The notes under the pieces are model-generated. The model had not been told where the DNA came from. It saw nothing but the letters and a program-made list of their open reading frames with translations, and did no database searches. A DNA stretch of 64,000 nucleotides from Halorubrum sp. CBA1229 (GTDB lineage Archaea > Halobacteriota > Halobacteria > Halobacteriales > Haloferacaceae), in contig NZ_CP054585.1 of NCBI RefSeq assembly GCF_003721435.2, positions 434,001 to 498,000 of the forward strand, written 5' to 3'. Of the stretch, positions 1 through 64,000 are shown piece after piece. A program made the translations under genes and the position numbers. How positions within the stretch are numbered: position 1 is the stretch's first letter; every line of letters starts with the position of its first letter.

Positions 1-527
1 TCCGCGCGGTCCATCGCGTAACTCGTCACGGGACGTTCGTCGGCGACGAGCTCGTTGAGCCGATCCTCGATCCGGTCGAGGTCGGCGTCGTCGAAGCGGT
101 CGTACGCCGCGTCGAGGTGCGCGTGGTCGTCGTACAGCTGGTTCCCGGTGGTCTCCGCGTCGAATTCGTTTAAAAGCAGGGCGGAGAGCAGGTGCTGAGC
201 GGTGTGGTACTTCGAGTGGGCCGCCCGGCGCGCCGCGTCGATCTCGCCGACGACGGCGGTACCGGGCTCGGGCGGCGAGGGGGCGTCTCCCTCGCCTCCC
301 GCCGCGAGGGTGTGGTAGATGGTGTCTTTCTTCTGCACGTCGACCACGCGCCACCGCGGGTCGCCCTCCCCGTCCGCGGCGCGGAGCGTCCCCGTGTCGT
401 GGGGCTGGCCGCCGCCCGTCGGGTAGAAGTGCGTCCGGTCGAGGACGACGCGGTCGTCGAGCGCGCGCTCGACGGTTGCCTCGAACGTCGTCACCGTGTC
501 GTCTGCGAGGTACAGCTCCTCGGTCAT
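1..527 (-). CDS. Alanyl-tRNA editing protein AlaX family (5' part of gene)
   Basis: The reading frame starts with ATG at 527 and runs off the left edge, so only about the first 175 residues are visible. Residues 38-42 read GGGQP, following an FYPT stretch, and residues 108-112 read HTAQH. This is the HxxxH zinc motif of the alanyl-tRNA synthetase editing (second additional) domain. Free-standing AlaX proteins hydrolyse mischarged Ser- or Gly-tRNA(Ala). The second zinc motif (CxxxH) would lie beyond the edge and cannot be checked. The gene is divergent from the pilin-like gene at 690. A full-length AlaRS is unlikely because there is no aminoacylation domain before the editing domain. Confidence 0.85.
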   Translation of the reverse strand, partial: MTEELYLADDTVTTFEATVERALDDRVVLDRTHFYPTGGGQPHDTGTLRAADGEGDPRWRVVDVQKKDTIYHTLAAGGEGDAPSPPEPGTAVVGEIDAARRAAHSKYHTAQHLLSALLLNEFDAETTGNQLYDDHAHLDAAYDRFDDADLDRIEDRLNELVADERPVTSYAMDRA

Positions 528-656
528 GGCCGTACGGAGCGGCTCCGCCGGCTTAGGTGGTGCGCTCGGGGAGCGGCGGGCGCGGCGGGGGCGCGGCGGG
601 CCGGACGAGCGCGGCGGGCCGCCGACGCCGCTCTCAGATACGATACTCGGACGTCG

Positions 657-664
657 CTATTTAT
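657..664 (+). promoter_or_regulatory. TATA-like box before the pilin-like gene
   Basis: The sequence CTATTTAT lies about 26-33 bases upstream of the ATG at 690. This is the spacing expected for a haloarchaeal TATA box driving a leaderless or nearly leaderless transcript. Confidence 0.5.
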
Positions 665-689
665 CCGTGCTCCCGGCGTACGTTCCCGT

Positions 690-2489
690 ATGAAGCGTCC
701 CGACCGCGCACAGAGCGAGGTGATCGGCGTCGTGCTCCTCTTGGGGCTCACGATCACCGCGGTCGGGATAACGGTCGGGCTCGGGTCGACCGCGCTCGCC
801 GACGTCCAGTCTTCGGCCGACGTCCAGCGGATCGAGGGGACGATGACGCAGCTCGACTCGAAGGCCAGCCTCGTCGCGCACGGCGGGTCGACGAGCCAGC
901 GCGTGCGGCTCGGCCCGGGGCGGAGCGCCGACGTGCGCGTCGACGACGACGCCGGGGTGATGCGCATCGAGGTCGAGGCGGAAAACGCGGCCGGCGACCT
1001 GGAGACCACGACGCGGAACGTCACGCTCGGGACGATCGTCTACGAGCGCGGCGACGACCGGGTCGCGTATCAGGGCGGCGGCGTCTGGCGGTCGAACGGC
1101 GACGGCTCGTGGATGGTTTCCCCGCCCGAGTTCCACTACCGCGGCGACACCCTCACGCTCCCGCTCGTGACGATCAACGGGACCGACGGGCGGCTTGGCG
1201 ACGCGGCCGTCGTCACGGACGCCCCGGGCCACCCGGAGGGGCTGTTTCCTGCCGGGAACGTCTCGAACCCCCTGCTCGGCGGGAACGTGACGGTCACGGT
1301 CGAGAGCGAGTACGCGGAGGCGTGGGGGCGGTTCTTCGAGACCCGGACGCGGGCGAACGTCACGCAGGTCTCGCCGACGGAGGTCCGCGTCGCGCTCCGG
1401 ACGGAGACGGTCCACCCGACGCTCAGCGCGAGCGTCTCATCGGTGGGGCGCTCTCGGCTCGACACGGGGGGGATCGACAGCCTGTACGCCGACAGCTACG
1501 ACTCTAAAAACAATACTTCCTATCCCGGACGCGACAACGCGAGTAGTAATGCGGTGGTCCAGACCACCGGGGAGTTCCGTCTCACGGCCGGCGGGGGCGG
1601 TGGCACCGACATTATCACGATCCGCGGCGACCTCATCGCCGAGTCGTACAACATCCCGCCCGGCCAGGAGGACAAGCTGAACGTCACCGGCGAGCGGCGG
1701 ACCGACGACTCGCTGAGTCCCGCAGACCCCATCTCGGGCGCCATAACCGAGCGGATGAACCGGATCCGCGACCAGGATCTCGAATCGAACACCGTCTCCG
1801 GGTTCGGACACGACAACGGATCCGTCAAAACCATCGACACGGACACCTACGTGAACGGCGACATCACGGTCTCTGACGGCAGCACGCTCCGGATCGAGGA
1901 CGGAGCGACCCTCCACGTCGACGGAGGGCTCAACGTGAGCGAGGACGGCAGCGAAGTCGAGTTCGACGGTGCGGGCGGCGACGTCACGGTTCTCGTCGAG
2001 GGCGGCTTCTCGATGCGAGATCAGTCGACCCTCCGCGCCCGAGGCGGGAGCAGCAGCGACCTGTTCGTCGACGGCGCGGTCGAGATACGGAACGACGCGT
2101 CGGTCACGGCGGCCACCGGCACCCGCTTCGAGCTGTACAACACCGGCAACATCGACGTGACGGATACGGCGCAAATCGCCGCCGACGACGACGTGACAAA
2201 GAACCTGTGGCTGTACTCGAGCGGGGACGACATCTACTTCGCGGGCAAACAGACAGACGGGATCGACTTCGCGGGCGTCATGTACGCGCCGACGAGCGAC
2301 GTGACGCTTGACGATAATATGACGTTCAAAGGATCGTTCACCTCCGGGAGCTTCGATTTCGACGACGCCGACCTCAGCCTCCACTACGACGAGTCGCTCA
2401 AGGACGCCAAGCCGTTCGGGGGGGCTTCCGTTCCCGTGGTGAGTCACCTACACGTCTCCCGCCACGGCGTGACGATCGAGGACGACTAG
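690..2489 (+). CDS. Type IV pilin-like protein with C-terminal beta-repeat domain
   Basis: The protein is 599 residues. ATG at 690 is chosen because the archaeal pilin leader (MKRPDRAQSEVIGVV, then a hydrophobic helix to about residue 35) begins there; the frame upstream is only an open shadow. The basic stretch followed by AQSEVIG resembles a class III (prepilin peptidase) signal. Residues about 30-270 resemble haloarchaeal pilin-like ectodomains, with sequons. Residues about 375-590 are short repeated segments (DGSTLRIEDGATL, NVSEDGSEVEF, VEIRNDASV) ending in an MYAPTSDVTL...LHYDESL block. This resembles bactofilin or DUF7305-like beta-helical modules, by memory of the families. It probably sits at or on a surface filament. 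It converges with the pilin-like operon on the other strand. Confidence 0.75.
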   Translation: MKRPDRAQSEVIGVVLLLGLTITAVGITVGLGSTALADVQSSADVQRIEGTMTQLDSKASLVAHGGSTSQRVRLGPGRSADVRVDDDAGVMRIEVEAENAAGDLETTTRNVTLGTIVYERGDDRVAYQGGGVWRSNGDGSWMVSPPEFHYRGDTLTLPLVTINGTDGRLGDAAVVTDAPGHPEGLFPAGNVSNPLLGGNVTVTVESEYAEAWGRFFETRTRANVTQVSPTEVRVALRTETVHPTLSASVSSVGRSRLDTGGIDSLYADSYDSKNNTSYPGRDNASSNAVVQTTGEFRLTAGGGGGTDIITIRGDLIAESYNIPPGQEDKLNVTGERRTDDSLSPADPISGAITERMNRIRDQDLESNTVSGFGHDNGSVKTIDTDTYVNGDITVSDGSTLRIEDGATLHVDGGLNVSEDGSEVEFDGAGGDVTVLVEGGFSMRDQSTLRARGGSSSDLFVDGAVEIRNDASVTAATGTRFELYNTGNIDVTDTAQIAADDDVTKNLWLYSSGDDIYFAGKQTDGIDFAGVMYAPTSDVTLDDNMTFKGSFTSGSFDFDDADLSLHYDESLKDAKPFGGASVPVVSHLHVSRHGVTIEDD

Positions 2490-2531
2490 CCCGAACGAAT
2501 CGGTCGAACGAGGCCGCTCGCGGGGCGACCG

Positions 2532-3353
2532 TCAGCGCTGCAACCCGACGACGCGAACGACCTCGCGCACGTACACCAGGTCGTCGTGAGACAGCTCCGC
2601 CACCGCGACCCCGTCGGCGTCGGCGGGCGTCGCGTCTTCGAACCCGTCGGTGCGCTCGAAGTAGCGCGCCCACGCGTCCGGATGGTCCGTCTCCACCCAG
2701 AGGTACAGCGTCTCGCCGCTCGCGGCGTCGAACCGCTCGGTCTCCGAGTCGACGTTGGGGCCTTCGACCGCGGTGATCTGGACGGTACCCTCCCCAGTGA
2801 CGCTCTCCTCTCCGCCGCCGCGGACCAGCGCCACGATCGGTACCGTGGTCCGGTTCTCCGCGGCGACGAATCGGGGCTCCGAGAGCATCACCGACCCGTC
2901 ACCGTCGCCGCGGACGAGCGCGCCGGCCTCGTACGCGATCGTCGTGTCGCCCTCCTCGTACGCGATCGTCTTGGACGTCCACTCGGCCAGGGTCCCGTTC
3001 GCGACCTCACTGGCGTTGCTGGTGTTCGCGAGGACGAACCGCGACTCGGTGGACGTCGACAGCGTGCCGCCGGCCAGCCGGATCTCCGTCGCCCGATTGG
3101 GGTCGCCGTACCGCTGGACGTCTCGGAGATTGTCGTCGAGCACGTCGAACGCGCGCTCGACGTTGGCGACGCGCTCGGCCTCCCGGCGGTCCTCCACGCC
3201 GGTGATCCCGACAGCGAACACCGTGCCGATCGTGATCGTGATCAGCGAGAACACGAGGATGTAGCCGACGACGTCGCTCACGCCGCGGTCGTCGCCGACG
3301 AGCGAGGAGACGCCGCCGACGGAGACGGTCTGGCTCCGCTCCCGCCCGCTCAT
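2532..3353 (-). CDS. Pilin-like membrane-anchored protein, last gene of the pilus-like operon
   Basis: The protein has 273 residues. An N-terminal charged stretch is followed by RGVSDVVGYILVF and one hydrophobic helix (about residues 25-50), as in haloarchaeal type IV pilin-like proteins. The rest is an acidic, sequon-containing extracellular domain with no enzyme motif seen. Its ATG overlaps the stop codon of the preceding gene (3350-3353), so it is translationally coupled. The ectodomain resembles that of the protein at 690-2489 in layout (LSEPRFVAAENRTTVPIV here, VSPPEFHYRGDTLTLPLV there), suggesting that the two are paralogues. The exact role is unknown. Confidence 0.7.
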   Translation of the reverse strand: MSGRERSQTVSVGGVSSLVGDDRGVSDVVGYILVFSLITITIGTVFAVGITGVEDRREAERVANVERAFDVLDDNLRDVQRYGDPNRATEIRLAGGTLSTSTESRFVLANTSNASEVANGTLAEWTSKTIAYEEGDTTIAYEAGALVRGDGDGSVMLSEPRFVAAENRTTVPIVALVRGGGEESVTGEGTVQITAVEGPNVDSETERFDAASGETLYLWVETDHPDAWARYFERTDGFEDATPADADGVAVAELSHDDLVYVREVVRVVGLQR

Positions 3354-3847
3354 CGCTCTCTCACCTCCAGCCGGCCGACGGAGCTGTTGTACCGGAATCG
3401 GATCGGGCCCCCCCGGACGCGAGACGGCTCGACTGACAGGTTCGCGACGTGCGGGATCTCGGCGACCGCCTCGGGGTCGTCGGTCCGCAGCGTCACCGAC
3501 TCGTTGTCGACTGCGATCCGATACGTGCGACCGGCGATCCTGTCGGGCAGGTCGACGTCGACCGAGACGTTCGCGGCGTCGGCGTCGTCCGGGCGGTCGA
3601 CTTCCGCCGCGCGAGCGAGCCGATCCGCGCTCTCGAGGTTCGCGACGGCGGTCTGCCCGACCACGGCGAGGTCGCCCCTGACGACGCGCTCCGTCTGCGA
3701 GTCGACGACGCCGCCGATCCCGATGACGATCCCGGAGAGCAGCACCGCGCCGATCGCGAGCGTCAGCACGTAGCCGACGGCGACGCTGACGGCGCGCTCG
3801 TCGCCGCGGAGGCGACCGCGACCGTCGCCGCCCGGGCGCTCACGCAT
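3350..3847 (-). CDS. Small pilin-like protein (DUF7266-like)
   Basis: The protein has 165 residues. ATG at 3847 is preferred over the GTG at 3856 because a GGTGAG ribosome-binding-like sequence sits just before it. Residues about 13-45 hold a charged stretch, then AVSVAVGYVLTLAIG and a hydrophobic helix: a pilin-like anchor. The remainder is a short acidic beta-rich ectodomain. It overlaps both neighbours by a few bases, so it is part of one operon. The family name is from memory and was not checked. A minor pilin or assembly accessory role is inferred from context only. Confidence 0.65.
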   Translation of the reverse strand: MRERPGGDGRGRLRGDERAVSVAVGYVLTLAIGAVLLSGIVIGIGGVVDSQTERVVRGDLAVVGQTAVANLESADRLARAAEVDRPDDADAANVSVDVDLPDRIAGRTYRIAVDNESVTLRTDDPEAVAEIPHVANLSVEPSRVRGGPIRFRYNSSVGRLEVRER

Positions 3848-4823
3848 CGGGCTCACCCGGGGCGACCCGAACCGTCGTCTCGAACCGGAGCTCCGCGGTC
3901 CGGTAGCGGAGGTCGATCTCCGCGTCGTACACCGCCGGCGACGACGTCAGGTCAGATCCGACGGCGTCCCCCGAGTCGGGGCGCACGGTCGCGGTCACCG
4001 TCCCGTTCGCCTTGTCCGTCCGCTCGAGGGTCACGTCGTAGGGGGTGCCCAGCTCCCCGGCGCTCGTTGCCCAGAGCCCCGGACAGCGCTCGTCGCCGAG
4101 CGTCCCGCCGGTCAGGTCGACGGCGACGCGGTCGGCGGTCGGCGTCGAGCAGACGACGGTCGGGGCGCTCCCGTTCTGGCCGACGGCGACGGTGACGTTG
4201 TCTCCGGTGCCGTTGTACACGTACACCTCCCGCGTCTCGTTGACGCCGTCGTCGAACTCGATATAAAATGCGTCGTCCGGCGCCCCGGACGCGTCGGTCG
4301 ACGAGAGGTTGGTGGAGTCGACCTCCAGGACAAACCCGCGCGTCCGATTGACGCCGGCGGCGAGCGTCGCGTTCGCGTCGCCGGTGCCGTTCGCGGTGAG
4401 GTTCCCCGTCACGTAGCGGCCGGCGCGGATCGACGAGGGGTCGCCCGAGACGCGGGTCACGCCGCCCCGATCGGCGTACGCACGGGCGAGGTACTCGTCG
4501 AGATCGGCGATCCCCTCCTCGACCGCCGCCGTGGCTTCGGAGTGGTTCGCGGGGCGGTTCCGGTTGGTGCCGTCGATCAGCTTCCCGGTCTCCTCGACGG
4601 CGGCGGCGCGGACCTCCAGCGCCTCCCCGTCGGCGGCCTCGATCCCGCGGGTCGCGACGTTCTCGCTGTAGATGCTCGCGTTCAACAGCACCACGAGCGC
4701 CACGAGCGAGACGGCCACGACGAGTCCGGATATCAACAGGAGCTGACCGCGGTCCGCGTCGCGGAACCGCCGGTCGCCGCGCGGACCGTCGCCGTCGGAC
4801 GCTCCGGGGATCACAGCTGCCAT
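3840..4823 (-). CDS. Pilin-like protein of the pilus operon (DUF7261-like)
   Basis: The protein has 327 residues from ATG at 4823. The start is placed there because the leader (DADRGQLLLISGLVVAV, one hydrophobic helix at about residues 23-50) begins shortly after; the longer open frame upstream is a shadow of the preceding gene. The ectodomain is acidic with many N-glycosylation sequons and is followed by a beta-rich C-terminus (RTAELRFETTVRV). It overlaps the upstream gene by 13 bases and the downstream gene by 8. The DRGQ/DRAQ motif before the helix is shared with the other small genes of this operon. No catalytic motif is seen. Confidence 0.65.
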   Translation of the reverse strand: MAAVIPGASDGDGPRGDRRFRDADRGQLLLISGLVVAVSLVALVVLLNASIYSENVATRGIEAADGEALEVRAAAVEETGKLIDGTNRNRPANHSEATAAVEEGIADLDEYLARAYADRGGVTRVSGDPSSIRAGRYVTGNLTANGTGDANATLAAGVNRTRGFVLEVDSTNLSSTDASGAPDDAFYIEFDDGVNETREVYVYNGTGDNVTVAVGQNGSAPTVVCSTPTADRVAVDLTGGTLGDERCPGLWATSAGELGTPYDVTLERTDKANGTVTATVRPDSGDAVGSDLTSSPAVYDAEIDLRYRTAELRFETTVRVAPGEPDA

Positions 4824-5416
4824 ACGACGATGCGCACCTCCATTCGGTCGTATATCGCGCCGACGGCGGCGTCGGCCGCGTAGAACTCGCCCGGCTCCGA
4901 CCCGTTCGAGAGCGCCCGGAGCGTCGTGTTCCCGTGTCCCGGTGCGGTCAGGTTCGCGTCGTCGGTCAGGACGACCGTGCGCGTCGCCGTCACGGCGTTG
5001 TCGCTCGGCGATCCCATGTCCACCAGCGTCGTCTCGTCGCCGTTGTCCGAGCCGTGTCGGATGTGAACGTTGAACGCGATCCGTCGCTCTCCAAAGGTCG
5101 CGTTCAGCGCCTCGCCGAACGCGTTCGGCGGGCCGCCGGCCGTGAAGTAACTCGGGCTCCGGCCGTCGGTGAACGTCTCGTTCACCGGGTCCCAGCGGAG
5201 CAGGGCGTCCTCGAGGTCGCCGTTCGCCGCGCTCGTCTCCAGCAGGTCGTCCGCGACCGCGCGCTGCTGGTTCTCCAGGTGCTGGTTCGACGTGCTGGCC
5301 GACAGCGGGGTCACCGCGGTCGCCTGCAGCGCGAAGGTGAGCCCGGCGACGATCAGGATCGCCGCCGCGAACGCCTCTAGGGTGTGCGCCTGCGCGCGGT
5401 CCTCGCTCGGGGGCAT
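4811..5416 (-). CDS. Pilin-like protein of the pilus operon (DUF7288-like)
   Basis: The protein has 201 residues. ATG at 5416 is chosen because the leader MPPSEDRAQAHTLEAF starts there and the upstream stop codon of the neighbour lies 2 bases away. One hydrophobic helix (about residues 14-35) is followed by a segment rich in polar residues (STSNQHLENQQ) and a soluble domain. The AQAHTLEA stretch resembles a processed prepilin N-terminus with glutamate at +5. It is the second of five similar small genes in tandem after the PilC-type gene. The function is inferred from context. Confidence 0.65.
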   Translation of the reverse strand: MPPSEDRAQAHTLEAFAAAILIVAGLTFALQATAVTPLSASTSNQHLENQQRAVADDLLETSAANGDLEDALLRWDPVNETFTDGRSPSYFTAGGPPNAFGEALNATFGERRIAFNVHIRHGSDNGDETTLVDMGSPSDNAVTATRTVVLTDDANLTAPGHGNTTLRALSNGSEPGEFYAADAAVGAIYDRMEVRIVVWQL

Positions 5417-5418
5417 CG

Positions 5419-6000
5419 TCACCACACCCACACCGTGAGCCGGTACTGCGTCCCCTCGATCGAGACGAGCCGCTGCGAGACGCTGACGCCGCCGCGGTCG
5501 AGGCGGACCGGATCTCTTGTGCTGCGGCGCAGCTTGACCGGGTGCGTCCCGTACCGCGTGTCGATCGAGACGGTCGAGGCGTTCCCGATCGGGTCCGATG
5601 CCCCCATCGCGTGGACGACGACGAGCACCTCGTCGTCGATCCCGAACGCCGCGGCCGTGTCGTTCGCGACCCCGGCCGGGCAGCCGGCCGCGTCGGCGAG
5701 GGTGGCGTTGCCTTCGTCGCCGTCGAAGTAGGCGACCGTGCACGCGGGGGACAACACCCCGGGCTCGGTCGGCGAGGCGGCGAGCAGGTCACCGGCGATC
5801 CCCGCGGCGATACGGTCGCTGACGACCGGAGAAGCGGTCGCGGCGCCGGCGAAGGGGTCGAACACCGTCGGGATGAACGCGATCACGAACCCGAGCGTCA
5901 GCAGGAACACGCCCGCGCCGACGGCGAAGTCGATCGGGGTCTGGGCGCGGTCGCTCGCGGAGCGGCGGTCGGCGCCGATCGCCCGCCGCTCACCCGACAT
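5419..6000 (-). CDS. Pilin-like protein of the pilus operon (DUF7287-like)
   Basis: The protein has 193 residues. The leader has a charged N-terminus, then DRAQTPIDFAVGAGVFLLTLGFVI, one transmembrane helix at about residues 19-45. The ectodomain has three cysteine-containing or acidic segments and a beta-rich C-terminus ending YRLTVWVW. It overlaps the end of the PilC-type gene by 11 bases, and its stop is 2 bases before the next start. It is the first of the five pilin-like genes downstream of pilC. No other domain is recognised. Confidence 0.65.
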   Translation of the reverse strand: MSGERRAIGADRRSASDRAQTPIDFAVGAGVFLLTLGFVIAFIPTVFDPFAGAATASPVVSDRIAAGIAGDLLAASPTEPGVLSPACTVAYFDGDEGNATLADAAGCPAGVANDTAAAFGIDDEVLVVVHAMGASDPIGNASTVSIDTRYGTHPVKLRRSTRDPVRLDRGGVSVSQRLVSIEGTQYRLTVWVW

Positions 6001-8029
6001 AGATCCACACCCCCAGCGCGAGCGTCATCAGGACCACCGCGAACTTGACGCCGGAGATGATGTCCGCGTTCCGGATGTAGCCGCTGATGAAGCCGGAGAG
6101 CACCGCCTGTAGGGTCACGGCGTGGAAGAACAGCATCGAGAGCACCGAGGGGTCGATGCCGCCGCCCCCGCCGAAGCCGGCGCCGGCGCCCGCGCCTCCG
6201 GCCGACTCCCCCTGCGACGAGAGGTCGCCCATCACGTCGATGAACTGGGTCTGGAGGATCGCCATCACGCCCAGCAGCGTGACGTACGTCATCACGATGA
6301 TCGCCACCTGCATCCGGGTCCGGGAGATCCGCTCGCGCTCGATGTCGTCCTGGTTCTCCGAGGCCTGCGCCGCCGTGGTCAACACGTCCGTGATCTGCGA
6401 GGAGGCCTCCTGCGCCTCCGAGATGAGCTTCACCGTCCGGGCGAGCCGCGGGACCGCGTACTTGTTGTTGAACTCGACCATGGCGTCCCGGAGGCTCATC
6501 CCGTAGTTCACCTTCGCGTGGATCACCTCGAACTCCTCGGCGAGCTGGCCGGTCGACGTCTCCGAGACCGTCTGGACCGATTCGAGCAGGGTCTGCCCGG
6601 TGTCGTTCGCCGAGGAGAGCTTCCGGAGGCTCTCGGAGAGCTTGCCCGTGATCGCCCGCTTCGAGCGCTGGCTCCACTCGTGGAAGACCGCGAGCGGGAC
6701 CAACACGAGGTACGCCGGGAGGTAGATCCAGACGAACGCCGACCAGACGGGGCGGTCGACCCACCCGTCGAACGTGGTCGGCGCGTTGCCGGTGAGCGCC
6801 GCGATAGCGACGATCGCGACCGCGGCCGGCACGGTCAGCGCCAGCGTGTACAGCGGGTTGTCGCGCAGGAAATGGTGGGGCGCCGAGACGATCTGCTTCG
6901 TCTTGTACGTCCCCTCCCGGTCGCGGATCCGGTCGAAGACGCCGAACCGCCCGACGAATCCCTCGATCAGTCCGAAATGGAGCAGCCCCTCTTGGCTCGT
7001 CTGTCTGAGGCGCTCGCTGCCGCCGTCGGGGTGGAGGTAGCCGTCGCCGGGCTCGTCTTGTTTGACGGTCGAGACGAGCACGAGGAAACCGACGCCCGTC
7101 AGCGGGATCAGGACGTACACCGTCGCGTACAGCAGGAAGTCGTCCGACTCTCCCATCATCCCCATGATGACGAGGATGATGATGAGAAGCAGGGGGAAAA
7201 GCGAGAGCGTCATGTACATCTCGCCGAACAGCTCCAGCGTCTCCAGGGTCATCTCGCGCTCCTGTTTCGACGTGCGGAGGTGTTTCTCCTTTTTGTCCTT
7301 CAGGAAGCTCTCCATGTCGCCGCCGGAGTTGACGATAGAGAGCATGTCGGCGAGGAACTGCGAGAGCTCGTCCGACGGCGTCTCCATCGACTGCTGGCGG
7401 ATCGCGTTCCGGTAGTCGGTGCCGAAGTACTCCGTCTCGTTGACGATGCTCTGGAACTCGCGGGAGACCTCTCCGTAGGTGTCCTCCGCCGTCGCCATCG
7501 CGCGGAGGATCTCGAGCTGGTTGAGCCCCCCGACGGAGAGGGCGTACATGAACGAGACTGAGTCCGCGAGCAGGAGATTGATCTCGCGCTTCCGCGAGGA
7601 CGCCCGCGAGTAGGGGACCGCGACGAGGGCGCCGAATCCCAGCGCGAACCCGATCGAGCCGAAGACGAGCCCGCTAATCAGCACCGCGGTCGGCACGACG
7701 AGCGACCGCAACAGGTCCCGGATCGCCGGCGTGGGCGCCGGCATGCCGAGCGACAGCGCGCTCGGGTCGATCAGCCCGAGCGAGAACACGCCGTAGCCGA
7801 TCAGCGTGCCCAGCGCCCAGAGGAGCCCGCCGACGAGCAGCCCGACGCCCAGCGCCCGGGAAACGTACATCTCCACTTGGTCCGGCATCCGGGCCTCCGC
7901 GAGCTTGCGCTCGACGTCCCCGACGAAGTCGCCGTCGGGGTCGAACAGCAGCTCGAAGACGGGGTAGAACAGCTCCGCGAGGACGTCGGCGTCGGCGGAC
8001 CCGTCGCCGACCCCCGTGTCGAGGCTCAC
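5990..8029 (-). CDS. PilC/TadC-type membrane platform protein (type II secretion F family)
   Basis: The protein is about 679 residues. Two GspF/TadC-type helical domains (about residues 150-290 and 460-580) lie between groups of hydrophobic helices, the normal double-domain form of archaeal PilC. This protein anchors the assembly ATPase at the membrane and helps extrude pilin subunits. Two in-frame GTG codons could start it. The one at 8029 has GGAGG eight bases upstream, whereas the one at 8038 overlaps that GGAGG, so 8029 is preferred. A glycine-rich linker lies near the C-terminus (GGAGAGAGFGGGGG). It directly follows the ATPase gene, which supports the assignment. Confidence 0.9.
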   Translation of the reverse strand: MSLDTGVGDGSADADVLAELFYPVFELLFDPDGDFVGDVERKLAEARMPDQVEMYVSRALGVGLLVGGLLWALGTLIGYGVFSLGLIDPSALSLGMPAPTPAIRDLLRSLVVPTAVLISGLVFGSIGFALGFGALVAVPYSRASSRKREINLLLADSVSFMYALSVGGLNQLEILRAMATAEDTYGEVSREFQSIVNETEYFGTDYRNAIRQQSMETPSDELSQFLADMLSIVNSGGDMESFLKDKKEKHLRTSKQEREMTLETLELFGEMYMTLSLFPLLLIIILVIMGMMGESDDFLLYATVYVLIPLTGVGFLVLVSTVKQDEPGDGYLHPDGGSERLRQTSQEGLLHFGLIEGFVGRFGVFDRIRDREGTYKTKQIVSAPHHFLRDNPLYTLALTVPAAVAIVAIAALTGNAPTTFDGWVDRPVWSAFVWIYLPAYLVLVPLAVFHEWSQRSKRAITGKLSESLRKLSSANDTGQTLLESVQTVSETSTGQLAEEFEVIHAKVNYGMSLRDAMVEFNNKYAVPRLARTVKLISEAQEASSQITDVLTTAAQASENQDDIERERISRTRMQVAIIVMTYVTLLGVMAILQTQFIDVMGDLSSQGESAGGAGAGAGFGGGGGIDPSVLSMLFFHAVTLQAVLSGFISGYIRNADIISGVKFAVVLMTLALGVWIYVG

Positions 8030-8056
8030 GCGGACCACCTCCTCGGGGACACGGCG

Positions 8057-11000
8057 CTACCGCTCCTCCGGGGACTCGACCGTGCCGAACCCCCAGTCGT
8101 CGATGTCGTCGTCCTCGTCGTCCCCCTCGTCGTCGTCCCCGCTCGCTTCGTCATCGTTGTCCCCCTCGCTAGCCTCATCGGGCTCGTCCACGTCGCCCAC
8201 ATCGCCCTCGCCCACGTCGCCCTCGTCATCTTCCACGTCGCCCTCGCTCGCGTCCGAGTCCTCGCCGTCGGGACCGGCTCCGGCATCGCTCCCGGAATCG
8301 TCGGTTCCGGGGGCGCCGAACCCCGGTTCGTCAAGCTGGGAGTCGTCGGGAAGCGCGTCGGCGCCGACCCTATCAGCGGGAGCGACCGCAGGCGTATCGG
8401 TCTCCTCGTCGGCCGGGTCCAACACGTCGATCCCCTCGTCGAACGGTTCGTCGAAGTCAATCGCTCCGTCCTCCGCGTCCGCGTCGGCGGCCTCACTCGG
8501 TGCCTCCGACCCGTTTGCGCCCACCGAGTCGTCTGCGTTCGGCGTTCGATCGGTCGGACCGACCCTCGGGTCGCTGTCGACCGGGGTCGCGTCGGCCACT
8601 CCCTCGAAGCTGTCGTGACGAACCGGTTCCGACGACGAGGGATCGGGGTCGGGGGAGGGAGGCTCGGCCTCGGCGCCCGCGTCGCTGTCCGTCACGTCGT
8701 CTCCCGTTACGCCGTCTCCCGTTACGCCGTCGTCAGTCACGGCTCCGTCCGTTGCGCTGTCGGTCTCTGCGTCGTCCCTGTCCGCGCCGGTGTCGGGGCG
8801 CTCCGGGCCGAGCGCATCGGGGTGGAGCGCGGCCGCCTCGCGGGCCGTCTCTTCGAGCGTCTCGTGGTCCCCGTCCGGCGACGCCTCGACGTCGACGGCG
8901 GGGGCCACGTCGAGCAGCGCGTCGGCGACGGAGTCGGGCATCCGACCCCGGTACTCCGCGAACAGGTCCTCGGCCTCGTCGAGGATCTGCTCGACCTCCT
9001 CCCGGCCCGCCTCGTCCGGGTCCGGTCGGGGCACCATCTCCTCCTTGTCGCGGTCGACGTTGATGAGGACGGACTCCATCTCCCGGAGGTCCTCCAGCGA
9101 GCGCTCCAGCCCCTCGTTGGCCATCAGCGCGAGCACCGTCTCGGGGTCGTTGATGAACGCCTGAAACGTCGCGGCCACCTGCGCGTAGCTGTTGAGCCCG
9201 CGGTCGATGAGATACGCCAACACGACCCGGCGCTTCCGGAGCTCCTCGTTCAGCGTCTCGCGGCTCCATCCGCGGTCGAACATGATGTCCTCGAGGGTGT
9301 TGGAGTCGCCCATCTGGAGGAACTCGTCCGTCTCCGCCTGCCACTGGAACACGTCTTGGACGTTGATCTCGTCGTTCTCGGCGTCGTAGTGGTTGATCTC
9401 GGTCAGCGACTTGTTCCGGCGCACCTTCTTCCCCTGCACCCGGGTCGACGTCTGGACGGAGACTAAATCGAGGGCCGTGAACATCGTCTTCGAGACGTTG
9501 ATCGGCTCCGTGGTGAACCGCTTGAGCACCTCGCCGACCGTGTCGGCGTGGAACGTCGTGTACGTGGTGTGGCCCGTCGACATCACCTGAAAGGCGGTCC
9601 GGCCCTCCTCCCCGCGGATCTCGCCCATCACGATGTAGTCCGGGCGCTGGCGGAGCGCGGCCTCCAGCAGGTCGAACTCGTCGATGTCGCCCTTGTCGTC
9701 GTCGGAGAAGGAGGGGCGGGTGACGGAGGCGATCCAGTTGCGCTGGGGGAGCTCGACCTCGCGGGTGTCCTCGATGGAGACGATCTTCGCGTTCGAGGGG
9801 ATAAAGAGGGAGACCGCGTTCAGGCTCGTCGTCTTCCCGGAGGCGGTGCCGCCCGCGAAGATCAGGCTCTTGTGGTTCTCGATGGAGAGCCACAGGAAGG
9901 CCATCTCGTCGAGCGAGAACGTCTTCCAGTTGATCAGGTCGATCGGGGTGAAGGGGACGTCGTTGAACTGCCGAATGGTGTAGTTGGTCCCGTGGTCCGA
10001 CACCTCGCGGCCGAGCGTGAGCTGGGCGCGGGAGCCGTCCGGGAGCGTGGCGTCCACCTGCGGGCGCCGCTTCGAGATCCCCTTCCCGGAGCGCTGCGCG
10101 AGCTTCACCACGAAGTCGTCGAGCTCGTCGGTCTCGTGGTAGACGTTGGTGATGATCTGCTCGTAGTCGGAGTGGTAGACGAAGACGGGGGAGTTGTACC
10201 CGTCACAGGAGATGTCTTCCACGTTGATGTCGTACTTGATCGGGTCGATCCGCTCGTAACCGATGAAGTCCCGCTTGAGGTAGTACAGCAGCTTCTCGAC
10301 CTGATGGTCCGACAGCGTCTCCGGATCTTCGGCCATCACCGCCGGCTCGGGCCTGGCGAGTATCTTGCTCGGCGTCGACTCCGACTCCGACGCCGTCGGG
10401 GGCTCGTAGCCGAGCGACTCCGTGATTCGGGCGGCGATCCCCTCCGTGACGTCGAACCCGAACCGGTCGACCGCTTCGTCGACGAGGTCGTCGATCACCC
10501 CGCGGTCGCCCGCCTCGCGCTCGTAGAGATCGTACCGGTCGAGCAGGGTGAGCGCCTCGTCGACGATGACGTCCTTGCGGAACTCCTCGTCGCCCCCCGC
10601 GATCGCCTCGTCGGCGTACTTGATCGAGGTCCGGAGCTTCCCCGTCAGGAACTCGACGAGGTCCGTCTCGATCTCGGTGCGGTACGGCTGGACCGCGTAG
10701 TACTTCACCTCGTTCTCCTTCGTCGAGCGGAACACGATGACGAACGCGTACGGCTTGTTCACCCAGTAGCGCTCGATCTCGCGGAAGTGGGTCTTCTTCG
10801 GCATCGGCACCGCCTTCTCCAGGTCGTAGCGATTCGCGAGCGTGGTGTCGCCCGCGGCCGTCGAGAAGAACTCGTCCTCATCGACCTCGGGGTTCACGTT
10901 CACCGTCCGCTCGTCGACCAGATCGGCGAGCTCCTCGGCGGCGGTCCCGCCGGCCCCCAACAGCTCCTCGGTCCGGTCGGGGTCGAACCCCAGCGCCTCA

Positions 11001-11935
11001 GTCTTGTCCTCGTGGGTGAATTCGAGCGGCACCTCTTCCCCCTCTTCGTTCACCTCGGTCGGCGGGTTCCCGTCCTCGTCGAGGAAGTACTCGTCGCGGT
11101 AGTCGTCCCACGTGTAGTAGCCCTTCAGAACCGGCACTGAGTAGAGGTCGTACCGCGCCGAACAGCGGTCCCAGAGGACGTCGCCGACGGCCGCGGCGGC
11201 CCGGACTCGGTACCCCGTCTCCGACGGGTCGAACCCGAGGAACTCGCTCGGATCGACGTCGACGCGCGCCCATTCCTCGGGGGTCGGCGCGCGTCTCGGG
11301 ACCATCTCGACGTCGGCGGCGGCGACGGCGACCGTCCCGGTCACGCCGCCGAGACCGACCGCGAGTTCGCCCCCATCGTCGTCCCCGTCGCTGTCTCCGT
11401 CTCCGTCGCTGTCTCCGTCCTCGTCGTCACCGCCGACCGCGTCTTCCGGATCCCCCTCGTACTCCGCCTCGCCTTCCTCGCCCGTCGAGTCCGGTTCGGA
11501 CTCGGGTTCGGGTTCGGACTCCTGTTCGGAGTCGAACGGCCCGGAGTCCACCACCGCCGTCGACGTCCCGTCGGGGACGACGGCGTCGCCGCTGAGCACG
11601 ACGTGGCCGTCGCCGACCACGAGCGTCCCCGCGTCCGGCGTCCCGTGCCCGGAGACCGGCGTGTCGCCGTCGGCGACGAACGGCTCGTCGACGCCGGAGG
11701 CGCGGAGCACGCGATCGGTCCCGTCTTCGGCGTGCGCGGCGACGGCGCTCGCCGGGACTACCGGCTCCTCGCCGACGTCTGCGTACAGCGCCGCCGCGGC
11801 GTCGGCCCGGCCGCGGTCGGTCAGGAACGCCCGCCACGAGTAGCGCCCCCTCGTTACGGGCGCGTCGGACGCTGACGCCGCTCCGGCCGCCTCGCCGGGC
11901 GACTGCGGCGAACGCTCGGCGTCCTCGGTTGCCAT
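8057..11935 (-). CDS. PilB/GspE-type assembly ATPase with long acidic tails
   Basis: The protein is 1292 residues, long for a PilB/TadA-type secretion ATPase. The core has a Walker A motif (GGTASGKTTS, about residues 690-700), an IEDTREVELPQRNW segment (Asp/His-box region) and a Walker B-like MGEIRGEEGRTAFQ stretch. It powers subunit extrusion from the inner face of the membrane. ATG at 11935 is preferred because an acidic coding pattern begins there. Two added parts are unusual: an acidic N-terminal extension (about residues 60-200) and a 300-residue acidic low-complexity C-terminal tail after about residue 970. It heads the operon that continues with pilC and five pilin-like genes. Confidence 0.9.
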   Translation of the reverse strand: MATEDAERSPQSPGEAAGAASASDAPVTRGRYSWRAFLTDRGRADAAAALYADVGEEPVVPASAVAAHAEDGTDRVLRASGVDEPFVADGDTPVSGHGTPDAGTLVVGDGHVVLSGDAVVPDGTSTAVVDSGPFDSEQESEPEPESEPDSTGEEGEAEYEGDPEDAVGGDDEDGDSDGDGDSDGDDDGGELAVGLGGVTGTVAVAAADVEMVPRRAPTPEEWARVDVDPSEFLGFDPSETGYRVRAAAAVGDVLWDRCSARYDLYSVPVLKGYYTWDDYRDEYFLDEDGNPPTEVNEEGEEVPLEFTHEDKTEALGFDPDRTEELLGAGGTAAEELADLVDERTVNVNPEVDEDEFFSTAAGDTTLANRYDLEKAVPMPKKTHFREIERYWVNKPYAFVIVFRSTKENEVKYYAVQPYRTEIETDLVEFLTGKLRTSIKYADEAIAGGDEEFRKDVIVDEALTLLDRYDLYEREAGDRGVIDDLVDEAVDRFGFDVTEGIAARITESLGYEPPTASESESTPSKILARPEPAVMAEDPETLSDHQVEKLLYYLKRDFIGYERIDPIKYDINVEDISCDGYNSPVFVYHSDYEQIITNVYHETDELDDFVVKLAQRSGKGISKRRPQVDATLPDGSRAQLTLGREVSDHGTNYTIRQFNDVPFTPIDLINWKTFSLDEMAFLWLSIENHKSLIFAGGTASGKTTSLNAVSLFIPSNAKIVSIEDTREVELPQRNWIASVTRPSFSDDDKGDIDEFDLLEAALRQRPDYIVMGEIRGEEGRTAFQVMSTGHTTYTTFHADTVGEVLKRFTTEPINVSKTMFTALDLVSVQTSTRVQGKKVRRNKSLTEINHYDAENDEINVQDVFQWQAETDEFLQMGDSNTLEDIMFDRGWSRETLNEELRKRRVVLAYLIDRGLNSYAQVAATFQAFINDPETVLALMANEGLERSLEDLREMESVLINVDRDKEEMVPRPDPDEAGREEVEQILDEAEDLFAEYRGRMPDSVADALLDVAPAVDVEASPDGDHETLEETAREAAALHPDALGPERPDTGADRDDAETDSATDGAVTDDGVTGDGVTGDDVTDSDAGAEAEPPSPDPDPSSSEPVRHDSFEGVADATPVDSDPRVGPTDRTPNADDSVGANGSEAPSEAADADAEDGAIDFDEPFDEGIDVLDPADEETDTPAVAPADRVGADALPDDSQLDEPGFGAPGTDDSGSDAGAGPDGEDSDASEGDVEDDEGDVGEGDVGDVDEPDEASEGDNDDEASGDDDEGDDEDDDIDDWGFGTVESPEER

Positions 11936-12012
11936 GACTGCGTCAACGCCGCGACCGTTGAAAAAGGTGTCTCGCAAAACACCGGCTCTGATAATCGCCC
12001 GCTGGGAGGCGG

Positions 12013-12020
12013 TTTTTATA
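12013..12020 (+). promoter_or_regulatory. TATA-like box for the DUF1405-type gene
   Basis: TTTTTATA lies 23-30 bases before the GTG at 12043, which fits a leaderless haloarchaeal promoter. Confidence 0.55.
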
Positions 12021-12042
12021 CCTCGCGGTCGAAGCGACCGGC

Positions 12043-12747
12043 GTGACGCGCCCCGACGACGCCTCGGCGCTCCGCTCGCTCGGTCGGCTCAGGCGGCCGG
12101 CCGTCCGGCGTCGCGTCCGCGCGGCGATCGCCGAGGAGCTGCTCGGTACGTCCCGCAGCCTCGGCGTCGTGCTCGCGTTCGTCGCGTTCATGCTCGCGGT
12201 GGGTGTCGGCTACTACGTCCCGACCGCCGGCGACGTGCCGGTCCCGCTGTGGCCGCTGTACGCGGACTCGGCGGTCGCGGTCGCGCTCGGCGGCGCCGTC
12301 CTGCTGACGCTCGTCCCGACGGTTCGGACCGACGGGAGCGCGGTCGCCGACGCGCCGACGTCGAGGCCGCTGGCGTACCTCCAGACGCTCGCGTTCGTCT
12401 GGCTGATCACGTTCGGCCTCTGGCCGCTGGTCTCGCTGAACCTCGCCTTCTCCCAGTACGTGGCGGCCCCCAACGCCTGGATCTACTACTGGGGCGTGCT
12501 CGGCACGCACCTCTGTTTCGTCGGGCTCGCGCTGCTGTTCCCGGTGTTCGGTCGGACGACGCGCGGCGCGCTCGCCGTCGCCGCCGCCGTCGCCGTCGGC
12601 AACGTCGCCCTCGATTACGGACTCGGCTACCACCCGCCCCTCTTATATGAGCCCGGACCCCTGCTGGCGGGCGCGACGCTCGCGATCGCCGGGTTCGCGG
12701 TGTGGCTCGCGTGGCGGTCGTTCCCGCGGCTCGGCGAGGGCGACTGA
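12043..12747 (+). CDS. DUF1405-type integral membrane protein
   Basis: The protein has 234 residues with about six hydrophobic helices. The block VPLWPLYADSAVAVALGG after the first helix matches the conserved LWPF-x-PDS region typical of DUF1405 proteins, a family of unknown function common in haloarchaea and Bacilli. GTG at 12043 is chosen because a TATA-like box lies at the expected leaderless distance and the acidic N-terminus begins there. It is divergent from the pilB-type gene. No transport or enzyme motif is visible. Confidence 0.75.
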   Translation: MTRPDDASALRSLGRLRRPAVRRRVRAAIAEELLGTSRSLGVVLAFVAFMLAVGVGYYVPTAGDVPVPLWPLYADSAVAVALGGAVLLTLVPTVRTDGSAVADAPTSRPLAYLQTLAFVWLITFGLWPLVSLNLAFSQYVAAPNAWIYYWGVLGTHLCFVGLALLFPVFGRTTRGALAVAAAVAVGNVALDYGLGYHPPLLYEPGPLLAGATLAIAGFAVWLAWRSFPRLGEGD

Positions 12748-13072
12748 GCGGGGGGCGTCCTCGAGGGATCAACGAGTCACCGATAGCCGATGCGGAACCT
12801 CGACGCCGCCGGCAGGTTCCGACACGCGTCGGACATCATACTATTCCAGAGTTGTCAAATTCACAGGTGAGCGCGTCGGTACTGTCGTCACAGGGGCCAC
12901 ACGGCGCCGTTACGGTAACGTATCGGGAAAATATAAGATCCGAGCGGAACTGGGGCCGAATATGTCGCTTGTAGAGGCTTTCAACAGAGTCGAATTTGGA
13001 CACGGACCCTCGCTGGTCACCCGGCCGATCCGTTCGGTTTGTCGACCGACCACGCCGCGTCACAGTGATTCG
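12748..13072. other. Intergenic stretch with a promoter-like site and a possible gene remnant
   Basis: No convincing full gene is seen. The DNA becomes markedly richer in A and T after about 12830. AAATATAAG at 12928-12936 stands about 26-34 bases before an ATG at 12962 on the plus strand, the spacing of a leaderless promoter. The frame begins MSLVEAFNRVEFGHG, then becomes compositionally odd and runs antisense through the small gene at 13073-13213. It may be the surviving 5' end of a decayed gene. Confidence 0.35.
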
Positions 13073-13213
13073 CTAGAGCCATTGCCATCTGAAACCGTGT
13101 ATCACGATGACTGCCACTACCCCAAAAACGGCCAGAGCCAGCATATAGATGATCATGATGACCCCCATTTGTTTTGTTGTCATCTCGCCTTCAAACATAT
13201 TCAAAATTTTCAT
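13073..13213 (-). CDS. Small single-helix membrane protein (46 residues)
   Basis: ATG at 13213 opens a 46-codon frame ending in TAG at 13073-13075. The start MKILNMFEGEMTTKQMG is followed by one strongly hydrophobic helix of about 20 residues, then HGFRWQWL at the end. The coding strand is far richer in A and T than the neighbours. A TTTATTAA box centred about 25 bases upstream fits leaderless transcription. The layout of a short charged head, one helix and an aromatic tail argues for a real small protein. No family is recognised, and the function is unknown. The low GC suggests acquisition or relaxed constraint. Confidence 0.5.
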   Translation of the reverse strand: MKILNMFEGEMTTKQMGVIMIIYMLALAVFGVVAVIVIHGFRWQWL

Positions 13214-13234
13214 GAATATACATAGGATCCTAAC

Positions 13235-13242
13235 TTAATAAA
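13235..13242 (-). promoter_or_regulatory. TATA-like box for the small membrane protein
   Basis: On the minus strand this reads TTTATTAA, centred about 25 bases upstream of the ATG at 13213. A second AT-rich stretch lies just upstream, near 13250. Confidence 0.4.
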
Positions 13243-13449
13243 TCATTATAAGTACGTATTTCTGCCAGTTGGCCGGAGTTATTCCGGTGAATCAGCCGGC
13301 AACGTACGCGACTACTTCGGGGCTACCTGGCAGTGTATCTGATCGGTAGCCTGTCAATTTGTGCGCTTCAGCACCCGGCTGTTGCAGACCAGAACCGGTC
13401 TGGGAGGGGGCTGAACAGAGCCAACTAAATGAAAACGGGCACGGCGGGA

Positions 13450-13527
13450 TCCACGCGAGCGAACGCGGTGAGCGAGCGTGGAGCCAGTCGCGCCCGTGAC
13501 TGAGCGAAGCGAAGGAACGGGCGCGAC
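13450..13527. repeat. Two inverted repeats 3' of tRNA-Arg
   Basis: The first pair is TCCACGC (13450-13456) with GCGTGGA (13476-13482). The second is an 11-base perfect pair, GTCGCGCCCGT (13487-13497) with ACGGGCGCGAC (13517-13527). Its right arm overlaps the tRNA acceptor and T-stem end. On the minus strand the loop contains TTCGCTTCGCTC. They may help transcription end after the tRNA, or they may be scars of inverted duplication. Confidence 0.6.
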
Positions 13528-13590
13528 GGGATTCGAACCCGCGATCGAGAGGTTAGGAACCTCTCGCCCTGTCCGCTAGGCCACGCGCCC
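13519..13590 (-). tRNA. tRNA-Arg (anticodon CCT)
   Basis: On the minus strand a 72-base cloverleaf can be folded. The seven-pair acceptor stem is GGGCGCG/CGCGCCC, the anticodon stem is AGAGG/CCTCT with loop TTCCTAA, and the T-stem is GCGGG/CCCGT with a TTCGAAT loop. The anticodon is CCT, which reads the arginine codon AGG. CCA is not encoded. No intron is seen. Confidence 0.95.
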
Positions 13591-13644
13591 AACGCGGTTG
13601 GAGAAAACGTCGCAGCGGGGATCGGTCGGCGTCGCGGAACCGGA

Positions 13645-13923
13645 TTACGCGCTCGTCTCTTTCTCGGTTTCGAGGTCTTCGAGTTCCTCGTCGTCGGTCG
13701 AATCCGTGCTGACGGACGAGTCGTCCTCGTCGCCGTCCTGCATCTGTTTCAGTTCGTCTTCGACCTCCTCGCGTCCCTTCTTGAACTCGCCCATCGCCTG
13801 GCCGGTCGACCGGGCGAGCTTCGGAATCTTGTTCGCCCCGAACAGGAGAACCAGCACGAGCAGGATAATGAGGAGCTCCGGACCCGCCGGGATGCCGCCG
13901 ATCAGTGGAATCGCACTTATCAT
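13645..13923 (-). CDS. tatA: Twin-arginine translocase subunit TatA
   Basis: The protein has 92 residues with the TatA/E layout. A short N-terminal hydrophobic helix (residues about 15-30) ends in LLFGANKIPKLARSTGQAMGEFKKG, the Phe-Gly hinge and start of the amphipathic helix, followed by a very acidic tail. TatA subunits assemble around TatBC-type receptors to move folded proteins across the membrane. Haloarchaea send most secreted proteins this way, and two lipoproteins in this window carry RR leaders. No tatC gene is seen in this window. Confidence 0.93.
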   Translation of the reverse strand: MISAIPLIGGIPAGPELLIILLVLVLLFGANKIPKLARSTGQAMGEFKKGREEVEDELKQMQDGDEDDSSVSTDSTDDEELEDLETEKETSA

Positions 13924-14083
13924 CTCTATCCCGGAGTAGCCCTCTTGCGACTATAGTCTTTTTGCCTCGGTTGGCCGACGGCGGGTCGCCGTTGGCCGGG
14001 CAACGCCCCCGGAACCCCGCCGTATCGGGAACGCCACCGATAGACGCCGAAACTGTGATACGCCCGCGGCGCAAGCGGTGGGT

Positions 14084-14554
14084 ATGACAGCCGTCGGCGA
14101 CGACGCCCCCGACTTCACCGCCTCGCTCGTGGACGACGATATCGAACCGTTCCGGCTGGCCGACCACCTCGGCGACGAGCCCGTGGTGCTCGCCTTCTTC
14201 CCGGCCGCGTTCTCGAACACCTGCACCGACGAGATGGAGGCGCTCCGCGACGGATTCGACCGCGACGACTGCACGCTGTTCGGCGTGAGCACCGACCTCC
14301 CGCACGCGCTCGCGGCCTACCGGTCGCAGTACGAGCTCCCGTTCTCGCTCGTCGCCGACACCGAACACCGCGCGATCGAGGCGTACGACGTCATCGAGTC
14401 GTTCGAGGACTACGGCGTCGACACGGTCGCGCAGCGGGCCGTCTTCGTGATCGACGGTGACGGCGTCGTGACGTACCGCTGGCTCGCGGAGCACTCGGGC
14501 CAGGAGCCGGAGTACGACGCGCTGGCTGACGCGGTCGCCGAGGCGGCCGCGTAG
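14084..14554 (+). CDS. Peroxiredoxin of the AhpC/TSA (PrxQ-like) type
   Basis: The protein has 156 residues. The active-site block FFPAAFSNTCTDEM places the peroxidatic cysteine at residue 47, with the preceding Pro and Ser/Thr in the usual positions. A second cysteine is at residue 63 rather than five residues on, so the resolving mechanism is uncertain. ATG at 14084 is preferred over the GTG two codons upstream because redoxin domains begin VGDDAPDF at once. The protein probably reduces hydrogen peroxide or organic peroxides in the cytoplasm. It is divergent from tatA. Confidence 0.88.
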   Translation: MTAVGDDAPDFTASLVDDDIEPFRLADHLGDEPVVLAFFPAAFSNTCTDEMEALRDGFDRDDCTLFGVSTDLPHALAAYRSQYELPFSLVADTEHRAIEAYDVIESFEDYGVDTVAQRAVFVIDGDGVVTYRWLAEHSGQEPEYDALADAVAEAAA

Positions 14555-14617
14555 GCCGCGCGCGAACGGGTCCCGCCCCCGAACGGATCACTCCCGCGAA
14601 TCCCTCGAACCCGACCC

Positions 14618-16675
14618 TCAGGCCGCGTCGCGGAGGTCGTCTAGGGACTCCGGGTTCTCCATCGAGGAGAGGTCGCCGGGATCCTCACCCTTATAAACCG
14701 ACTCGATCGCGCGGCGGATGATCTTCCCGGACTGCGTCTTCGGGAAGGCGTCGACGAACAGCAGCTCGCGCGGCCGGAACGGCTTCCCGTGCTCGTCGCC
14801 GACGACCGCCCGCAGCTCCTCGCGGAGCTCGTCGCTCGGCTCGACGCCCGGTTCGAGGACGACGTACGCGACCACCGCGGTACCGGTGGTGTCGTCGGGG
14901 ACGCCCACCGCGGCCGCCTGGTTGACGGCGTCGTGATCGATGAGCACGCCTTCGATCTCGGCCGGGCCAACCTTCCGGCCGGCGACGTTTAACGCGTCGT
15001 CGGCGCGACCGTGGAGGAACCAGAATCCGTCGGCGTCCTTCTGGGCGAAGTCGCCGTGGTCCCAGAGGTCGTCCCACGTCGACCAGTACTCCTCGAGGTA
15101 GCGCTCGTCGCCGGACCACAGCGACTTCGTCATCGACGGGCAGGAGTCGCGCGCGACGAGATAGCCGCGCTCGCCCGCCTCCTTCACCGACTCGCCGCTC
15201 TCGTCGACGATGTCGATGTCCATCCCGAGCCCCGGTCCCCCGAGCGTGCAGGGTTTCAGCGGTTGGTTCGGCATCGGCATCAGGAAGCAGCCGCAGATCT
15301 CGGTGCCGCCGGAGATGTTGATTATCGGGCAGTCGCCGCCGCCGATCGCGTCGTAGAACCACCGCCACGACTCGGGGTCCCACGGCTCTCCGGTGGAGCC
15401 GAGGATCCGGAGCGAGGAGAGGTCGTGCCCCTCCACCCACTCGTCCCCGTGCTTGCGGAGCGCGCGGATCGCCGTCGGCGAGATGCCGAACTGCGTGATT
15501 CCGTGTCGGTCGATCAGCTCCCAGAAGCGGTCGGGCTCGGGGTGGTCGGGCGCACCCTCGTACATCACCACCGTCCCGCCGAACGCGTGGTTCCCGATCA
15601 GCGTCCACGGCCCCATCATCCAACCGATGTCGGAGACCCAGAAGAACCGGTCGGCGGGCTTCTGGTCGAAGCCGAAGTGGATCTCCTTGGCGCACTGTGT
15701 GAGAACGCCCGCGTGGGTGTGGACGATCCCCTTCGGCTCGCCCGTCGTCCCCGAGGAGTACAGCAGCATGGACTCCTGGTCGCTGGGGAGCCGCTTCGTC
15801 TCGTAGTCGGTCGATCGCGACGCGATCGCCTCCTCCCAGGTAACGTCTCGCTCCGGGTCCCACGGGACGGGGTCGTCCGAGTCACCGTCGGGAGTGGCGC
15901 CCAGCCGGTCGTACACCACCGCGTGTTCGACGTGGCCCGCGTTCGCGATCGCCTCGTCGGCCGTCGCCTTCAGCCGGACCTCGCTGCCCCGGCGGTAGAA
16001 GCCGTCGCCCGTGAAGAGGACCGACGGCTCGGCGTCGGCGATCCGGGTCGCCGTCGCCTCGGTGCCGAACCCGGAGAAGATCGGCACCGCGATCGCGCCC
16101 ACTTTCAGGCAGCCGTAGAGGATCGAGACGACCTCGGGCACCATCGGCATGTACAGCGCCACCGTGTCCCCGGTCCCGACGCCGACGGACTCCAGGTAGT
16201 TGGCGACGCGGTTCGTCTGCCGGGCCAGCTCGTGGAAGGTTATTTCGCGGACGTCGCCGGGCTCCCCCTCCCAGATCAGCGCGACTCGGTTGCGGTTCGG
16301 CGAGTCGACCGCGGCGTGTCTGTCGACAACGTTGTGCGCGACGTTGATCTCGCCGCCGGGGTACCAGTCGGTGAACTGCGGGCCGTCGCTGTCGTCACCG
16401 GACTGCGTCCGGTTGCCCGCGGAGCTCCGATCCGCGCTGTCGCGGACCGCGTCGTACTCGATATAAAAATCGATGTCGAGGTAGTCGACGATCTCGTCCC
16501 AGAACCAGTCGACGCCGGAGGCCGGCTCGCCCGGGACCTCCGAGGTGGTGCGTTCGATCAGCGCCTCGTAGTCGTCGATGTCGTACTCGCGCATGAACGC
16601 GGCGACGTTCGTCGACTCGGCGAACGCCGCGCTCGGCTCGTGTACGACCTCGTCTATCCCCTCGTACTCGTCCAT
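14618..16675 (-). CDS. AMP-forming acyl/acetyl-CoA synthetase
   Basis: The protein has 685 residues, the length of acetyl-CoA synthetase-like enzymes. Visible motifs are the adenylate-binding loop YSSGTTGEPKG (about residues 305-315), the WFYDAIGGGDCPIINISGGTE region, GRADDALNVAGRKVGPAEIE near the hinge, and the C-terminal SGKIIRR with the catalytic lysine (about residue 653). The enzyme activates a carboxylate with ATP and joins it to CoA. The substrate (acetate, propionate or another acid) cannot be told by eye. ATG at 16675 follows a short AT-rich promoter stretch. It stands alone on the minus strand. Confidence 0.88.
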   Translation of the reverse strand: MDEYEGIDEVVHEPSAAFAESTNVAAFMREYDIDDYEALIERTTSEVPGEPASGVDWFWDEIVDYLDIDFYIEYDAVRDSADRSSAGNRTQSGDDSDGPQFTDWYPGGEINVAHNVVDRHAAVDSPNRNRVALIWEGEPGDVREITFHELARQTNRVANYLESVGVGTGDTVALYMPMVPEVVSILYGCLKVGAIAVPIFSGFGTEATATRIADAEPSVLFTGDGFYRRGSEVRLKATADEAIANAGHVEHAVVYDRLGATPDGDSDDPVPWDPERDVTWEEAIASRSTDYETKRLPSDQESMLLYSSGTTGEPKGIVHTHAGVLTQCAKEIHFGFDQKPADRFFWVSDIGWMMGPWTLIGNHAFGGTVVMYEGAPDHPEPDRFWELIDRHGITQFGISPTAIRALRKHGDEWVEGHDLSSLRILGSTGEPWDPESWRWFYDAIGGGDCPIINISGGTEICGCFLMPMPNQPLKPCTLGGPGLGMDIDIVDESGESVKEAGERGYLVARDSCPSMTKSLWSGDERYLEEYWSTWDDLWDHGDFAQKDADGFWFLHGRADDALNVAGRKVGPAEIEGVLIDHDAVNQAAAVGVPDDTTGTAVVAYVVLEPGVEPSDELREELRAVVGDEHGKPFRPRELLFVDAFPKTQSGKIIRRAIESVYKGEDPGDLSSMENPESLDDLRDAA

Positions 16676-16726
16676 CTCGTTCGGCCGTTTTCGCGGTATC
16701 CGTAAGTAATTTTCCTGAACGTTCCG

Positions 16727-17113
16727 CTACCGCGGGTCGACGCACTCCCCGGCGACCGCGACGTTCTCCCCGTCGACGGCGACGGTCCCGTCGTAGCGGG
16801 CGCAGACCCCCGCGTCCCAGGCAAGCCGGCCCTCCCAGTCGGCGCCCGTGACCGCGACTTCGTGGCGATCGGCCGTCCCGACCGCCACGTCGAACGCTCG
16901 GGCGACGCCGGGGTCGATCCGCTCGCTCGCCTCCTCGTGCGTCGTCCCGTCGTCGCTTTGGACGACCACGTCGACGTCGACGGGGTCGGCGCCGTCGTTC
17001 CGGACCGTCAGGTCGAGCCGGCCGGGCTCAGGTTCTCCCACTCCGAGACAGCCCGCGACCGCTCCCGTCATCGCGCTCGCGGTCGCCGCGGCGAGGACGC
17101 TGCGTCGATTCAT
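16727..17113 (-). CDS. Tat-type lipoprotein of unknown function
   Basis: The protein has 128 residues. The leader MNRRSVLAAATASAM contains a twin-arginine motif and ends in a lipobox with cysteine at residue 22 (AVAGC). The mature part is a small beta-rich domain resembling an immunoglobulin-like fold (DLTVRNDGADPVDVDVVV) and ends in GECVDPR. It is probably exported folded and lipid-anchored on the outer face of the membrane. No ligand-binding motif is recognised. Confidence 0.75.
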   Translation of the reverse strand: MNRRSVLAAATASAMTGAVAGCLGVGEPEPGRLDLTVRNDGADPVDVDVVVQSDDGTTHEEASERIDPGVARAFDVAVGTADRHEVAVTGADWEGRLAWDAGVCARYDGTVAVDGENVAVAGECVDPR

Positions 17114-17263
17114 GGGGTCGTCTCGTCGCCGCGGGACTTGAATCCCGCAGACGCGACCGTCCGGCTCGGTACGGTCCGCTGGGTCGATGCGGGTCTCTGG
17201 GTCGATACAGGCTTTTATAAAAGCGGTCGGGGCCCGTCCGGACGCCGGCCCCGCCGGGCGCGT

Positions 17264-21804
<4,541 letters not shown>

Positions 21805-21912
21805 CCCGGCGCACGCGCACGCGGGCGTGAGGACGCCGAAAGAATTGGTCGGGGGCGTCGGCTTCCGCCCGGCTTCCCTCCCGACCGAATCCCGAGTTAT
21901 CCTCGCCGTCGG

Positions 21913-22851
21913 TCAGCCGAGCTCCCCGTCCCGGCGCCCATCGAGGAACGCCCGGGCGCGCTCGACGACCGACGCGCGGAATCGGACGGGGTCGACCCCG
22001 GCGGGGTCGGCCTCCCCCTCCCCGAACTGAAGGCGAGTCTCCCTGGCGACCGCCTCGACGGTCCGGTCCGCGAGGGCGTCGACCGTCGCCGGCTCGCCGC
22101 GCCGTTCGAGGGCGGCGACGATCCGTTCGAACCGCTCGCGTCCGGCGTGGATCGAGGCGAGGTCGTCGGGGTCGGTCGGATCGCCGGTCCCGGCGTCGGC
22201 CGGATCGTCGCCGTCCGCGCGATCGCCGTCCCCGTCGTCACCGCCGTCTCCCGCCTCTCTCGCGATCTTCCCGCGGCCGCCTCGCTTGTTCCGGACGACG
22301 ACGCCCGCGGCCGGGCCGTCTCGCCACGCCGACGCTGGGACGGCGTATCCGTCGGGATCGAAGTCGCGGGCGTTCACCTCGCGCGCCACCGCGTTGACCG
22401 GGGCGAGCCCGACCCCTTGGAAGATCGCGACGGCGGCGTCGGGCGGTCGGAACGCCCCCTCGACCGTCTCGTCGTCGGTTCCGTCGTCCGCCCCCGTCCA
22501 CACGTCGGTTCCGAGGAACGGCGGAATGCGTTCCCAGTCGTAATCGGTCCCGCGGCGGTGGGTCGCGACGCCGAGGAACGTCACTCCGGCGGGGTCGGCG
22601 ACGGCCTCCCGAAGCGCCTCCCGGTCGAACCGGCTCCGGACGCGTCGGACCGCGGGCCGGAGCGCGAGCGGCACGGCGTCGAGGTCGGCGTACGTCGCTT
22701 CCGGACCCCCGAACCGGAGGAGCCCGGACTCGTCCATCGAGAAGCGGAGGCCCGTTCCGTCGATCAGTTCGAGGAGCCAGAGGTGGCCCTCGAGGAGGTC
22801 GTCGGGCGCCTCCGGAGCGTCGAGGTCGGGGAGCGGCGGGAACTGGCGCAT
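21913..22851 (-). CDS. RNA-ligase-like protein with altered catalytic motif
   Basis: The protein has 312 residues from ATG at 22851; the longer upstream frame lacks coding character. The layout resembles haloarchaeal RNA-ligase or nucleotidyltransferase-fold proteins. HLWLLELIDGTGLRFSM is the place of motif I (usually KxDG), FLGVATHRRGTDYDWERIPPFLG is the motif III-like region, and GVVVRNKRGGRGKI is the motif V-like region. Here motif I reads ELIDG, with leucine in place of the nucleotidyl-accepting lysine, and motif III lacks the expected glutamate. It is therefore probably not an active ligase. The assignment rests on pattern memory. A poly-acidic insert (about residues 200-240) precedes the C-terminal helical part. 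Confidence 0.6.
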   Translation of the reverse strand: MRQFPPLPDLDAPEAPDDLLEGHLWLLELIDGTGLRFSMDESGLLRFGGPEATYADLDAVPLALRPAVRRVRSRFDREALREAVADPAGVTFLGVATHRRGTDYDWERIPPFLGTDVWTGADDGTDDETVEGAFRPPDAAVAIFQGVGLAPVNAVAREVNARDFDPDGYAVPASAWRDGPAAGVVVRNKRGGRGKIAREAGDGGDDGDGDRADGDDPADAGTGDPTDPDDLASIHAGRERFERIVAALERRGEPATVDALADRTVEAVARETRLQFGEGEADPAGVDPVRFRASVVERARAFLDGRRDGELG

Positions 22852-22983
22852 GGTGTCGCGGTCGGGTGACCGGATCGGAGGCTCCGACCCGCAGCGGGTT
22901 GGCTCTTGGGGAGTCGGCACTGGTCACCCGACGAACCCCCGACTCCCACAGTTACAAGCGGCCGCCGGCCGTAGCGTCGCGCG

Positions 22984-24195
22984 ATGCTACCGATCGCGGA
23001 CGCCTTCGAGCACGGCTACCGGGGCTGCGAGATCCTGTACGGACGCGGTCGCGCGAGCGAGCTGAGCGCGGTCCTCGCCGACCGGGGACTCGGCGACGCG
23101 CTCGTCGTCTGCGGCTCCAACGTCGGCGCCAACGACGACCTGATGGACCCGATCCGCGAGGGGCTCGGCGACCGGCTCGCCGGCGTCTTCGACGGCACGA
23201 CCCCCGACAAGCGCGTCGAAACGGCGTACGACCTCCTGGATAAGCGCGCCGAGGTCGGCGCGGACGCCCTCGTCGCGGTCGGCGGCGGCAGCAGCCTCGA
23301 CGTCGCCCGACAGGCGGCGATGCTCGACGTCGACGGCCGCGACCTGACCGAGCTCCGCGACGACGCGGCCGAGGGCCCCGACGCGCTCGGGTCGCTCGCG
23401 CCCGGGAGCGACCCCTCGCTGCCGGTCGTCGTGATCCCGACGACGTTCGCCGGCGCGGACCTGTCGACGGGCGGCTCGTTAGAGGTGCTGCCGGCCGACG
23501 AGTCGCCCACGGGCCAGCCGCTGACCGTCAGCGGCGACGGGCCGATGCCGGTCGTCGATCTCGCCGACCCGGCGCTGTTCGAGACGACCCCGGAGTCGGT
23601 GCTCGCGGGGTCGGCGATGAACGGCTTCGACAAGGGGATCGAGACGCCGTACGCGAGCGACGCCACTCCCGTCAGCGACGCGAGCGCGGTCCACGGGCTG
23701 CGGCTCCTCGCGGACGCGCTCCCGCGGGTGGCGGGGGACCGACCGGGGAGCGAGGCCGCGACGGACCGGGCGGTGGTCGGCGCGCTGCTCGTCCAGCTCG
23801 ACCGCAAGATATCGGTGATCCACGCGTTCGGCCACGGCTTCGCGCGCCGCTACGACGTCCAGCAGGGCGACGTCCACGCGGTCGTCGCCCCGCACGTCCT
23901 CGCGTACCTCTTCGACGAGGTCGACGCGAGCCGGCGGGCGCTCGCGGCCGGGCTCGGCGTCGACGTCGACGGGCGCGACGACGACGCGATCGCGGAGGAC
24001 GTCGTCGACGCTGTCGCCGCGGTCCGCGACGACCTCCCCGTCCCGTCGCGCCTCCGAGACGTTCCGGCGACCGAGGAGGGAGACCTGCCCGCGATCGCCG
24101 AGTACGTCGTCGACGACTGGTGTATGGACCGGGCGCCCGAGGGCCTCGACACGACGCCGGAGGCGATCGAGGGCGTGCTGCGCGCGGCGTGGTGA
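22984..24195 (+). CDS. Iron-containing alcohol dehydrogenase family protein
   Basis: The protein has 403 residues. It shows the NAD-binding GGGSSLD motif (about residues 101-107), the PTTFAGADLS region and the metal-ligand segment IHAFGHGFARRYDVQQGDVHAVVAPHV (about residues 275-310) of group III (Fe-type) alcohol dehydrogenases. It probably oxidises or reduces a small alcohol or aldehyde with NAD(P). The substrate is unknown. Glycerol dehydrogenase-like relatives also have this layout. ATG at 22984 follows the divergent gene at 22851, and the protein starts directly with an ADH-type N-terminus (EHGYRGCEILYG). Confidence 0.87.
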   Translation: MLPIADAFEHGYRGCEILYGRGRASELSAVLADRGLGDALVVCGSNVGANDDLMDPIREGLGDRLAGVFDGTTPDKRVETAYDLLDKRAEVGADALVAVGGGSSLDVARQAAMLDVDGRDLTELRDDAAEGPDALGSLAPGSDPSLPVVVIPTTFAGADLSTGGSLEVLPADESPTGQPLTVSGDGPMPVVDLADPALFETTPESVLAGSAMNGFDKGIETPYASDATPVSDASAVHGLRLLADALPRVAGDRPGSEAATDRAVVGALLVQLDRKISVIHAFGHGFARRYDVQQGDVHAVVAPHVLAYLFDEVDASRRALAAGLGVDVDGRDDDAIAEDVVDAVAAVRDDLPVPSRLRDVPATEEGDLPAIAEYVVDDWCMDRAPEGLDTTPEAIEGVLRAAW

Positions 24196-24252
24196 CCGGG
24201 CGGCCGGTGCGGTGTCAGCGGTCTTCTCCGCCGCTTAGCGACCGCGACCTCC

Positions 24253-25500
24253 TCAGCGACCGCGATACCGACCCGCGGCGGCGGCCGCCGCGAGGACCGC
24301 GAGGACCGCGGCGACGACGCCGAAGCCGGGAGCGCCGTCGTCGGTGTCCCCGGAACCGTCGTCGCCGGTAGCGTTCGACCCGTTCGCGCCCGGATCGGCC
24401 TCGGACGCGGTGTCGACGCCCTCGACGGTCACCGGGTCGGACTCGACGTCGCCGTCCCGCGCGACGATCGTTCGGTCGCCGGCGGACGAGATCTCCACGT
24501 CGACCTCGCCCCGGGCGTCCGTCTCGCCGACGTCCTCGCCGTCGACCTCGACCGCGGCGCCGGCCGCCGGCTCGCCGTACGCGTTCCGCACCGTCACGCG
24601 AGTCGTCTCCCCGACGAGGACGCGGTCGTTCGCCGGCGTGACGGACAGCGTGGGGGTCCGCTGGGCCGTGGCGTTCACGGTCGCCGGGGACTCCCGCACC
24701 CTGATCCGCTCGGACGAGGCGTCGTACCCGTCTTTGACGATCTCGACCGTGTAGGCGGTGTTCACGGGTACGTTGAGCGAGGCCGTCCCCTCCGTCACCG
24801 TCACCTCGGCGTCGTAGACCGACGAGACCAGCCGAACCGATCCGTCATCGATCCGCCGGGGCGGGTCGAAGTGGTCGTCGAAGGTGCGGACGTCGAGCGT
24901 CACGGTGCCCCGCTCGATCCTGACGGTCTCCTCCGTGTTCAGCGACACCGTCACCTCGCGCTCCGTCTCGTAGTAGCCTGGCTTCACGACCGTGACGTTG
25001 TACGCGCCGCGCTCGAGGCGGGCCGTCTCGTAGGTCCCGTCCGAGCCGGTCTCCCCGCGGTCGACCGTTCGCCCGTCCTCGCGGACGACCACGCTCGCGC
25101 CGGCCTGCGACCGGTTCTCGCCGTCGAGGACCGTCACCGTCGCGGTCCCGCTCCGAGTGACGCCGAGCTCCACGTCCCTCGCGGTCGCGTTATCGACCTC
25201 GAGCGGCCGGTTCCGGACGTAGGTGTCGTCGTCGACGTCCAGCTCGACGCTCGACCCCTCGGGGACGTCGAGGAACACCTTCCCGTTGCTCGCCGTCGTT
25301 CCCGACGCGGTCCCCGCCTCGCCCGAGTCGGTCTCCCACGTCGCCTCGACGGTCACGCCGCCGACGGCGTCGCCATCTTGGTCGACGACGGCGACGGTGA
25401 GGGTCACCGGGTCGGCGCCCTGACCGGCCGCGCCGCCGATCGCGACGGTCGCGACGAACAGTACAGCCACCCCGACGAGCGCCGCGCGTGTGAAATTCAT
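24253..25500 (-). CDS. PGF-CTERM surface protein with repeated Ig-like/carboxypeptidase-regulatory domains
   Basis: The protein has 415 residues. An N-terminal signal peptide (about residues 1-26, ending GGAAGQG) is followed by at least three repeated beta-sandwich domains with the TV(K)PGYYETEREV, VDQDGDAVGGVTV and AYGEPAAGAAVEV patterns typical of CarboxypepD_reg/Big-type domains. The C-terminus has an acidic Gly/Ser linker, then PGF at about residue 391, a hydrophobic helix and basic RYRGR. This is the archaeosortase A sorting signal. The protein is likely cleaved and lipid-anchored by ArtA (36781-37743). Its function may be adhesion or wall support. Confidence 0.82.
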   Translation of the reverse strand: MNFTRAALVGVAVLFVATVAIGGAAGQGADPVTLTVAVVDQDGDAVGGVTVEATWETDSGEAGTASGTTASNGKVFLDVPEGSSVELDVDDDTYVRNRPLEVDNATARDVELGVTRSGTATVTVLDGENRSQAGASVVVREDGRTVDRGETGSDGTYETARLERGAYNVTVVKPGYYETEREVTVSLNTEETVRIERGTVTLDVRTFDDHFDPPRRIDDGSVRLVSSVYDAEVTVTEGTASLNVPVNTAYTVEIVKDGYDASSERIRVRESPATVNATAQRTPTLSVTPANDRVLVGETTRVTVRNAYGEPAAGAAVEVDGEDVGETDARGEVDVEISSAGDRTIVARDGDVESDPVTVEGVDTASEADPGANGSNATGDDGSGDTDDGAPGFGVVAAVLAVLAAAAAAGRYRGR

Positions 25501-25705
25501 GCATATGGAGATATGGGTTCCGGCAGTATATTGCTATGGGCCAATTACTCGGGAAAGCGCGCCGTTTCCCTCGGTTCTTCCCTCACGGACAGCGGGTCCG
25601 CCGTCGGCTCCAACCCCGACTCCGCCGCGGTCCAGCCCCCCGCTCCGTCGCCGGTCCCGACCCCGACTCCGCCGTATTCAAATACGCGCGCGAAGACCAA
25701 CGGAT

Positions 25706-28700
25706 ATGGACGATATCGACGACCAGTACGCGCCCGCGGACGTCGAGTCGGCGGTCGACGAGTACTGGGACGACGCGGACGCGTACGAGGCGGCGAAGGA
25801 GGCGCACGCCGACGACCCGCCCTTCTTCTTCGTGGACGGGCCGCCGTACACCTCCGGGCAGATGCACCTCGGCACGGCGTGGAACAAGACGCTGAAAGAC
25901 GCGATCATCCGCCACAAGCGGATGACCGGCCACCGCGTCACCGACCGCCCGGGCTACGACATGCACGGGCTCCCGATCGAGGTGAAAGTCGAGGAGGAGC
26001 TCGGCTTCGAGAACAAGCGGGACATCGAAGAGTACGGGATGGAGTCGTTCATCGAGAAGTGCAAGGAGTTCGCCGTCACCAACCGCGCGGCGATGGACGA
26101 GGACTTCAAATCCATCGGCGTCTGGATGAACTTCGAGGACCCCTACGAGACGATCGACCCCGAGTACATGGAGGCCGCGTGGTGGGCGTTCTCGAACGTC
26201 GCCGACAACGGGCTCGTCGAGCAGGGGAAGCGCTCCATCTCGCAGTGCCCGCGCTGCGAGACCGGGCTCGCCAACAACGAGGTCGAGTACGAGGACGTCG
26301 AAGACCCCTCGATCTACGTGAAATTCCCGCTCGCCGACCGCGAGGGCAGCCTCGTCATCTGGACGACGACGCCGTGGACGATCCCCGCCAACACCTTCGT
26401 CGCCGTCGACGAGGATCTCACCTACAACGCGGTCCGCGCCGAGCGGGACGGCGAGGAGGAGCTGCTCTACGTCGCCGCCGAGTGCGTCGAGGACGTGCTC
26501 CAGGAGGGCCGCTACGAGTCGTACGAGGTCGAGGCCGAGCTCACGGGCGACGAGCTCGTCGGCTGGGCGTACGACCACCCGCTCGCCGACCACGTCGCCG
26601 AGTACCCCGACTTCGAGGGCGCCGGCCGGGTGTACGCCGCCGACTACGTCGAGGCCGACCGCACCGGGCTCGTCCACTCCGCGCCGGGTCACGGTGAGGA
26701 GGACTTCCACCGCGGCACGGAGCTGGGACTCGACATCTACTGCCCCGTCGGCCCCAACGGCGAGTTCTCCGAGGCGGCCGGCGAGTACGCCGGCCAGTTC
26801 GTGCGCGACGCCAACGACGACATCGTCGAGGACCTCGTCGCCGACGGCCACATGCTCGCGCACGGCACCGTCGACCACAGCTACGGCCACTGCTGGCGCT
26901 GTGACACCGGGATCATCCAGCTGGTCACCGACCAGTGGTTCATCTCGATCACGGACGTGAAGGATGACCTCCTCGACAACATGGAGGAGTCCGAGTGGCA
27001 CCCCCAGTGGGCCCGGGACAACCGGTTCCGCGACTTCATCGAGGACGCGCCCGACTGGAACGTCTCCCGGCAGCGCTACTGGGGCGTCCCGATCCCGATC
27101 TGGGTGCCCGATGACGCCGAGGCGGGGAACCTCGACGAGGACATGATCGTGATCGGCACCCGCGAGGAGCTCGCCGAGCGCGTCGAGGAGGACATCGACC
27201 CCGACTCGATCGACCTCCACCGCCCCGCCGTCGACGACCTGACGATCGTCGAAAACGGCGTCACGTACCGCCGCGTCGAGGACGTGTTCGACGTGTGGCT
27301 CGACTCGTCGGTCGCCAGCTGGGGCACGCTCGGCTACCCGTCCGAGGAGGAGGCCCACGACGAGCTGTGGCCCGCCGACCTCATCGTCGAGGCGCACGAC
27401 CAGACCCGCGGCTGGTTCTGGTCGCAGCTCGGCATGGGAACCGCCGCAGTCGGCGAGGTCCCCTACGAGGAGGTGCTGATGCACGGGTTCGCCAACGACG
27501 AGGACGGCCGCAAGATGTCGAAGTCGGTCGGCAACATCGTCACTCCGGAGGAGGCGATCGAGCGCGCCGGCCGCGACCCGCTCCGCACGTACCTCCTCAG
27601 CCACGACCAGCAGGGGGTCGACCTCGCGTTCGAGTGGGACGGGCTCGGCGAGCTGCAGGGGAAACTCAACATCCTCTGGAACGTGTTCCGCTTCCCGCTG
27701 GAGTACATGGACCTGGACGGCTACGACCCCGCGGAGGCCGACCTCTCGGACGGCGAGTTAGAGCTCGTCGACGAGTGGGTGCTCTCCCGGCTCCAGTCCG
27801 TCGAGACCGAGGTGACCGAGGCGTGGGCCGACTACCGCGTCAGCGACGCGGTCAACGCCGTCATCGAGTTCGTCACGCAGGACGTCTCGCGGTTCTACGT
27901 GAAGGCCGTCCGCGACCGGATGTGGGAGGAGGCGGACTCCGCGTCGAAGCGCGGCGCCTACGCGACGCTCGCGACCGTCCTCGACGAGGTGGTCCGGCTG
28001 CTGGCCCCGATCGCCCCGTACATGACCGAGCGGATGTACCAGACGCTCGACGGGTCGGCGACCACCGTCCACCAGCTCGACTACCCGGAGCCCGACGACG
28101 GGCTCCGCGATCCCGATCTGGAGCGCGACGTGGCCGTCCTCCGCGACGTCGAGGAGGCCGCGGCGAACGCCCGCCAGCAGGCGGGCCGCAAGCTCCGCTG
28201 GCCCGTGCCGCGCGTGGTCGTCGAGAGCGACGACGACGAGGTGACCGCCGCGGTCGAGCGCCTCGCCGACCTGATCGGCGAGCGCGTCAACGCCCGCGAG
28301 GTGACCGTCACCGCCGCGTTCGACGAGCTCGTCGAGACCGCGGAGCCGCAGATGGCCGAGATCGGCCCCGCCTTCGGCGCCGACGCCCAGAAGGTGATGG
28401 ACGCGGTGCAGGGCGCGACCCGCGCGGCGGTCGAGGGCGGCGAGGTGACCGTCGACGGCGAGCCCGTCGACCTCGACGACGCGATGGTCGAGTACGTCGC
28501 CGAACCGCCGGAGAACGTCTCCGGCGCCGACTTCGAGGGCGGCACCGTCTACGTCGACACGTCGCTCACCCCCGAAATCGAGTCGGAGGGGTACGCCCGC
28601 GACGTGATCCGCCGGATCCAGGAGATGCGCAAGGAGCTCGACTTAGACGTCGAGGCGCGGATCCGCGTGGGGGTCGCCGTCGACGACGACCGGATCGCCG

Positions 28701-28858
28701 GCTTCGTCGACGAGCACGCCGACCTGATCGCCGGCGAGGTGCGCGCCGACGAGTGGCTCGACGACCCGAGCGACGCGGCCGACGACGGGGACGGCCTCGT
28801 CGAGGAGTGGGACGTCGAGGACGTCGTCGTGACGATCGGGATCGAGCCGGTCGCGTAG
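25706..28858 (+). CDS. ileS: Isoleucyl-tRNA synthetase
   Basis: The protein has 1050 residues, normal for an archaeal IleRS. The class I motifs are visible: PPYTSGQMHLGTAWNK (HIGH-type, near residue 54) and GRKMSKSVGN (KMSKS, starting at residue 603). The editing insertion includes TTTPWTIPANTFVAV, and the anticodon domain starts near residue 700 (DEWVLSRLQSVETEV). ATG at 25706 is chosen because the first real conserved block (DDQYAPADVESAVDEYWDD) follows; the open frame upstream is non-coding. It charges tRNA(Ile) and edits valine. Confidence 0.97.
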   Translation: MDDIDDQYAPADVESAVDEYWDDADAYEAAKEAHADDPPFFFVDGPPYTSGQMHLGTAWNKTLKDAIIRHKRMTGHRVTDRPGYDMHGLPIEVKVEEELGFENKRDIEEYGMESFIEKCKEFAVTNRAAMDEDFKSIGVWMNFEDPYETIDPEYMEAAWWAFSNVADNGLVEQGKRSISQCPRCETGLANNEVEYEDVEDPSIYVKFPLADREGSLVIWTTTPWTIPANTFVAVDEDLTYNAVRAERDGEEELLYVAAECVEDVLQEGRYESYEVEAELTGDELVGWAYDHPLADHVAEYPDFEGAGRVYAADYVEADRTGLVHSAPGHGEEDFHRGTELGLDIYCPVGPNGEFSEAAGEYAGQFVRDANDDIVEDLVADGHMLAHGTVDHSYGHCWRCDTGIIQLVTDQWFISITDVKDDLLDNMEESEWHPQWARDNRFRDFIEDAPDWNVSRQRYWGVPIPIWVPDDAEAGNLDEDMIVIGTREELAERVEEDIDPDSIDLHRPAVDDLTIVENGVTYRRVEDVFDVWLDSSVASWGTLGYPSEEEAHDELWPADLIVEAHDQTRGWFWSQLGMGTAAVGEVPYEEVLMHGFANDEDGRKMSKSVGNIVTPEEAIERAGRDPLRTYLLSHDQQGVDLAFEWDGLGELQGKLNILWNVFRFPLEYMDLDGYDPAEADLSDGELELVDEWVLSRLQSVETEVTEAWADYRVSDAVNAVIEFVTQDVSRFYVKAVRDRMWEEADSASKRGAYATLATVLDEVVRLLAPIAPYMTERMYQTLDGSATTVHQLDYPEPDDGLRDPDLERDVAVLRDVEEAAANARQQAGRKLRWPVPRVVVESDDDEVTAAVERLADLIGERVNAREVTVTAAFDELVETAEPQMAEIGPAFGADAQKVMDAVQGATRAAVEGGEVTVDGEPVDLDDAMVEYVAEPPENVSGADFEGGTVYVDTSLTPEIESEGYARDVIRRIQEMRKELDLDVEARIRVGVAVDDDRIAGFVDEHADLIAGEVRADEWLDDPSDAADDGDGLVEEWDVEDVVVTIGIEPVA

Positions 28859-29017
28859 GACGCCGTTCGCACGGGTTCGATCGCGGAAGGTGCCCGTCAG
28901 TCGCGCGGCAGACGGACCGGCCGCGAAACTGATCGCGCTTTGCGTTCGCACCGCCGGTAATGTGCCAACAATTCTCGTCCCGAAACCTATAGGTGAGTTC
29001 TTTACTCATGGTTACCC

Positions 29018-29488
29018 ATGCATGTCCGGGCGGCGCGGCCCGACGACGCGGAGACGCTACGGACGGCGGTCTCGCGTGCCCGCGAGGCGACCGTCTTCGA
29101 CGACATCGGATCCCCTCTTCTGGACGTGTCCGCCGCCGGCGTCCGCGAGGCCGCCGCGGAGGCGGAGTGGTCGTTCCTGATGGAGGACGAGGACGGTCCC
29201 GTCGGCGTCGCCATCGCGCATCCCGACGCCGAGGGAACGGAGGCGGAGCTGCTCGCGCTGTGGGTCCATCCGAACCACGCGGGCGAGGGAGTCGCCGCCG
29301 AACTGCTCTCTCGCGTCGCGTCGTCGGTGACCGACCGCGACGTCGACACGCTCCGGGCGAGCGTCCCCGCCGACAGCCCCGGCGCGCAGGAGTTCTTCGC
29401 CGCGCACGGGTTCAGCCCGCGCGGGACCCGGCGGGGCCACGCCGGCGACGAATCGATAGTCGTCGCCGACGCGTGCGAGCTCCGGTGA
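29018..29488 (+). CDS. GNAT-family acetyltransferase
   Basis: The protein has 156 residues. The acetyl-CoA-binding block LLALWVHPNHAGEGVAAELLSRV (about residues 89-112) has the R/Q-x-x-G-x-G/A pattern, here HAGEGVA. The C-terminus has the FFAAHGFSPRGTRR beta-strand/loop typical of the fold. It transfers an acetyl group to an amine or an N-terminus. The substrate is unknown. The ATG lies 31 bases after a CCTATAGG stretch that may serve as the TATA region. Confidence 0.82.
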   Translation: MHVRAARPDDAETLRTAVSRAREATVFDDIGSPLLDVSAAGVREAAAEAEWSFLMEDEDGPVGVAIAHPDAEGTEAELLALWVHPNHAGEGVAAELLSRVASSVTDRDVDTLRASVPADSPGAQEFFAAHGFSPRGTRRGHAGDESIVVADACELR

Positions 29489-29551
29489 CGCGTCGGTCGC
29501 GCTACTTTTAAAAGACGCTCCGCGGTGCCGAACCGGTCGGCCGCCCCGGCC

Positions 29552-29980
29552 TCACTTCAGACGCTCCTGCAGAAACGAGGGGTGCGCGGCGGTGACGCCG
29601 TCGATCGCCAGCAGCTTTTCGGAGATGACGTCGCCGAGCTCGTCGCCGTCGCCGGCGCGCACCTCGGCCATCAGCATGTGGTCGCCCGAGGAGGTGTACA
29701 GCGCCTGCACCTCCTCGAGCTCTTTCAGCTCGCGGGTCGCCCCCACGTACTTCCCGGAGTCGACGTCCATCCCGACCATGGCGATCGACTGCGACGAGAG
29801 CTTCTTCGGGTCGACCTCCGCCGAGTACCCGACGATCACGCCCCTCTCCTCGAGGCGGTCGATATACTTGCGCACCGTCGGTTTCGAGACGTCGGCCCGG
29901 TCGGCGATCTCCGCGCAGGAGGCCTGCGCGTCCTCCTCTAACACCGACAGGATCCGCTCTTCCGTCGATACCGTACTCAT
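29552..29980 (-). CDS. Lrp/AsnC-family transcriptional regulator
   Basis: The protein has 142 residues. An N-terminal winged helix-turn-helix (about residues 5-55; EIADRADVSKPTVRKYIDRLEERGVI) is followed by an AsnC-type ligand-binding domain (MVGMDVDSGKYVGATREL). Such proteins sense amino acids or other small metabolites as dimers or octamers. It lies just downstream of korAB on the same strand, 128 bases away, so it could read their metabolic state. The target and ligand are not evident from sequence. Confidence 0.88.
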   Translation of the reverse strand: MSTVSTEERILSVLEEDAQASCAEIADRADVSKPTVRKYIDRLEERGVIVGYSAEVDPKKLSSQSIAMVGMDVDSGKYVGATRELKELEEVQALYTSSGDHMLMAEVRAGDGDELGDVISEKLLAIDGVTAAHPSFLQERLK

Positions 29981-30019
29981 ACCCGACTCTTTGTCACCAC
30001 GGAAAAAATACCTTGCGAA

Positions 30020-30074
30020 CCGAAAAAAGAGACGAACAGACGACGAACCGTTCCGGGATCGGGCGGCGATCCCG
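30020..30074 (-). terminator. Putative terminator downstream of korAB
   Basis: In the minus direction a perfect 7-base hairpin (CGGGATC/GATCCCG at 30054-30060 and 30068-30074) is followed by a T-run (CTCTTTTTTCGG, complementary to 30020-30031). Archaeal termination needs mainly the T-run. The site lies between the korB stop and the Lrp gene. Confidence 0.5.
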
Positions 30075-30108
30075 GTCTACGACCGCCTCAGACGCGCTTG
30101 CCGAGACC

Positions 30109-31047
30109 TCAGGCGTGCTTGTCGAGGAACTGGTCGTGCGAGCGCTCCCACTCGTAGTCGTCGTCCCAGTAGCGCTCGGCCAGCGGCTCCTCGGGCATCT
30201 CGCCGATCGACTGCTTCTCCGCGCCGTAGGACGGGCGGTCCTCGTCGACGTAGAAGCGACCGGTGAGGACCTCGCCCTCGTAGAGCGACTCCTCGGTCTC
30301 GCGCATCATCTCCGCGGCCTCGACGCGGTCCGTCTTGTCGAAGTCGTAGTCGTCGGACTCGTTGACGTCGATGTACGGGACGTACTGGCGCGCGTCCTTG
30401 TTCCAGGTCGGACACTGGGTGAGGAAGTCGACGTGCGCGAACCCGTCGTGCTCGATCGCCTCGATGAGGATCTCCTTCGCCTGATTGGGGTTGACCGCGG
30501 CGGTGCGGGCGACGTAGGAGGCGCCGGCGTTCAGCGACATCGAGAGCGGCTTGATCGGCTCCTTGGCGCTGCCGGACGGCTGCGTCTTCGACTTGTGGCC
30601 CTTCGGGCTCGTCGGGGAGGTCTGCCCCTTCGTGAGCCCGAAGATCTCGTTGTTGAAGACGATGTACGTCATGTCGTGGTTCTCCCGGGCCGTGTGGATG
30701 AAGTGGTTCCCGCCGATCCCGTAGCCGTCGCCGTCGCCGCCGGCGGCGATGACTTCGAGGTCGGGATTGGCGAGCTTCGCGGCGCGGGCCACGGGCAGCG
30801 AGCGCCCGTGGATCGTGTGGAACCCGTACGTGTCGAGATAGCTGTTCAGCTTGCCGGAACAGCCGATCCCGGTGCACAGCAGGGTCTCCTCGGGCGTGCG
30901 CCCGACCTCCGGAAGCGCCTGCTTGAGCGCCTTCAGGACGCTGAAGTCACCGCAGCCCGGACACCACGTCGGCTGCGGCTCGACGCCGGGGGTGTACTCG
31001 TCGCGGTCGATCTCCCGCTCCTCTCCGATCGCTGAAAACGTGCTCAT
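30109..31047 (-). CDS. korB: 2-oxoacid:ferredoxin oxidoreductase, beta subunit (2-oxoglutarate type likely)
   Basis: The protein has 312 residues. It shows PTWCPGCGDF near residue 27, CTGIGCSGKL, the thiamine-diphosphate motif GGDGDGYGIGGNHF...VFNN (about residues 98-132), and the tail of the beta subunit. It decarboxylates a 2-oxoacid with TPP and passes electrons through an Fe-S centre to ferredoxin. Its pair, korA, is 3 bases upstream. Haloarchaea have both a pyruvate and a 2-oxoglutarate enzyme. The N-terminus and gamma-alpha layout resemble KOR, but this is from memory, and the substrate is unproven. Confidence 0.88.
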   Translation of the reverse strand: MSTFSAIGEEREIDRDEYTPGVEPQPTWCPGCGDFSVLKALKQALPEVGRTPEETLLCTGIGCSGKLNSYLDTYGFHTIHGRSLPVARAAKLANPDLEVIAAGGDGDGYGIGGNHFIHTARENHDMTYIVFNNEIFGLTKGQTSPTSPKGHKSKTQPSGSAKEPIKPLSMSLNAGASYVARTAAVNPNQAKEILIEAIEHDGFAHVDFLTQCPTWNKDARQYVPYIDVNESDDYDFDKTDRVEAAEMMRETEESLYEGEVLTGRFYVDEDRPSYGAEKQSIGEMPEEPLAERYWDDDYEWERSHDQFLDKHA

Positions 31048-31050
31048 TGA

Positions 31051-32946
31051 TTAATCACCTGCGGCTGGGACGAAGGTGGTCTGATGGCCGGACGCGTCGC
31101 CGTCGCCCTCGACGACCGCGGCCTCGAACCCGTCGACGATCTCCGCCGGCTCGAACGGGTTCCCGTTGTACTTCAGCAGGCTCGACAGCTTCTCGCCGTA
31201 GCGGCCGAGGTGCTTCTGGACGAGCCCGCGGAACTGTCCCGAGGCGGTCATCTCGACGACGAGGACCTCGTCGACGCTCTCGACGAACGCCTCGACCTGC
31301 TCGGTCGGGAACGGCGCCATGTCCGAGACCCCGTACGACTTCACGGAGACGCCGGCGTCGTTGAGGCGCCCGACCGCCTCCTCGACGGTGCCCTGCTGGC
31401 TCCCGAAGGTGAGGATGCCGTACTGGGCGTCGTCGGGACCGGCGTACGAGCCCGTGTCGACCGTGTCGAGGTCGGCGCGGATGGCCTCCAGCTTCTGCGT
31501 CCGCCGGTCGATCTGCGCGACGCGGTTGTCCGGCGATTCGGCGATGTGGCCGGTCGGGTCGTGCTCGTTGCCGGTCGCGAGGAAGCGGCCGCCCTTTTGG
31601 CCGGGGATCGACCGCGGGGAGACGCCGTCCTCGACGTCGTGCTGGAACCGGTGGAACTTCCCGTCGGCCGAGTGCGGCTCGTCGGCGAGCGCGTCCTCGC
31701 TCAGGGTCTTCCCGAGCGTCGGGTTCGGCTCGCGGTCGAAGTGGCTCTTGGGGACGTTCGTCATCTCGCCGCCGAGCTTCTGGTCGTACAGGAGGATCGA
31801 CGGGATCTGGTACTCGTAGGCCAGCCGGAAGGCGATCCGCGACTGCTCGTACGCCTCCTCGACGGTGCCGGGCGCCAAGACGACACGCTGGGAGTCGCCC
31901 TGCGAGGTGTACAGGACGTGCTCGAGGTCGGACTGCTCCGGCTTCGTCGGCATCCCGGTCGAGGGGCCGGCGCGCATGGCCTCGACGAGGACGACGGGCG
32001 TCTCCGTCATCTCCGCGAGCCCGAGCGGCTCGGACATCAGCGCGAACCCGCCGCCGGAAGAGCCGGACATGGCCTTCACGCCGGCGTGCGAGGCGCCGAC
32101 CGCCAGCGCGGCCGCCGCGATCTCGTCTTCGACCTGCTCGGAGATCCCGCCGACCTTCGGCAGGTGCTTCGTCATGATGGTGAACACCTCGGTCCACGGC
32201 GTCATGGGGTAGCCGGCGATGAACCGGCAGCCTTCGTCGATGGCGCCGTAGGAGATGGCGTCCGAGCCGGACATGAGCAGCTGGGTCTCGTCATGCTCGC
32301 CGGTCGGGACGCTGACGTCCGGTGCGTCGGCGTCGTACTCCTCGAGGACCTGATTGTAAGCGGTCTCGAGAATCTCCAAGTTCGGGTCGAGGATCTTCTC
32401 CGGCATCGCGTCGCGCATCAGGTCCTCGACGTGGTCGAGCTCCATGCCGGTCAGCGCGCAGGTCGCGCCGACGCCGGCGGTGTTGCGCATGACCTCGCGA
32501 CCCATGTCGCGGGCGAGCCCGCGGAGGTCGAGGGGGTATACGTGCCAGTCGTTCTCCTCGGCCCGCTCGTCGAAGTTCGGGATCTCGGCGGTGTCGAGGA
32601 GGCCCTCGTCGTAGACGATGACGCCGCCCTCGCGGAGCTCGTCGAGGTTCTCCGAGAGCGGTTTGATCTCCTCGTTCCCGTAGACAGCCTCCTCCTGCGG
32701 GTTGCGGGCGAACGAGTCGCCGAGCGCGAGCAGGAAGTTGTAGCCGTCACCGCGGGAGTTCACCGGGTCCGCCGACGCGCGGACCTCGGTGTACGTGTGA
32801 CCGCCCCGGATGCGGGACGGGTAGTGGCGATGCGTGAACACGTTGAGCCCCGATCGCATCAAGGCCTTTGCGAAGTTCTGGCTCGTCGAAGCGATCCCGT
32901 CGCCGGATCCCCCCGATATTCGCCAGATGAGTTCGTCGTCAGTCAT
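31051..32946 (-). CDS. korA: 2-oxoacid:ferredoxin oxidoreductase, fused gamma-alpha subunit
   Basis: The protein has 631 residues. Residues about 1-190 form the gamma domain (GGSGDGIASTSQNFAKALMRSGLNVFTH, SRIRGGHTYTEVR). Residues about 220-600 form the pyrimidine-binding alpha domain (GSDAISYGAIDEGCRFIAGYPMTPWTEV, GPSTGMPTKPEQSD). The gamma-alpha fusion is normal for haloarchaeal enzymes. It forms the active oxidoreductase with the beta subunit downstream, feeding reduced ferredoxin to the cell. ATG at 32946 opens the operon, whose promoter shares the 170-base gap with the divergent dph5 gene. Confidence 0.92.
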   Translation of the reverse strand: MTDDELIWRISGGSGDGIASTSQNFAKALMRSGLNVFTHRHYPSRIRGGHTYTEVRASADPVNSRGDGYNFLLALGDSFARNPQEEAVYGNEEIKPLSENLDELREGGVIVYDEGLLDTAEIPNFDERAEENDWHVYPLDLRGLARDMGREVMRNTAGVGATCALTGMELDHVEDLMRDAMPEKILDPNLEILETAYNQVLEEYDADAPDVSVPTGEHDETQLLMSGSDAISYGAIDEGCRFIAGYPMTPWTEVFTIMTKHLPKVGGISEQVEDEIAAAALAVGASHAGVKAMSGSSGGGFALMSEPLGLAEMTETPVVLVEAMRAGPSTGMPTKPEQSDLEHVLYTSQGDSQRVVLAPGTVEEAYEQSRIAFRLAYEYQIPSILLYDQKLGGEMTNVPKSHFDREPNPTLGKTLSEDALADEPHSADGKFHRFQHDVEDGVSPRSIPGQKGGRFLATGNEHDPTGHIAESPDNRVAQIDRRTQKLEAIRADLDTVDTGSYAGPDDAQYGILTFGSQQGTVEEAVGRLNDAGVSVKSYGVSDMAPFPTEQVEAFVESVDEVLVVEMTASGQFRGLVQKHLGRYGEKLSSLLKYNGNPFEPAEIVDGFEAAVVEGDGDASGHQTTFVPAAGD

Positions 32947-33117
32947 AGTGGTATGTGAGCCCGTGAGGGCCTGTGACCAGAAGTTGTGGTGGTTACCTCT
33001 TAGGGCTTGCTATGGAATCACAAGGAACAATCATGAAAGATCCGCGGGCGCGACCCGCCTTTGCGGGCCGGCGGTTCGTTCCGCGCAGTTTTAATCGCGG
33101 CCCCTCCGACGGGGGAT

Positions 33118-33915
33118 ATGCTCACGTTCATCGGGCTCGGCCTCTACGACGAGCGGTCGGTCACCGTCGAGGGACGCGAGGCGCTGCGCGACGCGGACCG
33201 CGTCTTCGCCGAGTTCTACACCAGCAGGCTGGTCGGCGCCGACGTCGACGAGCTGGAAGCGTACCACGACGCCGAGATCGAGGTCCGCGCCCGCGAGGGA
33301 GTCGAGCAGGACCCGGAGCCGATCCTCGCGGCCGCCGCCGAGGGCGACGTCGTCTTCTGCACCGCCGGCGACACGATGATCTCGACGACGCACACGGACC
33401 TCCGGCTGCGCGCCGAGGAGCGCGGGATCGACACCCGCGTGATCCACGGGGTGACGGCCCAGTCGGCCGCGTCGAGTCTCACCGGCCTCCAGAACTACCG
33501 GTTCGGCAAGGCGACGACGCTCCCGTTCCCGTACGCCCACGGCGGCGACGACGTCCCGGGGAGCGTGGTCGAGACCATCGAGGCGAACCGCGAGCGCGGG
33601 CTCCACACCGTCGTCTACCTCGACATCAAGGTGGGCACCGGCCCGTCCGGTCCCGACCCGGACCACGAGGAGTACATGACCGCCGACGCCGCCGCCGGAC
33701 TGCTCGCCGAGGGCTGGCGCGACGAGCTCGCCGTCGTCGTCGCCCGCGCCGGCTCGCCCGACGCGGTGGTCGCCGCCGACCGACTGAGCGCGCTGGCCGA
33801 CCGCGAGTTCGGCGACCCGCTTCACCTCCTCGTGGTCCCCGGCGACCTCCACCACGTCGAGGCCGACGCGCTGGCCGGGCTGGCCGGGGCCCCGCGAGAG
33901 CTCGTGGAAGAGTGA
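33118..33915 (+). CDS. dph5: Diphthine synthase
   Basis: The protein has 265 residues in the tetrapyrrole methylase-like fold: MLTFIGLGLYDERSVTVEG at the start, then FCTAGDTMISTTHTDLRLRAEERG and VTAQSAASSLTGLQNYRFGK. It methylates the diphthamide precursor on translation elongation factor 2 using S-adenosylmethionine. ATG at 33118 is chosen because the conserved fold begins there; the longer frame is a shadow. A TTTTAA box about 23-28 bases upstream suits a leaderless transcript. Confidence 0.95.
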   Translation: MLTFIGLGLYDERSVTVEGREALRDADRVFAEFYTSRLVGADVDELEAYHDAEIEVRAREGVEQDPEPILAAAAEGDVVFCTAGDTMISTTHTDLRLRAEERGIDTRVIHGVTAQSAASSLTGLQNYRFGKATTLPFPYAHGGDDVPGSVVETIEANRERGLHTVVYLDIKVGTGPSGPDPDHEEYMTADAAAGLLAEGWRDELAVVVARAGSPDAVVAADRLSALADREFGDPLHLLVVPGDLHHVEADALAGLAGAPRELVEE

Positions 33916-33994
33916 GCCTCGGCGAGCGAGCGCGCCGAGGGGCGTCTCCGACCGACCGGTCGTTTGATATCCCCGTCCCGCGTCATTATCGTCC

Positions 33995-34384
33995 ATGACA
34001 GACGTTCCCGTCGAGCACCTGATGTCGACCGACCTCGTCACGATCGCCCCGGGAGCGGCCGCCGCGGACGCGGCGAGCCGCATGCTGGAGACCGGGGTGA
34101 GTTCCCTCCTCGTCGTCGACGACGGCGGGCGCCTGGCCGGGCTGATCACCGCGACGGACTTCGTCTCGCTCGTCCGGCGGAACGACCCGGAGGACGAGAC
34201 GCCGGTCGAGGCGTTCATGACGACGGACGTCGTCACCGTCTCCCCCGACGACTCCGTCGAGGAGCTCGCGGCGCCGACGGACCGGGGGTACACGCACCTG
34301 CCGGTCGTCAACGCGGACAATCAGCTGGTCGGGATGGTCTCGGCGACCGACCTGACGACGTACCTCTCGGAACACCGTCGCTGA
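33995..34384 (+). CDS. CBS-domain pair protein (stand-alone)
   Basis: The protein has 129 residues made up almost entirely of two CBS motifs (MSTDLVTIAPGAAAADAASRM...LVVDDGGRLAGLITATD and MTTDVVTVSPDDSVEEL...VNADNQLVGMVSATD). CBS pairs bind adenosyl nucleotides and signal energy or redox state. The protein has no other domain, so it probably acts by binding a partner. A second, similar stand-alone CBS protein lies at 34988-35362, with two small membrane proteins encoded between them on the other strand. Confidence 0.9.
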   Translation: MTDVPVEHLMSTDLVTIAPGAAAADAASRMLETGVSSLLVVDDGGRLAGLITATDFVSLVRRNDPEDETPVEAFMTTDVVTVSPDDSVEELAAPTDRGYTHLPVVNADNQLVGMVSATDLTTYLSEHRR

Positions 34385-34426
34385 CGGCGTCTCTCCCCGG
34401 GCGACGGCAGGTCGCCCGGTCGCCGA

Positions 34427-34654
34427 TCAGCGGTTCGCGTCGGCCACCTGTTCGTCGTACGTCGCGCCCGCCGCGATCAGGAAGCCGATGATCGCGGTGA
34501 CGAGCGCGATGCTCCCGATAGCGACGACGGCGACGGAGAACAGGTCGCTCGGGAGGACTCGCGCAGACGTCAGCAGCGAGACCGCCGTGACGAATCCGAT
34601 CAGTAGCAGGAGACGCCCGAACCGCCCGGCGTCGAGCCCGTCGTCACCTGACAT
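34427..34654 (-). CDS. Small two-helix membrane protein (75 residues)
   Basis: The protein has 75 residues with a charged head (MSGDDGLDAGRFGR) and two hydrophobic helices (about residues 15-32 and 40-62), ending in a polar tail. The ATG lies inside the end of the gene at 34644-34901 (11-base overlap), so the two are likely translated together. No family is recognised. Neighbouring CBS proteins suggest a membrane role in nucleotide signalling, but this is inference. Confidence 0.6.
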   Translation of the reverse strand: MSGDDGLDAGRFGRLLLLIGFVTAVSLLTSARVLPSDLFSVAVVAIGSIALVTAIIGFLIAAGATYDEQVADANR

Positions 34655-34901
34655 AGGTTCTGAGCTCGTTAATGACGCCGTCGTAGCCGTCCTCGCTCGC
34701 CTCCGCGCCGAGCGAGTGGATGGACTGGCAGATCCACATCCCCGCGGTGAAGTTCAACAGCGCGACGAACGACACCAGCCCGAGCTGTGAGTCCACAGTG
34801 AGTCCGATGAGGAATCCCAACGGGAGCGTCACCGACATGATGGCGTGCGTGAGTAACGACCGCGTCCCGAAATCGTCCAACGAACTGAGAACTCCGGCCA
34901 T
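34644..34901 (-). CDS. Small membrane protein (85 residues) coupled to the next gene
   Basis: The protein has 85 residues with two hydrophobic segments (TLPLGFLIGL near residue 26 and LGLVSFVALLNFTAGMWI near residue 42), and a short soluble end. ATG at 34901 is chosen over the in-frame ATG at 34907 because MAGVLSSLDDFG is the better N-terminus. It overlaps the next gene by 11 bases. AT-rich DNA upstream (near 34925-34932) may provide a promoter. The function is unknown. Confidence 0.6.
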   Translation of the reverse strand: MAGVLSSLDDFGTRSLLTHAIMSVTLPLGFLIGLTVDSQLGLVSFVALLNFTAGMWICQSIHSLGAEASEDGYDGVINELRTYVR

Positions 34902-34987
34902 ACACACATACAGGCACGAACGCGTATATATGCTCGTTCGAGCGCCGCACCGGAAGAGTAATCAGAATCGGTAGCACACGACATGGT

Positions 34988-35362
34988 ATGGATCTGAACG
35001 ACCGGACCCGCGTCAGCGAGGTCATGTCGACGCCGCTGGAGACGATCGGCGCGAGCGAACCGCTCCGCGAGGCCGCGCGTCGGATGGCCGACGACGACAT
35101 CAGCGCGCTCGTCGTGACGACGGGCGGCGGCTGTATCGTCACGCAGAGCGACATCATCGGCGCCGTCGCCGACGGCCGCGACCTCGACGAAGCCGTCGTC
35201 CGCGACGTGATGACCGAGAACGTCGAGACGGTGACGCCGGACCTCATGATGGAGGAGGTCGCCGCGATGATGACGATGTACGGCGTCAAACACCTGCCCG
35301 TCGTCGACGACGACTACGTGGGCATGGTCTCGTCGACCGACGTGGCGGCACAGCTCTCGTGA
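34988..35362 (+). CDS. CBS-domain pair protein (stand-alone, second copy)
   Basis: The protein has 124 residues forming a CBS pair (MSTPLETIGASEPLREAARRM...VTQSDIIGAVADGRDL and MTENVETVTPDLMMEEVAAMM...VVDDDYVGMVSSTDVAAQL). It is divergent in sequence from the CBS protein at 33995, so the two are not recent duplicates. It may bind adenosine nucleotides or cyclic nucleotides. Its start is 86 bases upstream of, and divergent from, the 85-residue membrane protein gene. Confidence 0.9.
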   Translation: MDLNDRTRVSEVMSTPLETIGASEPLREAARRMADDDISALVVTTGGGCIVTQSDIIGAVADGRDLDEAVVRDVMTENVETVTPDLMMEEVAAMMTMYGVKHLPVVDDDYVGMVSSTDVAAQLS

Positions 35363-35396
35363 GTCGCGGAGCGCGCGAAAAACGCCGGGCTCTCTG

Positions 35397-36665
35397 TTAA
35401 AACAGGAGCAGCGGGACGCCGACCGCGACCCCGACCGCGATCAGCACGAGGTTCCAGAGCAGGACCGGTCGGACCAGTTCGCGCGCGATGCTCGCCGCGA
35501 ACGCGGTCTTGACCAGGATGCTCGCCGCCGTTCCGGCGACGACGCCTCCGACCGCGGTGTCGACCGTTATCTGTCCGGTACCGAGCAGCGAGACGGCGGT
35601 CGCCGTCGCGCTCCCGGAGGAGACGAGCCCCGCGAGGAACGACGTGGCGACGAACCCGCCCGCACCGAAGGCCCGCTCCGCGCCGGCGGAGACCAAGAGC
35701 ACCGCGACGAACAGCGCGCCGAACGTCAGGGCGTTCCGGAGGCTGAACGGGGAGGTGAGCTCCGCCTCCAACGTCGTCCGCCAGTCGCTGCGCCACACGG
35801 CGATGAGCACGCCGGCGAGGGTGACCGCGCCGAGCGGCGCGCCGACCACCAGGGCGGCCTCCGGGACGAAGGCGGCGACGACCGCGGCGTTTCTGAGCGC
35901 CATCGCGGCGTTCGCCAGCAGGATCGACCCGACCGCGATGTCGAGTAAGTCCGCCTTCCCCTTCGCCCGCTTCGCCATCTCGGCGACGACCGCCGTCGAG
36001 TTCACGAGCCCGCCGAAGAAGCCGGTGACCGCGTAGCCGCGCCCCTGGTACCGCTTCACGAGCACGTAGTTGACGAAGCCGATGGCGCTGACGGCGACGA
36101 CGAGCGACCAGATCAGCCGCGGCTGGACCGCGCCCCACGGGTCGACCGTCTCCGCCGGGAGCAGCGGGAAGACGACGAACGCGAGGATCGTGAACTCCAC
36201 CGCGCTGCGGACCTCCTCCCGGGAGAGCCCCCACGCGAACTGGTGGAGCTCCCGCTTCAACACGAGCAGCAGCGAGGAGAGCATCGCCACCGTCACCGCC
36301 TCGATGAAGAACTCCTCGGCGACGAGCGCCCCCACCCCGTACGTGACGAGCATCGACACGGAGGTGGTGAGCGAGAGGCCGTCGACGTCGGGCTCGACGA
36401 AGCTCCGCACCGCCAGCAGGACAGCGATGGTGACGATCAGCACGCCGCCGACGATCAGGAGCCCGTCGTCGCCGAGCAGCGAGAACACCGCGGCGGCGAG
36501 GCTGATCAGCGCGAACGTCCGGATCCCCGCCGACTTGTGGGACCACTCCCGTTCGAGTCCGAGGAACATCCCGAGCGCGGTCGCCAACACCAGCTTCGCG
36601 ACGGGAGTCTGGAGGTAGCCGACGGGGTCGACGGGGGCCGCGCCGACCGCCGCGGAGGTCACCAC
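35397..36665 (-). CDS. MgtC/DUF4010-type multi-helix membrane protein
   Basis: The protein is about 422 residues with roughly 12 hydrophobic helices. The N-terminal third carries an MgtC-like pattern (ALGMFLGLEREWSHKSAGIRTFALISL), and the remainder resembles the DUF4010 half (FFGGLVNSTAVVAEMA, SFLAGLVSSGSATATAVSL). Magnesium-related roles are proposed for MgtC, but the DUF4010 form has no settled function. Two adjoining GTG codons at 36665 and 36662 could start it. Its start is about 115 bases from the end of artA on the same strand. Confidence 0.83.
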   Translation of the reverse strand: MVTSAAVGAAPVDPVGYLQTPVAKLVLATALGMFLGLEREWSHKSAGIRTFALISLAAAVFSLLGDDGLLIVGGVLIVTIAVLLAVRSFVEPDVDGLSLTTSVSMLVTYGVGALVAEEFFIEAVTVAMLSSLLLVLKRELHQFAWGLSREEVRSAVEFTILAFVVFPLLPAETVDPWGAVQPRLIWSLVVAVSAIGFVNYVLVKRYQGRGYAVTGFFGGLVNSTAVVAEMAKRAKGKADLLDIAVGSILLANAAMALRNAAVVAAFVPEAALVVGAPLGAVTLAGVLIAVWRSDWRTTLEAELTSPFSLRNALTFGALFVAVLLVSAGAERAFGAGGFVATSFLAGLVSSGSATATAVSLLGTGQITVDTAVGGVVAGTAASILVKTAFAASIARELVRPVLLWNLVLIAVGVAVGVPLLLF

Positions 36666-36780
36666 GGCTGGTCACCCCGAGCCCGGCAGTCCCGCCGCGC
36701 CGACCGAGACGTCCCGTGCATACCCCGGTGTCTCGCGCACCCGACCCTATAGTTTGGCATGCCCGCCGACCGCCGGCGGG

Positions 36781-37743
36781 TCAGCGATTCGTCGGCTCGC
36801 GCGGGAGGTCCAGCGACTCGGTCAGGTCGTGTTCCTCCCCGGTGAGCAGGTAGAGGACGTCCTCGAGGATGACGGCGAGTTCCGGGAGCTCCCGCACCGC
36901 GAGGAACGTGATCCCGATCAGCGCGACGACCGCGAGGAGCTGGCTCATGATCCGGTCGGAGATGAGGAAGGAGACCCGGTACGGGTCGGTCGCGCCGAAC
37001 ATCGCGAGCACGAGGTCCGTCTGCCACTGCATGTACTGGTTGCCCGCGACGACGGAGATGAACGTCGTCCGGAGGATGTTGAGCACGTAGATGAGCGGGA
37101 GCGACACCGCGAGCGCCCGGAGCTTGCGCGAGAGCGGCGCCTGCACGGCGGCGACGAGGCCGCCGAAGATCGCCATGCTCCCGAGCCCCGTACACGCCAG
37201 CACGACGTGGATCGTGACGGTGTGACCGTCGGCGAGCGTCCACGCGTACGCCGCGTTGTACCCCTCGTAGCTCGTCACGCGCTCCGGCGCGTAGCCCAGC
37301 AGGTCGATGAGGAACCCGGTCTGAGTGGCGACGGCCTCGATGAGGATCCGGCGCGGCTCGGGGACGGCGACGCCCGCGACCGAGAACGCCGGGATCGTCT
37401 CGAACGGGAGGTAGATGAACAGCATGAGCGAGATGGCCCGCGTGAGCGTGAACAGCGAGGCGCGGCCGTTGTACAGCAGGTAGCCGGCGTAGATGCACGC
37501 CGGGACGCCGACCAAGGCGAGGATCGACTCGACGTAGCTCTGGTGTTCGAACGCGAAGTACGGCACCGTCGTCAGCCAGAACAGCCCGAACAGCGCCCAC
37601 GTGCCCGCCGCGAGCGACCGACCCGCCGCCAGCCCGCGACTGTCGAGCAGCCACGCGGCGGCGAAGAGGATCGCGACGAGCCAAGCGAAGGTGAACGTGT
37701 CGGGGATCAGGCTCAGGATCGCCGGCACGCCGGGACCGAACAT
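36781..37743 (-). CDS. artA: Archaeosortase A
   Basis: The protein has 320 residues and about eight hydrophobic helices. The catalytic cysteine lies in LACTGLGSM (residue 184), an arginine in NILRTTF (225) and another in ISDRIMSQ (264). These match the Cys-Arg-Arg triad described for Haloferax volcanii ArtA, with a constant shift. It processes PGF-CTERM proteins at the C-terminal sorting signal, linked to lipid attachment. Two candidate substrates are in this window: 24253-25500 and 48076-51417. Confidence 0.93.
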   Translation of the reverse strand: MFGPGVPAILSLIPDTFTFAWLVAILFAAAWLLDSRGLAAGRSLAAGTWALFGLFWLTTVPYFAFEHQSYVESILALVGVPACIYAGYLLYNGRASLFTLTRAISLMLFIYLPFETIPAFSVAGVAVPEPRRILIEAVATQTGFLIDLLGYAPERVTSYEGYNAAYAWTLADGHTVTIHVVLACTGLGSMAIFGGLVAAVQAPLSRKLRALAVSLPLIYVLNILRTTFISVVAGNQYMQWQTDLVLAMFGATDPYRVSFLISDRIMSQLLAVVALIGITFLAVRELPELAVILEDVLYLLTGEEHDLTESLDLPREPTNR

Positions 37744-37857
37744 GTCCGAACCGTCGGTCGTCGTCGGATAAAGCCCTTGTCGTTGCCGACGGTCGGTCGG
37801 GGAGATGCGAGCGGGGGAAAACGAAAAGAAGTAGAGGGGAAACGCGGTTCGGCGCCG

Positions 37858-38310
37858 TCAGCGCTCGTCGGAGTCGAGCACCCGGATCTGGTCCCCGCGG
37901 ACGGTGACCGGGATCGGGACGGTCGCCTCGTACAACTCGACGGTCACCTGGTCTTTCCCCTCGTCGATGCGCTGGACGCGGGCCTTCTCGCCTTTAAACG
38001 GCCCGGCGATCAGCTCGACGATGTCGCCCTCGGCGATGCCCTCGACGTCGGGGGTCGGCGAGAGGAAGTGCTCGACCTCGGAGAAGGGGCTCTCGGCCGG
38101 CCCCTCCGAGCCCTGAATGACGCCGCGAGCGTGCGGGATCTCGTCGAGGATCCGGGCGAACACGCTGCCGTCCGTCGCCTCGACCATCACGTAGCTCGTG
38201 AGCTGGTCGGGGGCGATGACCGCCTGGATCTCCGGCATCTCCTTCTCCGCGAGCATGTCGGCGACGGTCCGCTCCTGGCTCGCGGTGGTCTTGACCGAGA
38301 AGATCGGCAT
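37858..38310 (-). CDS. spt5: Transcription elongation factor Spt5
   Basis: The protein has 150 residues. The NGN domain occupies about residues 1-85 (MPIFSVKTTASQERTVADMLAE) and the KOW domain the last 60 (EGDIVELIAGPFKGEKARVQRID). Archaeal Spt5 binds RNA polymerase with Spt4 and aids processivity. It follows secE, with the start and stop overlapping (TGATG), and the order ftsZ1-secE-spt5 is typical of haloarchaea. Confidence 0.95.
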   Translation of the reverse strand: MPIFSVKTTASQERTVADMLAEKEMPEIQAVIAPDQLTSYVMVEATDGSVFARILDEIPHARGVIQGSEGPAESPFSEVEHFLSPTPDVEGIAEGDIVELIAGPFKGEKARVQRIDEGKDQVTVELYEATVPIPVTVRGDQIRVLDSDER

Positions 38311-38486
38311 CAGGCGCCGACCCCCGGCAGGAGGCTCATGATCGCGAACATCAGGAAGCCGATGAAGCCGACGAGGAGGATGCCGGCGCCGGCGATCTTC
38401 GACACCTGGAGGAACTCGTCGGTGCTCGGCGTGCTCGCCAGTTTCAGCACCCGAACGTAGCTGTTGAGGTCGTACGGAACGTCCAT
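38310..38486 (-). CDS. secE: Protein translocase subunit SecE (Sec61 gamma)
   Basis: The protein has 58 residues. It begins MDVPYDLNSYVRVLKLASTP, has the amphipathic EFLQVSKIAG stretch, then one hydrophobic helix (about residues 33-53, GILLVGFIGFLMFAIMS). This is the single-helix form of archaeal SecE, which clamps SecY in the membrane. The gene is short and easy to miss. Its stop codon shares one base with the spt5 start. A position between ftsZ1 and spt5 is expected. Confidence 0.93.
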   Translation of the reverse strand: MDVPYDLNSYVRVLKLASTPSTDEFLQVSKIAGAGILLVGFIGFLMFAIMSLLPGVGA

Positions 38487-38602
38487 GTTACGACGCGCTT
38501 CGAGGCGAGACGGTTTTTACCTTTTGATGCGACGCGATTCCGAATCCGCGAGCGAGGACGGCGAACAGGAACTCTATCGGGACGGTGCGCGTCGGCGGCG
38601 GA

Positions 38603-39757
38603 TCACTCCACGTAGTCGATGTCTTCCATCTCCGCGGCCGCCCCCTCCGGCGGCTCGCCGTTCCGGCCGTAGATCTGCGGCGACTCGACGCCGGTCACCA
38701 CGATCATGGTGCGCATCTCGCCCTCCAGCTCGTCGTCGACCGAGGTCCCCCAGATGATCCGGGCGTCGGGGTCGATCCGGTCGTAGATCTCCTCGACGAC
38801 GCCCTCGGCCTCCTCGATGGACATGTCCGTGCCGCCCGTGACGTTAACTAAGGCGGAGTTCGCGCCGGAGATGTCGACGTCGAGCAGCGGCGAGCGGAGC
38901 GCGGACTTCACGGAGTCCTGCGCCTTCGAGTCGGAGTCGGACTCGCCGAGGCCGATCATGGCGACGCCGCCCTTCTCCATGACCGTGCGAACGTCGGCGA
39001 AGTCGAGGTTGACCAGCCCGGGCATCGTGATGAGCTCCGTGATCCCCTTCACCGAGCGCATCAGCACCTCGTCGGACACCTTGAACGCCTGTCGGACCGG
39101 GAGCTTCCCGACCGCGTCGAGCAGGCGGTCGTTGGGGACGACGATGACCGTGTCGCTCACGTCGCGGAGGCGCTCGAGGCCGGCCTCGGCGTTCGTCCGT
39201 CGGACCTCGCCCTCGGCCGTGAAGGGAGTCGTGACGATGGCGATGGTGAGCGCGCCCGACTCGCGGGCGGCCTTCGCGACGACCGGCGCGGAGCCGGTCC
39301 CGGTGCCGCCGCCGAGCCCGGCGGTGACGAACACCATGTCGGAGCCGTCGATGGCGTCTTGGATCTCCTCTTGGGACTCGATGGCGGCCTCCTCGCCGAC
39401 CTGCGGGAGGGAGCCGGCGCCGCGTCCCTGAGTCTTCTGCTGGCCCATGAGGATCTTCGTGTCGGCCTCGATGTTGACGAGGTGCTGGACGTCGGTGTTG
39501 GCGGCGACCAGCTTCGCGCCGTGGATCCCCTCCTCGGTCATCCGGTTGACGGTGTTCCCGCCGGCGCCGCCGCAGCCGACGACGGTGATGTTCGTCTGGA
39601 GGTCCTGGAGGACGTCCTCCAGCTCGTCGTCGGTCATCGTTCCGGACTGTGGCGGGGCGCCGGCAGTCGCGTCGCTCGCGCCGGCGCCGGCCTCCCCGGC
39701 GTCGTCCGCCGGGGATTCCTCGGCTTCGTCGATGGCGTCCTCTACGATAGAGTCCAT
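38603..39757 (-). CDS. ftsZ1: Cell division protein FtsZ1
   Basis: The protein has 384 residues. It carries the tubulin signature GGGTGTG (residues 139-145), the nucleotide-binding start [18 protein letters not shown] (about residues 56-73) and the T7-loop region [12 protein letters not shown]. It polymerises with GTP at mid-cell. ATG at 39757 gives the acidic N-terminal extension typical of haloarchaeal FtsZ1 (about 40 residues before the core). The gene order with secE and spt5 supports FtsZ1 rather than FtsZ2. An AT-rich box (AAAAATAAATAC, 39783-39794) lies upstream. Confidence 0.95.
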
Positions 39758-39867
39758 TATGTGGTGTGGTTGCGACCCGGACGTATTTATTTTTGCCCGA
39801 TCGTCTGACGCGGGTCGGACGCCGAGAGACCGTCTCCAGCGCGCGGGAGCGGGGTCGATTTCGACGC

Positions 39868-41367
39868 TTACTCTTCCACGTCTTCGGCGTCGACCGGGAA
39901 CCGCTCCGTCCGCGCCCGCGACACGTCGGCCGGCGTCACCGTGTCGCCGTCGATCTCGACGGACTCGCCGTCGGCGAGCCGACCGAACGCCGGCCCCTCG
40001 GGGACGCCGCGGTCCCGGGCAAGGTCGGGGTCGAACGCGGTCTCGCGGGCGACGACCGCGCCCTCCGCCACCTCGACCGCGTCGTATCCGCCCGCGAGCA
40101 CCGCCGCGAGGCCGTCGACAAGATCGGCGTATCCCGGCGCGTCCGGGTCGTCGGCGAAGGCGGCCGCTCCGGCCGCGCGGGTGCCGGCCTGCTCGGTGTC
40201 GAAGGCGACCGCGTTCGCCGCCACCGCGTCGCGGGTCGCCTCGGGGTCGATCCCCTGCGCCCGAGCGAGGAGCGCGTCCGGGAGTTCGCGGATCGAGACC
40301 GCGTCGGGGGCGGAGCCCGCGTCGGGGTTCGAGACCGCGTCGGATCCCGACTCCGCGGGGCCGGAGTCCCCGGGAACGACGTCGCCGAATCGAAGCCCCT
40401 CGTCGACGGTCGCGAGGTCGCGCTCCAGCCGCTCGACCAGCGGGAGCGGGCGGTCGCCGACCTCGCGGACCCACGTCTCGCTCACCACGCGGTGCCCGAG
40501 CCCTTCGACGACGGCCGCGAGCTCGGGCCTGTCGCCCTCGATCACGGCGCGGTCGGCGCGGCTGCGGGCGAACGCCTGCTCGATCGTCTCACGGTTCGCC
40601 TCGGGCGCGCCCATCTCGCCGAGCGACCAGTCGGCGCCGACGTGGCCCACGGCCCACGCGGTGTCGCGGACGATCCGCGTGAACCGCGGCGCGTAGTGGC
40701 CGCCGCCGAAGCCGACGACGTGGCGGGGAGCGGGGTCGCCCGCGTCGTCTGAGTCGCCGTCGACCAGGTCCGGACCGGTGCCTCGCAGGTCGAGGACCGC
40801 CCTGGCGACCGCCTCGGCCGCGTCCGGGTCCGCCCACTGCGGCTCGTCGGAGCCGACCTCGACGAACAGCGACGGGACGGAGCCGTCCGTCGGTCCGTGG
40901 TGGGTGCACTCGATGCCGACGTCGTACCCGTCCGGGGCGTGCGCCGCCAGCGCCTCGACGACGCGCTTCTCGGCGCCGGGGGCCGCGTTCGCGAGCGTCT
41001 CCGGCTCGCCGCCGTACGGCGCCGGGCCGAAGTTCCCGGTGACGTGGGCGGTCAGGAGCCGCCCCGTCTCCCCGGAGTGTCTGGAGACGAAGACGAGGAA
41101 GTCCGGGTCGGTCGCGTCATCCGGGTCGGTCGCGTCATCCGGTTCGGCCGCGTCGTCACTTCCGAACGCGACCGCCGGGTCGTCGAGTTCGATGTGTAGC
41201 TCGTCGAACTCCCGGAGCTCGAACCCGTCGGTCCGGTAGTAGGTCCCGCCGCCCGCGGCGTCGGGGCGCGTCTCGTCCTCGCGTCGCTCCCAGTCGCCGA
41301 CCGCGAGCAGGCGCTCGCCGATGTGTTCGGAGGCGCTGTCGGCCCGGCTGACGACGATCGCTATCAC
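39868..41367 (-). CDS. dtdA: D-aminoacyl-tRNA deacylase (archaeal DtdA type)
   Basis: The protein has 499 residues from GTG at 41367. The start is set there because the family begins [20 protein letters not shown] and no ATG is near. Diagnostic blocks are [21 protein letters not shown] (about residues 165-185), [11 protein letters not shown] and [15 protein letters not shown]. It removes D-amino acids from tRNAs. An acidic, repeat-like segment (DDATDP twice, near residue 80) is an in-frame tandem repeat. The C-terminal part is a haloarchaeal extension of unknown function. The repeat array at 41467 lies directly upstream. Confidence 0.92.
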
Positions 41368-41466
41368 GAACTGCGGTCGGGGTCGGGCGGCCGAATAGGC
41401 GTCGATTCGAGCGCGATACGAGGGTGTGTGATCGGCGACTGGCGCGGCTGAGGCGACAGTCGTTTG

Positions 41467-41842
41467 TTTATAAGTAATGGCTGGTGGGTCGACGGTGAAC
41501 ACCTCCAAAGCCCCAGCCGCTCGGCTATACCCCGTTGCAGTCGCTACGCCGGCGAACACCTCCAAAGCCCCAGCCGCGACGGCTCGCGCGGCTCGATGCG
41601 CTCCTCGCTCAGTCGCTACCGCTCCTTCGCTCCGGTGCTTTCGTCGCCGTGCTTCGCCCTCGCGACTGCCCCTTTGAGTCCCACCCCGCCCCGCACAGCA
41701 CCGCACCTCACACCTCCCCAGCCTCGTCAGTCGTCCTTCGCTTCGCTCCGGACGACTGACTCCCTCGTGCGGTCTGCTCGCGGCCTGTCGGCCGCTCGCA
41801 GGCGCACGCCACCGCAAAATCTCAGCTCTATTTATAAATAAC
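41467..41842 (+). repeat. Non-coding repeat locus A (TTTATAAGTAAT-bounded)
   Basis: The locus starts with TTTATAAGTAAT (41467-41478) and ends with TTTATAAATAA (41831-41841). Two copies of a G-GTGAACACCTCCAAAGCC-type block occur at 41494-41520 and 41551-41577. Further along are a CACCCCGCC block, the ACCTCACACCTCCCCAGCC block (41704-41724), then a perfect 11-base hairpin (41726-41760) and a GCGGCC/GGCCGC hairpin (41780-41795). The same order occurs at locus B. The spacing of TTTATAA about 25 bases before GGTGAAC is promoter-like. It lies upstream of dtdA, between dtdA and the exchanger gene. The 517-base gap holds no other gene that I can support. Confidence 0.75.
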
Positions 41843-41884
41843 ATCAGTCGCCAGCTACCGATCCGGTGAGAATTTGCCGCGCGC

Positions 41885-42835
41885 TCACGGGAACAGCAGG
41901 TACGCGAACACGCCGTACGCGGCGATGAGGACCGCGCCGTCGACGCGCGAGAGGCGCTGGCCGCGGTACATGAGCCCGACGAAGAGGGCGGTGAAAGCGA
42001 GGAGCGCGGGGAACTCGAAGCCGCGGACGCCCGGGCTTACGCCGATCGGTCGGATGACGGCGATGATCCCGATGACGGCGAGGACGTTGTAGATGTTCGA
42101 CCCGACGACGTTGCCGACGCTGAACTCGGCCTCGCCGCGGACGGCGGCGACGACGCTCGCCGCCAGCTCGGGGAGCGAGGTGCCGAGCGCGAGCACCGTG
42201 AGCCCGATGAAGATGTCGGAGAAGCCGGCCGCGGAGAGCAGCGACTCCCCGCCGTCGATCAGCCATTGCGAGCCGAGCAGCAACGCGACGATGCCGCCGA
42301 CCACGGCGGCGACGTCGCGGAGGCTCGCGTCCGGCATCTCCGCGCGCTCCGCGGTGGAGATACCGGACTGCGTCCGCCGAATCCGGCGCATGACCACGAC
42401 CGTGAACGCGACGAGCACGCCGAGCAATAGGACCCCTCCCGGCCGACCGATCCGGCCGTTCCAGCCGAGGCCGACGAGCAGCAGCGCAGCGAGGGCCATG
42501 AACGGGACGTGGCGCTCGAACACCGTCTGGGAGACGTCAAGCGGGCGGATCAGCGCGGAGACGCCCAGCACGAGCCCGATGTTGGCGATGTTCGATCCGA
42601 GAATGGTCCCGAGCCCCACGTCCGTCGACACGGTCACGGCGCCGAGCAGCGAGACGAACAGCTCGGGGGCGGTCGTCGCGAACGCGATGACGGTGACCCC
42701 GACCGTCGACGCCTTCAGGCCGACCGCGAGCGCGAGGTCGCTGGCGCCCTTGACGAGCAACTCGGCGCCCGCGTAGAGGAAGGCGGCACCGCCGACGAGG
42801 AGCAGCAGTTCAGTGAGCGGCGACCCGAGCAACAC
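41885..42835 (-). CDS. Calcium/sodium exchanger family membrane protein (CaCA type)
   Basis: The protein has 316 residues with about 11 hydrophobic helices. The two inverted alpha-repeats are visible: VIAFATTAPELFVSLLGA with GTILGSNIANIGLVLG, and LALGTSLPELAASVVAA with VGNVVGSNIYNVLAV. These carry the GT(S/A)xPE and GSNxxN ion-site residues of the K-dependent Na/Ca exchanger-like (YrbG) family. It likely moves Ca against Na or H. GTG at 42835 is supported by a TTTTTAAAA box at 42857-42866. Confidence 0.9.
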   Translation of the reverse strand: MLLGSPLTELLLLVGGAAFLYAGAELLVKGASDLALAVGLKASTVGVTVIAFATTAPELFVSLLGAVTVSTDVGLGTILGSNIANIGLVLGVSALIRPLDVSQTVFERHVPFMALAALLLVGLGWNGRIGRPGGVLLLGVLVAFTVVVMRRIRRTQSGISTAERAEMPDASLRDVAAVVGGIVALLLGSQWLIDGGESLLSAAGFSDIFIGLTVLALGTSLPELAASVVAAVRGEAEFSVGNVVGSNIYNVLAVIGIIAVIRPIGVSPGVRGFEFPALLAFTALFVGLMYRGQRLSRVDGAVLIAAYGVFAYLLFP

Positions 42836-42855
42836 GGCTCCCGATTGTCGTCGGC

Positions 42856-42866
42856 ATTTTAAAAAG
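42856..42866 (-). promoter_or_regulatory. TATA-like box of the exchanger gene
   Basis: CTTTTTAAAAT on the minus strand, about 21-31 bases before the GTG at 42835. Confidence 0.5.
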
Positions 42867-42913
42867 CGCCGTGGTTCGGAGCGGTCGGAGAAGCCGGTCG
42901 CCCGTCCGCCGGC

Positions 42914-43108
42914 TCAGGCGTGCGTCGCCCGGAACTGGCCGTGTTTCACGCCGATGGCGAACGCGAGCGCCCCGAAGAGCAGCATCGACGGGACGACCAT
43001 CATCAGGGTGGTCTGCACCGGCATCATCCCGCTTCCGATCAGTCCAGCGGTGCCGACCGCGACGATCAGTACCAGCAGCGCCGCCGCCCGTGGGAGGTCG
43101 AACTCCAT
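42914..43108 (-). CDS. Small two-helix membrane protein (DUF7333-like)
   Basis: The protein has 64 residues. MEFDLPRAAALL is followed by two hydrophobic helices (about residues 8-30 and 33-53), ending in GVKHGQFRATHA. Similar short proteins with the GSGMM turn are common in haloarchaea, as I recall. The function is unknown. It lies just upstream of the exchanger gene on the same strand, with 78 bases between. Confidence 0.65.
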   Translation of the reverse strand: MEFDLPRAAALLVLIVAVGTAGLIGSGMMPVQTTLMMVVPSMLLFGALAFAIGVKHGQFRATHA

Positions 43109-43150
43109 GTCAGGGGTTCGTCCCGAGACGGCCTAAACGTTCGGCTCGAC

Positions 43151-43204
43151 GATAGTGATCGAAACGGTCGGCCCGGCGATAGCGATCGAAACGGTCGGCT
43201 CGGC
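43151..43204. repeat. Tandem 27-base direct repeat
   Basis: Two units, 43151-43177 and 43178-43204, differ at two positions only. Each contains ATCGAAACGGTCGGC. A partial third unit (GTTCGGCTCGAC) lies just to the left. The array sits between the small membrane protein gene and the end of the PhzF gene. It is a simple tandem duplication in a non-coding gap. Confidence 0.75.
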
Positions 43205-43235
43205 GACGGTGGCGGCGTCGCGCGGGCTCACCCCG

Positions 43236-44183
43236 TCACGCCTCGATGATCTCGTCGTCGTCGGGCTCCTCCGGCACCGTCAGCTCGCCCTCCATGGAGA
43301 CGACCGCACGGCCGCCGACCCGAACCTCCTCACCGTCGACCCGGACCCTGACGTGCCCGGGGCGGTCGACGAAGTGGCCCTGTTCGAATCGGAGCTCGTC
43401 GGGGAACTCGCCGTCGAACGCGTCGACGGTCCGCAGGTACGCCCCGACCGCGCCGCTCGCCGTGCCCGTCACGGGGTCCTCGGCGACGCCGACCGCGGGC
43501 GCGAACGCCCGGCCGTGGAGCGTCGACTCCGCCTCGAGCGCGTCGAAGGTGAACGCGTAGATCCCGGCGACCTCGTGTGCGTTCGAGATCGCCTCGATCG
43601 CGGCCGCGTCGGGCTCGGCCTCGCCGAGCCGCTCCAAGAAGTTGACAGGGACGACGAGCCACGGGAGCCCGGTCGAGGCGACGGCGACGGGGAGGTCGGC
43701 GCCCACGTCCCGGAGTGCGGCGGGGTCGATCCCGAGCGCGTCGCCGAGGCGGTCGGCGCCGAGCTCGGCCTCGGCGACCCGCTCGACCGTCGGCGGGTTC
43801 TGTCGCATCCAGACCGTACCGTCCTCGTCGACCCGGATCGAGAGGTCGCCGACGTTCGTCCGGAGGGTGCGCTCGCCGGCGTCGATCGCTCCGGCGTCGT
43901 ACAGCGCGGCGTAGCTCGCGATCGTGGCGTGACCGCAGAGGTCGACCTCCGTCGAGGGGGTGAAGTAGCGGACCCGCTCGTCGGCGCCGGCGTCGCCGTC
44001 GGCCTCATTACCCCCGGCGTCCGGCTCGGAGAGGAACGCGGTCTCCGAGGCGCCGAGCTCGGCGGCGATCCTCTCCATGCGGTCGTCGCTCAGTCCGGCG
44101 GCGTCCGGTACCACGCCGGCGACGTTCCCGGCCAGCGGTTCGTCCGTGAACGCGTCGACGAGCAGCGCGCGTCGCGTTTCCAT
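43236..44183 (-). CDS. PhzF-family protein (isomerase-like)
   Basis: The protein has 315 residues in two mirror-image halves. The active-site glutamate is E47 in ASETAFL. The halves carry DLCGHATIASYAAL and EDPVTGTASGAVGAYL, the diagnostic PhzF blocks. Members of this family catalyse isomerisation of small cyclic or unsaturated acids. The actual substrate in archaea is unknown. It is not a phenazine gene cluster: no neighbour supports that. The start is ATG at 44183, divergent from the phosphodiesterase-family gene. Confidence 0.87.
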   Translation of the reverse strand: METRRALLVDAFTDEPLAGNVAGVVPDAAGLSDDRMERIAAELGASETAFLSEPDAGGNEADGDAGADERVRYFTPSTEVDLCGHATIASYAALYDAGAIDAGERTLRTNVGDLSIRVDEDGTVWMRQNPPTVERVAEAELGADRLGDALGIDPAALRDVGADLPVAVASTGLPWLVVPVNFLERLGEAEPDAAAIEAISNAHEVAGIYAFTFDALEAESTLHGRAFAPAVGVAEDPVTGTASGAVGAYLRTVDAFDGEFPDELRFEQGHFVDRPGHVRVRVDGEEVRVGGRAVVSMEGELTVPEEPDDDEIIEA

Positions 44184-44273
44184 GGGTCACCCTCGTGGGG
44201 CGCCGTAAAAAAGGGTCCCGAGCCGGCCCGGGACGATGTCAACCCTTTTGCCCTCGACGGCGGATGTACCCCT

Positions 44274-45623
44274 ATGGGCCTCTTCGACCGGTTGCGCGGA
44301 ACCGACACCCCGCGCGTGGCGTTCATCGGGATCGACGGTCTCCCGCACGGTCTCGTCGCCGACAATCCGGACACGTTCCCGACGCTCTCGGCGATCGCCG
44401 CCGACGGCGACGGCGGGCCGATCGACAGCATCGTGCCGCCGGAGTCGAGCGCGTGCTGGCCCGTGCTCACTAGCGGCCAGAACCCCGGTGAGACCGGGGT
44501 CTACGGCTTCCAAGACCGAGAGGTCGGCACCTACGACACCTACGTGCCGATGGGCCGGGACGTCCAGGCGACCCGCGTGTGGGACCGCGCCACCGACGCC
44601 GGGCTCAACGCGACGGTGATGAACGTCCCCGTCACGTTCCCGCCCCAGCGGACGGTCCAGCGGATGGTGTCCGGCTACCTCTCGCCCGACGTGGACAAGG
44701 CCGCACACCCCGAGGAGCTCCGCGAGTACCTCACCGAGAGCGACTACCGGCTGTCGGTGAACGCGAAGCTCGGTCACAAGGCGGACAAGTCCGAGTTCAT
44801 CGAGCACGCCCGGGAGACGCTCGACGCCCGCGCCGCCGCGTTCTCCAGGTACGTCGAGCGCGACGACTGGGACCTGTTCGTGGGGGTGTTCACGGCGCCG
44901 GACCGGATCAACCACTTCCTGTGGGGCGACTACGCTGACGCCGGCCGGTACGGCGAGGACCTCCTCGACTTCTACGCCGCGCTCGACGAGCACATCGGCG
45001 CGATCCGGGAGAGACTCCCGGACGACGTTCGCCTCGTCGTGGGCTCGACCCACGGATTCACGCGGCTCCGCTACGACGTCTACTGCAACGAGTGGTTAGA
45101 ACGGGAGGGGTGGCTCTCGTACGCCGACGCCGACGACCACGGCGCGCTGACCGACATCGACGACGACACCCGCGCGTACTCGCTGGTCCCCGGTCGCTTC
45201 TACATCAACCTGGAGGGCCGCGAACCCGAGGGGGTCGTGCCCGAGTCGGAGTACGAGTCCGTGCGCGCCGAGCTGCAAGAGGCCCTCAAAGCATGGGAGG
45301 GCCCGGACGGGAAGCCGGTCGCGAAGCGCGTCGTCGAGCGCGAGACCGTCTTCCGAGGCGAACACGACGAGATCGCACCGGACCTCGTCGTCATCCCGAA
45401 TGAGGGGTTCGACCTCAAGTCCGGCTTCCGCCCCCACGACGAGGTGTTCGACCCGGACGGCCCGCGGACGGGGATGCATACCTTCGAGGACGCCGCCCTG
45501 TTCGTCGACCACCCGGACGCGAACGTCGAGGACGCGGACCTCCTCGACGTCGCGCCGACGCTCCTGCGACTGCTCGACGTCGACTACGGCCGGACCGACC
45601 TCGACGGCGCGAGCCTGATCTGA
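44274..45623 (+). CDS. Alkaline phosphatase-fold protein (nucleotide pyrophosphatase/phosphodiesterase type)
   Basis: The protein has 449 residues. VAFIGIDGLPHGLV holds the first metal aspartate. PPESSACWPVLTSGQNPGETGVYGF carries the nucleophile serine/threonine region. FTAPDRINHFLWGDY and GSTHGF give further metal ligands, the last in an unusual form (the expected DHG is STHG). It probably hydrolyses a phosphoester or pyrophosphate. The substrate is unknown. ATG at 44274 lies 26 bases or more after an ACCCTTTTG stretch that may be the promoter. Its stop is one base before the next start. Confidence 0.85.
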   Translation: MGLFDRLRGTDTPRVAFIGIDGLPHGLVADNPDTFPTLSAIAADGDGGPIDSIVPPESSACWPVLTSGQNPGETGVYGFQDREVGTYDTYVPMGRDVQATRVWDRATDAGLNATVMNVPVTFPPQRTVQRMVSGYLSPDVDKAAHPEELREYLTESDYRLSVNAKLGHKADKSEFIEHARETLDARAAAFSRYVERDDWDLFVGVFTAPDRINHFLWGDYADAGRYGEDLLDFYAALDEHIGAIRERLPDDVRLVVGSTHGFTRLRYDVYCNEWLEREGWLSYADADDHGALTDIDDDTRAYSLVPGRFYINLEGREPEGVVPESEYESVRAELQEALKAWEGPDGKPVAKRVVERETVFRGEHDEIAPDLVVIPNEGFDLKSGFRPHDEVFDPDGPRTGMHTFEDAALFVDHPDANVEDADLLDVAPTLLRLLDVDYGRTDLDGASLI

Positions 45624-45624
45624 G

Positions 45625-46215
45625 ATGGAACGGACGCCGGACGGGACCCCGGTCGGCGTCGACGACCCGTACGCGGTCGCCGGCGTCTGCGACCACCTGA
45701 CCGACGACGGTCGCTGTCGGTTCGCGCTGACCCGCACCGGCGACGACCCGGAGTTCGCCGCGGCCCGCCGCGCCGACGGCTACGCCTGTCACGTCGGTCC
45801 AGACGACGCGTGGCGGGCGTGTCCCCACTACCGTTCGACGACCGACGGCCGCGAGTGCCGCCGCTGCGGGCTCGAAGAGGTCCGGATCGCCCACGACGAC
45901 GCCCGACCGCTGGTGGAGGAACACCACCTCTCGTACGGCGGAAACGGACCCGTCGCGACAGCGGACCCCGACGACGGTGCCGGCGGGCACCCTGACGACG
46001 GTGCCGGCGGGCACCCCGACGACGCCGGTCCCCACGAGATCACCGTCGCGCTGTGCCGCTGGTGTCACACGAAGGTCCACAAGTCGTTCGCGCGGATCGA
46101 CGACGACGCGAGTCCGGACCCCGAGGCGATCGCTGAGCGAGAGCGCCGGCGAAGCAAAGAGCAGTCGGAGTCCGCCTTCGAGACGGCCGGCGAGCGGTTC
46201 GACGAAAGCGAATAG
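45625..46215 (+). CDS. HNH-like zinc-motif protein of haloarchaeal type
   Basis: The protein has 196 residues. Cysteine/histidine motifs at about residues 71-75 (CRRCG), 91-98 (EEHHLSYGG) and 129-136 (CRWCHTKVH) make an HNH-like metal site. The N-terminus has more cysteines (GVCDHLTDDGRCRF, YACHVG, CPHYRS). It could be a nuclease or a zinc-binding structural protein. The DDGAGGHP segment is duplicated in tandem (two 21-base units). It follows the phosphodiesterase gene by one base, so it is probably co-transcribed. Confidence 0.7.
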   Translation: MERTPDGTPVGVDDPYAVAGVCDHLTDDGRCRFALTRTGDDPEFAAARRADGYACHVGPDDAWRACPHYRSTTDGRECRRCGLEEVRIAHDDARPLVEEHHLSYGGNGPVATADPDDGAGGHPDDGAGGHPDDAGPHEITVALCRWCHTKVHKSFARIDDDASPDPEAIAERERRRSKEQSESAFETAGERFDESE

Positions 46216-46252
46216 TCGAGGCGGACGGCTCCGTCGGGTTCAGCGGCCGTCT

Positions 46253-47020
46253 TCAGGCGTCCGGCCGCGGTCGGATCAGGTTCGCGAGGGCGACGAGCGC
46301 ACCGAGGAACCACCCGAGCGGGACGGAGATACCGACCCACATCAGCACGTAGCCGAGGCCGGCGACGCCCCACTGCTCGCCGAACGTCTCCAGGTCGAAG
46401 GCGCTGCGGAGGGTCTCGTTGATCCCGCCGACGCCGAGGATCGTATCGAGGATCCAAACCGCGAGCTGGTAGCTCGGGTCGAGCACCAAACTCGAGATGG
46501 AGGGCGTGAGCAGCCCGGCGACGACCGGCGGGAGGAAGATCGCGGTCATCGCGAACGGGTACGCTAAGAGCACGCTGACGAACCGCCCGCCGGTCTTCGA
46601 GAACCCGGCGGCCGCGCCCGCGGAGACGACCGCAACGACGCTGGCGCCGCCGATTCCGAGCATCACCTCGGTCGGCAGTTGGAAGTGCGCGAGCAGGGTG
46701 AGCGAGCCCCAGACGAGCGTCGCGACGACGACGGCGCCGAGCACGCCGAAGCGAGCGACCGCGGAGTCGAGCTTCGCGGCGTAGTACCGCGTGGCGAACC
46801 CGACGAGCAGGAGCGGGTACGCGACCGCGACGAGCGGGGCGCCGAGTATCGCCCAGAGGTAGTACCCGACGGTCTGGACGGAGGTCTCCGGTTTCCACTT
46901 CCCCAGCACCGCGCTCGGATCGAGCTGTCTGGGGAAGACGACCTCCATCCACGTCTCGTGGAGTCGGACGACGTCAAGGAGGAGCGCTTCCACCAGACTG
47001 GTTTGTCCTCGGCGTTCCAT
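46253..47020 (-). CDS. Polytopic membrane protein, Yip1-like
   Basis: The protein has 255 residues with about six hydrophobic helices. ATG at 47020 is chosen because a GAGGTGAGCC ribosome-binding stretch sits just before it and the upstream frame is not coding-like. The layout resembles Yip1-domain membrane proteins, but I have no strong motif to confirm this. An alternative is a generic haloarchaeal membrane protein of unknown function. It is transcribed toward the HNH-like gene. Confidence 0.6.
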   Translation of the reverse strand: MERRGQTSLVEALLLDVVRLHETWMEVVFPRQLDPSAVLGKWKPETSVQTVGYYLWAILGAPLVAVAYPLLLVGFATRYYAAKLDSAVARFGVLGAVVVATLVWGSLTLLAHFQLPTEVMLGIGGASVVAVVSAGAAAGFSKTGGRFVSVLLAYPFAMTAIFLPPVVAGLLTPSISSLVLDPSYQLAVWILDTILGVGGINETLRSAFDLETFGEQWGVAGLGYVLMWVGISVPLGWFLGALVALANLIRPRPDA

Positions 47021-47151
47021 TTGGCTCACCTCGCGCACGCCACACCGTGAACTTTGTGCCTTCGTTCGGGCGTCTGTCAGTACGCCCCGATTATCAGACG
47101 GTACGCCCTGCGCCGATACGCTTAACCGTTTCAGCGGGCCTATCATCGCTC

Positions 47152-47820
47152 ATGCATAGACGTGGACTGCTCGCGGCGGTCGCCGCATCGACGTCCGTCG
47201 CCCTCGCCGGGTGTGCCGCCGGCGAAGACGGGAGCTACGAGTACGACGCGAGTCCGGCACAGATCCCGTCGGAGGCGGCCTCAGAGGCCGGGTATACGGG
47301 CGAGGAGCCGGAGTCGTTCACCATCGAGCAGGAGTTCGACGTGGCGGGCGTGAACGCCCAGGTGTCGGCGACCACGTGGGTGGCGGGGTACGAGAACCAG
47401 AACAACGGCTCCGCGCTGTTCGTGGCGAGCACCCCGAACGCGTCGGTGGGCGGGCAGTCGGTCAACCCGCTGGTTCGCGCCGACGACGCGGAACTGATCC
47501 GCCGGCTGTTAGAGCAGGTCGAGCAGCGCGGGATCGGCGGCGAGGGAACCGACATCGAGGCCGAGGACATCGAGAACCGCGGGTCGGAGACGCGGACCAT
47601 CCTCGGCGAGGAGGTGGAGGTGTCGATCCTCGAAACCACGGTTGACGCGGAGGTCGGCGCCGGCGGCAATCAGAGCGGCAGCGTCGAGGACGTCCCGGTG
47701 TTCATCTACATCGCGACCGTTCAGCACGACGACGACGTGGTCGCGCTCATCGGCGTCCACCCAACCGCGGTCGACGCCCGCGACTCGGTTCTCTCCTTGA
47801 TGGAACAGGCCGAGCACTGA
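47152..47820 (+). CDS. Tat-type lipoprotein (DUF6517-like)
   Basis: The protein has 222 residues. The leader MHRRGLLAAVAAS has a twin arginine, and the lipobox VALAGC places the lipid-bearing cysteine at residue 21. The mature part is acidic and beta-rich, and contains EFDVAGVNAQVSATTWVAGYEN and the LEQVEQRG helix. Haloarchaeal proteins of this layout are annotated as DUF6517, from memory. The function is unknown. The protein is probably outside the membrane. Confidence 0.7.
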   Translation: MHRRGLLAAVAASTSVALAGCAAGEDGSYEYDASPAQIPSEAASEAGYTGEEPESFTIEQEFDVAGVNAQVSATTWVAGYENQNNGSALFVASTPNASVGGQSVNPLVRADDAELIRRLLEQVEQRGIGGEGTDIEAEDIENRGSETRTILGEEVEVSILETTVDAEVGAGGNQSGSVEDVPVFIYIATVQHDDDVVALIGVHPTAVDARDSVLSLMEQAEH

Positions 47821-48075
47821 TCGACCGCTGACACGTCGGCTGCGTCTGTTAAGCGACGGCACCGCAAAATCTACCTCGCTAATCGCCCGACATGAGTCGA
47901 TTTCGATCGAATTCGTTTCCGTGAGTGGAAGCTTCGACGTCCGTAACTGATTTAATAAATAATCAACCGAATTCGCATATCCCACGACTCGAGACGACAG
48001 CGGTGTAGCGAGTTCGTCGGATATCACAGCGCAGACACTCTCTAGCCGCTGCCCTATCGATCGTGGCTCGCCACG
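47821..48075. other. Intergenic gap before the large surface protein gene
   Basis: 255 bases without a supported gene. The composition shifts to AT-rich around 47930-47980. CACCGCAAAATCT at 47860-47872 is identical to the tail of repeat locus A (41810-41822). A hairpin (ATCGTGG/CCACGAT, 48060-48066 with 48071-48077) reaches into the ATG of the next gene. Confidence 0.5.
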
Positions 48076-51000
48076 ATGGATCGAAAAAACTCAACCTACG
48101 AACCGGTGGTCATCTTCGTCATTTGTATGGTTGTTATTTCAGGTGTCGCGATGGAAATAACTCTGGTGTCGGCAGAAACGGACAAGGACCGATCTCTCAA
48201 TATATCTAATTCAGGAGATGCTGGGAATTTATTCTCATTCGAGAACACGCATAGTATCTCAAATATAGAAATAAACGTAGACAATAAATCAGCCAGTGAA
48301 TATATGACACTATATATAAACTTTGTAGAATTGCAAAATTCTGGCATAAATGTGTCTGATGTTGGTGTTAAAGGATCAACAGTCTCAAACGCAGAAGTTA
48401 TTGAAGTAAACAGACAGAAATCTGACGGAGAAAGAATACTTGCGATACAAATTAAGCGTCAAAATACCAGCAATCCGGTTCAGATCAAATCTGTAAAATT
48501 CGACAAGATCAACGGATCAAGGGGACAAAAATCAAACAATATCCAATACAGAGTTGGTGTGATAGATAACAACTCAACGGACAGTTATAGTGAGTTAAAA
48601 GCGAAAGGAAATATAAGAAAATCGACAGTATTTGATTTTATTGACGGTTCTATCAAAGTGAAAGATCAGGCAACAGTTTCTACAAATTTTATGAGAAGTA
48701 GTAGGACGTCATCAGGAGTGACTATTAGCGGGCTTAGTTCAAATGATAATGCAACAGTTGTACTTACTGACAAAGAATATGGCGAGATTGTCGGATATAA
48801 ATCGCAAACAGTACAAGAAATGAGTATGAATGATAGTATTTCACTCAACACCTCAAATCTTGGTGGGAAATATAGAGTATATCTTATACCGACTGGAAAA
48901 ATTAGCATAAATGAAGATGATATCGGTACAGAGCTATCAGATAGATCAAGAAGCTCCGCGGTTGACAAAGATAGATTTCATGTGTACCTAGGTACGGTAG
49001 AGTTCAAAAACGAAGAATACACGGCGAGAGGAGCTACCAACATCTCCATAGCAAGGTCTGAGGTACGAGACACGGTCGGTATGAATACTCCATATATTAT
49101 TTCTATACATCCATTAACTGCTGATAATAAGGTTGCTTACGATGAATATATTGGTTACTCAGATGTATTAGTTGGTGTAAATGATGAATTAGCAGTACCC
49201 ATTAGAGATGCTAGAGGTAATGAGAATAGGGTCTGGCACAGTAACCGGTTTGTGGCAATAATAAGACTTGCTCAGGGACAAAAACCGGGCGAGCCTGTTG
49301 ATTTGAATACTACAGAGCCGTTGCCAAATTCAGATATAAAACATCAATTTGTAGATGGAGGTGTATCCGACAGTGCAAATATACATATTAACAATATTCC
49401 CACAGAGCAAAACAGCAGCAGGGTAGATCGCCGATTTAATCATACGGGCTATAGCGGGGAGCAATTATATTCCGGAGAAGTAGTTGTATTCGAGAATAAT
49501 ACGTCAACAACAAGGATTGTTAAATTACAAAGAAATATTTCAGATAATAAGTCAGTAATAGCCGGTATCGGTAGCCATCTGAATGACACCAACGGTGTGG
49601 TTTTTAATACGACAGGATTGAAAACAGGTATTTATTCGCTCTCTGGCGGTGGATTTGCAAGCAAAAATCAATTTAAGTTATTCGGGAGGACCGATCAGGA
49701 GGTGAAATTCAAGAACGCTATACAAAAAACAAAAATTGGATCACGGGCCCACTATAGACTATATCATAACACTTCAGAGGTGAGTCTGAAAATTTCAGAT
49801 TCAGATACAAATAGAACAATCGCAACTGCTAACCTCTCTACACCGGCTCCCGGACGCACATCGATTGGGGTGAATACGTATGCCCTCGGCAACGAATCGC
49901 TGACAGATAGGTTTGTCACCGCGGGGCCGGGCGCGACCGTGGAATCGGTCGACACGTCGATATCGAACAGGACGCTTCCTCCGGGAACGTACCGGATCGC
50001 CGTCCGCTCCGAACAGGGACTCGCCTCAACAGCCGACGAGGCCACTGTCACGATCGGGAGCCGTTCGACGAACGGTGTGACCGCCTACGCGACGACCGCC
50101 CTCGACCGAGGCGACCTCGGGACGGCCGACGCGGTGCGACGGGCGATCGCGAACGGAACGCTCTCGCCGACGTCGACCGTCGCCTCGAACGAGACCGTCG
50201 TGTACGCCGCGAACGCCACGGGATTGACCGGGCTGCCGGCCGCGCAGAACGCGACCCCCGAGACGGGCGCCGACCTGAGTCAGCTCGGCGGGCTCGCCTT
50301 TGGCGTGCGGTCGAACGCGTCGGCGACGGATGACGACGGGACCGACGCAGACGGGCCGGTCCCGCCGAACTCGTCCGTCCACGTTGACAGCACGGGGCTC
50401 TACCTCGTCGCCGAGGGCGCCGACGCGCTCGCGACCGATGAGACGCCCGCCGACGGAGAGACGTTTACTGCCGAGTTCCGCGTAGAGGACGAGCGCCTGC
50501 GCGAGGCCGCGTCGGACGCGACGGACGACCACGCCGTGTCGACGACGGTGACTTTCGAGGCGCTCCCGACGAGCGAGGGGGACGAAGATACTGCAAGCGA
50601 CGATCCGATTGGAGGCGGCAGCGGCGGTGATGACGGTAATGGCAGTAACGGTAGTGGTAGTAGTGGCGGTAGTGGTAGTAGTGGCGGTAATGGCAGTAAC
50701 GGTAGTGGTAGTAGTGGCGGTGGTGGCAGTGACGGTAGTGGTAGTAGTGGCGGTGGTGGCAGTAACGGTAGTGGTAGTACTGGTGGCGGTGGTAGCGGGG
50801 GAGCTGGCGGTGGTGGAGGAGCGTCCGGCGGCGGTACCGGCGCGGGCGGCGGTGCGACCGCCGGCGGAAGCGGACCGGCGGAGGCGACGCCGGGGGCGGG
50901 AGCCGCGCCGAGCGGCTCAGAGGCGGAGAAACCGAACAGGAAAAACGGGGACCGGTCCGTGATCGGTCCCGGACGGAACGAGGACCGGTTCGGGATCCGC

Positions 51001-51417
51001 CCGGTGGCCGACGTCCGACCGGTCGCAGGCGGCGATTCGATCGCGTCGCCCGCGTCCGTCTCGCCGACGGTGGCCTCCGCCAACGCGGGTGCCAGTCCGA
51101 CCGAGGGCGACGCCCCCTCGTCCAAGCCGGGCGCGGATCGCGGCGACGCCGGATCGGACCGCGCGGGCGGCGACAACAGCGGGGCAGAGGCGACCGAGGT
51201 GGCGGGAGCGAACGGGGCGGACGCCGAGTCAGACGTGCGGGACGGTCCGGCAGCGAAGTCGGAGTCACCGGACGGCGAGCCGGAAACGCCGAGCTACGAC
51301 GACGCGCCGATCCGGACGACCGCCGACGACGTGCCCGGGTTCGGCCCGCTCGTCACGCTAGTCGCGCTCCTGCTCACCGGGAGACTCGCCGCGCGACGGC
51401 GGAGTCGGGGCCCGTGA
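48076..51417 (+). CDS. Large PGF-CTERM surface glycoprotein with mosaic composition
   Basis: The protein has 1113 residues. An N-terminal hydrophobic signal (about residues 11-32) is followed by about 560 residues encoded by AT-rich DNA with many N-x-S/T sequons (about thirty in the whole protein). From about residue 590 (base 49850) the DNA is GC-rich and the protein turns acidic, with a domain resembling other haloarchaeal surface proteins (TSTNGVTAYATTALD, DSTGLYLVAEGADALA). A glycine/serine/asparagine tract (about residues 850-925) and an acidic linker precede PGFGPL and a basic end. This is an archaeosortase A signal near residue 1087. The protein is probably anchored in the cell wall. 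The N-terminal function is unknown. Confidence 0.8.
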   Translation: MDRKNSTYEPVVIFVICMVVISGVAMEITLVSAETDKDRSLNISNSGDAGNLFSFENTHSISNIEINVDNKSASEYMTLYINFVELQNSGINVSDVGVKGSTVSNAEVIEVNRQKSDGERILAIQIKRQNTSNPVQIKSVKFDKINGSRGQKSNNIQYRVGVIDNNSTDSYSELKAKGNIRKSTVFDFIDGSIKVKDQATVSTNFMRSSRTSSGVTISGLSSNDNATVVLTDKEYGEIVGYKSQTVQEMSMNDSISLNTSNLGGKYRVYLIPTGKISINEDDIGTELSDRSRSSAVDKDRFHVYLGTVEFKNEEYTARGATNISIARSEVRDTVGMNTPYIISIHPLTADNKVAYDEYIGYSDVLVGVNDELAVPIRDARGNENRVWHSNRFVAIIRLAQGQKPGEPVDLNTTEPLPNSDIKHQFVDGGVSDSANIHINNIPTEQNSSRVDRRFNHTGYSGEQLYSGEVVVFENNTSTTRIVKLQRNISDNKSVIAGIGSHLNDTNGVVFNTTGLKTGIYSLSGGGFASKNQFKLFGRTDQEVKFKNAIQKTKIGSRAHYRLYHNTSEVSLKISDSDTNRTIATANLSTPAPGRTSIGVNTYALGNESLTDRFVTAGPGATVESVDTSISNRTLPPGTYRIAVRSEQGLASTADEATVTIGSRSTNGVTAYATTALDRGDLGTADAVRRAIANGTLSPTSTVASNETVVYAANATGLTGLPAAQNATPETGADLSQLGGLAFGVRSNASATDDDGTDADGPVPPNSSVHVDSTGLYLVAEGADALATDETPADGETFTAEFRVEDERLREAASDATDDHAVSTTVTFEALPTSEGDEDTASDDPIGGGSGGDDGNGSNGSGSSGGSGSSGGNGSNGSGSSGGGGSDGSGSSGGGGSNGSGSTGGGGSGGAGGGGGASGGGTGAGGGATAGGSGPAEATPGAGAAPSGSEAEKPNRKNGDRSVIGPGRNEDRFGIRPVADVRPVAGGDSIASPASVSPTVASANAGASPTEGDAPSSKPGADRGDAGSDRAGGDNSGAEATEVAGANGADAESDVRDGPAAKSESPDGEPETPSYDDAPIRTTADDVPGFGPLVTLVALLLTGRLAARRRSRGP
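50613..50850 (+). repeat. Gly/Ser/Asn-coding low-complexity tract
   Basis: Inside the surface-protein gene, triplets of GGC, GGT, AGT and AAC alternate (GGTAGTGGTAGTAGTGGCGG-type units of about 60 bases repeated with changes). They encode a flexible linker between the surface domain and the C-terminal anchor. Slippage could change its length. Confidence 0.8.
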
Positions 51418-51487
51418 GAGCGTGTTCCGGCAGTCCCGCGGCGACTCGGGCGGTATCCTTTTGCTGGACCGCACCCTCCCGTGAGGT

Positions 51488-51655
51488 ATGAGCGTGACCA
51501 TCACCCCGCCGCGGGAACGCGAGTGCGAGCTGTGCGGTCGCCGGGAGCGGTGGGACGAGGAGGCCACCGGCTGGCAGATCGCCGACGAACCGGGCGAGGT
51601 CTACTGCATCCACGAGTGGGACATCAACGGGTCGTTCACGCCCCTGCGCGAGTGA
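51488..51655 (+). CDS. Small HEWD-type zinc-motif protein (55 residues)
   Basis: The 55-residue frame starts with ATG at 51488 (MSVTITPPREREC). It holds CELCG, a lone YCIHEWDINGS segment and ends PLRE. The IHEWD string gives haloarchaeal proteins the name HEWD. The cysteine pair plus later C and H suggest a small zinc ribbon. Many haloarchaea carry it, as I recall. The function is unknown. It is shorter than usual gene-calling limits. Confidence 0.75.
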   Translation: MSVTITPPRERECELCGRRERWDEEATGWQIADEPGEVYCIHEWDINGSFTPLRE

Positions 51656-51956
51656 CCGGCCCGTCTCACACCGGGCTCGTCTCGCTCGGCGACGAACTCC
51701 GGCTCGGTCAAAAACGGCGAACGTTCGACGATTAACAATACAGTATTATTTTCGGGATTCGGGCCCGTAACGGCACAGATTTGTTCGTTTGAGAGGCTCT
51801 AGTAGAACTAATCCGGCACATAACTGATCGGGCGTCGAGCGTGTCAACGGTTATGCACCCATGATGGATAATTACCTTATATTCCCTAATGTGTGTACGA
51901 GGGATCCTACCCGTATCAGGGTCATACCTTTAAGCGATCATCTGTGAGTGCGGGGC
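51656..51956 (+). promoter_or_regulatory. AT-rich upstream region of gltB
   Basis: 301 bases without a supported gene. AT-rich parts are at about 51732-51750 and 51866-51885 (TTACCTTATATTCCC). CCTTTAAGC near 51927-51935 stands about 25 bases before the gltB ATG at 51957 and may be the TATA region. A 29-codon frame (51861-51947) lies just before gltB and ends one base before a GTG codon; it may be a leader or chance. Confidence 0.45.
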
Positions 51957-54900
51957 ATGACCGAGCCACGTAGTAACACCCGGGGGGATTCGGAGTCCTC
52001 GGGCCGCGGTGGGGGGCTTGCGACGGTATCGGACGAGCGATCGAACTGCGGGATCGGCGGGATCGTCGACCTCGACGGGGACCCGAACCACGAGACAGTG
52101 ACCGATGCGGTCCGGCTGCTGGAGAACCTCGAGCACCGCGGCACCACGGGCGCCGAGGAGAACACCGGCGACGGGGCCGGCATCATGGTCGCGCGCCCGG
52201 ACGGCTTCTTCCGCGAGGTCGTCGACGCCGACCTCCCCGACGAGTACGCGGTCGGCTCCGTCTTCATGCCGACCGAGCAGAGCGTCCAGGCGGAGATCCA
52301 CGACGTCATCGCGGAGGTGTTCTCCGTCTACGGGCTGGAGGTGCTCGCGTGGCGCTCCGTCCCGACCGATAACGCCGACCTCGGCGCGACCGCGCTCGAC
52401 TCGGAGCCGGAGGTCGCCCAGCTGTTCGCCGCGCCCGTCGAGGGTGCCGGTCTCGCAGAGCGGTTCACCAGCGAGGAGACCCGCCCGGACGACGTCGACC
52501 CGGAGCTGCTCGGGTTCGACCGCGCGCTGTATGCCGCCCGACGCGAGATCGAGAACGCGGTCGCCGACGTCGACGGGGCCGGGCGGTTCTACGTCTGCTC
52601 GCTCGACCGCCAGCGCGTCGTCTACAAGGGCCTGCTGAAGGGCTCGCAGCTCGCCGACTACTACCCGGACCTGACCGACGAGCGCTTCGCGAGCCACGTC
52701 GCCTTGGTCCACGCGCGGTTCTCGACGAACACGCTCGGCGCGTGGCACCTCGCGCACCCGTACCGCAACATCGTCCACAACGGCGAGTTCAACACGATCC
52801 GCGGGAACGTCAACTGGATGCGCGCCCGCGAGAACGACCTCGACCATCCGGCGTTCGGCGCCGAGCTCGACACGATCAAGCCGGTGATCGACGACCCGAA
52901 CCAGTCGGACACCGCGAGCGTCGACAACGCGGTCGAACTGCTCCTCCAGGCCGGCCGCGACCTCCCGCACACGCTCCGGATGCTGATCCCGGAGGCGTTC
53001 CGCGACGACGACCTGATGGACGCGGCCCGCACCGACTTCTACGACTACCACGCCTCGCTCGTCGAGCCGTGGGACGGCCCCGCCCTCGTCATCGGCTTCG
53101 ACGGCGACCGCGTCGCCGGCGTCCTCGACCGCAACGGGCTCCGCCCGTGCCGGTACGAGGTGACCGAGGAGAACCGGCTGATCGTCGGGAGCGAGGTCGG
53201 CGCGCTGCCGACCGACCCCGCCGACGTACAGCGCCGCGGGCGGCTCCAGCCCGGCGAGATATTCGTCGCCGACCCCGAGGAGGGGCGGATCGTCCCGGAC
53301 GACGAGGTGTTCGCCGAGCTCACCGACGAGAAGTACGGCGAGTGGGTCGACGAGCGCCAGGTGGACCTCGACGAGGTCGTCGTCGAGGTCGACGAGGAAA
53401 GCGGATCTGAGAGCCCGGCCGAGGCCGACGACGAGGGCGACGAGGCCCCGACGGTCCGTGCCCACCAGGCCGCGTTCGGCTACACGACCGACTCGCTGAA
53501 CCACCTCGTCGAGCCGATGGCGAAAGACGGGAAGGACCCGGTCGGCTCGATGGGCGACGACACGCCGCTGTCGGTCCTCTCCGACGTCGACCGCCCGCTG
53601 TTCACCTACTTCAAGCAGCTGTTCGCGCAGGTGTCGAACCCGCCGATCGACTACATCCGCGAGGAGCTCGTCACCTCGCTGGAGACCCGGATCGGGAACC
53701 AGCGGAACCTGCTCGACGAGACTCCCGAGCACGCCGAGCAGATCGTCTCCGACTCCCCCATCCTCACCGACGCCGAGACGGCGGCGCTGAAGGCGCTGGA
53801 CAGCGGCCCCGTCGACGGCGACGGCCCCGCCTTCGACTCGGTGACCGTCGATATCACGTACGACCGCGAGGCGTCGCTCGTCGACGCCGTCACGCGGATC
53901 CGCAACGAGTCCGCGGCCGCGATCAGGGACGGCGCCGACGTGGTCGTCCTCTCCGACCGCGCGGTCGGCCCGGACCGGCTCGCGGTCCCGAGCCTGCTCG
54001 CGACCGGCGCGGTCCACCACCACCTCGTCCGGAACGGGCTGCGGAACCGCGCCGGAATCGTCGTCGAATCGGGCGAACCGCACGAAGTACACCACATCGC
54101 GACGCTCGTCGGCTACGGCGCCGACGCGATCGACCCGTACCTGGCGTACGAGTCTATCGCCGACGTCGTCGCCGGGCCCGACGGCGCCGACGAATCGGAG
54201 GCGCTCGCGGCGTACCGCGGCGCGCTGGAGGACGGCCTCCTCAAGACGATGGCGAAGATGGGCATCTCGACGATGGAGTCGTACCAGGGCGCCCAGATCT
54301 TCGAGGCGGTCGGGCTCGCCTCCGAGTTCGTCGCCGAGTACTTCGAGGGGACCGAGATCCGCACCGAGGGGATTGGGATCGAGGAGATCGAGGACGACCT
54401 CCGGACGCGCCACGCGATGGCGTTCGGCGCCGACCCCGAGCTGGAGACCACGGGCGAGTACGAGCACCGCTCGTCGGGGATCAAACACGGCTGGAACCCG
54501 CAGACGGTCGGGACGCTCCAGCAGGCGGTCCGCGGCGGCGACTACGAGCAGTACCGGGAGTTCGCCGAGCTGGTGAACGACCAGTCCGAGGAGCTCCAGA
54601 CGCTCCGCGGGCTCCTCGAGTTCGAGTCCGACCGCGATCCGGTGCCGGTCGAGGAGGTCGAGCCGGTCGAGTCGATCGTCGAGCGCTTCTCGACGGCCGC
54701 GATGAGCCTCGGGAGCATCTCGCCGGAGGCCCACGAGAACAACGCGATCGCGATGAACCGGATCGGCGCGAAGTCGAACACCGGCGAGGGCGGCGAGCCG
54801 CCGGAGCGGTTCGGCACCGAGAAGGAGTGCTCGGTCAAGCAGGTCGCCTCCGGCCGGTTCGGCGTCACCGCCGACTACCTCGCGAGCGCGGACGAGCTGC

Positions 54901-56615
54901 AGATCAAGATGGCGCAGGGGTCGAAGCCCGGCGAGGGCGGTCACCTCCCCGGCGAGAAGGTGAACGAGATGATCGCGCACGTCCGGTGTTCCACGCCGGG
55001 CGTCGGGCTCATCTCGCCGCCGCCGCAACACGACATCTACTCGATCGAGGACCTCAAGCAGCTCATCTTCGATTTAAAGGCCGCGAGCCCGGACGCCGAC
55101 GTCAACGTGAAGCTGGTGTCCGAGGCCGGCATCGGCACCATCGCGGCCGGCGTCGCGAAGGCGAACGCGGACGTCGTCCACGTCTCCGGCCACTCCGGCG
55201 GAACGGGGGCGTCCCCGAAGACGTCGATCAAGAACGCGGGGCTTCCGTGGGAGCTCGGACTGGCCGAGGCGAACCAGATGCTCCGCGCGACCGGCCTGCG
55301 CGACCGCATCCGCGTGACGGCCGACGGCGGGCTCAAGACCGGCCGCGACGTCGCGGTCGCGGCCGCGCTGGGCGCGGAGGAGTACGTGTTCGGCACCGCG
55401 TCGCTCGTCACCTCGGGCTGCGTGATGGCCCGGCAGTGCCACGAGAACACCTGCCCGGTCGGCGTCGCGACCCAGCGGGAGGACCTCCGCCAGCGCTTCC
55501 CCGGGCAGCCGGACCACGTCATCAACTACATGACGTTCATCGCCCAGGAGCTCCGCGAGCTCATGGCCGAGCTGGGGTACACCGAGGTCGAGGAGTTCAT
55601 CGGGCGCCCCGAGCTGCTCACCCAGCGCGAGACGGACCACGAGAAGGCGAAGCACCTCGACCTCTCGGCGGTGATCGCCGAGCCCGCGGGCGACGCCCGG
55701 ACGAAGACCCGCGAGCAGGAGGACGCCGACATCGAGGCCCTGCTCGACTGGGACCTCATCGACGAGGCGGCCCCGGCCATCGAGGACGGCGCGCCCGTCG
55801 CGCTCACCCGCGACGTGGAGAACGTCGACCGCGCGGTCGGCGCGACCCTCTCGAACCGCGTCGTCTCCGAGCACGGCGGCGAGGGGCTCCCGGACGACAC
55901 CGTCACCTGTCGGTTCGACGGCTACGCCGGCCAGAGCTTCGGCGCGTTCCTCGCGCCCGGCGTCACCCTCGAGCTGACCGGCGCCGCCAACGACTACCTC
56001 GGGAAGGGGCTCTCCGGCGGCCGGATCGTGGTCAACACCCCCGACGAGGCGGGGTACGACCCCGCGGAGAACGTCGTCGCGGGCAACGTCGGGCTGTACG
56101 GCGCCACCGACGGCGAGGTGTACGTCAACGGCGTCGCCGGCGAGCGGTTCGGCGTCCGCAACTCCGGCGTGCGGGCGGTCGTCGAGGGCGTCGGCGACCA
56201 CGGCTGCGAGTACATGACCGGTGGGGTCGTCGCCGTGCTCGGCGACACCGGCCGGAACTTCGCGGCCGGGATGTCCGGGGGGGTCGCCTACGTGTACGAC
56301 CCGGACGACCGGTTCGACGAGCGCGTGAACCGCGGGATGGTATCGGTATCGGCGACGCTCGACGAGTCGGACGAGCGCATGCTGCGGCGGCTCGTCGAGA
56401 ACCACCGGGCGTACACCGGCAGCGACCGCGCGGCCGAACTGCTCGACGATTGGGCGGCGACGCTGGACGACTTCGTGCGCGTCTTCCCCGACGCGTACGC
56501 CGACGTCATCGCCGAGGGCAAGGGCGCCGACGTGCGCGACGAGCCGCCGGCGGCGGCCGAGACCGTCCCCGGCGCCGCGAGCGACCCGACCGGGCAGGCG
56601 TCGAGCGACGACTGA
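51957..56615 (+). CDS. gltB: Glutamate synthase large subunit
   Basis: The protein has 1552 residues. Cysteine 31 in SNCGIGGIVDLDGD is the likely N-terminal nucleophile after propeptide removal. ENTGDGAGIMVA is the class II glutaminase region. The FMN/synthase core contains AKSNTGEGGEPPERF and GGTGASPKTSIKNAGLPWELGL. The 3Fe-4S cluster motif CVMARQCHENTCPVG is near residues 1154-1168. The C-terminal third is the GXGXG-type beta-helix domain (GLSGGRIVV, GNVGLYGATDGEVYVNG). It joins glutamine and 2-oxoglutarate into two glutamates, probably with ferredoxin or NAD(P)H. No small subunit gene is adjacent. ATG at 51957 is preferred over the GTG at 51948. Confidence 0.95.
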   Translation: MTEPRSNTRGDSESSGRGGGLATVSDERSNCGIGGIVDLDGDPNHETVTDAVRLLENLEHRGTTGAEENTGDGAGIMVARPDGFFREVVDADLPDEYAVGSVFMPTEQSVQAEIHDVIAEVFSVYGLEVLAWRSVPTDNADLGATALDSEPEVAQLFAAPVEGAGLAERFTSEETRPDDVDPELLGFDRALYAARREIENAVADVDGAGRFYVCSLDRQRVVYKGLLKGSQLADYYPDLTDERFASHVALVHARFSTNTLGAWHLAHPYRNIVHNGEFNTIRGNVNWMRARENDLDHPAFGAELDTIKPVIDDPNQSDTASVDNAVELLLQAGRDLPHTLRMLIPEAFRDDDLMDAARTDFYDYHASLVEPWDGPALVIGFDGDRVAGVLDRNGLRPCRYEVTEENRLIVGSEVGALPTDPADVQRRGRLQPGEIFVADPEEGRIVPDDEVFAELTDEKYGEWVDERQVDLDEVVVEVDEESGSESPAEADDEGDEAPTVRAHQAAFGYTTDSLNHLVEPMAKDGKDPVGSMGDDTPLSVLSDVDRPLFTYFKQLFAQVSNPPIDYIREELVTSLETRIGNQRNLLDETPEHAEQIVSDSPILTDAETAALKALDSGPVDGDGPAFDSVTVDITYDREASLVDAVTRIRNESAAAIRDGADVVVLSDRAVGPDRLAVPSLLATGAVHHHLVRNGLRNRAGIVVESGEPHEVHHIATLVGYGADAIDPYLAYESIADVVAGPDGADESEALAAYRGALEDGLLKTMAKMGISTMESYQGAQIFEAVGLASEFVAEYFEGTEIRTEGIGIEEIEDDLRTRHAMAFGADPELETTGEYEHRSSGIKHGWNPQTVGTLQQAVRGGDYEQYREFAELVNDQSEELQTLRGLLEFESDRDPVPVEEVEPVESIVERFSTAAMSLGSISPEAHENNAIAMNRIGAKSNTGEGGEPPERFGTEKECSVKQVASGRFGVTADYLASADELQIKMAQGSKPGEGGHLPGEKVNEMIAHVRCSTPGVGLISPPPQHDIYSIEDLKQLIFDLKAASPDADVNVKLVSEAGIGTIAAGVAKANADVVHVSGHSGGTGASPKTSIKNAGLPWELGLAEANQMLRATGLRDRIRVTADGGLKTGRDVAVAAALGAEEYVFGTASLVTSGCVMARQCHENTCPVGVATQREDLRQRFPGQPDHVINYMTFIAQELRELMAELGYTEVEEFIGRPELLTQRETDHEKAKHLDLSAVIAEPAGDARTKTREQEDADIEALLDWDLIDEAAPAIEDGAPVALTRDVENVDRAVGATLSNRVVSEHGGEGLPDDTVTCRFDGYAGQSFGAFLAPGVTLELTGAANDYLGKGLSGGRIVVNTPDEAGYDPAENVVAGNVGLYGATDGEVYVNGVAGERFGVRNSGVRAVVEGVGDHGCEYMTGGVVAVLGDTGRNFAAGMSGGVAYVYDPDDRFDERVNRGMVSVSATLDESDERMLRRLVENHRAYTGSDRAAELLDDWAATLDDFVRVFPDAYADVIAEGKGADVRDEPPAAAETVPGAASDPTGQASSDD

Positions 56616-56664
56616 TCGGAGGGCGGGTCGCCGTTCGGTCTGTCTTTTAAATAGAGCTCCACGG

Positions 56665-57066
56665 TCAGTCGTCGAGCGCCTCGCTCTCGACCGCCTCCTT
56701 TCCCATCGCCCGCTCGACCGCGCGGTCGACGTGTCGCTCGCGGGCGCGGTCGACGAACTCCTCCGGCAGCTCCTCGATCTCGCCGGCCTGCACGCCCCAG
56801 AGCTTCACGTAGAGGCCGTCGGCCGGGAGCCAGGCGTCGGGGACGACCGGGAGGGTGTACGGGCCGTCGCCTATGAACACGGCGTCGATAGCGACGCCGA
56901 GCACGACCGGCGGGACCAGCCCGGCGACGCGGGCGACGACGTTCGCGGCCATCCCGATCACGAGCCAGTGGGCCTCGCCGGCGCCGTACTCCCGGACCAG
57001 TCGGAGGAGCGGCCGGTCGACCCGATCGCGGTACACCTCGAAGGCGTTGCAGTCGTCGGCAGCCAT
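56665..57066 (-). pseudogene. Truncated ABC-transporter permease remnant
   Basis: The 133-residue frame starts ATG at 57066. Residues about 1-75 (YRDRVDRPLLRLVREYGAG, then NVVARVAGLVPPVVLGVAIDAV and GPYTLPVVPDAWLPA) look like the first membrane helix and loop of haloarchaeal fused ABC exporters. The rest is a short charged stretch (EFVDRARERHVDRAV) with no transporter features. The other membrane helices and the ATPase domain are missing. It may be a dead remnant or a short derived protein; the frame is intact, so it may still be expressed. Confidence 0.55.
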
Positions 57067-57202
57067 GGGGATAGCATCCGTGCGAGCCGCATGTATCCGA
57101 CGGCTTCGGTCGGTTCGGCCGGGTTCGACGAACGCCCGGGCCGGCACCGTCCGGTTTAAGCCGAACGGAGACCATAATATCGCATCGCGGTCGTAATCGA
57201 CG

Positions 57203-58405
57203 ATGAGTGACGCACTGTCCGAGGGAGACGCCCTCCGCCGCATGTACCGGATCACCGCCGACCAGGAGCGTCCCTTCGAGGAGAAGCTTCCAGACCTGCT
57301 GGATCTCGGTCGCGCGTACCTCGACGTGGAGACCGGCTTCCTCACCGAGATCGACGGCGAGACGCAGGTCATCGTGGACGCGCGGGGCGACCACGAGCTG
57401 CTTCAGGCCGGGCGGAGCTGCCCGCTGTCGAAGGCGTACTGCAGGCGGACCGTGGACATGGACGGCGCGCTGACGGTCCAGCACGCCCGCGTGGAGGGGT
57501 GGGAGAGCGACGCCGCCTACGAGGAGTTCGGGCTGGAGGCGTACATCGGCGCGAAAGTCGTGGTCAGCCGCGAGGTGTACGGGACCTTCTGTTTCGCCGA
57601 TACGGTGGCTCGGGACCGTCCCTTCTCGGAGGACGAGGAGACGTTCGTGGAGCTGTTGGCCCAGTGGGTCGGCTACGAGCTGTTCCGGAAGCAGGCGACC
57701 GAACGCATGCAGCGGCAGCGCGACCAGTTGGAGGAGTTCTCCCGCGTCGTCTCGCACGACGTCCGGAACCCGCTCGGGATCCTCGACGGCTACCTCGACA
57801 TGGCGGAGGAGACCGGCGATCCGGAGCACTTCCAGCGGTGCCGCGACGCGGTCGACCGGATGGAGTCGCTGATCGACGACCTGCTCTTCCTCACCCGCGA
57901 GGGACAGACGATCGGGGGACGCGAGGAGGTCGACCTCGGGGACCTCGCCCGCGAGTCCTGGTCGTTCGTGAGCGCCGGGGACGCGACGCTGGCGGTCGAC
58001 ACCGACCGCGTCGCCCTCGGCGACTGGAGCCGCCTCCAGCAGGTGTTCGAGAACCTGTTCAGAAACAGTGTGGAGCATGGCTCCACTAGCAGCCGGGCGG
58101 AGCCCGGCGACAGTGTCGAGCACGGCGGCGCCGACGTGGCGATCCGAGTCGGCGACCTCCCGGACGGGTCGGGGATCTACGTCGAGGACGACGGCGCGGG
58201 GATTCCGGAGGCCGAGCGCGACGAGGTGTTCGTCGACGGCTACACCACCGGCGCGTCCGGCACCGGGCTAGGGCTGACGATCATCCAGCAGGTCGTCTCG
58301 GCGCACGGCTGGGAGATCGCCGTGACGGAGAGCGCCGCCGGCGGGGCCCGGTTCGAGATCACCGGGATGGAGTTCGTCGGGGACGGAACGAACGGCGACA
58401 GGTAG
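57203..58405 (+). CDS. GAF-domain sensor histidine kinase
   Basis: The protein has 400 residues. A GAF-like domain covers about residues 20-165 (LLDLGRAYLDVETGF, SYCRRTVDMDG-like region, GLEAYIGAKVVVS). The HisKA phospho-acceptor is H185 in SRVVSHDVRNPLG. HATPase motifs are the N-box FRNSVEHG (N288), DDGAGIPEAERDEVF and TGLGLTIIQ. The N-box is followed by an added segment that repeats the SVEHG string. No transmembrane helix is seen, so it senses a cytoplasmic signal. No response regulator lies nearby. Confidence 0.9.
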   Translation: MSDALSEGDALRRMYRITADQERPFEEKLPDLLDLGRAYLDVETGFLTEIDGETQVIVDARGDHELLQAGRSCPLSKAYCRRTVDMDGALTVQHARVEGWESDAAYEEFGLEAYIGAKVVVSREVYGTFCFADTVARDRPFSEDEETFVELLAQWVGYELFRKQATERMQRQRDQLEEFSRVVSHDVRNPLGILDGYLDMAEETGDPEHFQRCRDAVDRMESLIDDLLFLTREGQTIGGREEVDLGDLARESWSFVSAGDATLAVDTDRVALGDWSRLQQVFENLFRNSVEHGSTSSRAEPGDSVEHGGADVAIRVGDLPDGSGIYVEDDGAGIPEAERDEVFVDGYTTGASGTGLGLTIIQQVVSAHGWEIAVTESAAGGARFEITGMEFVGDGTNGDR

Positions 58406-58551
58406 CGAGGGGTCAGTTGTGGTCTCCGTCGGGTGACGCTCCGTCTCGGTTGCGGTCGATACGGACACGGCAGCGAGCGATTGCGGGAGTGAGTGTAGTA
58501 CGTCGTGAGCGAAGTCGTTTATAACCCCGATCGTGGTGTCGCTGTCAGATT

Positions 58552-58803
58552 TTTATAAGTGATCGACGCTTCCGCGGTGAAGGTCTCCAAAGCCCCAGCC
58601 GCTCGTTTTAAGTAGCTGATCCAATTTTGACGGTGAACACCTCCAAAGCCCCACCCCGCCCGCACCGCAACCGCACCTCACACCTCCCCAGCCTCGCGGT
58701 TCGCGCTCTGCGAGCGCTCACCGCGTCCCTCGCGGGCTGGCTCGCGGCCGCCGGTGGCGGCCGCTCGCAGGCGCGCCGACCGCATCCGCCTTTTATAAGT
58801 AAT
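58552..58803 (+). repeat. Non-coding repeat locus B (TTTATAAGTRAT-bounded)
   Basis: The locus starts with TTTATAAGTGAT (58552-58563) and ends with TTTATAAGTAAT (58792-58803), the same 12 bases as the left end of locus A. Two GGTGAA...CTCCAAAGCCCC blocks occur at 58576-58600 and 58632-58652, the second after a degenerate TTTTAAGTAGCTGAT. ACCTCACACCTCCCCAGCC (58674-58692) is followed by a variable hairpin (CGCGGT/ACCGCG and GCGCTC/GAGCGC) and a perfect 9-base hairpin (58744-58764). The locus lies in the convergent gap between the kinase and purH. The 58406-58822 gap holds no other supported gene. Confidence 0.75.
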
Positions 58804-58822
58804 CCTCGCCGTCGCTCACCGG

Positions 58823-60460
58823 TTAGTCGTGACGGAAGCAGCGCGAGCCGGTGAACGCCATCGCCATGTCGTGCTCGTCGGCGGCGGCGATCACGTCCTC
58901 GTCGTTGACGGAGCCGCCCGGCTGGATCACGGCCTCGATCCCGGCCTCGGCGGCCTCCTCGACGGCGTCCGGAAACGGGAAGAAGGCGTCAGAGGCCATC
59001 ACGGCGCCCTCCGCGGACTTGCCCTCCGCGTCCTTCTCGGCCTTCATCGCCGCGAGCGTCACGGCGTCGACGCGGGACACCTGCCCCATCCCGACGCCGA
59101 CCGTCTCGGTGCCGGTCGCGAACAGGATGCCGTTCGACTTGACGTGTTTGAGCGTCTTCCACGCGAACAGCATCGTCTCCAGCTGCTCGTCGGTTGGTTC
59201 GCGCTCGGTGACGATCTCCAGGTCCGCGACGGTCGGCGACTGGAAGTCCCGCTCCTGCACGAGTCGCCCGCCGACGACCGGTTTCTCGGTGAACCGCTCG
59301 GAGAAGCGGTCCACGCCCTCGCCGAGCGGGCCGACGTCGAGCACGCGGAGGTTCCCCTTCTCGCGGAGCACGTCGAGCGCGCTGTCGGTGTAGCCGGGCG
59401 CGACGACGACCTCCTTGAACGAGTCGGCGACCGCGGTCGCGGTGTCGGCGTCGCACTCGCGGTTCAGGGCGACGATGCCGCCGAACGCCGACTTCGCGTC
59501 GGTGCGGAGCGCGCGGTCGTACGCGTCCGCGAGGGTGTCGCTCGTCGCGCAGCCGGCGGGGTTGGTGTGCTTGATCACCGCGGCCGCGGGCTCCTCGAAC
59601 TCCTTCACGAGGTTCAGCGCCGCGTCGGCGTCGTTGTAGTTGTTGTACCCCATCCCCTTCGCGCCGGGGTTCAACTGGTCGGCGCCGACGACGCTCGCCT
59701 CCTCGCAGCCGTCGTCCGCGTAGAGCGCGGCGTCCTGGTGCGGGTTCTCGCCGTAACGGAGCGTGTCGGCGCGCTCCTCGGAGGCGAACCGGCGCTCCGG
59801 GAAGTCGCCGCCGGCGTCGCCCTCGACGGTCACGCCGGTCACTTCGCCGACCGGTCCGTCCCCGTCGGCGTCCCCGTCCTCGCCGCCCTCGCGCTCGACC
59901 GTCACGCGGCCCTCGGCGAACCACCGGACCGCCCGCGGGTACGCCGTGAACTCCGCGTCGTGAAGCACCCGGTCTTTCAGCGAGTCCGCGTCGTCGTCGC
60001 CGTAGACGGGGACCGGCTCCTGCGTGACGATCGGGCCGTCGTCGATCTCCTCGGTGACGACGTGGACCGTACAGCCCGTCGTCCGGACGCCGGCGTCGAG
60101 CACCTGCTCGTGGGCGTCCATGCCCGGGAACGCCGGGAGCAGCGAGGGGTGGACGTTCAGCGTCGTCGGCGCCGCGTCGAGGAACTCGTCGGTGAGCACG
60201 CGCATGTACCCGTCGAGGCAGACCAGGTCGAAGTCGTAGTCGGCGAGCCGGTCTAAGATCCGTCGCTCGTGGGACGCGCGCGACTCGCCCTCCTCCCGCT
60301 CGACGACCTCGGTCGGGATACGTCGCTCCGTCGCGGCCTCCAACACGGGCGCCTGCTCTCGGTTCGTCAGGACAACGGACAGCTCCGCGCCGCCCGGCGC
60401 GACGTCGGCGATGTGTCTGAGGTTCCGCCCCCGGTTGCTCGCGAGTCCGGCGATCTTCAT
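58823..60460 (-). CDS. purH: PurN-like/PurH (AICAR transformylase) fusion enzyme
   Basis: The protein has 545 residues. Residues about 1-190 resemble phosphoribosylglycinamide formyltransferase (KIAGLASNRGRNLRHI, NVHPSLLPAFPGMDAHEQ, GCTVHVVTEEIDDGPI). From about residue 230 on is the AICAR transformylase (LRYGENPHQDAAL, KHTNPAGCA, DAFFPFPD, RCFRHD). The IMP cyclohydrolase domain of bacterial PurH is absent, as is known for haloarchaeal versions, where another enzyme may close the ring. ATG at 60460 begins the conserved formyltransferase fold. It is divergent from purB. Confidence 0.9.
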   Translation of the reverse strand: MKIAGLASNRGRNLRHIADVAPGGAELSVVLTNREQAPVLEAATERRIPTEVVEREEGESRASHERRILDRLADYDFDLVCLDGYMRVLTDEFLDAAPTTLNVHPSLLPAFPGMDAHEQVLDAGVRTTGCTVHVVTEEIDDGPIVTQEPVPVYGDDDADSLKDRVLHDAEFTAYPRAVRWFAEGRVTVEREGGEDGDADGDGPVGEVTGVTVEGDAGGDFPERRFASEERADTLRYGENPHQDAALYADDGCEEASVVGADQLNPGAKGMGYNNYNDADAALNLVKEFEEPAAAVIKHTNPAGCATSDTLADAYDRALRTDAKSAFGGIVALNRECDADTATAVADSFKEVVVAPGYTDSALDVLREKGNLRVLDVGPLGEGVDRFSERFTEKPVVGGRLVQERDFQSPTVADLEIVTEREPTDEQLETMLFAWKTLKHVKSNGILFATGTETVGVGMGQVSRVDAVTLAAMKAEKDAEGKSAEGAVMASDAFFPFPDAVEEAAEAGIEAVIQPGGSVNDEDVIAAADEHDMAMAFTGSRCFRHD

Positions 60461-60628
60461 ACGAGACTGGTCCGACCGATCGCGTATATCGATTGCGGTC
60501 CGTCCCGTCCGAGTATCCACGTTTACGGATAATATCCGCCACCCGGGCGGGGAAAGGCGATGAACCTATCCACGTCCGTGCGTCACGCCATCGACACGCT
60601 TTTGCTGGCTCCGGAGGCAGTCGCAAAC

Positions 60629-62068
60629 ATGACGGACCACGCCATCTCGGGCCTGTCGCGGTCGGACCCCCTCGCCGCCGTCTCGCCGCTGGACGGCCGA
60701 TACGCCTCCCGCACCGCGCCGCTGTCGCCGTACGCGAGCGAGGCCGCGCTCATGCGCGCCCGGACCCGCGTCGAGGTCGAGTACCTGATCGAGCTGGCCG
60801 CGCTCGACGCGACCCCGATCGCGCTCGACGACGACGCCGAGGCGGGGCTGCGCGACGTCGTCGAGGAGTTCTCGGCCGAGGACGCGCGACTCATAAAGGC
60901 GCTCGAGGTCGAGGGCGCCGAGGGGTACGCCGCGACCAACCACGACGTGAAGGCGGTCGAGTACTTCCTCCGGGTGCGACTGGACGGGTTAGACGAGTCG
61001 GGAGCGATCGCCGACGCGGAGGCGCTGTACCCGTGGATCCACTTCGGGCTCACCAGCGAGGACGTCAACAACCTCGCGCACCGGCTCCTTCTCAAGCCCG
61101 CGGTGAGCGAAGTGCTCGTGCCCGCGGTCCGCGAGGTCCGGGACGCCCTCGTCGACCTCGCGCAGGAGCACCGGGAGACGCCGATGCTCGCGCGCACCCA
61201 CGGCCAGCCCGCGACGCCGACGACGTTCGGCAAGGAGATGGCGGTGTACGCCTCGCGGCTCGGCCGCGCGCTCGGCCGCGTCGTCGTCGCGAACGGCGAC
61301 CTCTCCGGGAAGCTGGCGGGCGCCTCGGGGGCGTACGCCGCCCACGACGCCGCCTACCCGGACGTCGACTGGCGGGCGTTCTCCCGGTCGTTCGTGCACG
61401 GCCTCGATCTGGAGCACACGCCGCTGGCGACGCAGGTGAACCCCTGCGACGACCTCGCGGCGCTGTTCGACGCGCTTCGCGGGGTCAACAACGTGCTCCT
61501 CGATCTGGACCTGGACGCGTGGCTCTACGTCTCCGACCGGTACCTCGGCCAGCGGGCGGTCGAGGGCGAGACCGGCTCCTCGACGATGCCGCACAAGGTG
61601 AACCCGATCGACTTCGAGAACAGCGAGGGGAACCTCTCGAAGGCGAACAGCGACCTCACCTTCCTCGGCGACTACGTGACGAGCTCGCGGCTCCAGCGCG
61701 ACCTCTCCGACTCCACGGTCAAGCGCAACGTCGGCGCCGCCTTGGCGCACTGCCTCATCGGCTACGGGAAGGCCGAGAGCGGGCTCGCGAAGGTCGTCCC
61801 GAACGAGGCGGTGATGCGCGAGGAGCTGGCGGCGACCCCCGAGGTGATCGGCGAGGCCGTCCAGACGATCCTCCGGCGCGAGGGCGACACCGACGCCTAC
61901 GAGCGCGTGAAGGAACTGACGCGGGGGCGGTCGGTGACGCTCGAGGACTTCCGCGAGCTGTTCGCCGACCTCGACGTCGACGAGGACGTGCGCGAGGAGC
62001 TGCGGGAGCTGACGCCGGCGGGATACGTCGGCGTCGCCGACGACCTCGTCGACGAGATCGACGAGTAG
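60629..62068 (+). CDS. purB: Adenylosuccinate lyase
   Basis: The protein has 479 residues. The signature GSSTMPHKVNPIDFEN (about residues 322-337), HFGLTSEDVNNLAHR and ARTHGQPATPTTFGKEM (about residues 187-203) are the three conserved fumarase/ASL-superfamily regions. It splits SAICAR and adenylosuccinate in purine synthesis, a pathway shared with the divergent PurN-PurH gene. ATG at 60629 is preferred over 60560 because MTDHAISGLSRSDPLAAVSPLDGRY matches the usual start; the upstream 23 residues look non-coding. Confidence 0.95.
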   Translation: MTDHAISGLSRSDPLAAVSPLDGRYASRTAPLSPYASEAALMRARTRVEVEYLIELAALDATPIALDDDAEAGLRDVVEEFSAEDARLIKALEVEGAEGYAATNHDVKAVEYFLRVRLDGLDESGAIADAEALYPWIHFGLTSEDVNNLAHRLLLKPAVSEVLVPAVREVRDALVDLAQEHRETPMLARTHGQPATPTTFGKEMAVYASRLGRALGRVVVANGDLSGKLAGASGAYAAHDAAYPDVDWRAFSRSFVHGLDLEHTPLATQVNPCDDLAALFDALRGVNNVLLDLDLDAWLYVSDRYLGQRAVEGETGSSTMPHKVNPIDFENSEGNLSKANSDLTFLGDYVTSSRLQRDLSDSTVKRNVGAALAHCLIGYGKAESGLAKVVPNEAVMREELAATPEVIGEAVQTILRREGDTDAYERVKELTRGRSVTLEDFRELFADLDVDEDVREELRELTPAGYVGVADDLVDEIDE

Positions 62069-62148
62069 GCGCCTCCTCGCGAACGACCGCGAGGACACCC
62101 GGATCGGCGCCACAAGAGGTTTATCCGTCGCGTGAGCAGGTGCGGCCG

Positions 62149-62487
62149 ATGCCCTCCGACAACGACGACGAGACCGAGTACTCCGTCTTCGGCAACGAAC
62201 CGAGCGGCGAGTGGGCCGACGCGGAAGACGACGGTCGCGCGGACCCCGACTCGGCTCGAACCGAAGGACAGCACGAGTCGCTGGCGACCGGGGACGGCGA
62301 CGGCTGCCCGAAGTGCGGTAGCGAGGAGACGGAGACCGACGAGATCGCGACGAGCGGGACCGGTCTCACCAAGATGTTCGACGTCCAGAACCGCGCGTTC
62401 GTCGTGGTCTCGTGCGCGAACTGCGGCTACTCGGAGCTTTATAAGGGACAGTCGAAGGGGAACGCCATCGACTTCTTCGTCGGCTGA
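62149..62487 (+). CDS. Zinc-ribbon protein (nucleic-acid-binding type)
   Basis: The protein has 112 residues. The N-terminal half is acidic and probably disordered. The C-terminal half has two CxxC pairs (CPKCGS and CANCGY) around a beta segment (TKMFDVQNRAFVVVS) and ends ELYKGQSKGNAIDFFVG. This resembles the Zn-ribbon proteins annotated as nucleic-acid-binding. It may bind RNA polymerase or DNA; the exact role is unknown. It follows purB on the same strand by 80 bases. Confidence 0.83.
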   Translation: MPSDNDDETEYSVFGNEPSGEWADAEDDGRADPDSARTEGQHESLATGDGDGCPKCGSEETETDEIATSGTGLTKMFDVQNRAFVVVSCANCGYSELYKGQSKGNAIDFFVG

Positions 62488-62597
62488 GCGGGTCGCGGCG
62501 ACGGCTTCCGGGGTCGAATCGCGACGATGCTCGGGACCGCTCCGTGTCGCGTCGAGCGACCGATTTATGTCGATAGCGCGACCGGTTTCGAGCGCGT

Positions 62598-63404
62598 ATG
62601 GTCTCCCTCCGTCAGCCCTCCGGTATTCCGGTCGTCGGCGTCCTCGTCGACGGCCGAACGTACAGGCACCTGTTGTACCTCCTGCTCTCGGTCCCGCTCG
62701 GGTTCGTCTACTCGACGCTGTTCACGTTCGGCGTCGCGTTCGGGCTCCTCCTCTCCGTCGCCCTCGTCGGGGTCGTAATCCTGCTGGCGACCCTGATCGG
62801 CTCCCGACTGGTCGCCGGCTTCGAGCGGTGGCTCGCGAACGCGCTGCTCGGCACGGGGCTGTCCCGGCCCGACGATCTCGTCGACGCCCAAGGCGCGCTC
62901 GCGGGCGTCAAGAAGTACGTCGACGCCCGCTCGACGTGGGCGGGGCTCGGGTTCCTCTCGCTGAAGTTCTGGGTGAGCCTCTTCGCGTTCGTTCCCCTCG
63001 TCCTGTTGGCGAACGCGCTCCCGCTGGTCGCCGCGCCGCTCCGGTACCCGTACACGGCCGGCTTCGGCGAGGTCAACGGCGAACCCGTGACGTGGGCGAT
63101 CGACACGCTCCCGGAGGCGCTGGTCGCGCTCCCGCTCGGGGTCGTCGGCGTTCTCCTCGCGCTCCACCTCACGAACCTCGTCGCCTACGCGGCCCGGCAG
63201 ATGGCCGTCGCGCTGCTCGGCCGCCGAGAGACCGGGTCGGCTTCGGGACCGGAGGGCGACGGCGCGCCCGCCGGCGCCGGAGACGCGGGTGACGCCGACG
63301 GCGAGTTCGACTTCGTGGACGATCCAGCCCCCGCCGACCGCGACCCCGACAACCGCGAGCCCGACGACCGCGGCGACGACGACCGCGGCGACGACGGCGA
63401 TTGA
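62598..63404 (+). CDS. Sensor-domain-like membrane protein
   Basis: The protein has 268 residues. Five or six hydrophobic helices (about residues 24-70, 120-145, 172-196) resemble the putative sensor domain seen at the N-terminus of some two-component proteins. No kinase or output domain follows. Instead the C-terminal 70 residues are a hydrophilic acidic tail with repeated DxDDR units (RDPDNREPDDRGDDDRGDD). A CGATTTATG stretch about 30 bases upstream may be the TATA region. Confidence 0.65.
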   Translation: MVSLRQPSGIPVVGVLVDGRTYRHLLYLLLSVPLGFVYSTLFTFGVAFGLLLSVALVGVVILLATLIGSRLVAGFERWLANALLGTGLSRPDDLVDAQGALAGVKKYVDARSTWAGLGFLSLKFWVSLFAFVPLVLLANALPLVAAPLRYPYTAGFGEVNGEPVTWAIDTLPEALVALPLGVVGVLLALHLTNLVAYAARQMAVALLGRRETGSASGPEGDGAPAGAGDAGDADGEFDFVDDPAPADRDPDNREPDDRGDDDRGDDGD

Positions 63405-63454
63405 GTCGAGGACGCCCCCGAGCGACTTATTCGCGTGCGGGCGTCAGGGCGGAT

Positions 63455-64000
63455 ATGGCACCGACGCTGGTCAACGCCGCGTTCGGCGCGCTGCTCGGGG
63501 CCGCCCTGCTGGGCGCCGCTTTCGACCGGCGGTCCGTCGCGGTCGTCGTCGCGGCCGCGGTCCTCCCCGACCTCGACGCGGTCGCGAGCCTCGCGGTCCC
63601 GGGCGCGACGAACGCGCTCCTCCACGCCGTCTGGCTCCCCCTCACCGCCGGGGTCGTCCTCTACTGGGACACCCGGCTGCGCGACGCCTCGCGGCTCCGC
63701 GAGCGGGCCGGGTGGCGCGGCGTCCGGGTCGCGTGGGTCGCGCTCGCGGCGTTCCTCGTCGCCGGCGTCGGCCCGGACCTGTTCGGCAGCGAGGGTGTGA
63801 ACCTGCTGTACCCGCTCGGCGACGCCTACTACCTCGTCAACGGCGGGTTCCTCTTCTCGACGGAGGACGGGATCGTCCAGACGTTCGTCTCGTTCGGCGC
63901 GGAGGGATCCGGGGTCCTCCCCCTGGAGACGCTCGGAACGACCGACTCGTACGCTATCCCGACGTTTATAAACCCCGACGGGCGGCCGGGGCTCTCGCTC
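63455..64000 (+). CDS. Membrane-bound metal-dependent hydrolase-like protein (5' part of gene)
   Basis: The frame starts with ATG at 63455 and continues past the window edge, with 182 codons visible. Several hydrophobic helices and the early AAVLPDLDAVASL motif (about residues 37-49) match the YdjM-like family annotated as membrane-bound metal-dependent hydrolases. The aspartates there would bind metal. No other catalytic motif can be checked in the visible part. Confidence 0.65.
   Translation, partial: MAPTLVNAAFGALLGAALLGAAFDRRSVAVVVAAAVLPDLDAVASLAVPGATNALLHAVWLPLTAGVVLYWDTRLRDASRLRERAGWRGVRVAWVALAAFLVAGVGPDLFGSEGVNLLYPLGDAYYLVNGGFLFSTEDGIVQTFVSFGAEGSGVLPLETLGTTDSYAIPTFINPDGRPGLSL

Follow-up and report, generated by a model that had tools for sequence, protein, structure and literature searches.

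The gene at positions 48076 to 51417 of the Halorubrum sp. CBA1229 sequence begins in AT-rich DNA and ends in GC-rich DNA, and it thus raises the question of how the two halves of a single reading frame came to differ in base composition. The original prediction offered two answers, exchange of a domain or replacement of the exposed N-terminus by transferred AT-rich DNA. We have examined this gene in the 64,000-nt stretch in which it lies (hereafter, the window), and also in a survey of 52 Halorubrum genomes; these comprise one genome per species, and the counts of forms given below therefore refer to species representatives and not to populations.

The compositional switch and the encoded protein

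In 300-base windows, the GC content was observed to drop from 0.64-0.69 upstream of the gene to 0.33-0.41 at positions 48200-49850, and to return to 0.66-0.73 from 49850 onwards. A two-segment fit placed the switch at codon 589 (about nt 49843), following an AT-rich part of about 590 codons, and across this point GC rises from 0.38 to 0.71 and GC3 from 0.32 to 0.77. The log-likelihood gain for this frame was 177, and that for the second-best frame 21.8, among 350 ORFs of at least 400 codons taken from 464 kb of the same genome (the window and 20 evenly spaced 20-kb stretches). Among the pooled orthologues, AGA and AGG account for 47% of arginine codons in the AT-rich block and 6% downstream, ATA for 32% and 4% of isoleucine codons, and AAT for 68% and 6% of asparagine codons; TTA is likewise abundant in the block, together with the rare codons AGA and ATA. 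Also, the protein ends in a PGF-CTERM motif (TIGR04126, E 4.6e-07, 29.3 bits against a cut-off of 24.5, residues 1082-1109). By these measurements the switch within one frame, the rare AT-rich codons of the N-terminal half and the C-terminal anchor, each of which had been proposed from visual inspection of the sequence, were confirmed. The features of the gene and its neighbors are collected in Table 1.

Table 1. Features of the surface-protein gene and of its neighbors, in positions of the window
Feature	Position	Strand	Basis or remark
Conserved membrane-protein gene of the syntenic block, upstream	46253..47146	-	
Putative lipoprotein gene, upstream neighbor kept in most genomes	47152..47820	+	
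PGF-CTERM surface protein, type A allele of the two-form locus	48076..51417	+	1113 aa, one ORF
Putative signal-peptide segment, common to both forms	48076..48168	+	About codons 1-31; alignment, breakpoints, GC3
Exchangeable AT-rich block (type A)	48169..49818	+	Breakpoints, GC/GC3 step, two-class HMMs, AlphaFold, sequons
Transition, A/B alignment resumes	49819..49873	+	Breakpoints, GC3 (from 0.39 to 0.81 in some 30 codons), changepoint about 49843
Conserved GC-rich C-terminal domain, common to A and B	49852..50502	+	Alignment
Gly/Ser-rich linker of the surface protein	50600..50870	+	Translation, sequence
PGF-CTERM sorting motif	51319..51402	+	Profile match
gltB-like large ORF, conserved downstream neighbor marking the locus genus-wide	51948..56615	+	

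Two other AT-rich segments were noted in the CBA1229 genome. One, L212:9894-14500 (GC 0.39-0.48), lies beside an integrase-like gene and includes an ATPase-like gene; it is an ordinary-looking mobile island, unlike the surface gene. The other, L214:4983-6986, encodes a 667-aa pentapeptide-repeat-like protein at a GC of about 0.46.

An alignment of the surface proteins reveals a hydrophobic N-terminus, which is a putative signal peptide. The C-terminal domain has a mean column identity of 59% when both forms described below are aligned. Its match to the DUF7827 (BGTF-type) surface domain, PF25162, scored 21.2 bits on the C-terminal module, which is under the Pfam gathering score of 27, and 2 of 24 C-domain orthologues matched DUF7827 at E <= 0.01.

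The gene was found at one locus, upstream of a large ORF that we take to be gltB, in nearly all of the 52 genomes; the C domain was present in 46 of them, and the order in most is HNH protein, membrane protein, lipoprotein, surface gene, gltB. Divergent members were seen away from gltB in G041 (L081, where the block is somewhat less AT-rich, with a GC of 0.46) and on another contig than gltB in G049 (L057). In all 44 copies with an assembled N block, the GC switch recurs at one and the same position of the alignment, with GC of 0.35-0.50 in the N part and 0.64-0.76 in the C part. The AT-rich N-terminus is thus genus-wide, which is the observation that the original prediction had itself named as speaking against it, and recent replacement of the N-terminus by transferred AT-rich DNA was not borne out.

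Two forms of the N-terminal block

We observed that the N block exists in two forms: A, in 27 genomes including CBA1229, and B, in 21 (20 from class-specific HMMs, and G021 from further searches). HMMs for the 2 classes gave no cross matches at E 1e-3, no intermediates were found, and the forms were mutually exclusive among the typed genomes. Comparison of the A and B profiles returned a probability of 10% and an E of 0.0032 for approximately the first 200 residues, which only faintly suggests that the first domains share an ancestor.

Sister species of opposite form are 90-99% identical in DNA on both sides of the block and about 40% identical inside it. For G015 (A) and G046 (B), for example, identity is 90-99% upstream, 38% across codons 14-576, and 88-99% in the C half. 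The 5' allele breakpoint falls at codon 14-31 in the sister pairs; the 3' breakpoints in the other pairs tested lie at codons 568-581, with the GC changepoints of the same genes at codons 579-599. As these pairs demonstrate, the N block is swapped whole while the putative signal peptide, C half and flanks stay, and the signal-peptide segment tracks species clade rather than form. Exchange of a domain, the first of the two answers originally offered, is accordingly upheld. The expectation of a conserved C half joined to a variable N half holds for the C half, which is shared; the variation of the N half, however, consists of 2 genus-wide forms and not of recent transfers.

Which of the two forms a species carries is unrelated to its position in the species tree. 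The A/B label changes 13 times on a tree built from seven flanking genes, as compared with 13.8 +/- 1.7 for shuffled labels, and on adjacent C-domain trees 11 and 13 times, with 12.2 and 12.3 expected, that is, with no association. Within a form, species whose flanks are further apart also have more distant blocks (Spearman 0.67 and 0.70), and block and flank trees, the former made by a quick method and carrying long-branch warnings, share 12 of 16 splits for A and, in poorer agreement, 8 of 14 for B. Each form thus follows the species clades internally, from which it would follow that both arose before the main Halorubrum clades diverged and have persisted ever since. By the flank, block and C-domain trees, the allelic lineages are older than the species splits, as is characteristic of trans-species polymorphism. 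On the direct reading of these sequences, the polymorphism would be older than the main clades; alternatively, exchange may have been confined within clades.

The latter alternative leads to the proposal that A and B are exchanged repeatedly among living Halorubrum species, without long-lived polymorphism within any of them. Such exchange would distribute the forms randomly on the species tree, as observed, the flanks offer ready homology for it, and the limited agreement of the B block tree with the flanks is in its favor. Yet the A block of G015 has no recent donor among the sampled genomes, its nearest sampled A relative, G033, being about 80% identical, which is as distant as their C domains are; and blocks within a form mirror the main clades, which would restrict exchange to clades and make it hard to tell from inherited polymorphism. 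We consider this proposal rather unlikely. Both forms were not seen together in any species of this sample of one genome per species, and in the only two second assemblies found (L194 and L197), the block was identical to that of the counterpart; this counts against the reading as a balanced polymorphism that is given below.

Surface exposure and block-wise difference might also suggest programmed variation, with silent cassettes, an invertible segment or a diversity-generating retroelement rewriting the block. However, neither block has a second copy, and thus no silent donor of the kind used in antigenic variation, elsewhere in the CBA1229 genome; there are two classes only, with nothing between them, and each is under purifying selection (see below). 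We therefore assign this mechanism a very low probability.

Both blocks are predicted to be strings of Ig-like beta-sandwich domains (AlphaFold pLDDT 85 for type A and 83 for type B). The Foldseek matches of each were long proteins made of Ig strings, at query TM-scores of about 0.12-0.22, and for this reason we claim only an Ig-like architecture for A and B; searches of Pfam gave neither block a usable name. In composition, the block has an excess of Asn and Ile and little Ala, with about 19-22 N-X-S/T sequons (mean 19 in type A). The anchor motif, the sequons and the modeled Ig-like strings together suggest a displayed glycoprotein.

Several genomes carry altered versions of the gene. In G005 (L068), a 99% complete genome, no match to the A block, B block or C domain was found; the gene is absent upstream of gltB, which is the only member of the window's neighborhood that was detected. 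The gene thus looks dispensable. In the sister species G009 and G032 (L033 and L034), a type A block lacks the first about 140 residues by in-frame loss of the first domain, and in G051 (L036) in-frame stops or a frameshift break the gene within the block. A DDE transposase element interrupts the block of G014 (L059, reverse complement, about 460-1380, and the end of L055). IS-like end sequences are common to contig ends in G003, G014, G021 and G039, and in G003, G021 and G039 these ends fall within the block (contig-end records L055; L058 and L056; L145, L080 and L146). Contig ends fell inside the gene in 11 of the 52 assemblies, with 3.5 expected (P about 0.0003), for which insertion sequences, low coverage and mixed alleles are possible causes. 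Such repeated disruption is in keeping with a surface receptor that can at times be a liability; a preference of insertion sequences for AT-rich targets would account for it as well.

Base composition of the exchangeable block

The 2 forms do not differ from each other in composition. GC3 is 0.310 +/- 0.041 in block A and 0.313 +/- 0.045 in block B, and 0.817 in the C half. With species pooled, GC3 declines across codons 10-40, at the 5' breakpoint, from 0.66 to 0.28, and at the 3' breakpoint it climbs from 0.33 to 0.81 in a span of about 30 codons, so that at either end the compositional step lies where the alleles break. Distantly related homologues of the A and B domains, and also paralogues in Halorubrum, have GC3 values ordinary for their genomes (0.72-0.86 for homologous domains at other loci in GC-rich genomes). 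Hence, the AT-richness belongs to the locus and not to the fold. These homologues also bear on the suggestion that composition follows from the residues in which glycosylated Ig-like domains are rich (Asn, Ile, Lys, Ser, Thr); in its favor, the residue bias and sequons of the block might be cited. GC3, which is mostly synonymous, is itself 0.31, and homologous domains are encoded elsewhere at ordinary GC3; a composition forced by amino acids or fold was ruled out for the synonymous component, and as a general account we find it scarcely credible.

We used polarised synonymous changes to estimate the GC3 toward which each segment is evolving. The implied equilibrium was 0.22-0.38 for the block and 0.76-0.92 for the C domain of the same genes, by a method that simulation showed to be nearly unbiased at stationarity; simulated amelioration toward 0.85 would have given about 0.56-0.61. 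The block is therefore AT-rich at substitution equilibrium and is not ameliorating. In raw counts, synonymous changes in the block ran more often from AT to GC than the reverse; this was a candidate sign of amelioration, and was rejected as such when the same 2:1 excess arose at stationarity in simulation.

These observations bear directly on a recent horizontal transfer, by which the N half would have come from an AT-rich donor (a virus, or a Haloquadratum-like or nanohaloarchaeal genome) and would not yet have ameliorated. The sharp switch within one gene is what such an event would produce, and haloarchaea exchange DNA readily (PMC11078007). Against it are the occurrence of the switch in every assembled orthologue, the equal GC3 of two unrelated forms, the AT-rich present equilibrium and the outcome of order-wide searches, which yielded no full-length donor and only distant relatives with ordinary GC3 in GC-rich genomes. 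Since relatives of both domains have ordinary GC, an AT-rich donor is neither needed nor seen. On these grounds a single recent import was ruled out, and recent transfer in general is highly improbable.

In most pairs, the dS of the block is 2-5 times that of the C domain, and dN/dS of the block within a form is 0.14-0.24, indicating purifying selection. The protein is conserved within each form and its synonymous sites are freer; selection thus appears to act between the two forms and not by constant change of residues. The same values argue against direct selection for AT-rich DNA or codons, as through slower translation, lower expression, exclusion of chromatin proteins or more recombination. 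That the AT-richness is locus-specific and sharply bounded, with abundant AGA, ATA and TTA codons, agrees with such selection; but a raised dS is the opposite of strong synonymous constraint, and two unrelated sequences share one GC3 near the mutational expectation (PMC9997560). We regard direct selection of this kind as improbable.

A possible balanced polymorphism and its implications

The explanation that we favor, and that we consider probable with some reserve, is that the block is an ancient, balanced two-allele surface domain, probably concerned with recognition by viruses or partner cells, which has escaped a force, probably linked to recombination, that maintains GC elsewhere. According to this explanation, a lipid-anchored, glycosylated protein would expose a chain of Ig-like domains in form A or form B at one chromosomal locus, and the two forms would be maintained by balancing (negative frequency-dependent) selection, most likely because viruses or other cells recognise this domain. 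Phage or immune-type selection on the protein may be involved, and a balanced two-form recognition, by viruses or by fusing cells, is what we infer from the sequences to explain the persistence of both forms. Switching between A and B would need only homologous recombination in the shared flanks. Inside the block, A and B would be unable to recombine with each other, and any GC bias tied to recombination, whether through GC-biased gene conversion or through selection that recombination renders efficient, would be weaker there. Largely free of that force, the block would have settled near its mutational equilibrium.

The equilibrium GC in mutation accumulation in Halobacterium salinarum is about 20% (PMC9997560), and thus something other than mutation keeps haloarchaeal genomes GC-rich. 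In a toy model of the escape, GC bias proportional to class frequency squared, as might apply to a smaller class with fewer partners, gave GC3 of 0.33-0.36 at 50% frequency, and bias proportional to frequency alone gave 0.50-0.55; the observed 0.31 would be nearer to the former, with a mutation parameter borrowed from another genus. Several observations count against the escape model: the ratio of dS in the block to dS in the C domain exceeds that from a back-of-envelope version of it, in Haloferax volcanii the direction of gene conversion is independent of gene GC (PMC8223754), and the homeocassettes described below mostly have normal G+C. Only tentatively do we propose the more specific version, in which a recombination-isolated allele pair lies at mutational equilibrium, GC-richness is kept by recombination-linked GC bias, and the two forms serve in archaeal recognition, as virus receptors or as types of cell-fusion partner, and are kept throughout the genus.

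Fungal mating-type idiomorphs, heterokaryon-incompatibility alleles and the dimorphism of Plasmodium MSP each consist of two dissimilar sequences long kept at one locus. A and B resemble these systems in forming a long-kept dissimilar pair with a narrow footprint, but the latter are eukaryotic. Literature searches found no report of this surface-gene locus. Close archaeal counterparts are the homeoalleles and homeocassettes of Halorubrum ezzemoulense (PMC11078007). In that species, divergent variants that exclude one another occupy a single locus between conserved flanks; they can be swapped by flanking recombination and were proposed to diversify viral receptors. A and B, too, are divergent variants in the same position that exclude each other. 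Homeocassettes differ in being whole-gene cassettes of one species, mostly with normal G+C (65-70%; PMC11078007 Table 1, from which the present locus is absent), whereas A and B are two genus-wide forms of an intragenic domain with AT-richness confined to the block. Heterology alone, then, need not cause AT-richness, and the age of the polymorphism may explain the difference.

The VARTIG modules of Thermococcales (PMC8416519), for which roles in self/non-self discrimination or conflict were proposed, likewise encode a large surface protein built of Ig domains, with a variable part that is exchanged. There, however, a C-terminal Ig domain is hypervariable rather than two-form and the downstream genes vary; in the present gene it is the N-terminal part that varies, and the C domain and the neighbors are conserved, with gltB next in most genomes. 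Similarly, two divergent S-layer glycoproteins exist in Haloferax, with virus sensitivity and mating as proposed consequences (PMC5867893), but these are whole proteins that follow rpoB1 clades, while in the present case only a domain differs and its form ignores the species tree.

If our explanation is right, Halorubrum maintains a genus-wide, two-form surface polymorphism that is older than its main clades and resides at a single syntenic locus, which could be typed by PCR in any Halorubrum collection. The locus would also offer a clean within-gene contrast for the open question of why haloarchaeal genomes are about 68% GC while mutation pushes toward about 20%. Segments with GC3 of 0.31 and 0.82 occupy one transcript and are divided exactly where recombination between forms becomes possible; if the explanation is true, expression, strand, chromosomal position and mRNA are all controlled for when the block is compared with the C half. 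The locus would also caution against taking every AT-rich stretch of a GC-rich archaeal genome for foreign DNA. In the aggregate, our observations suggest very old balancing selection on a swappable domain, and with it a natural test of what keeps these genomes GC-rich.
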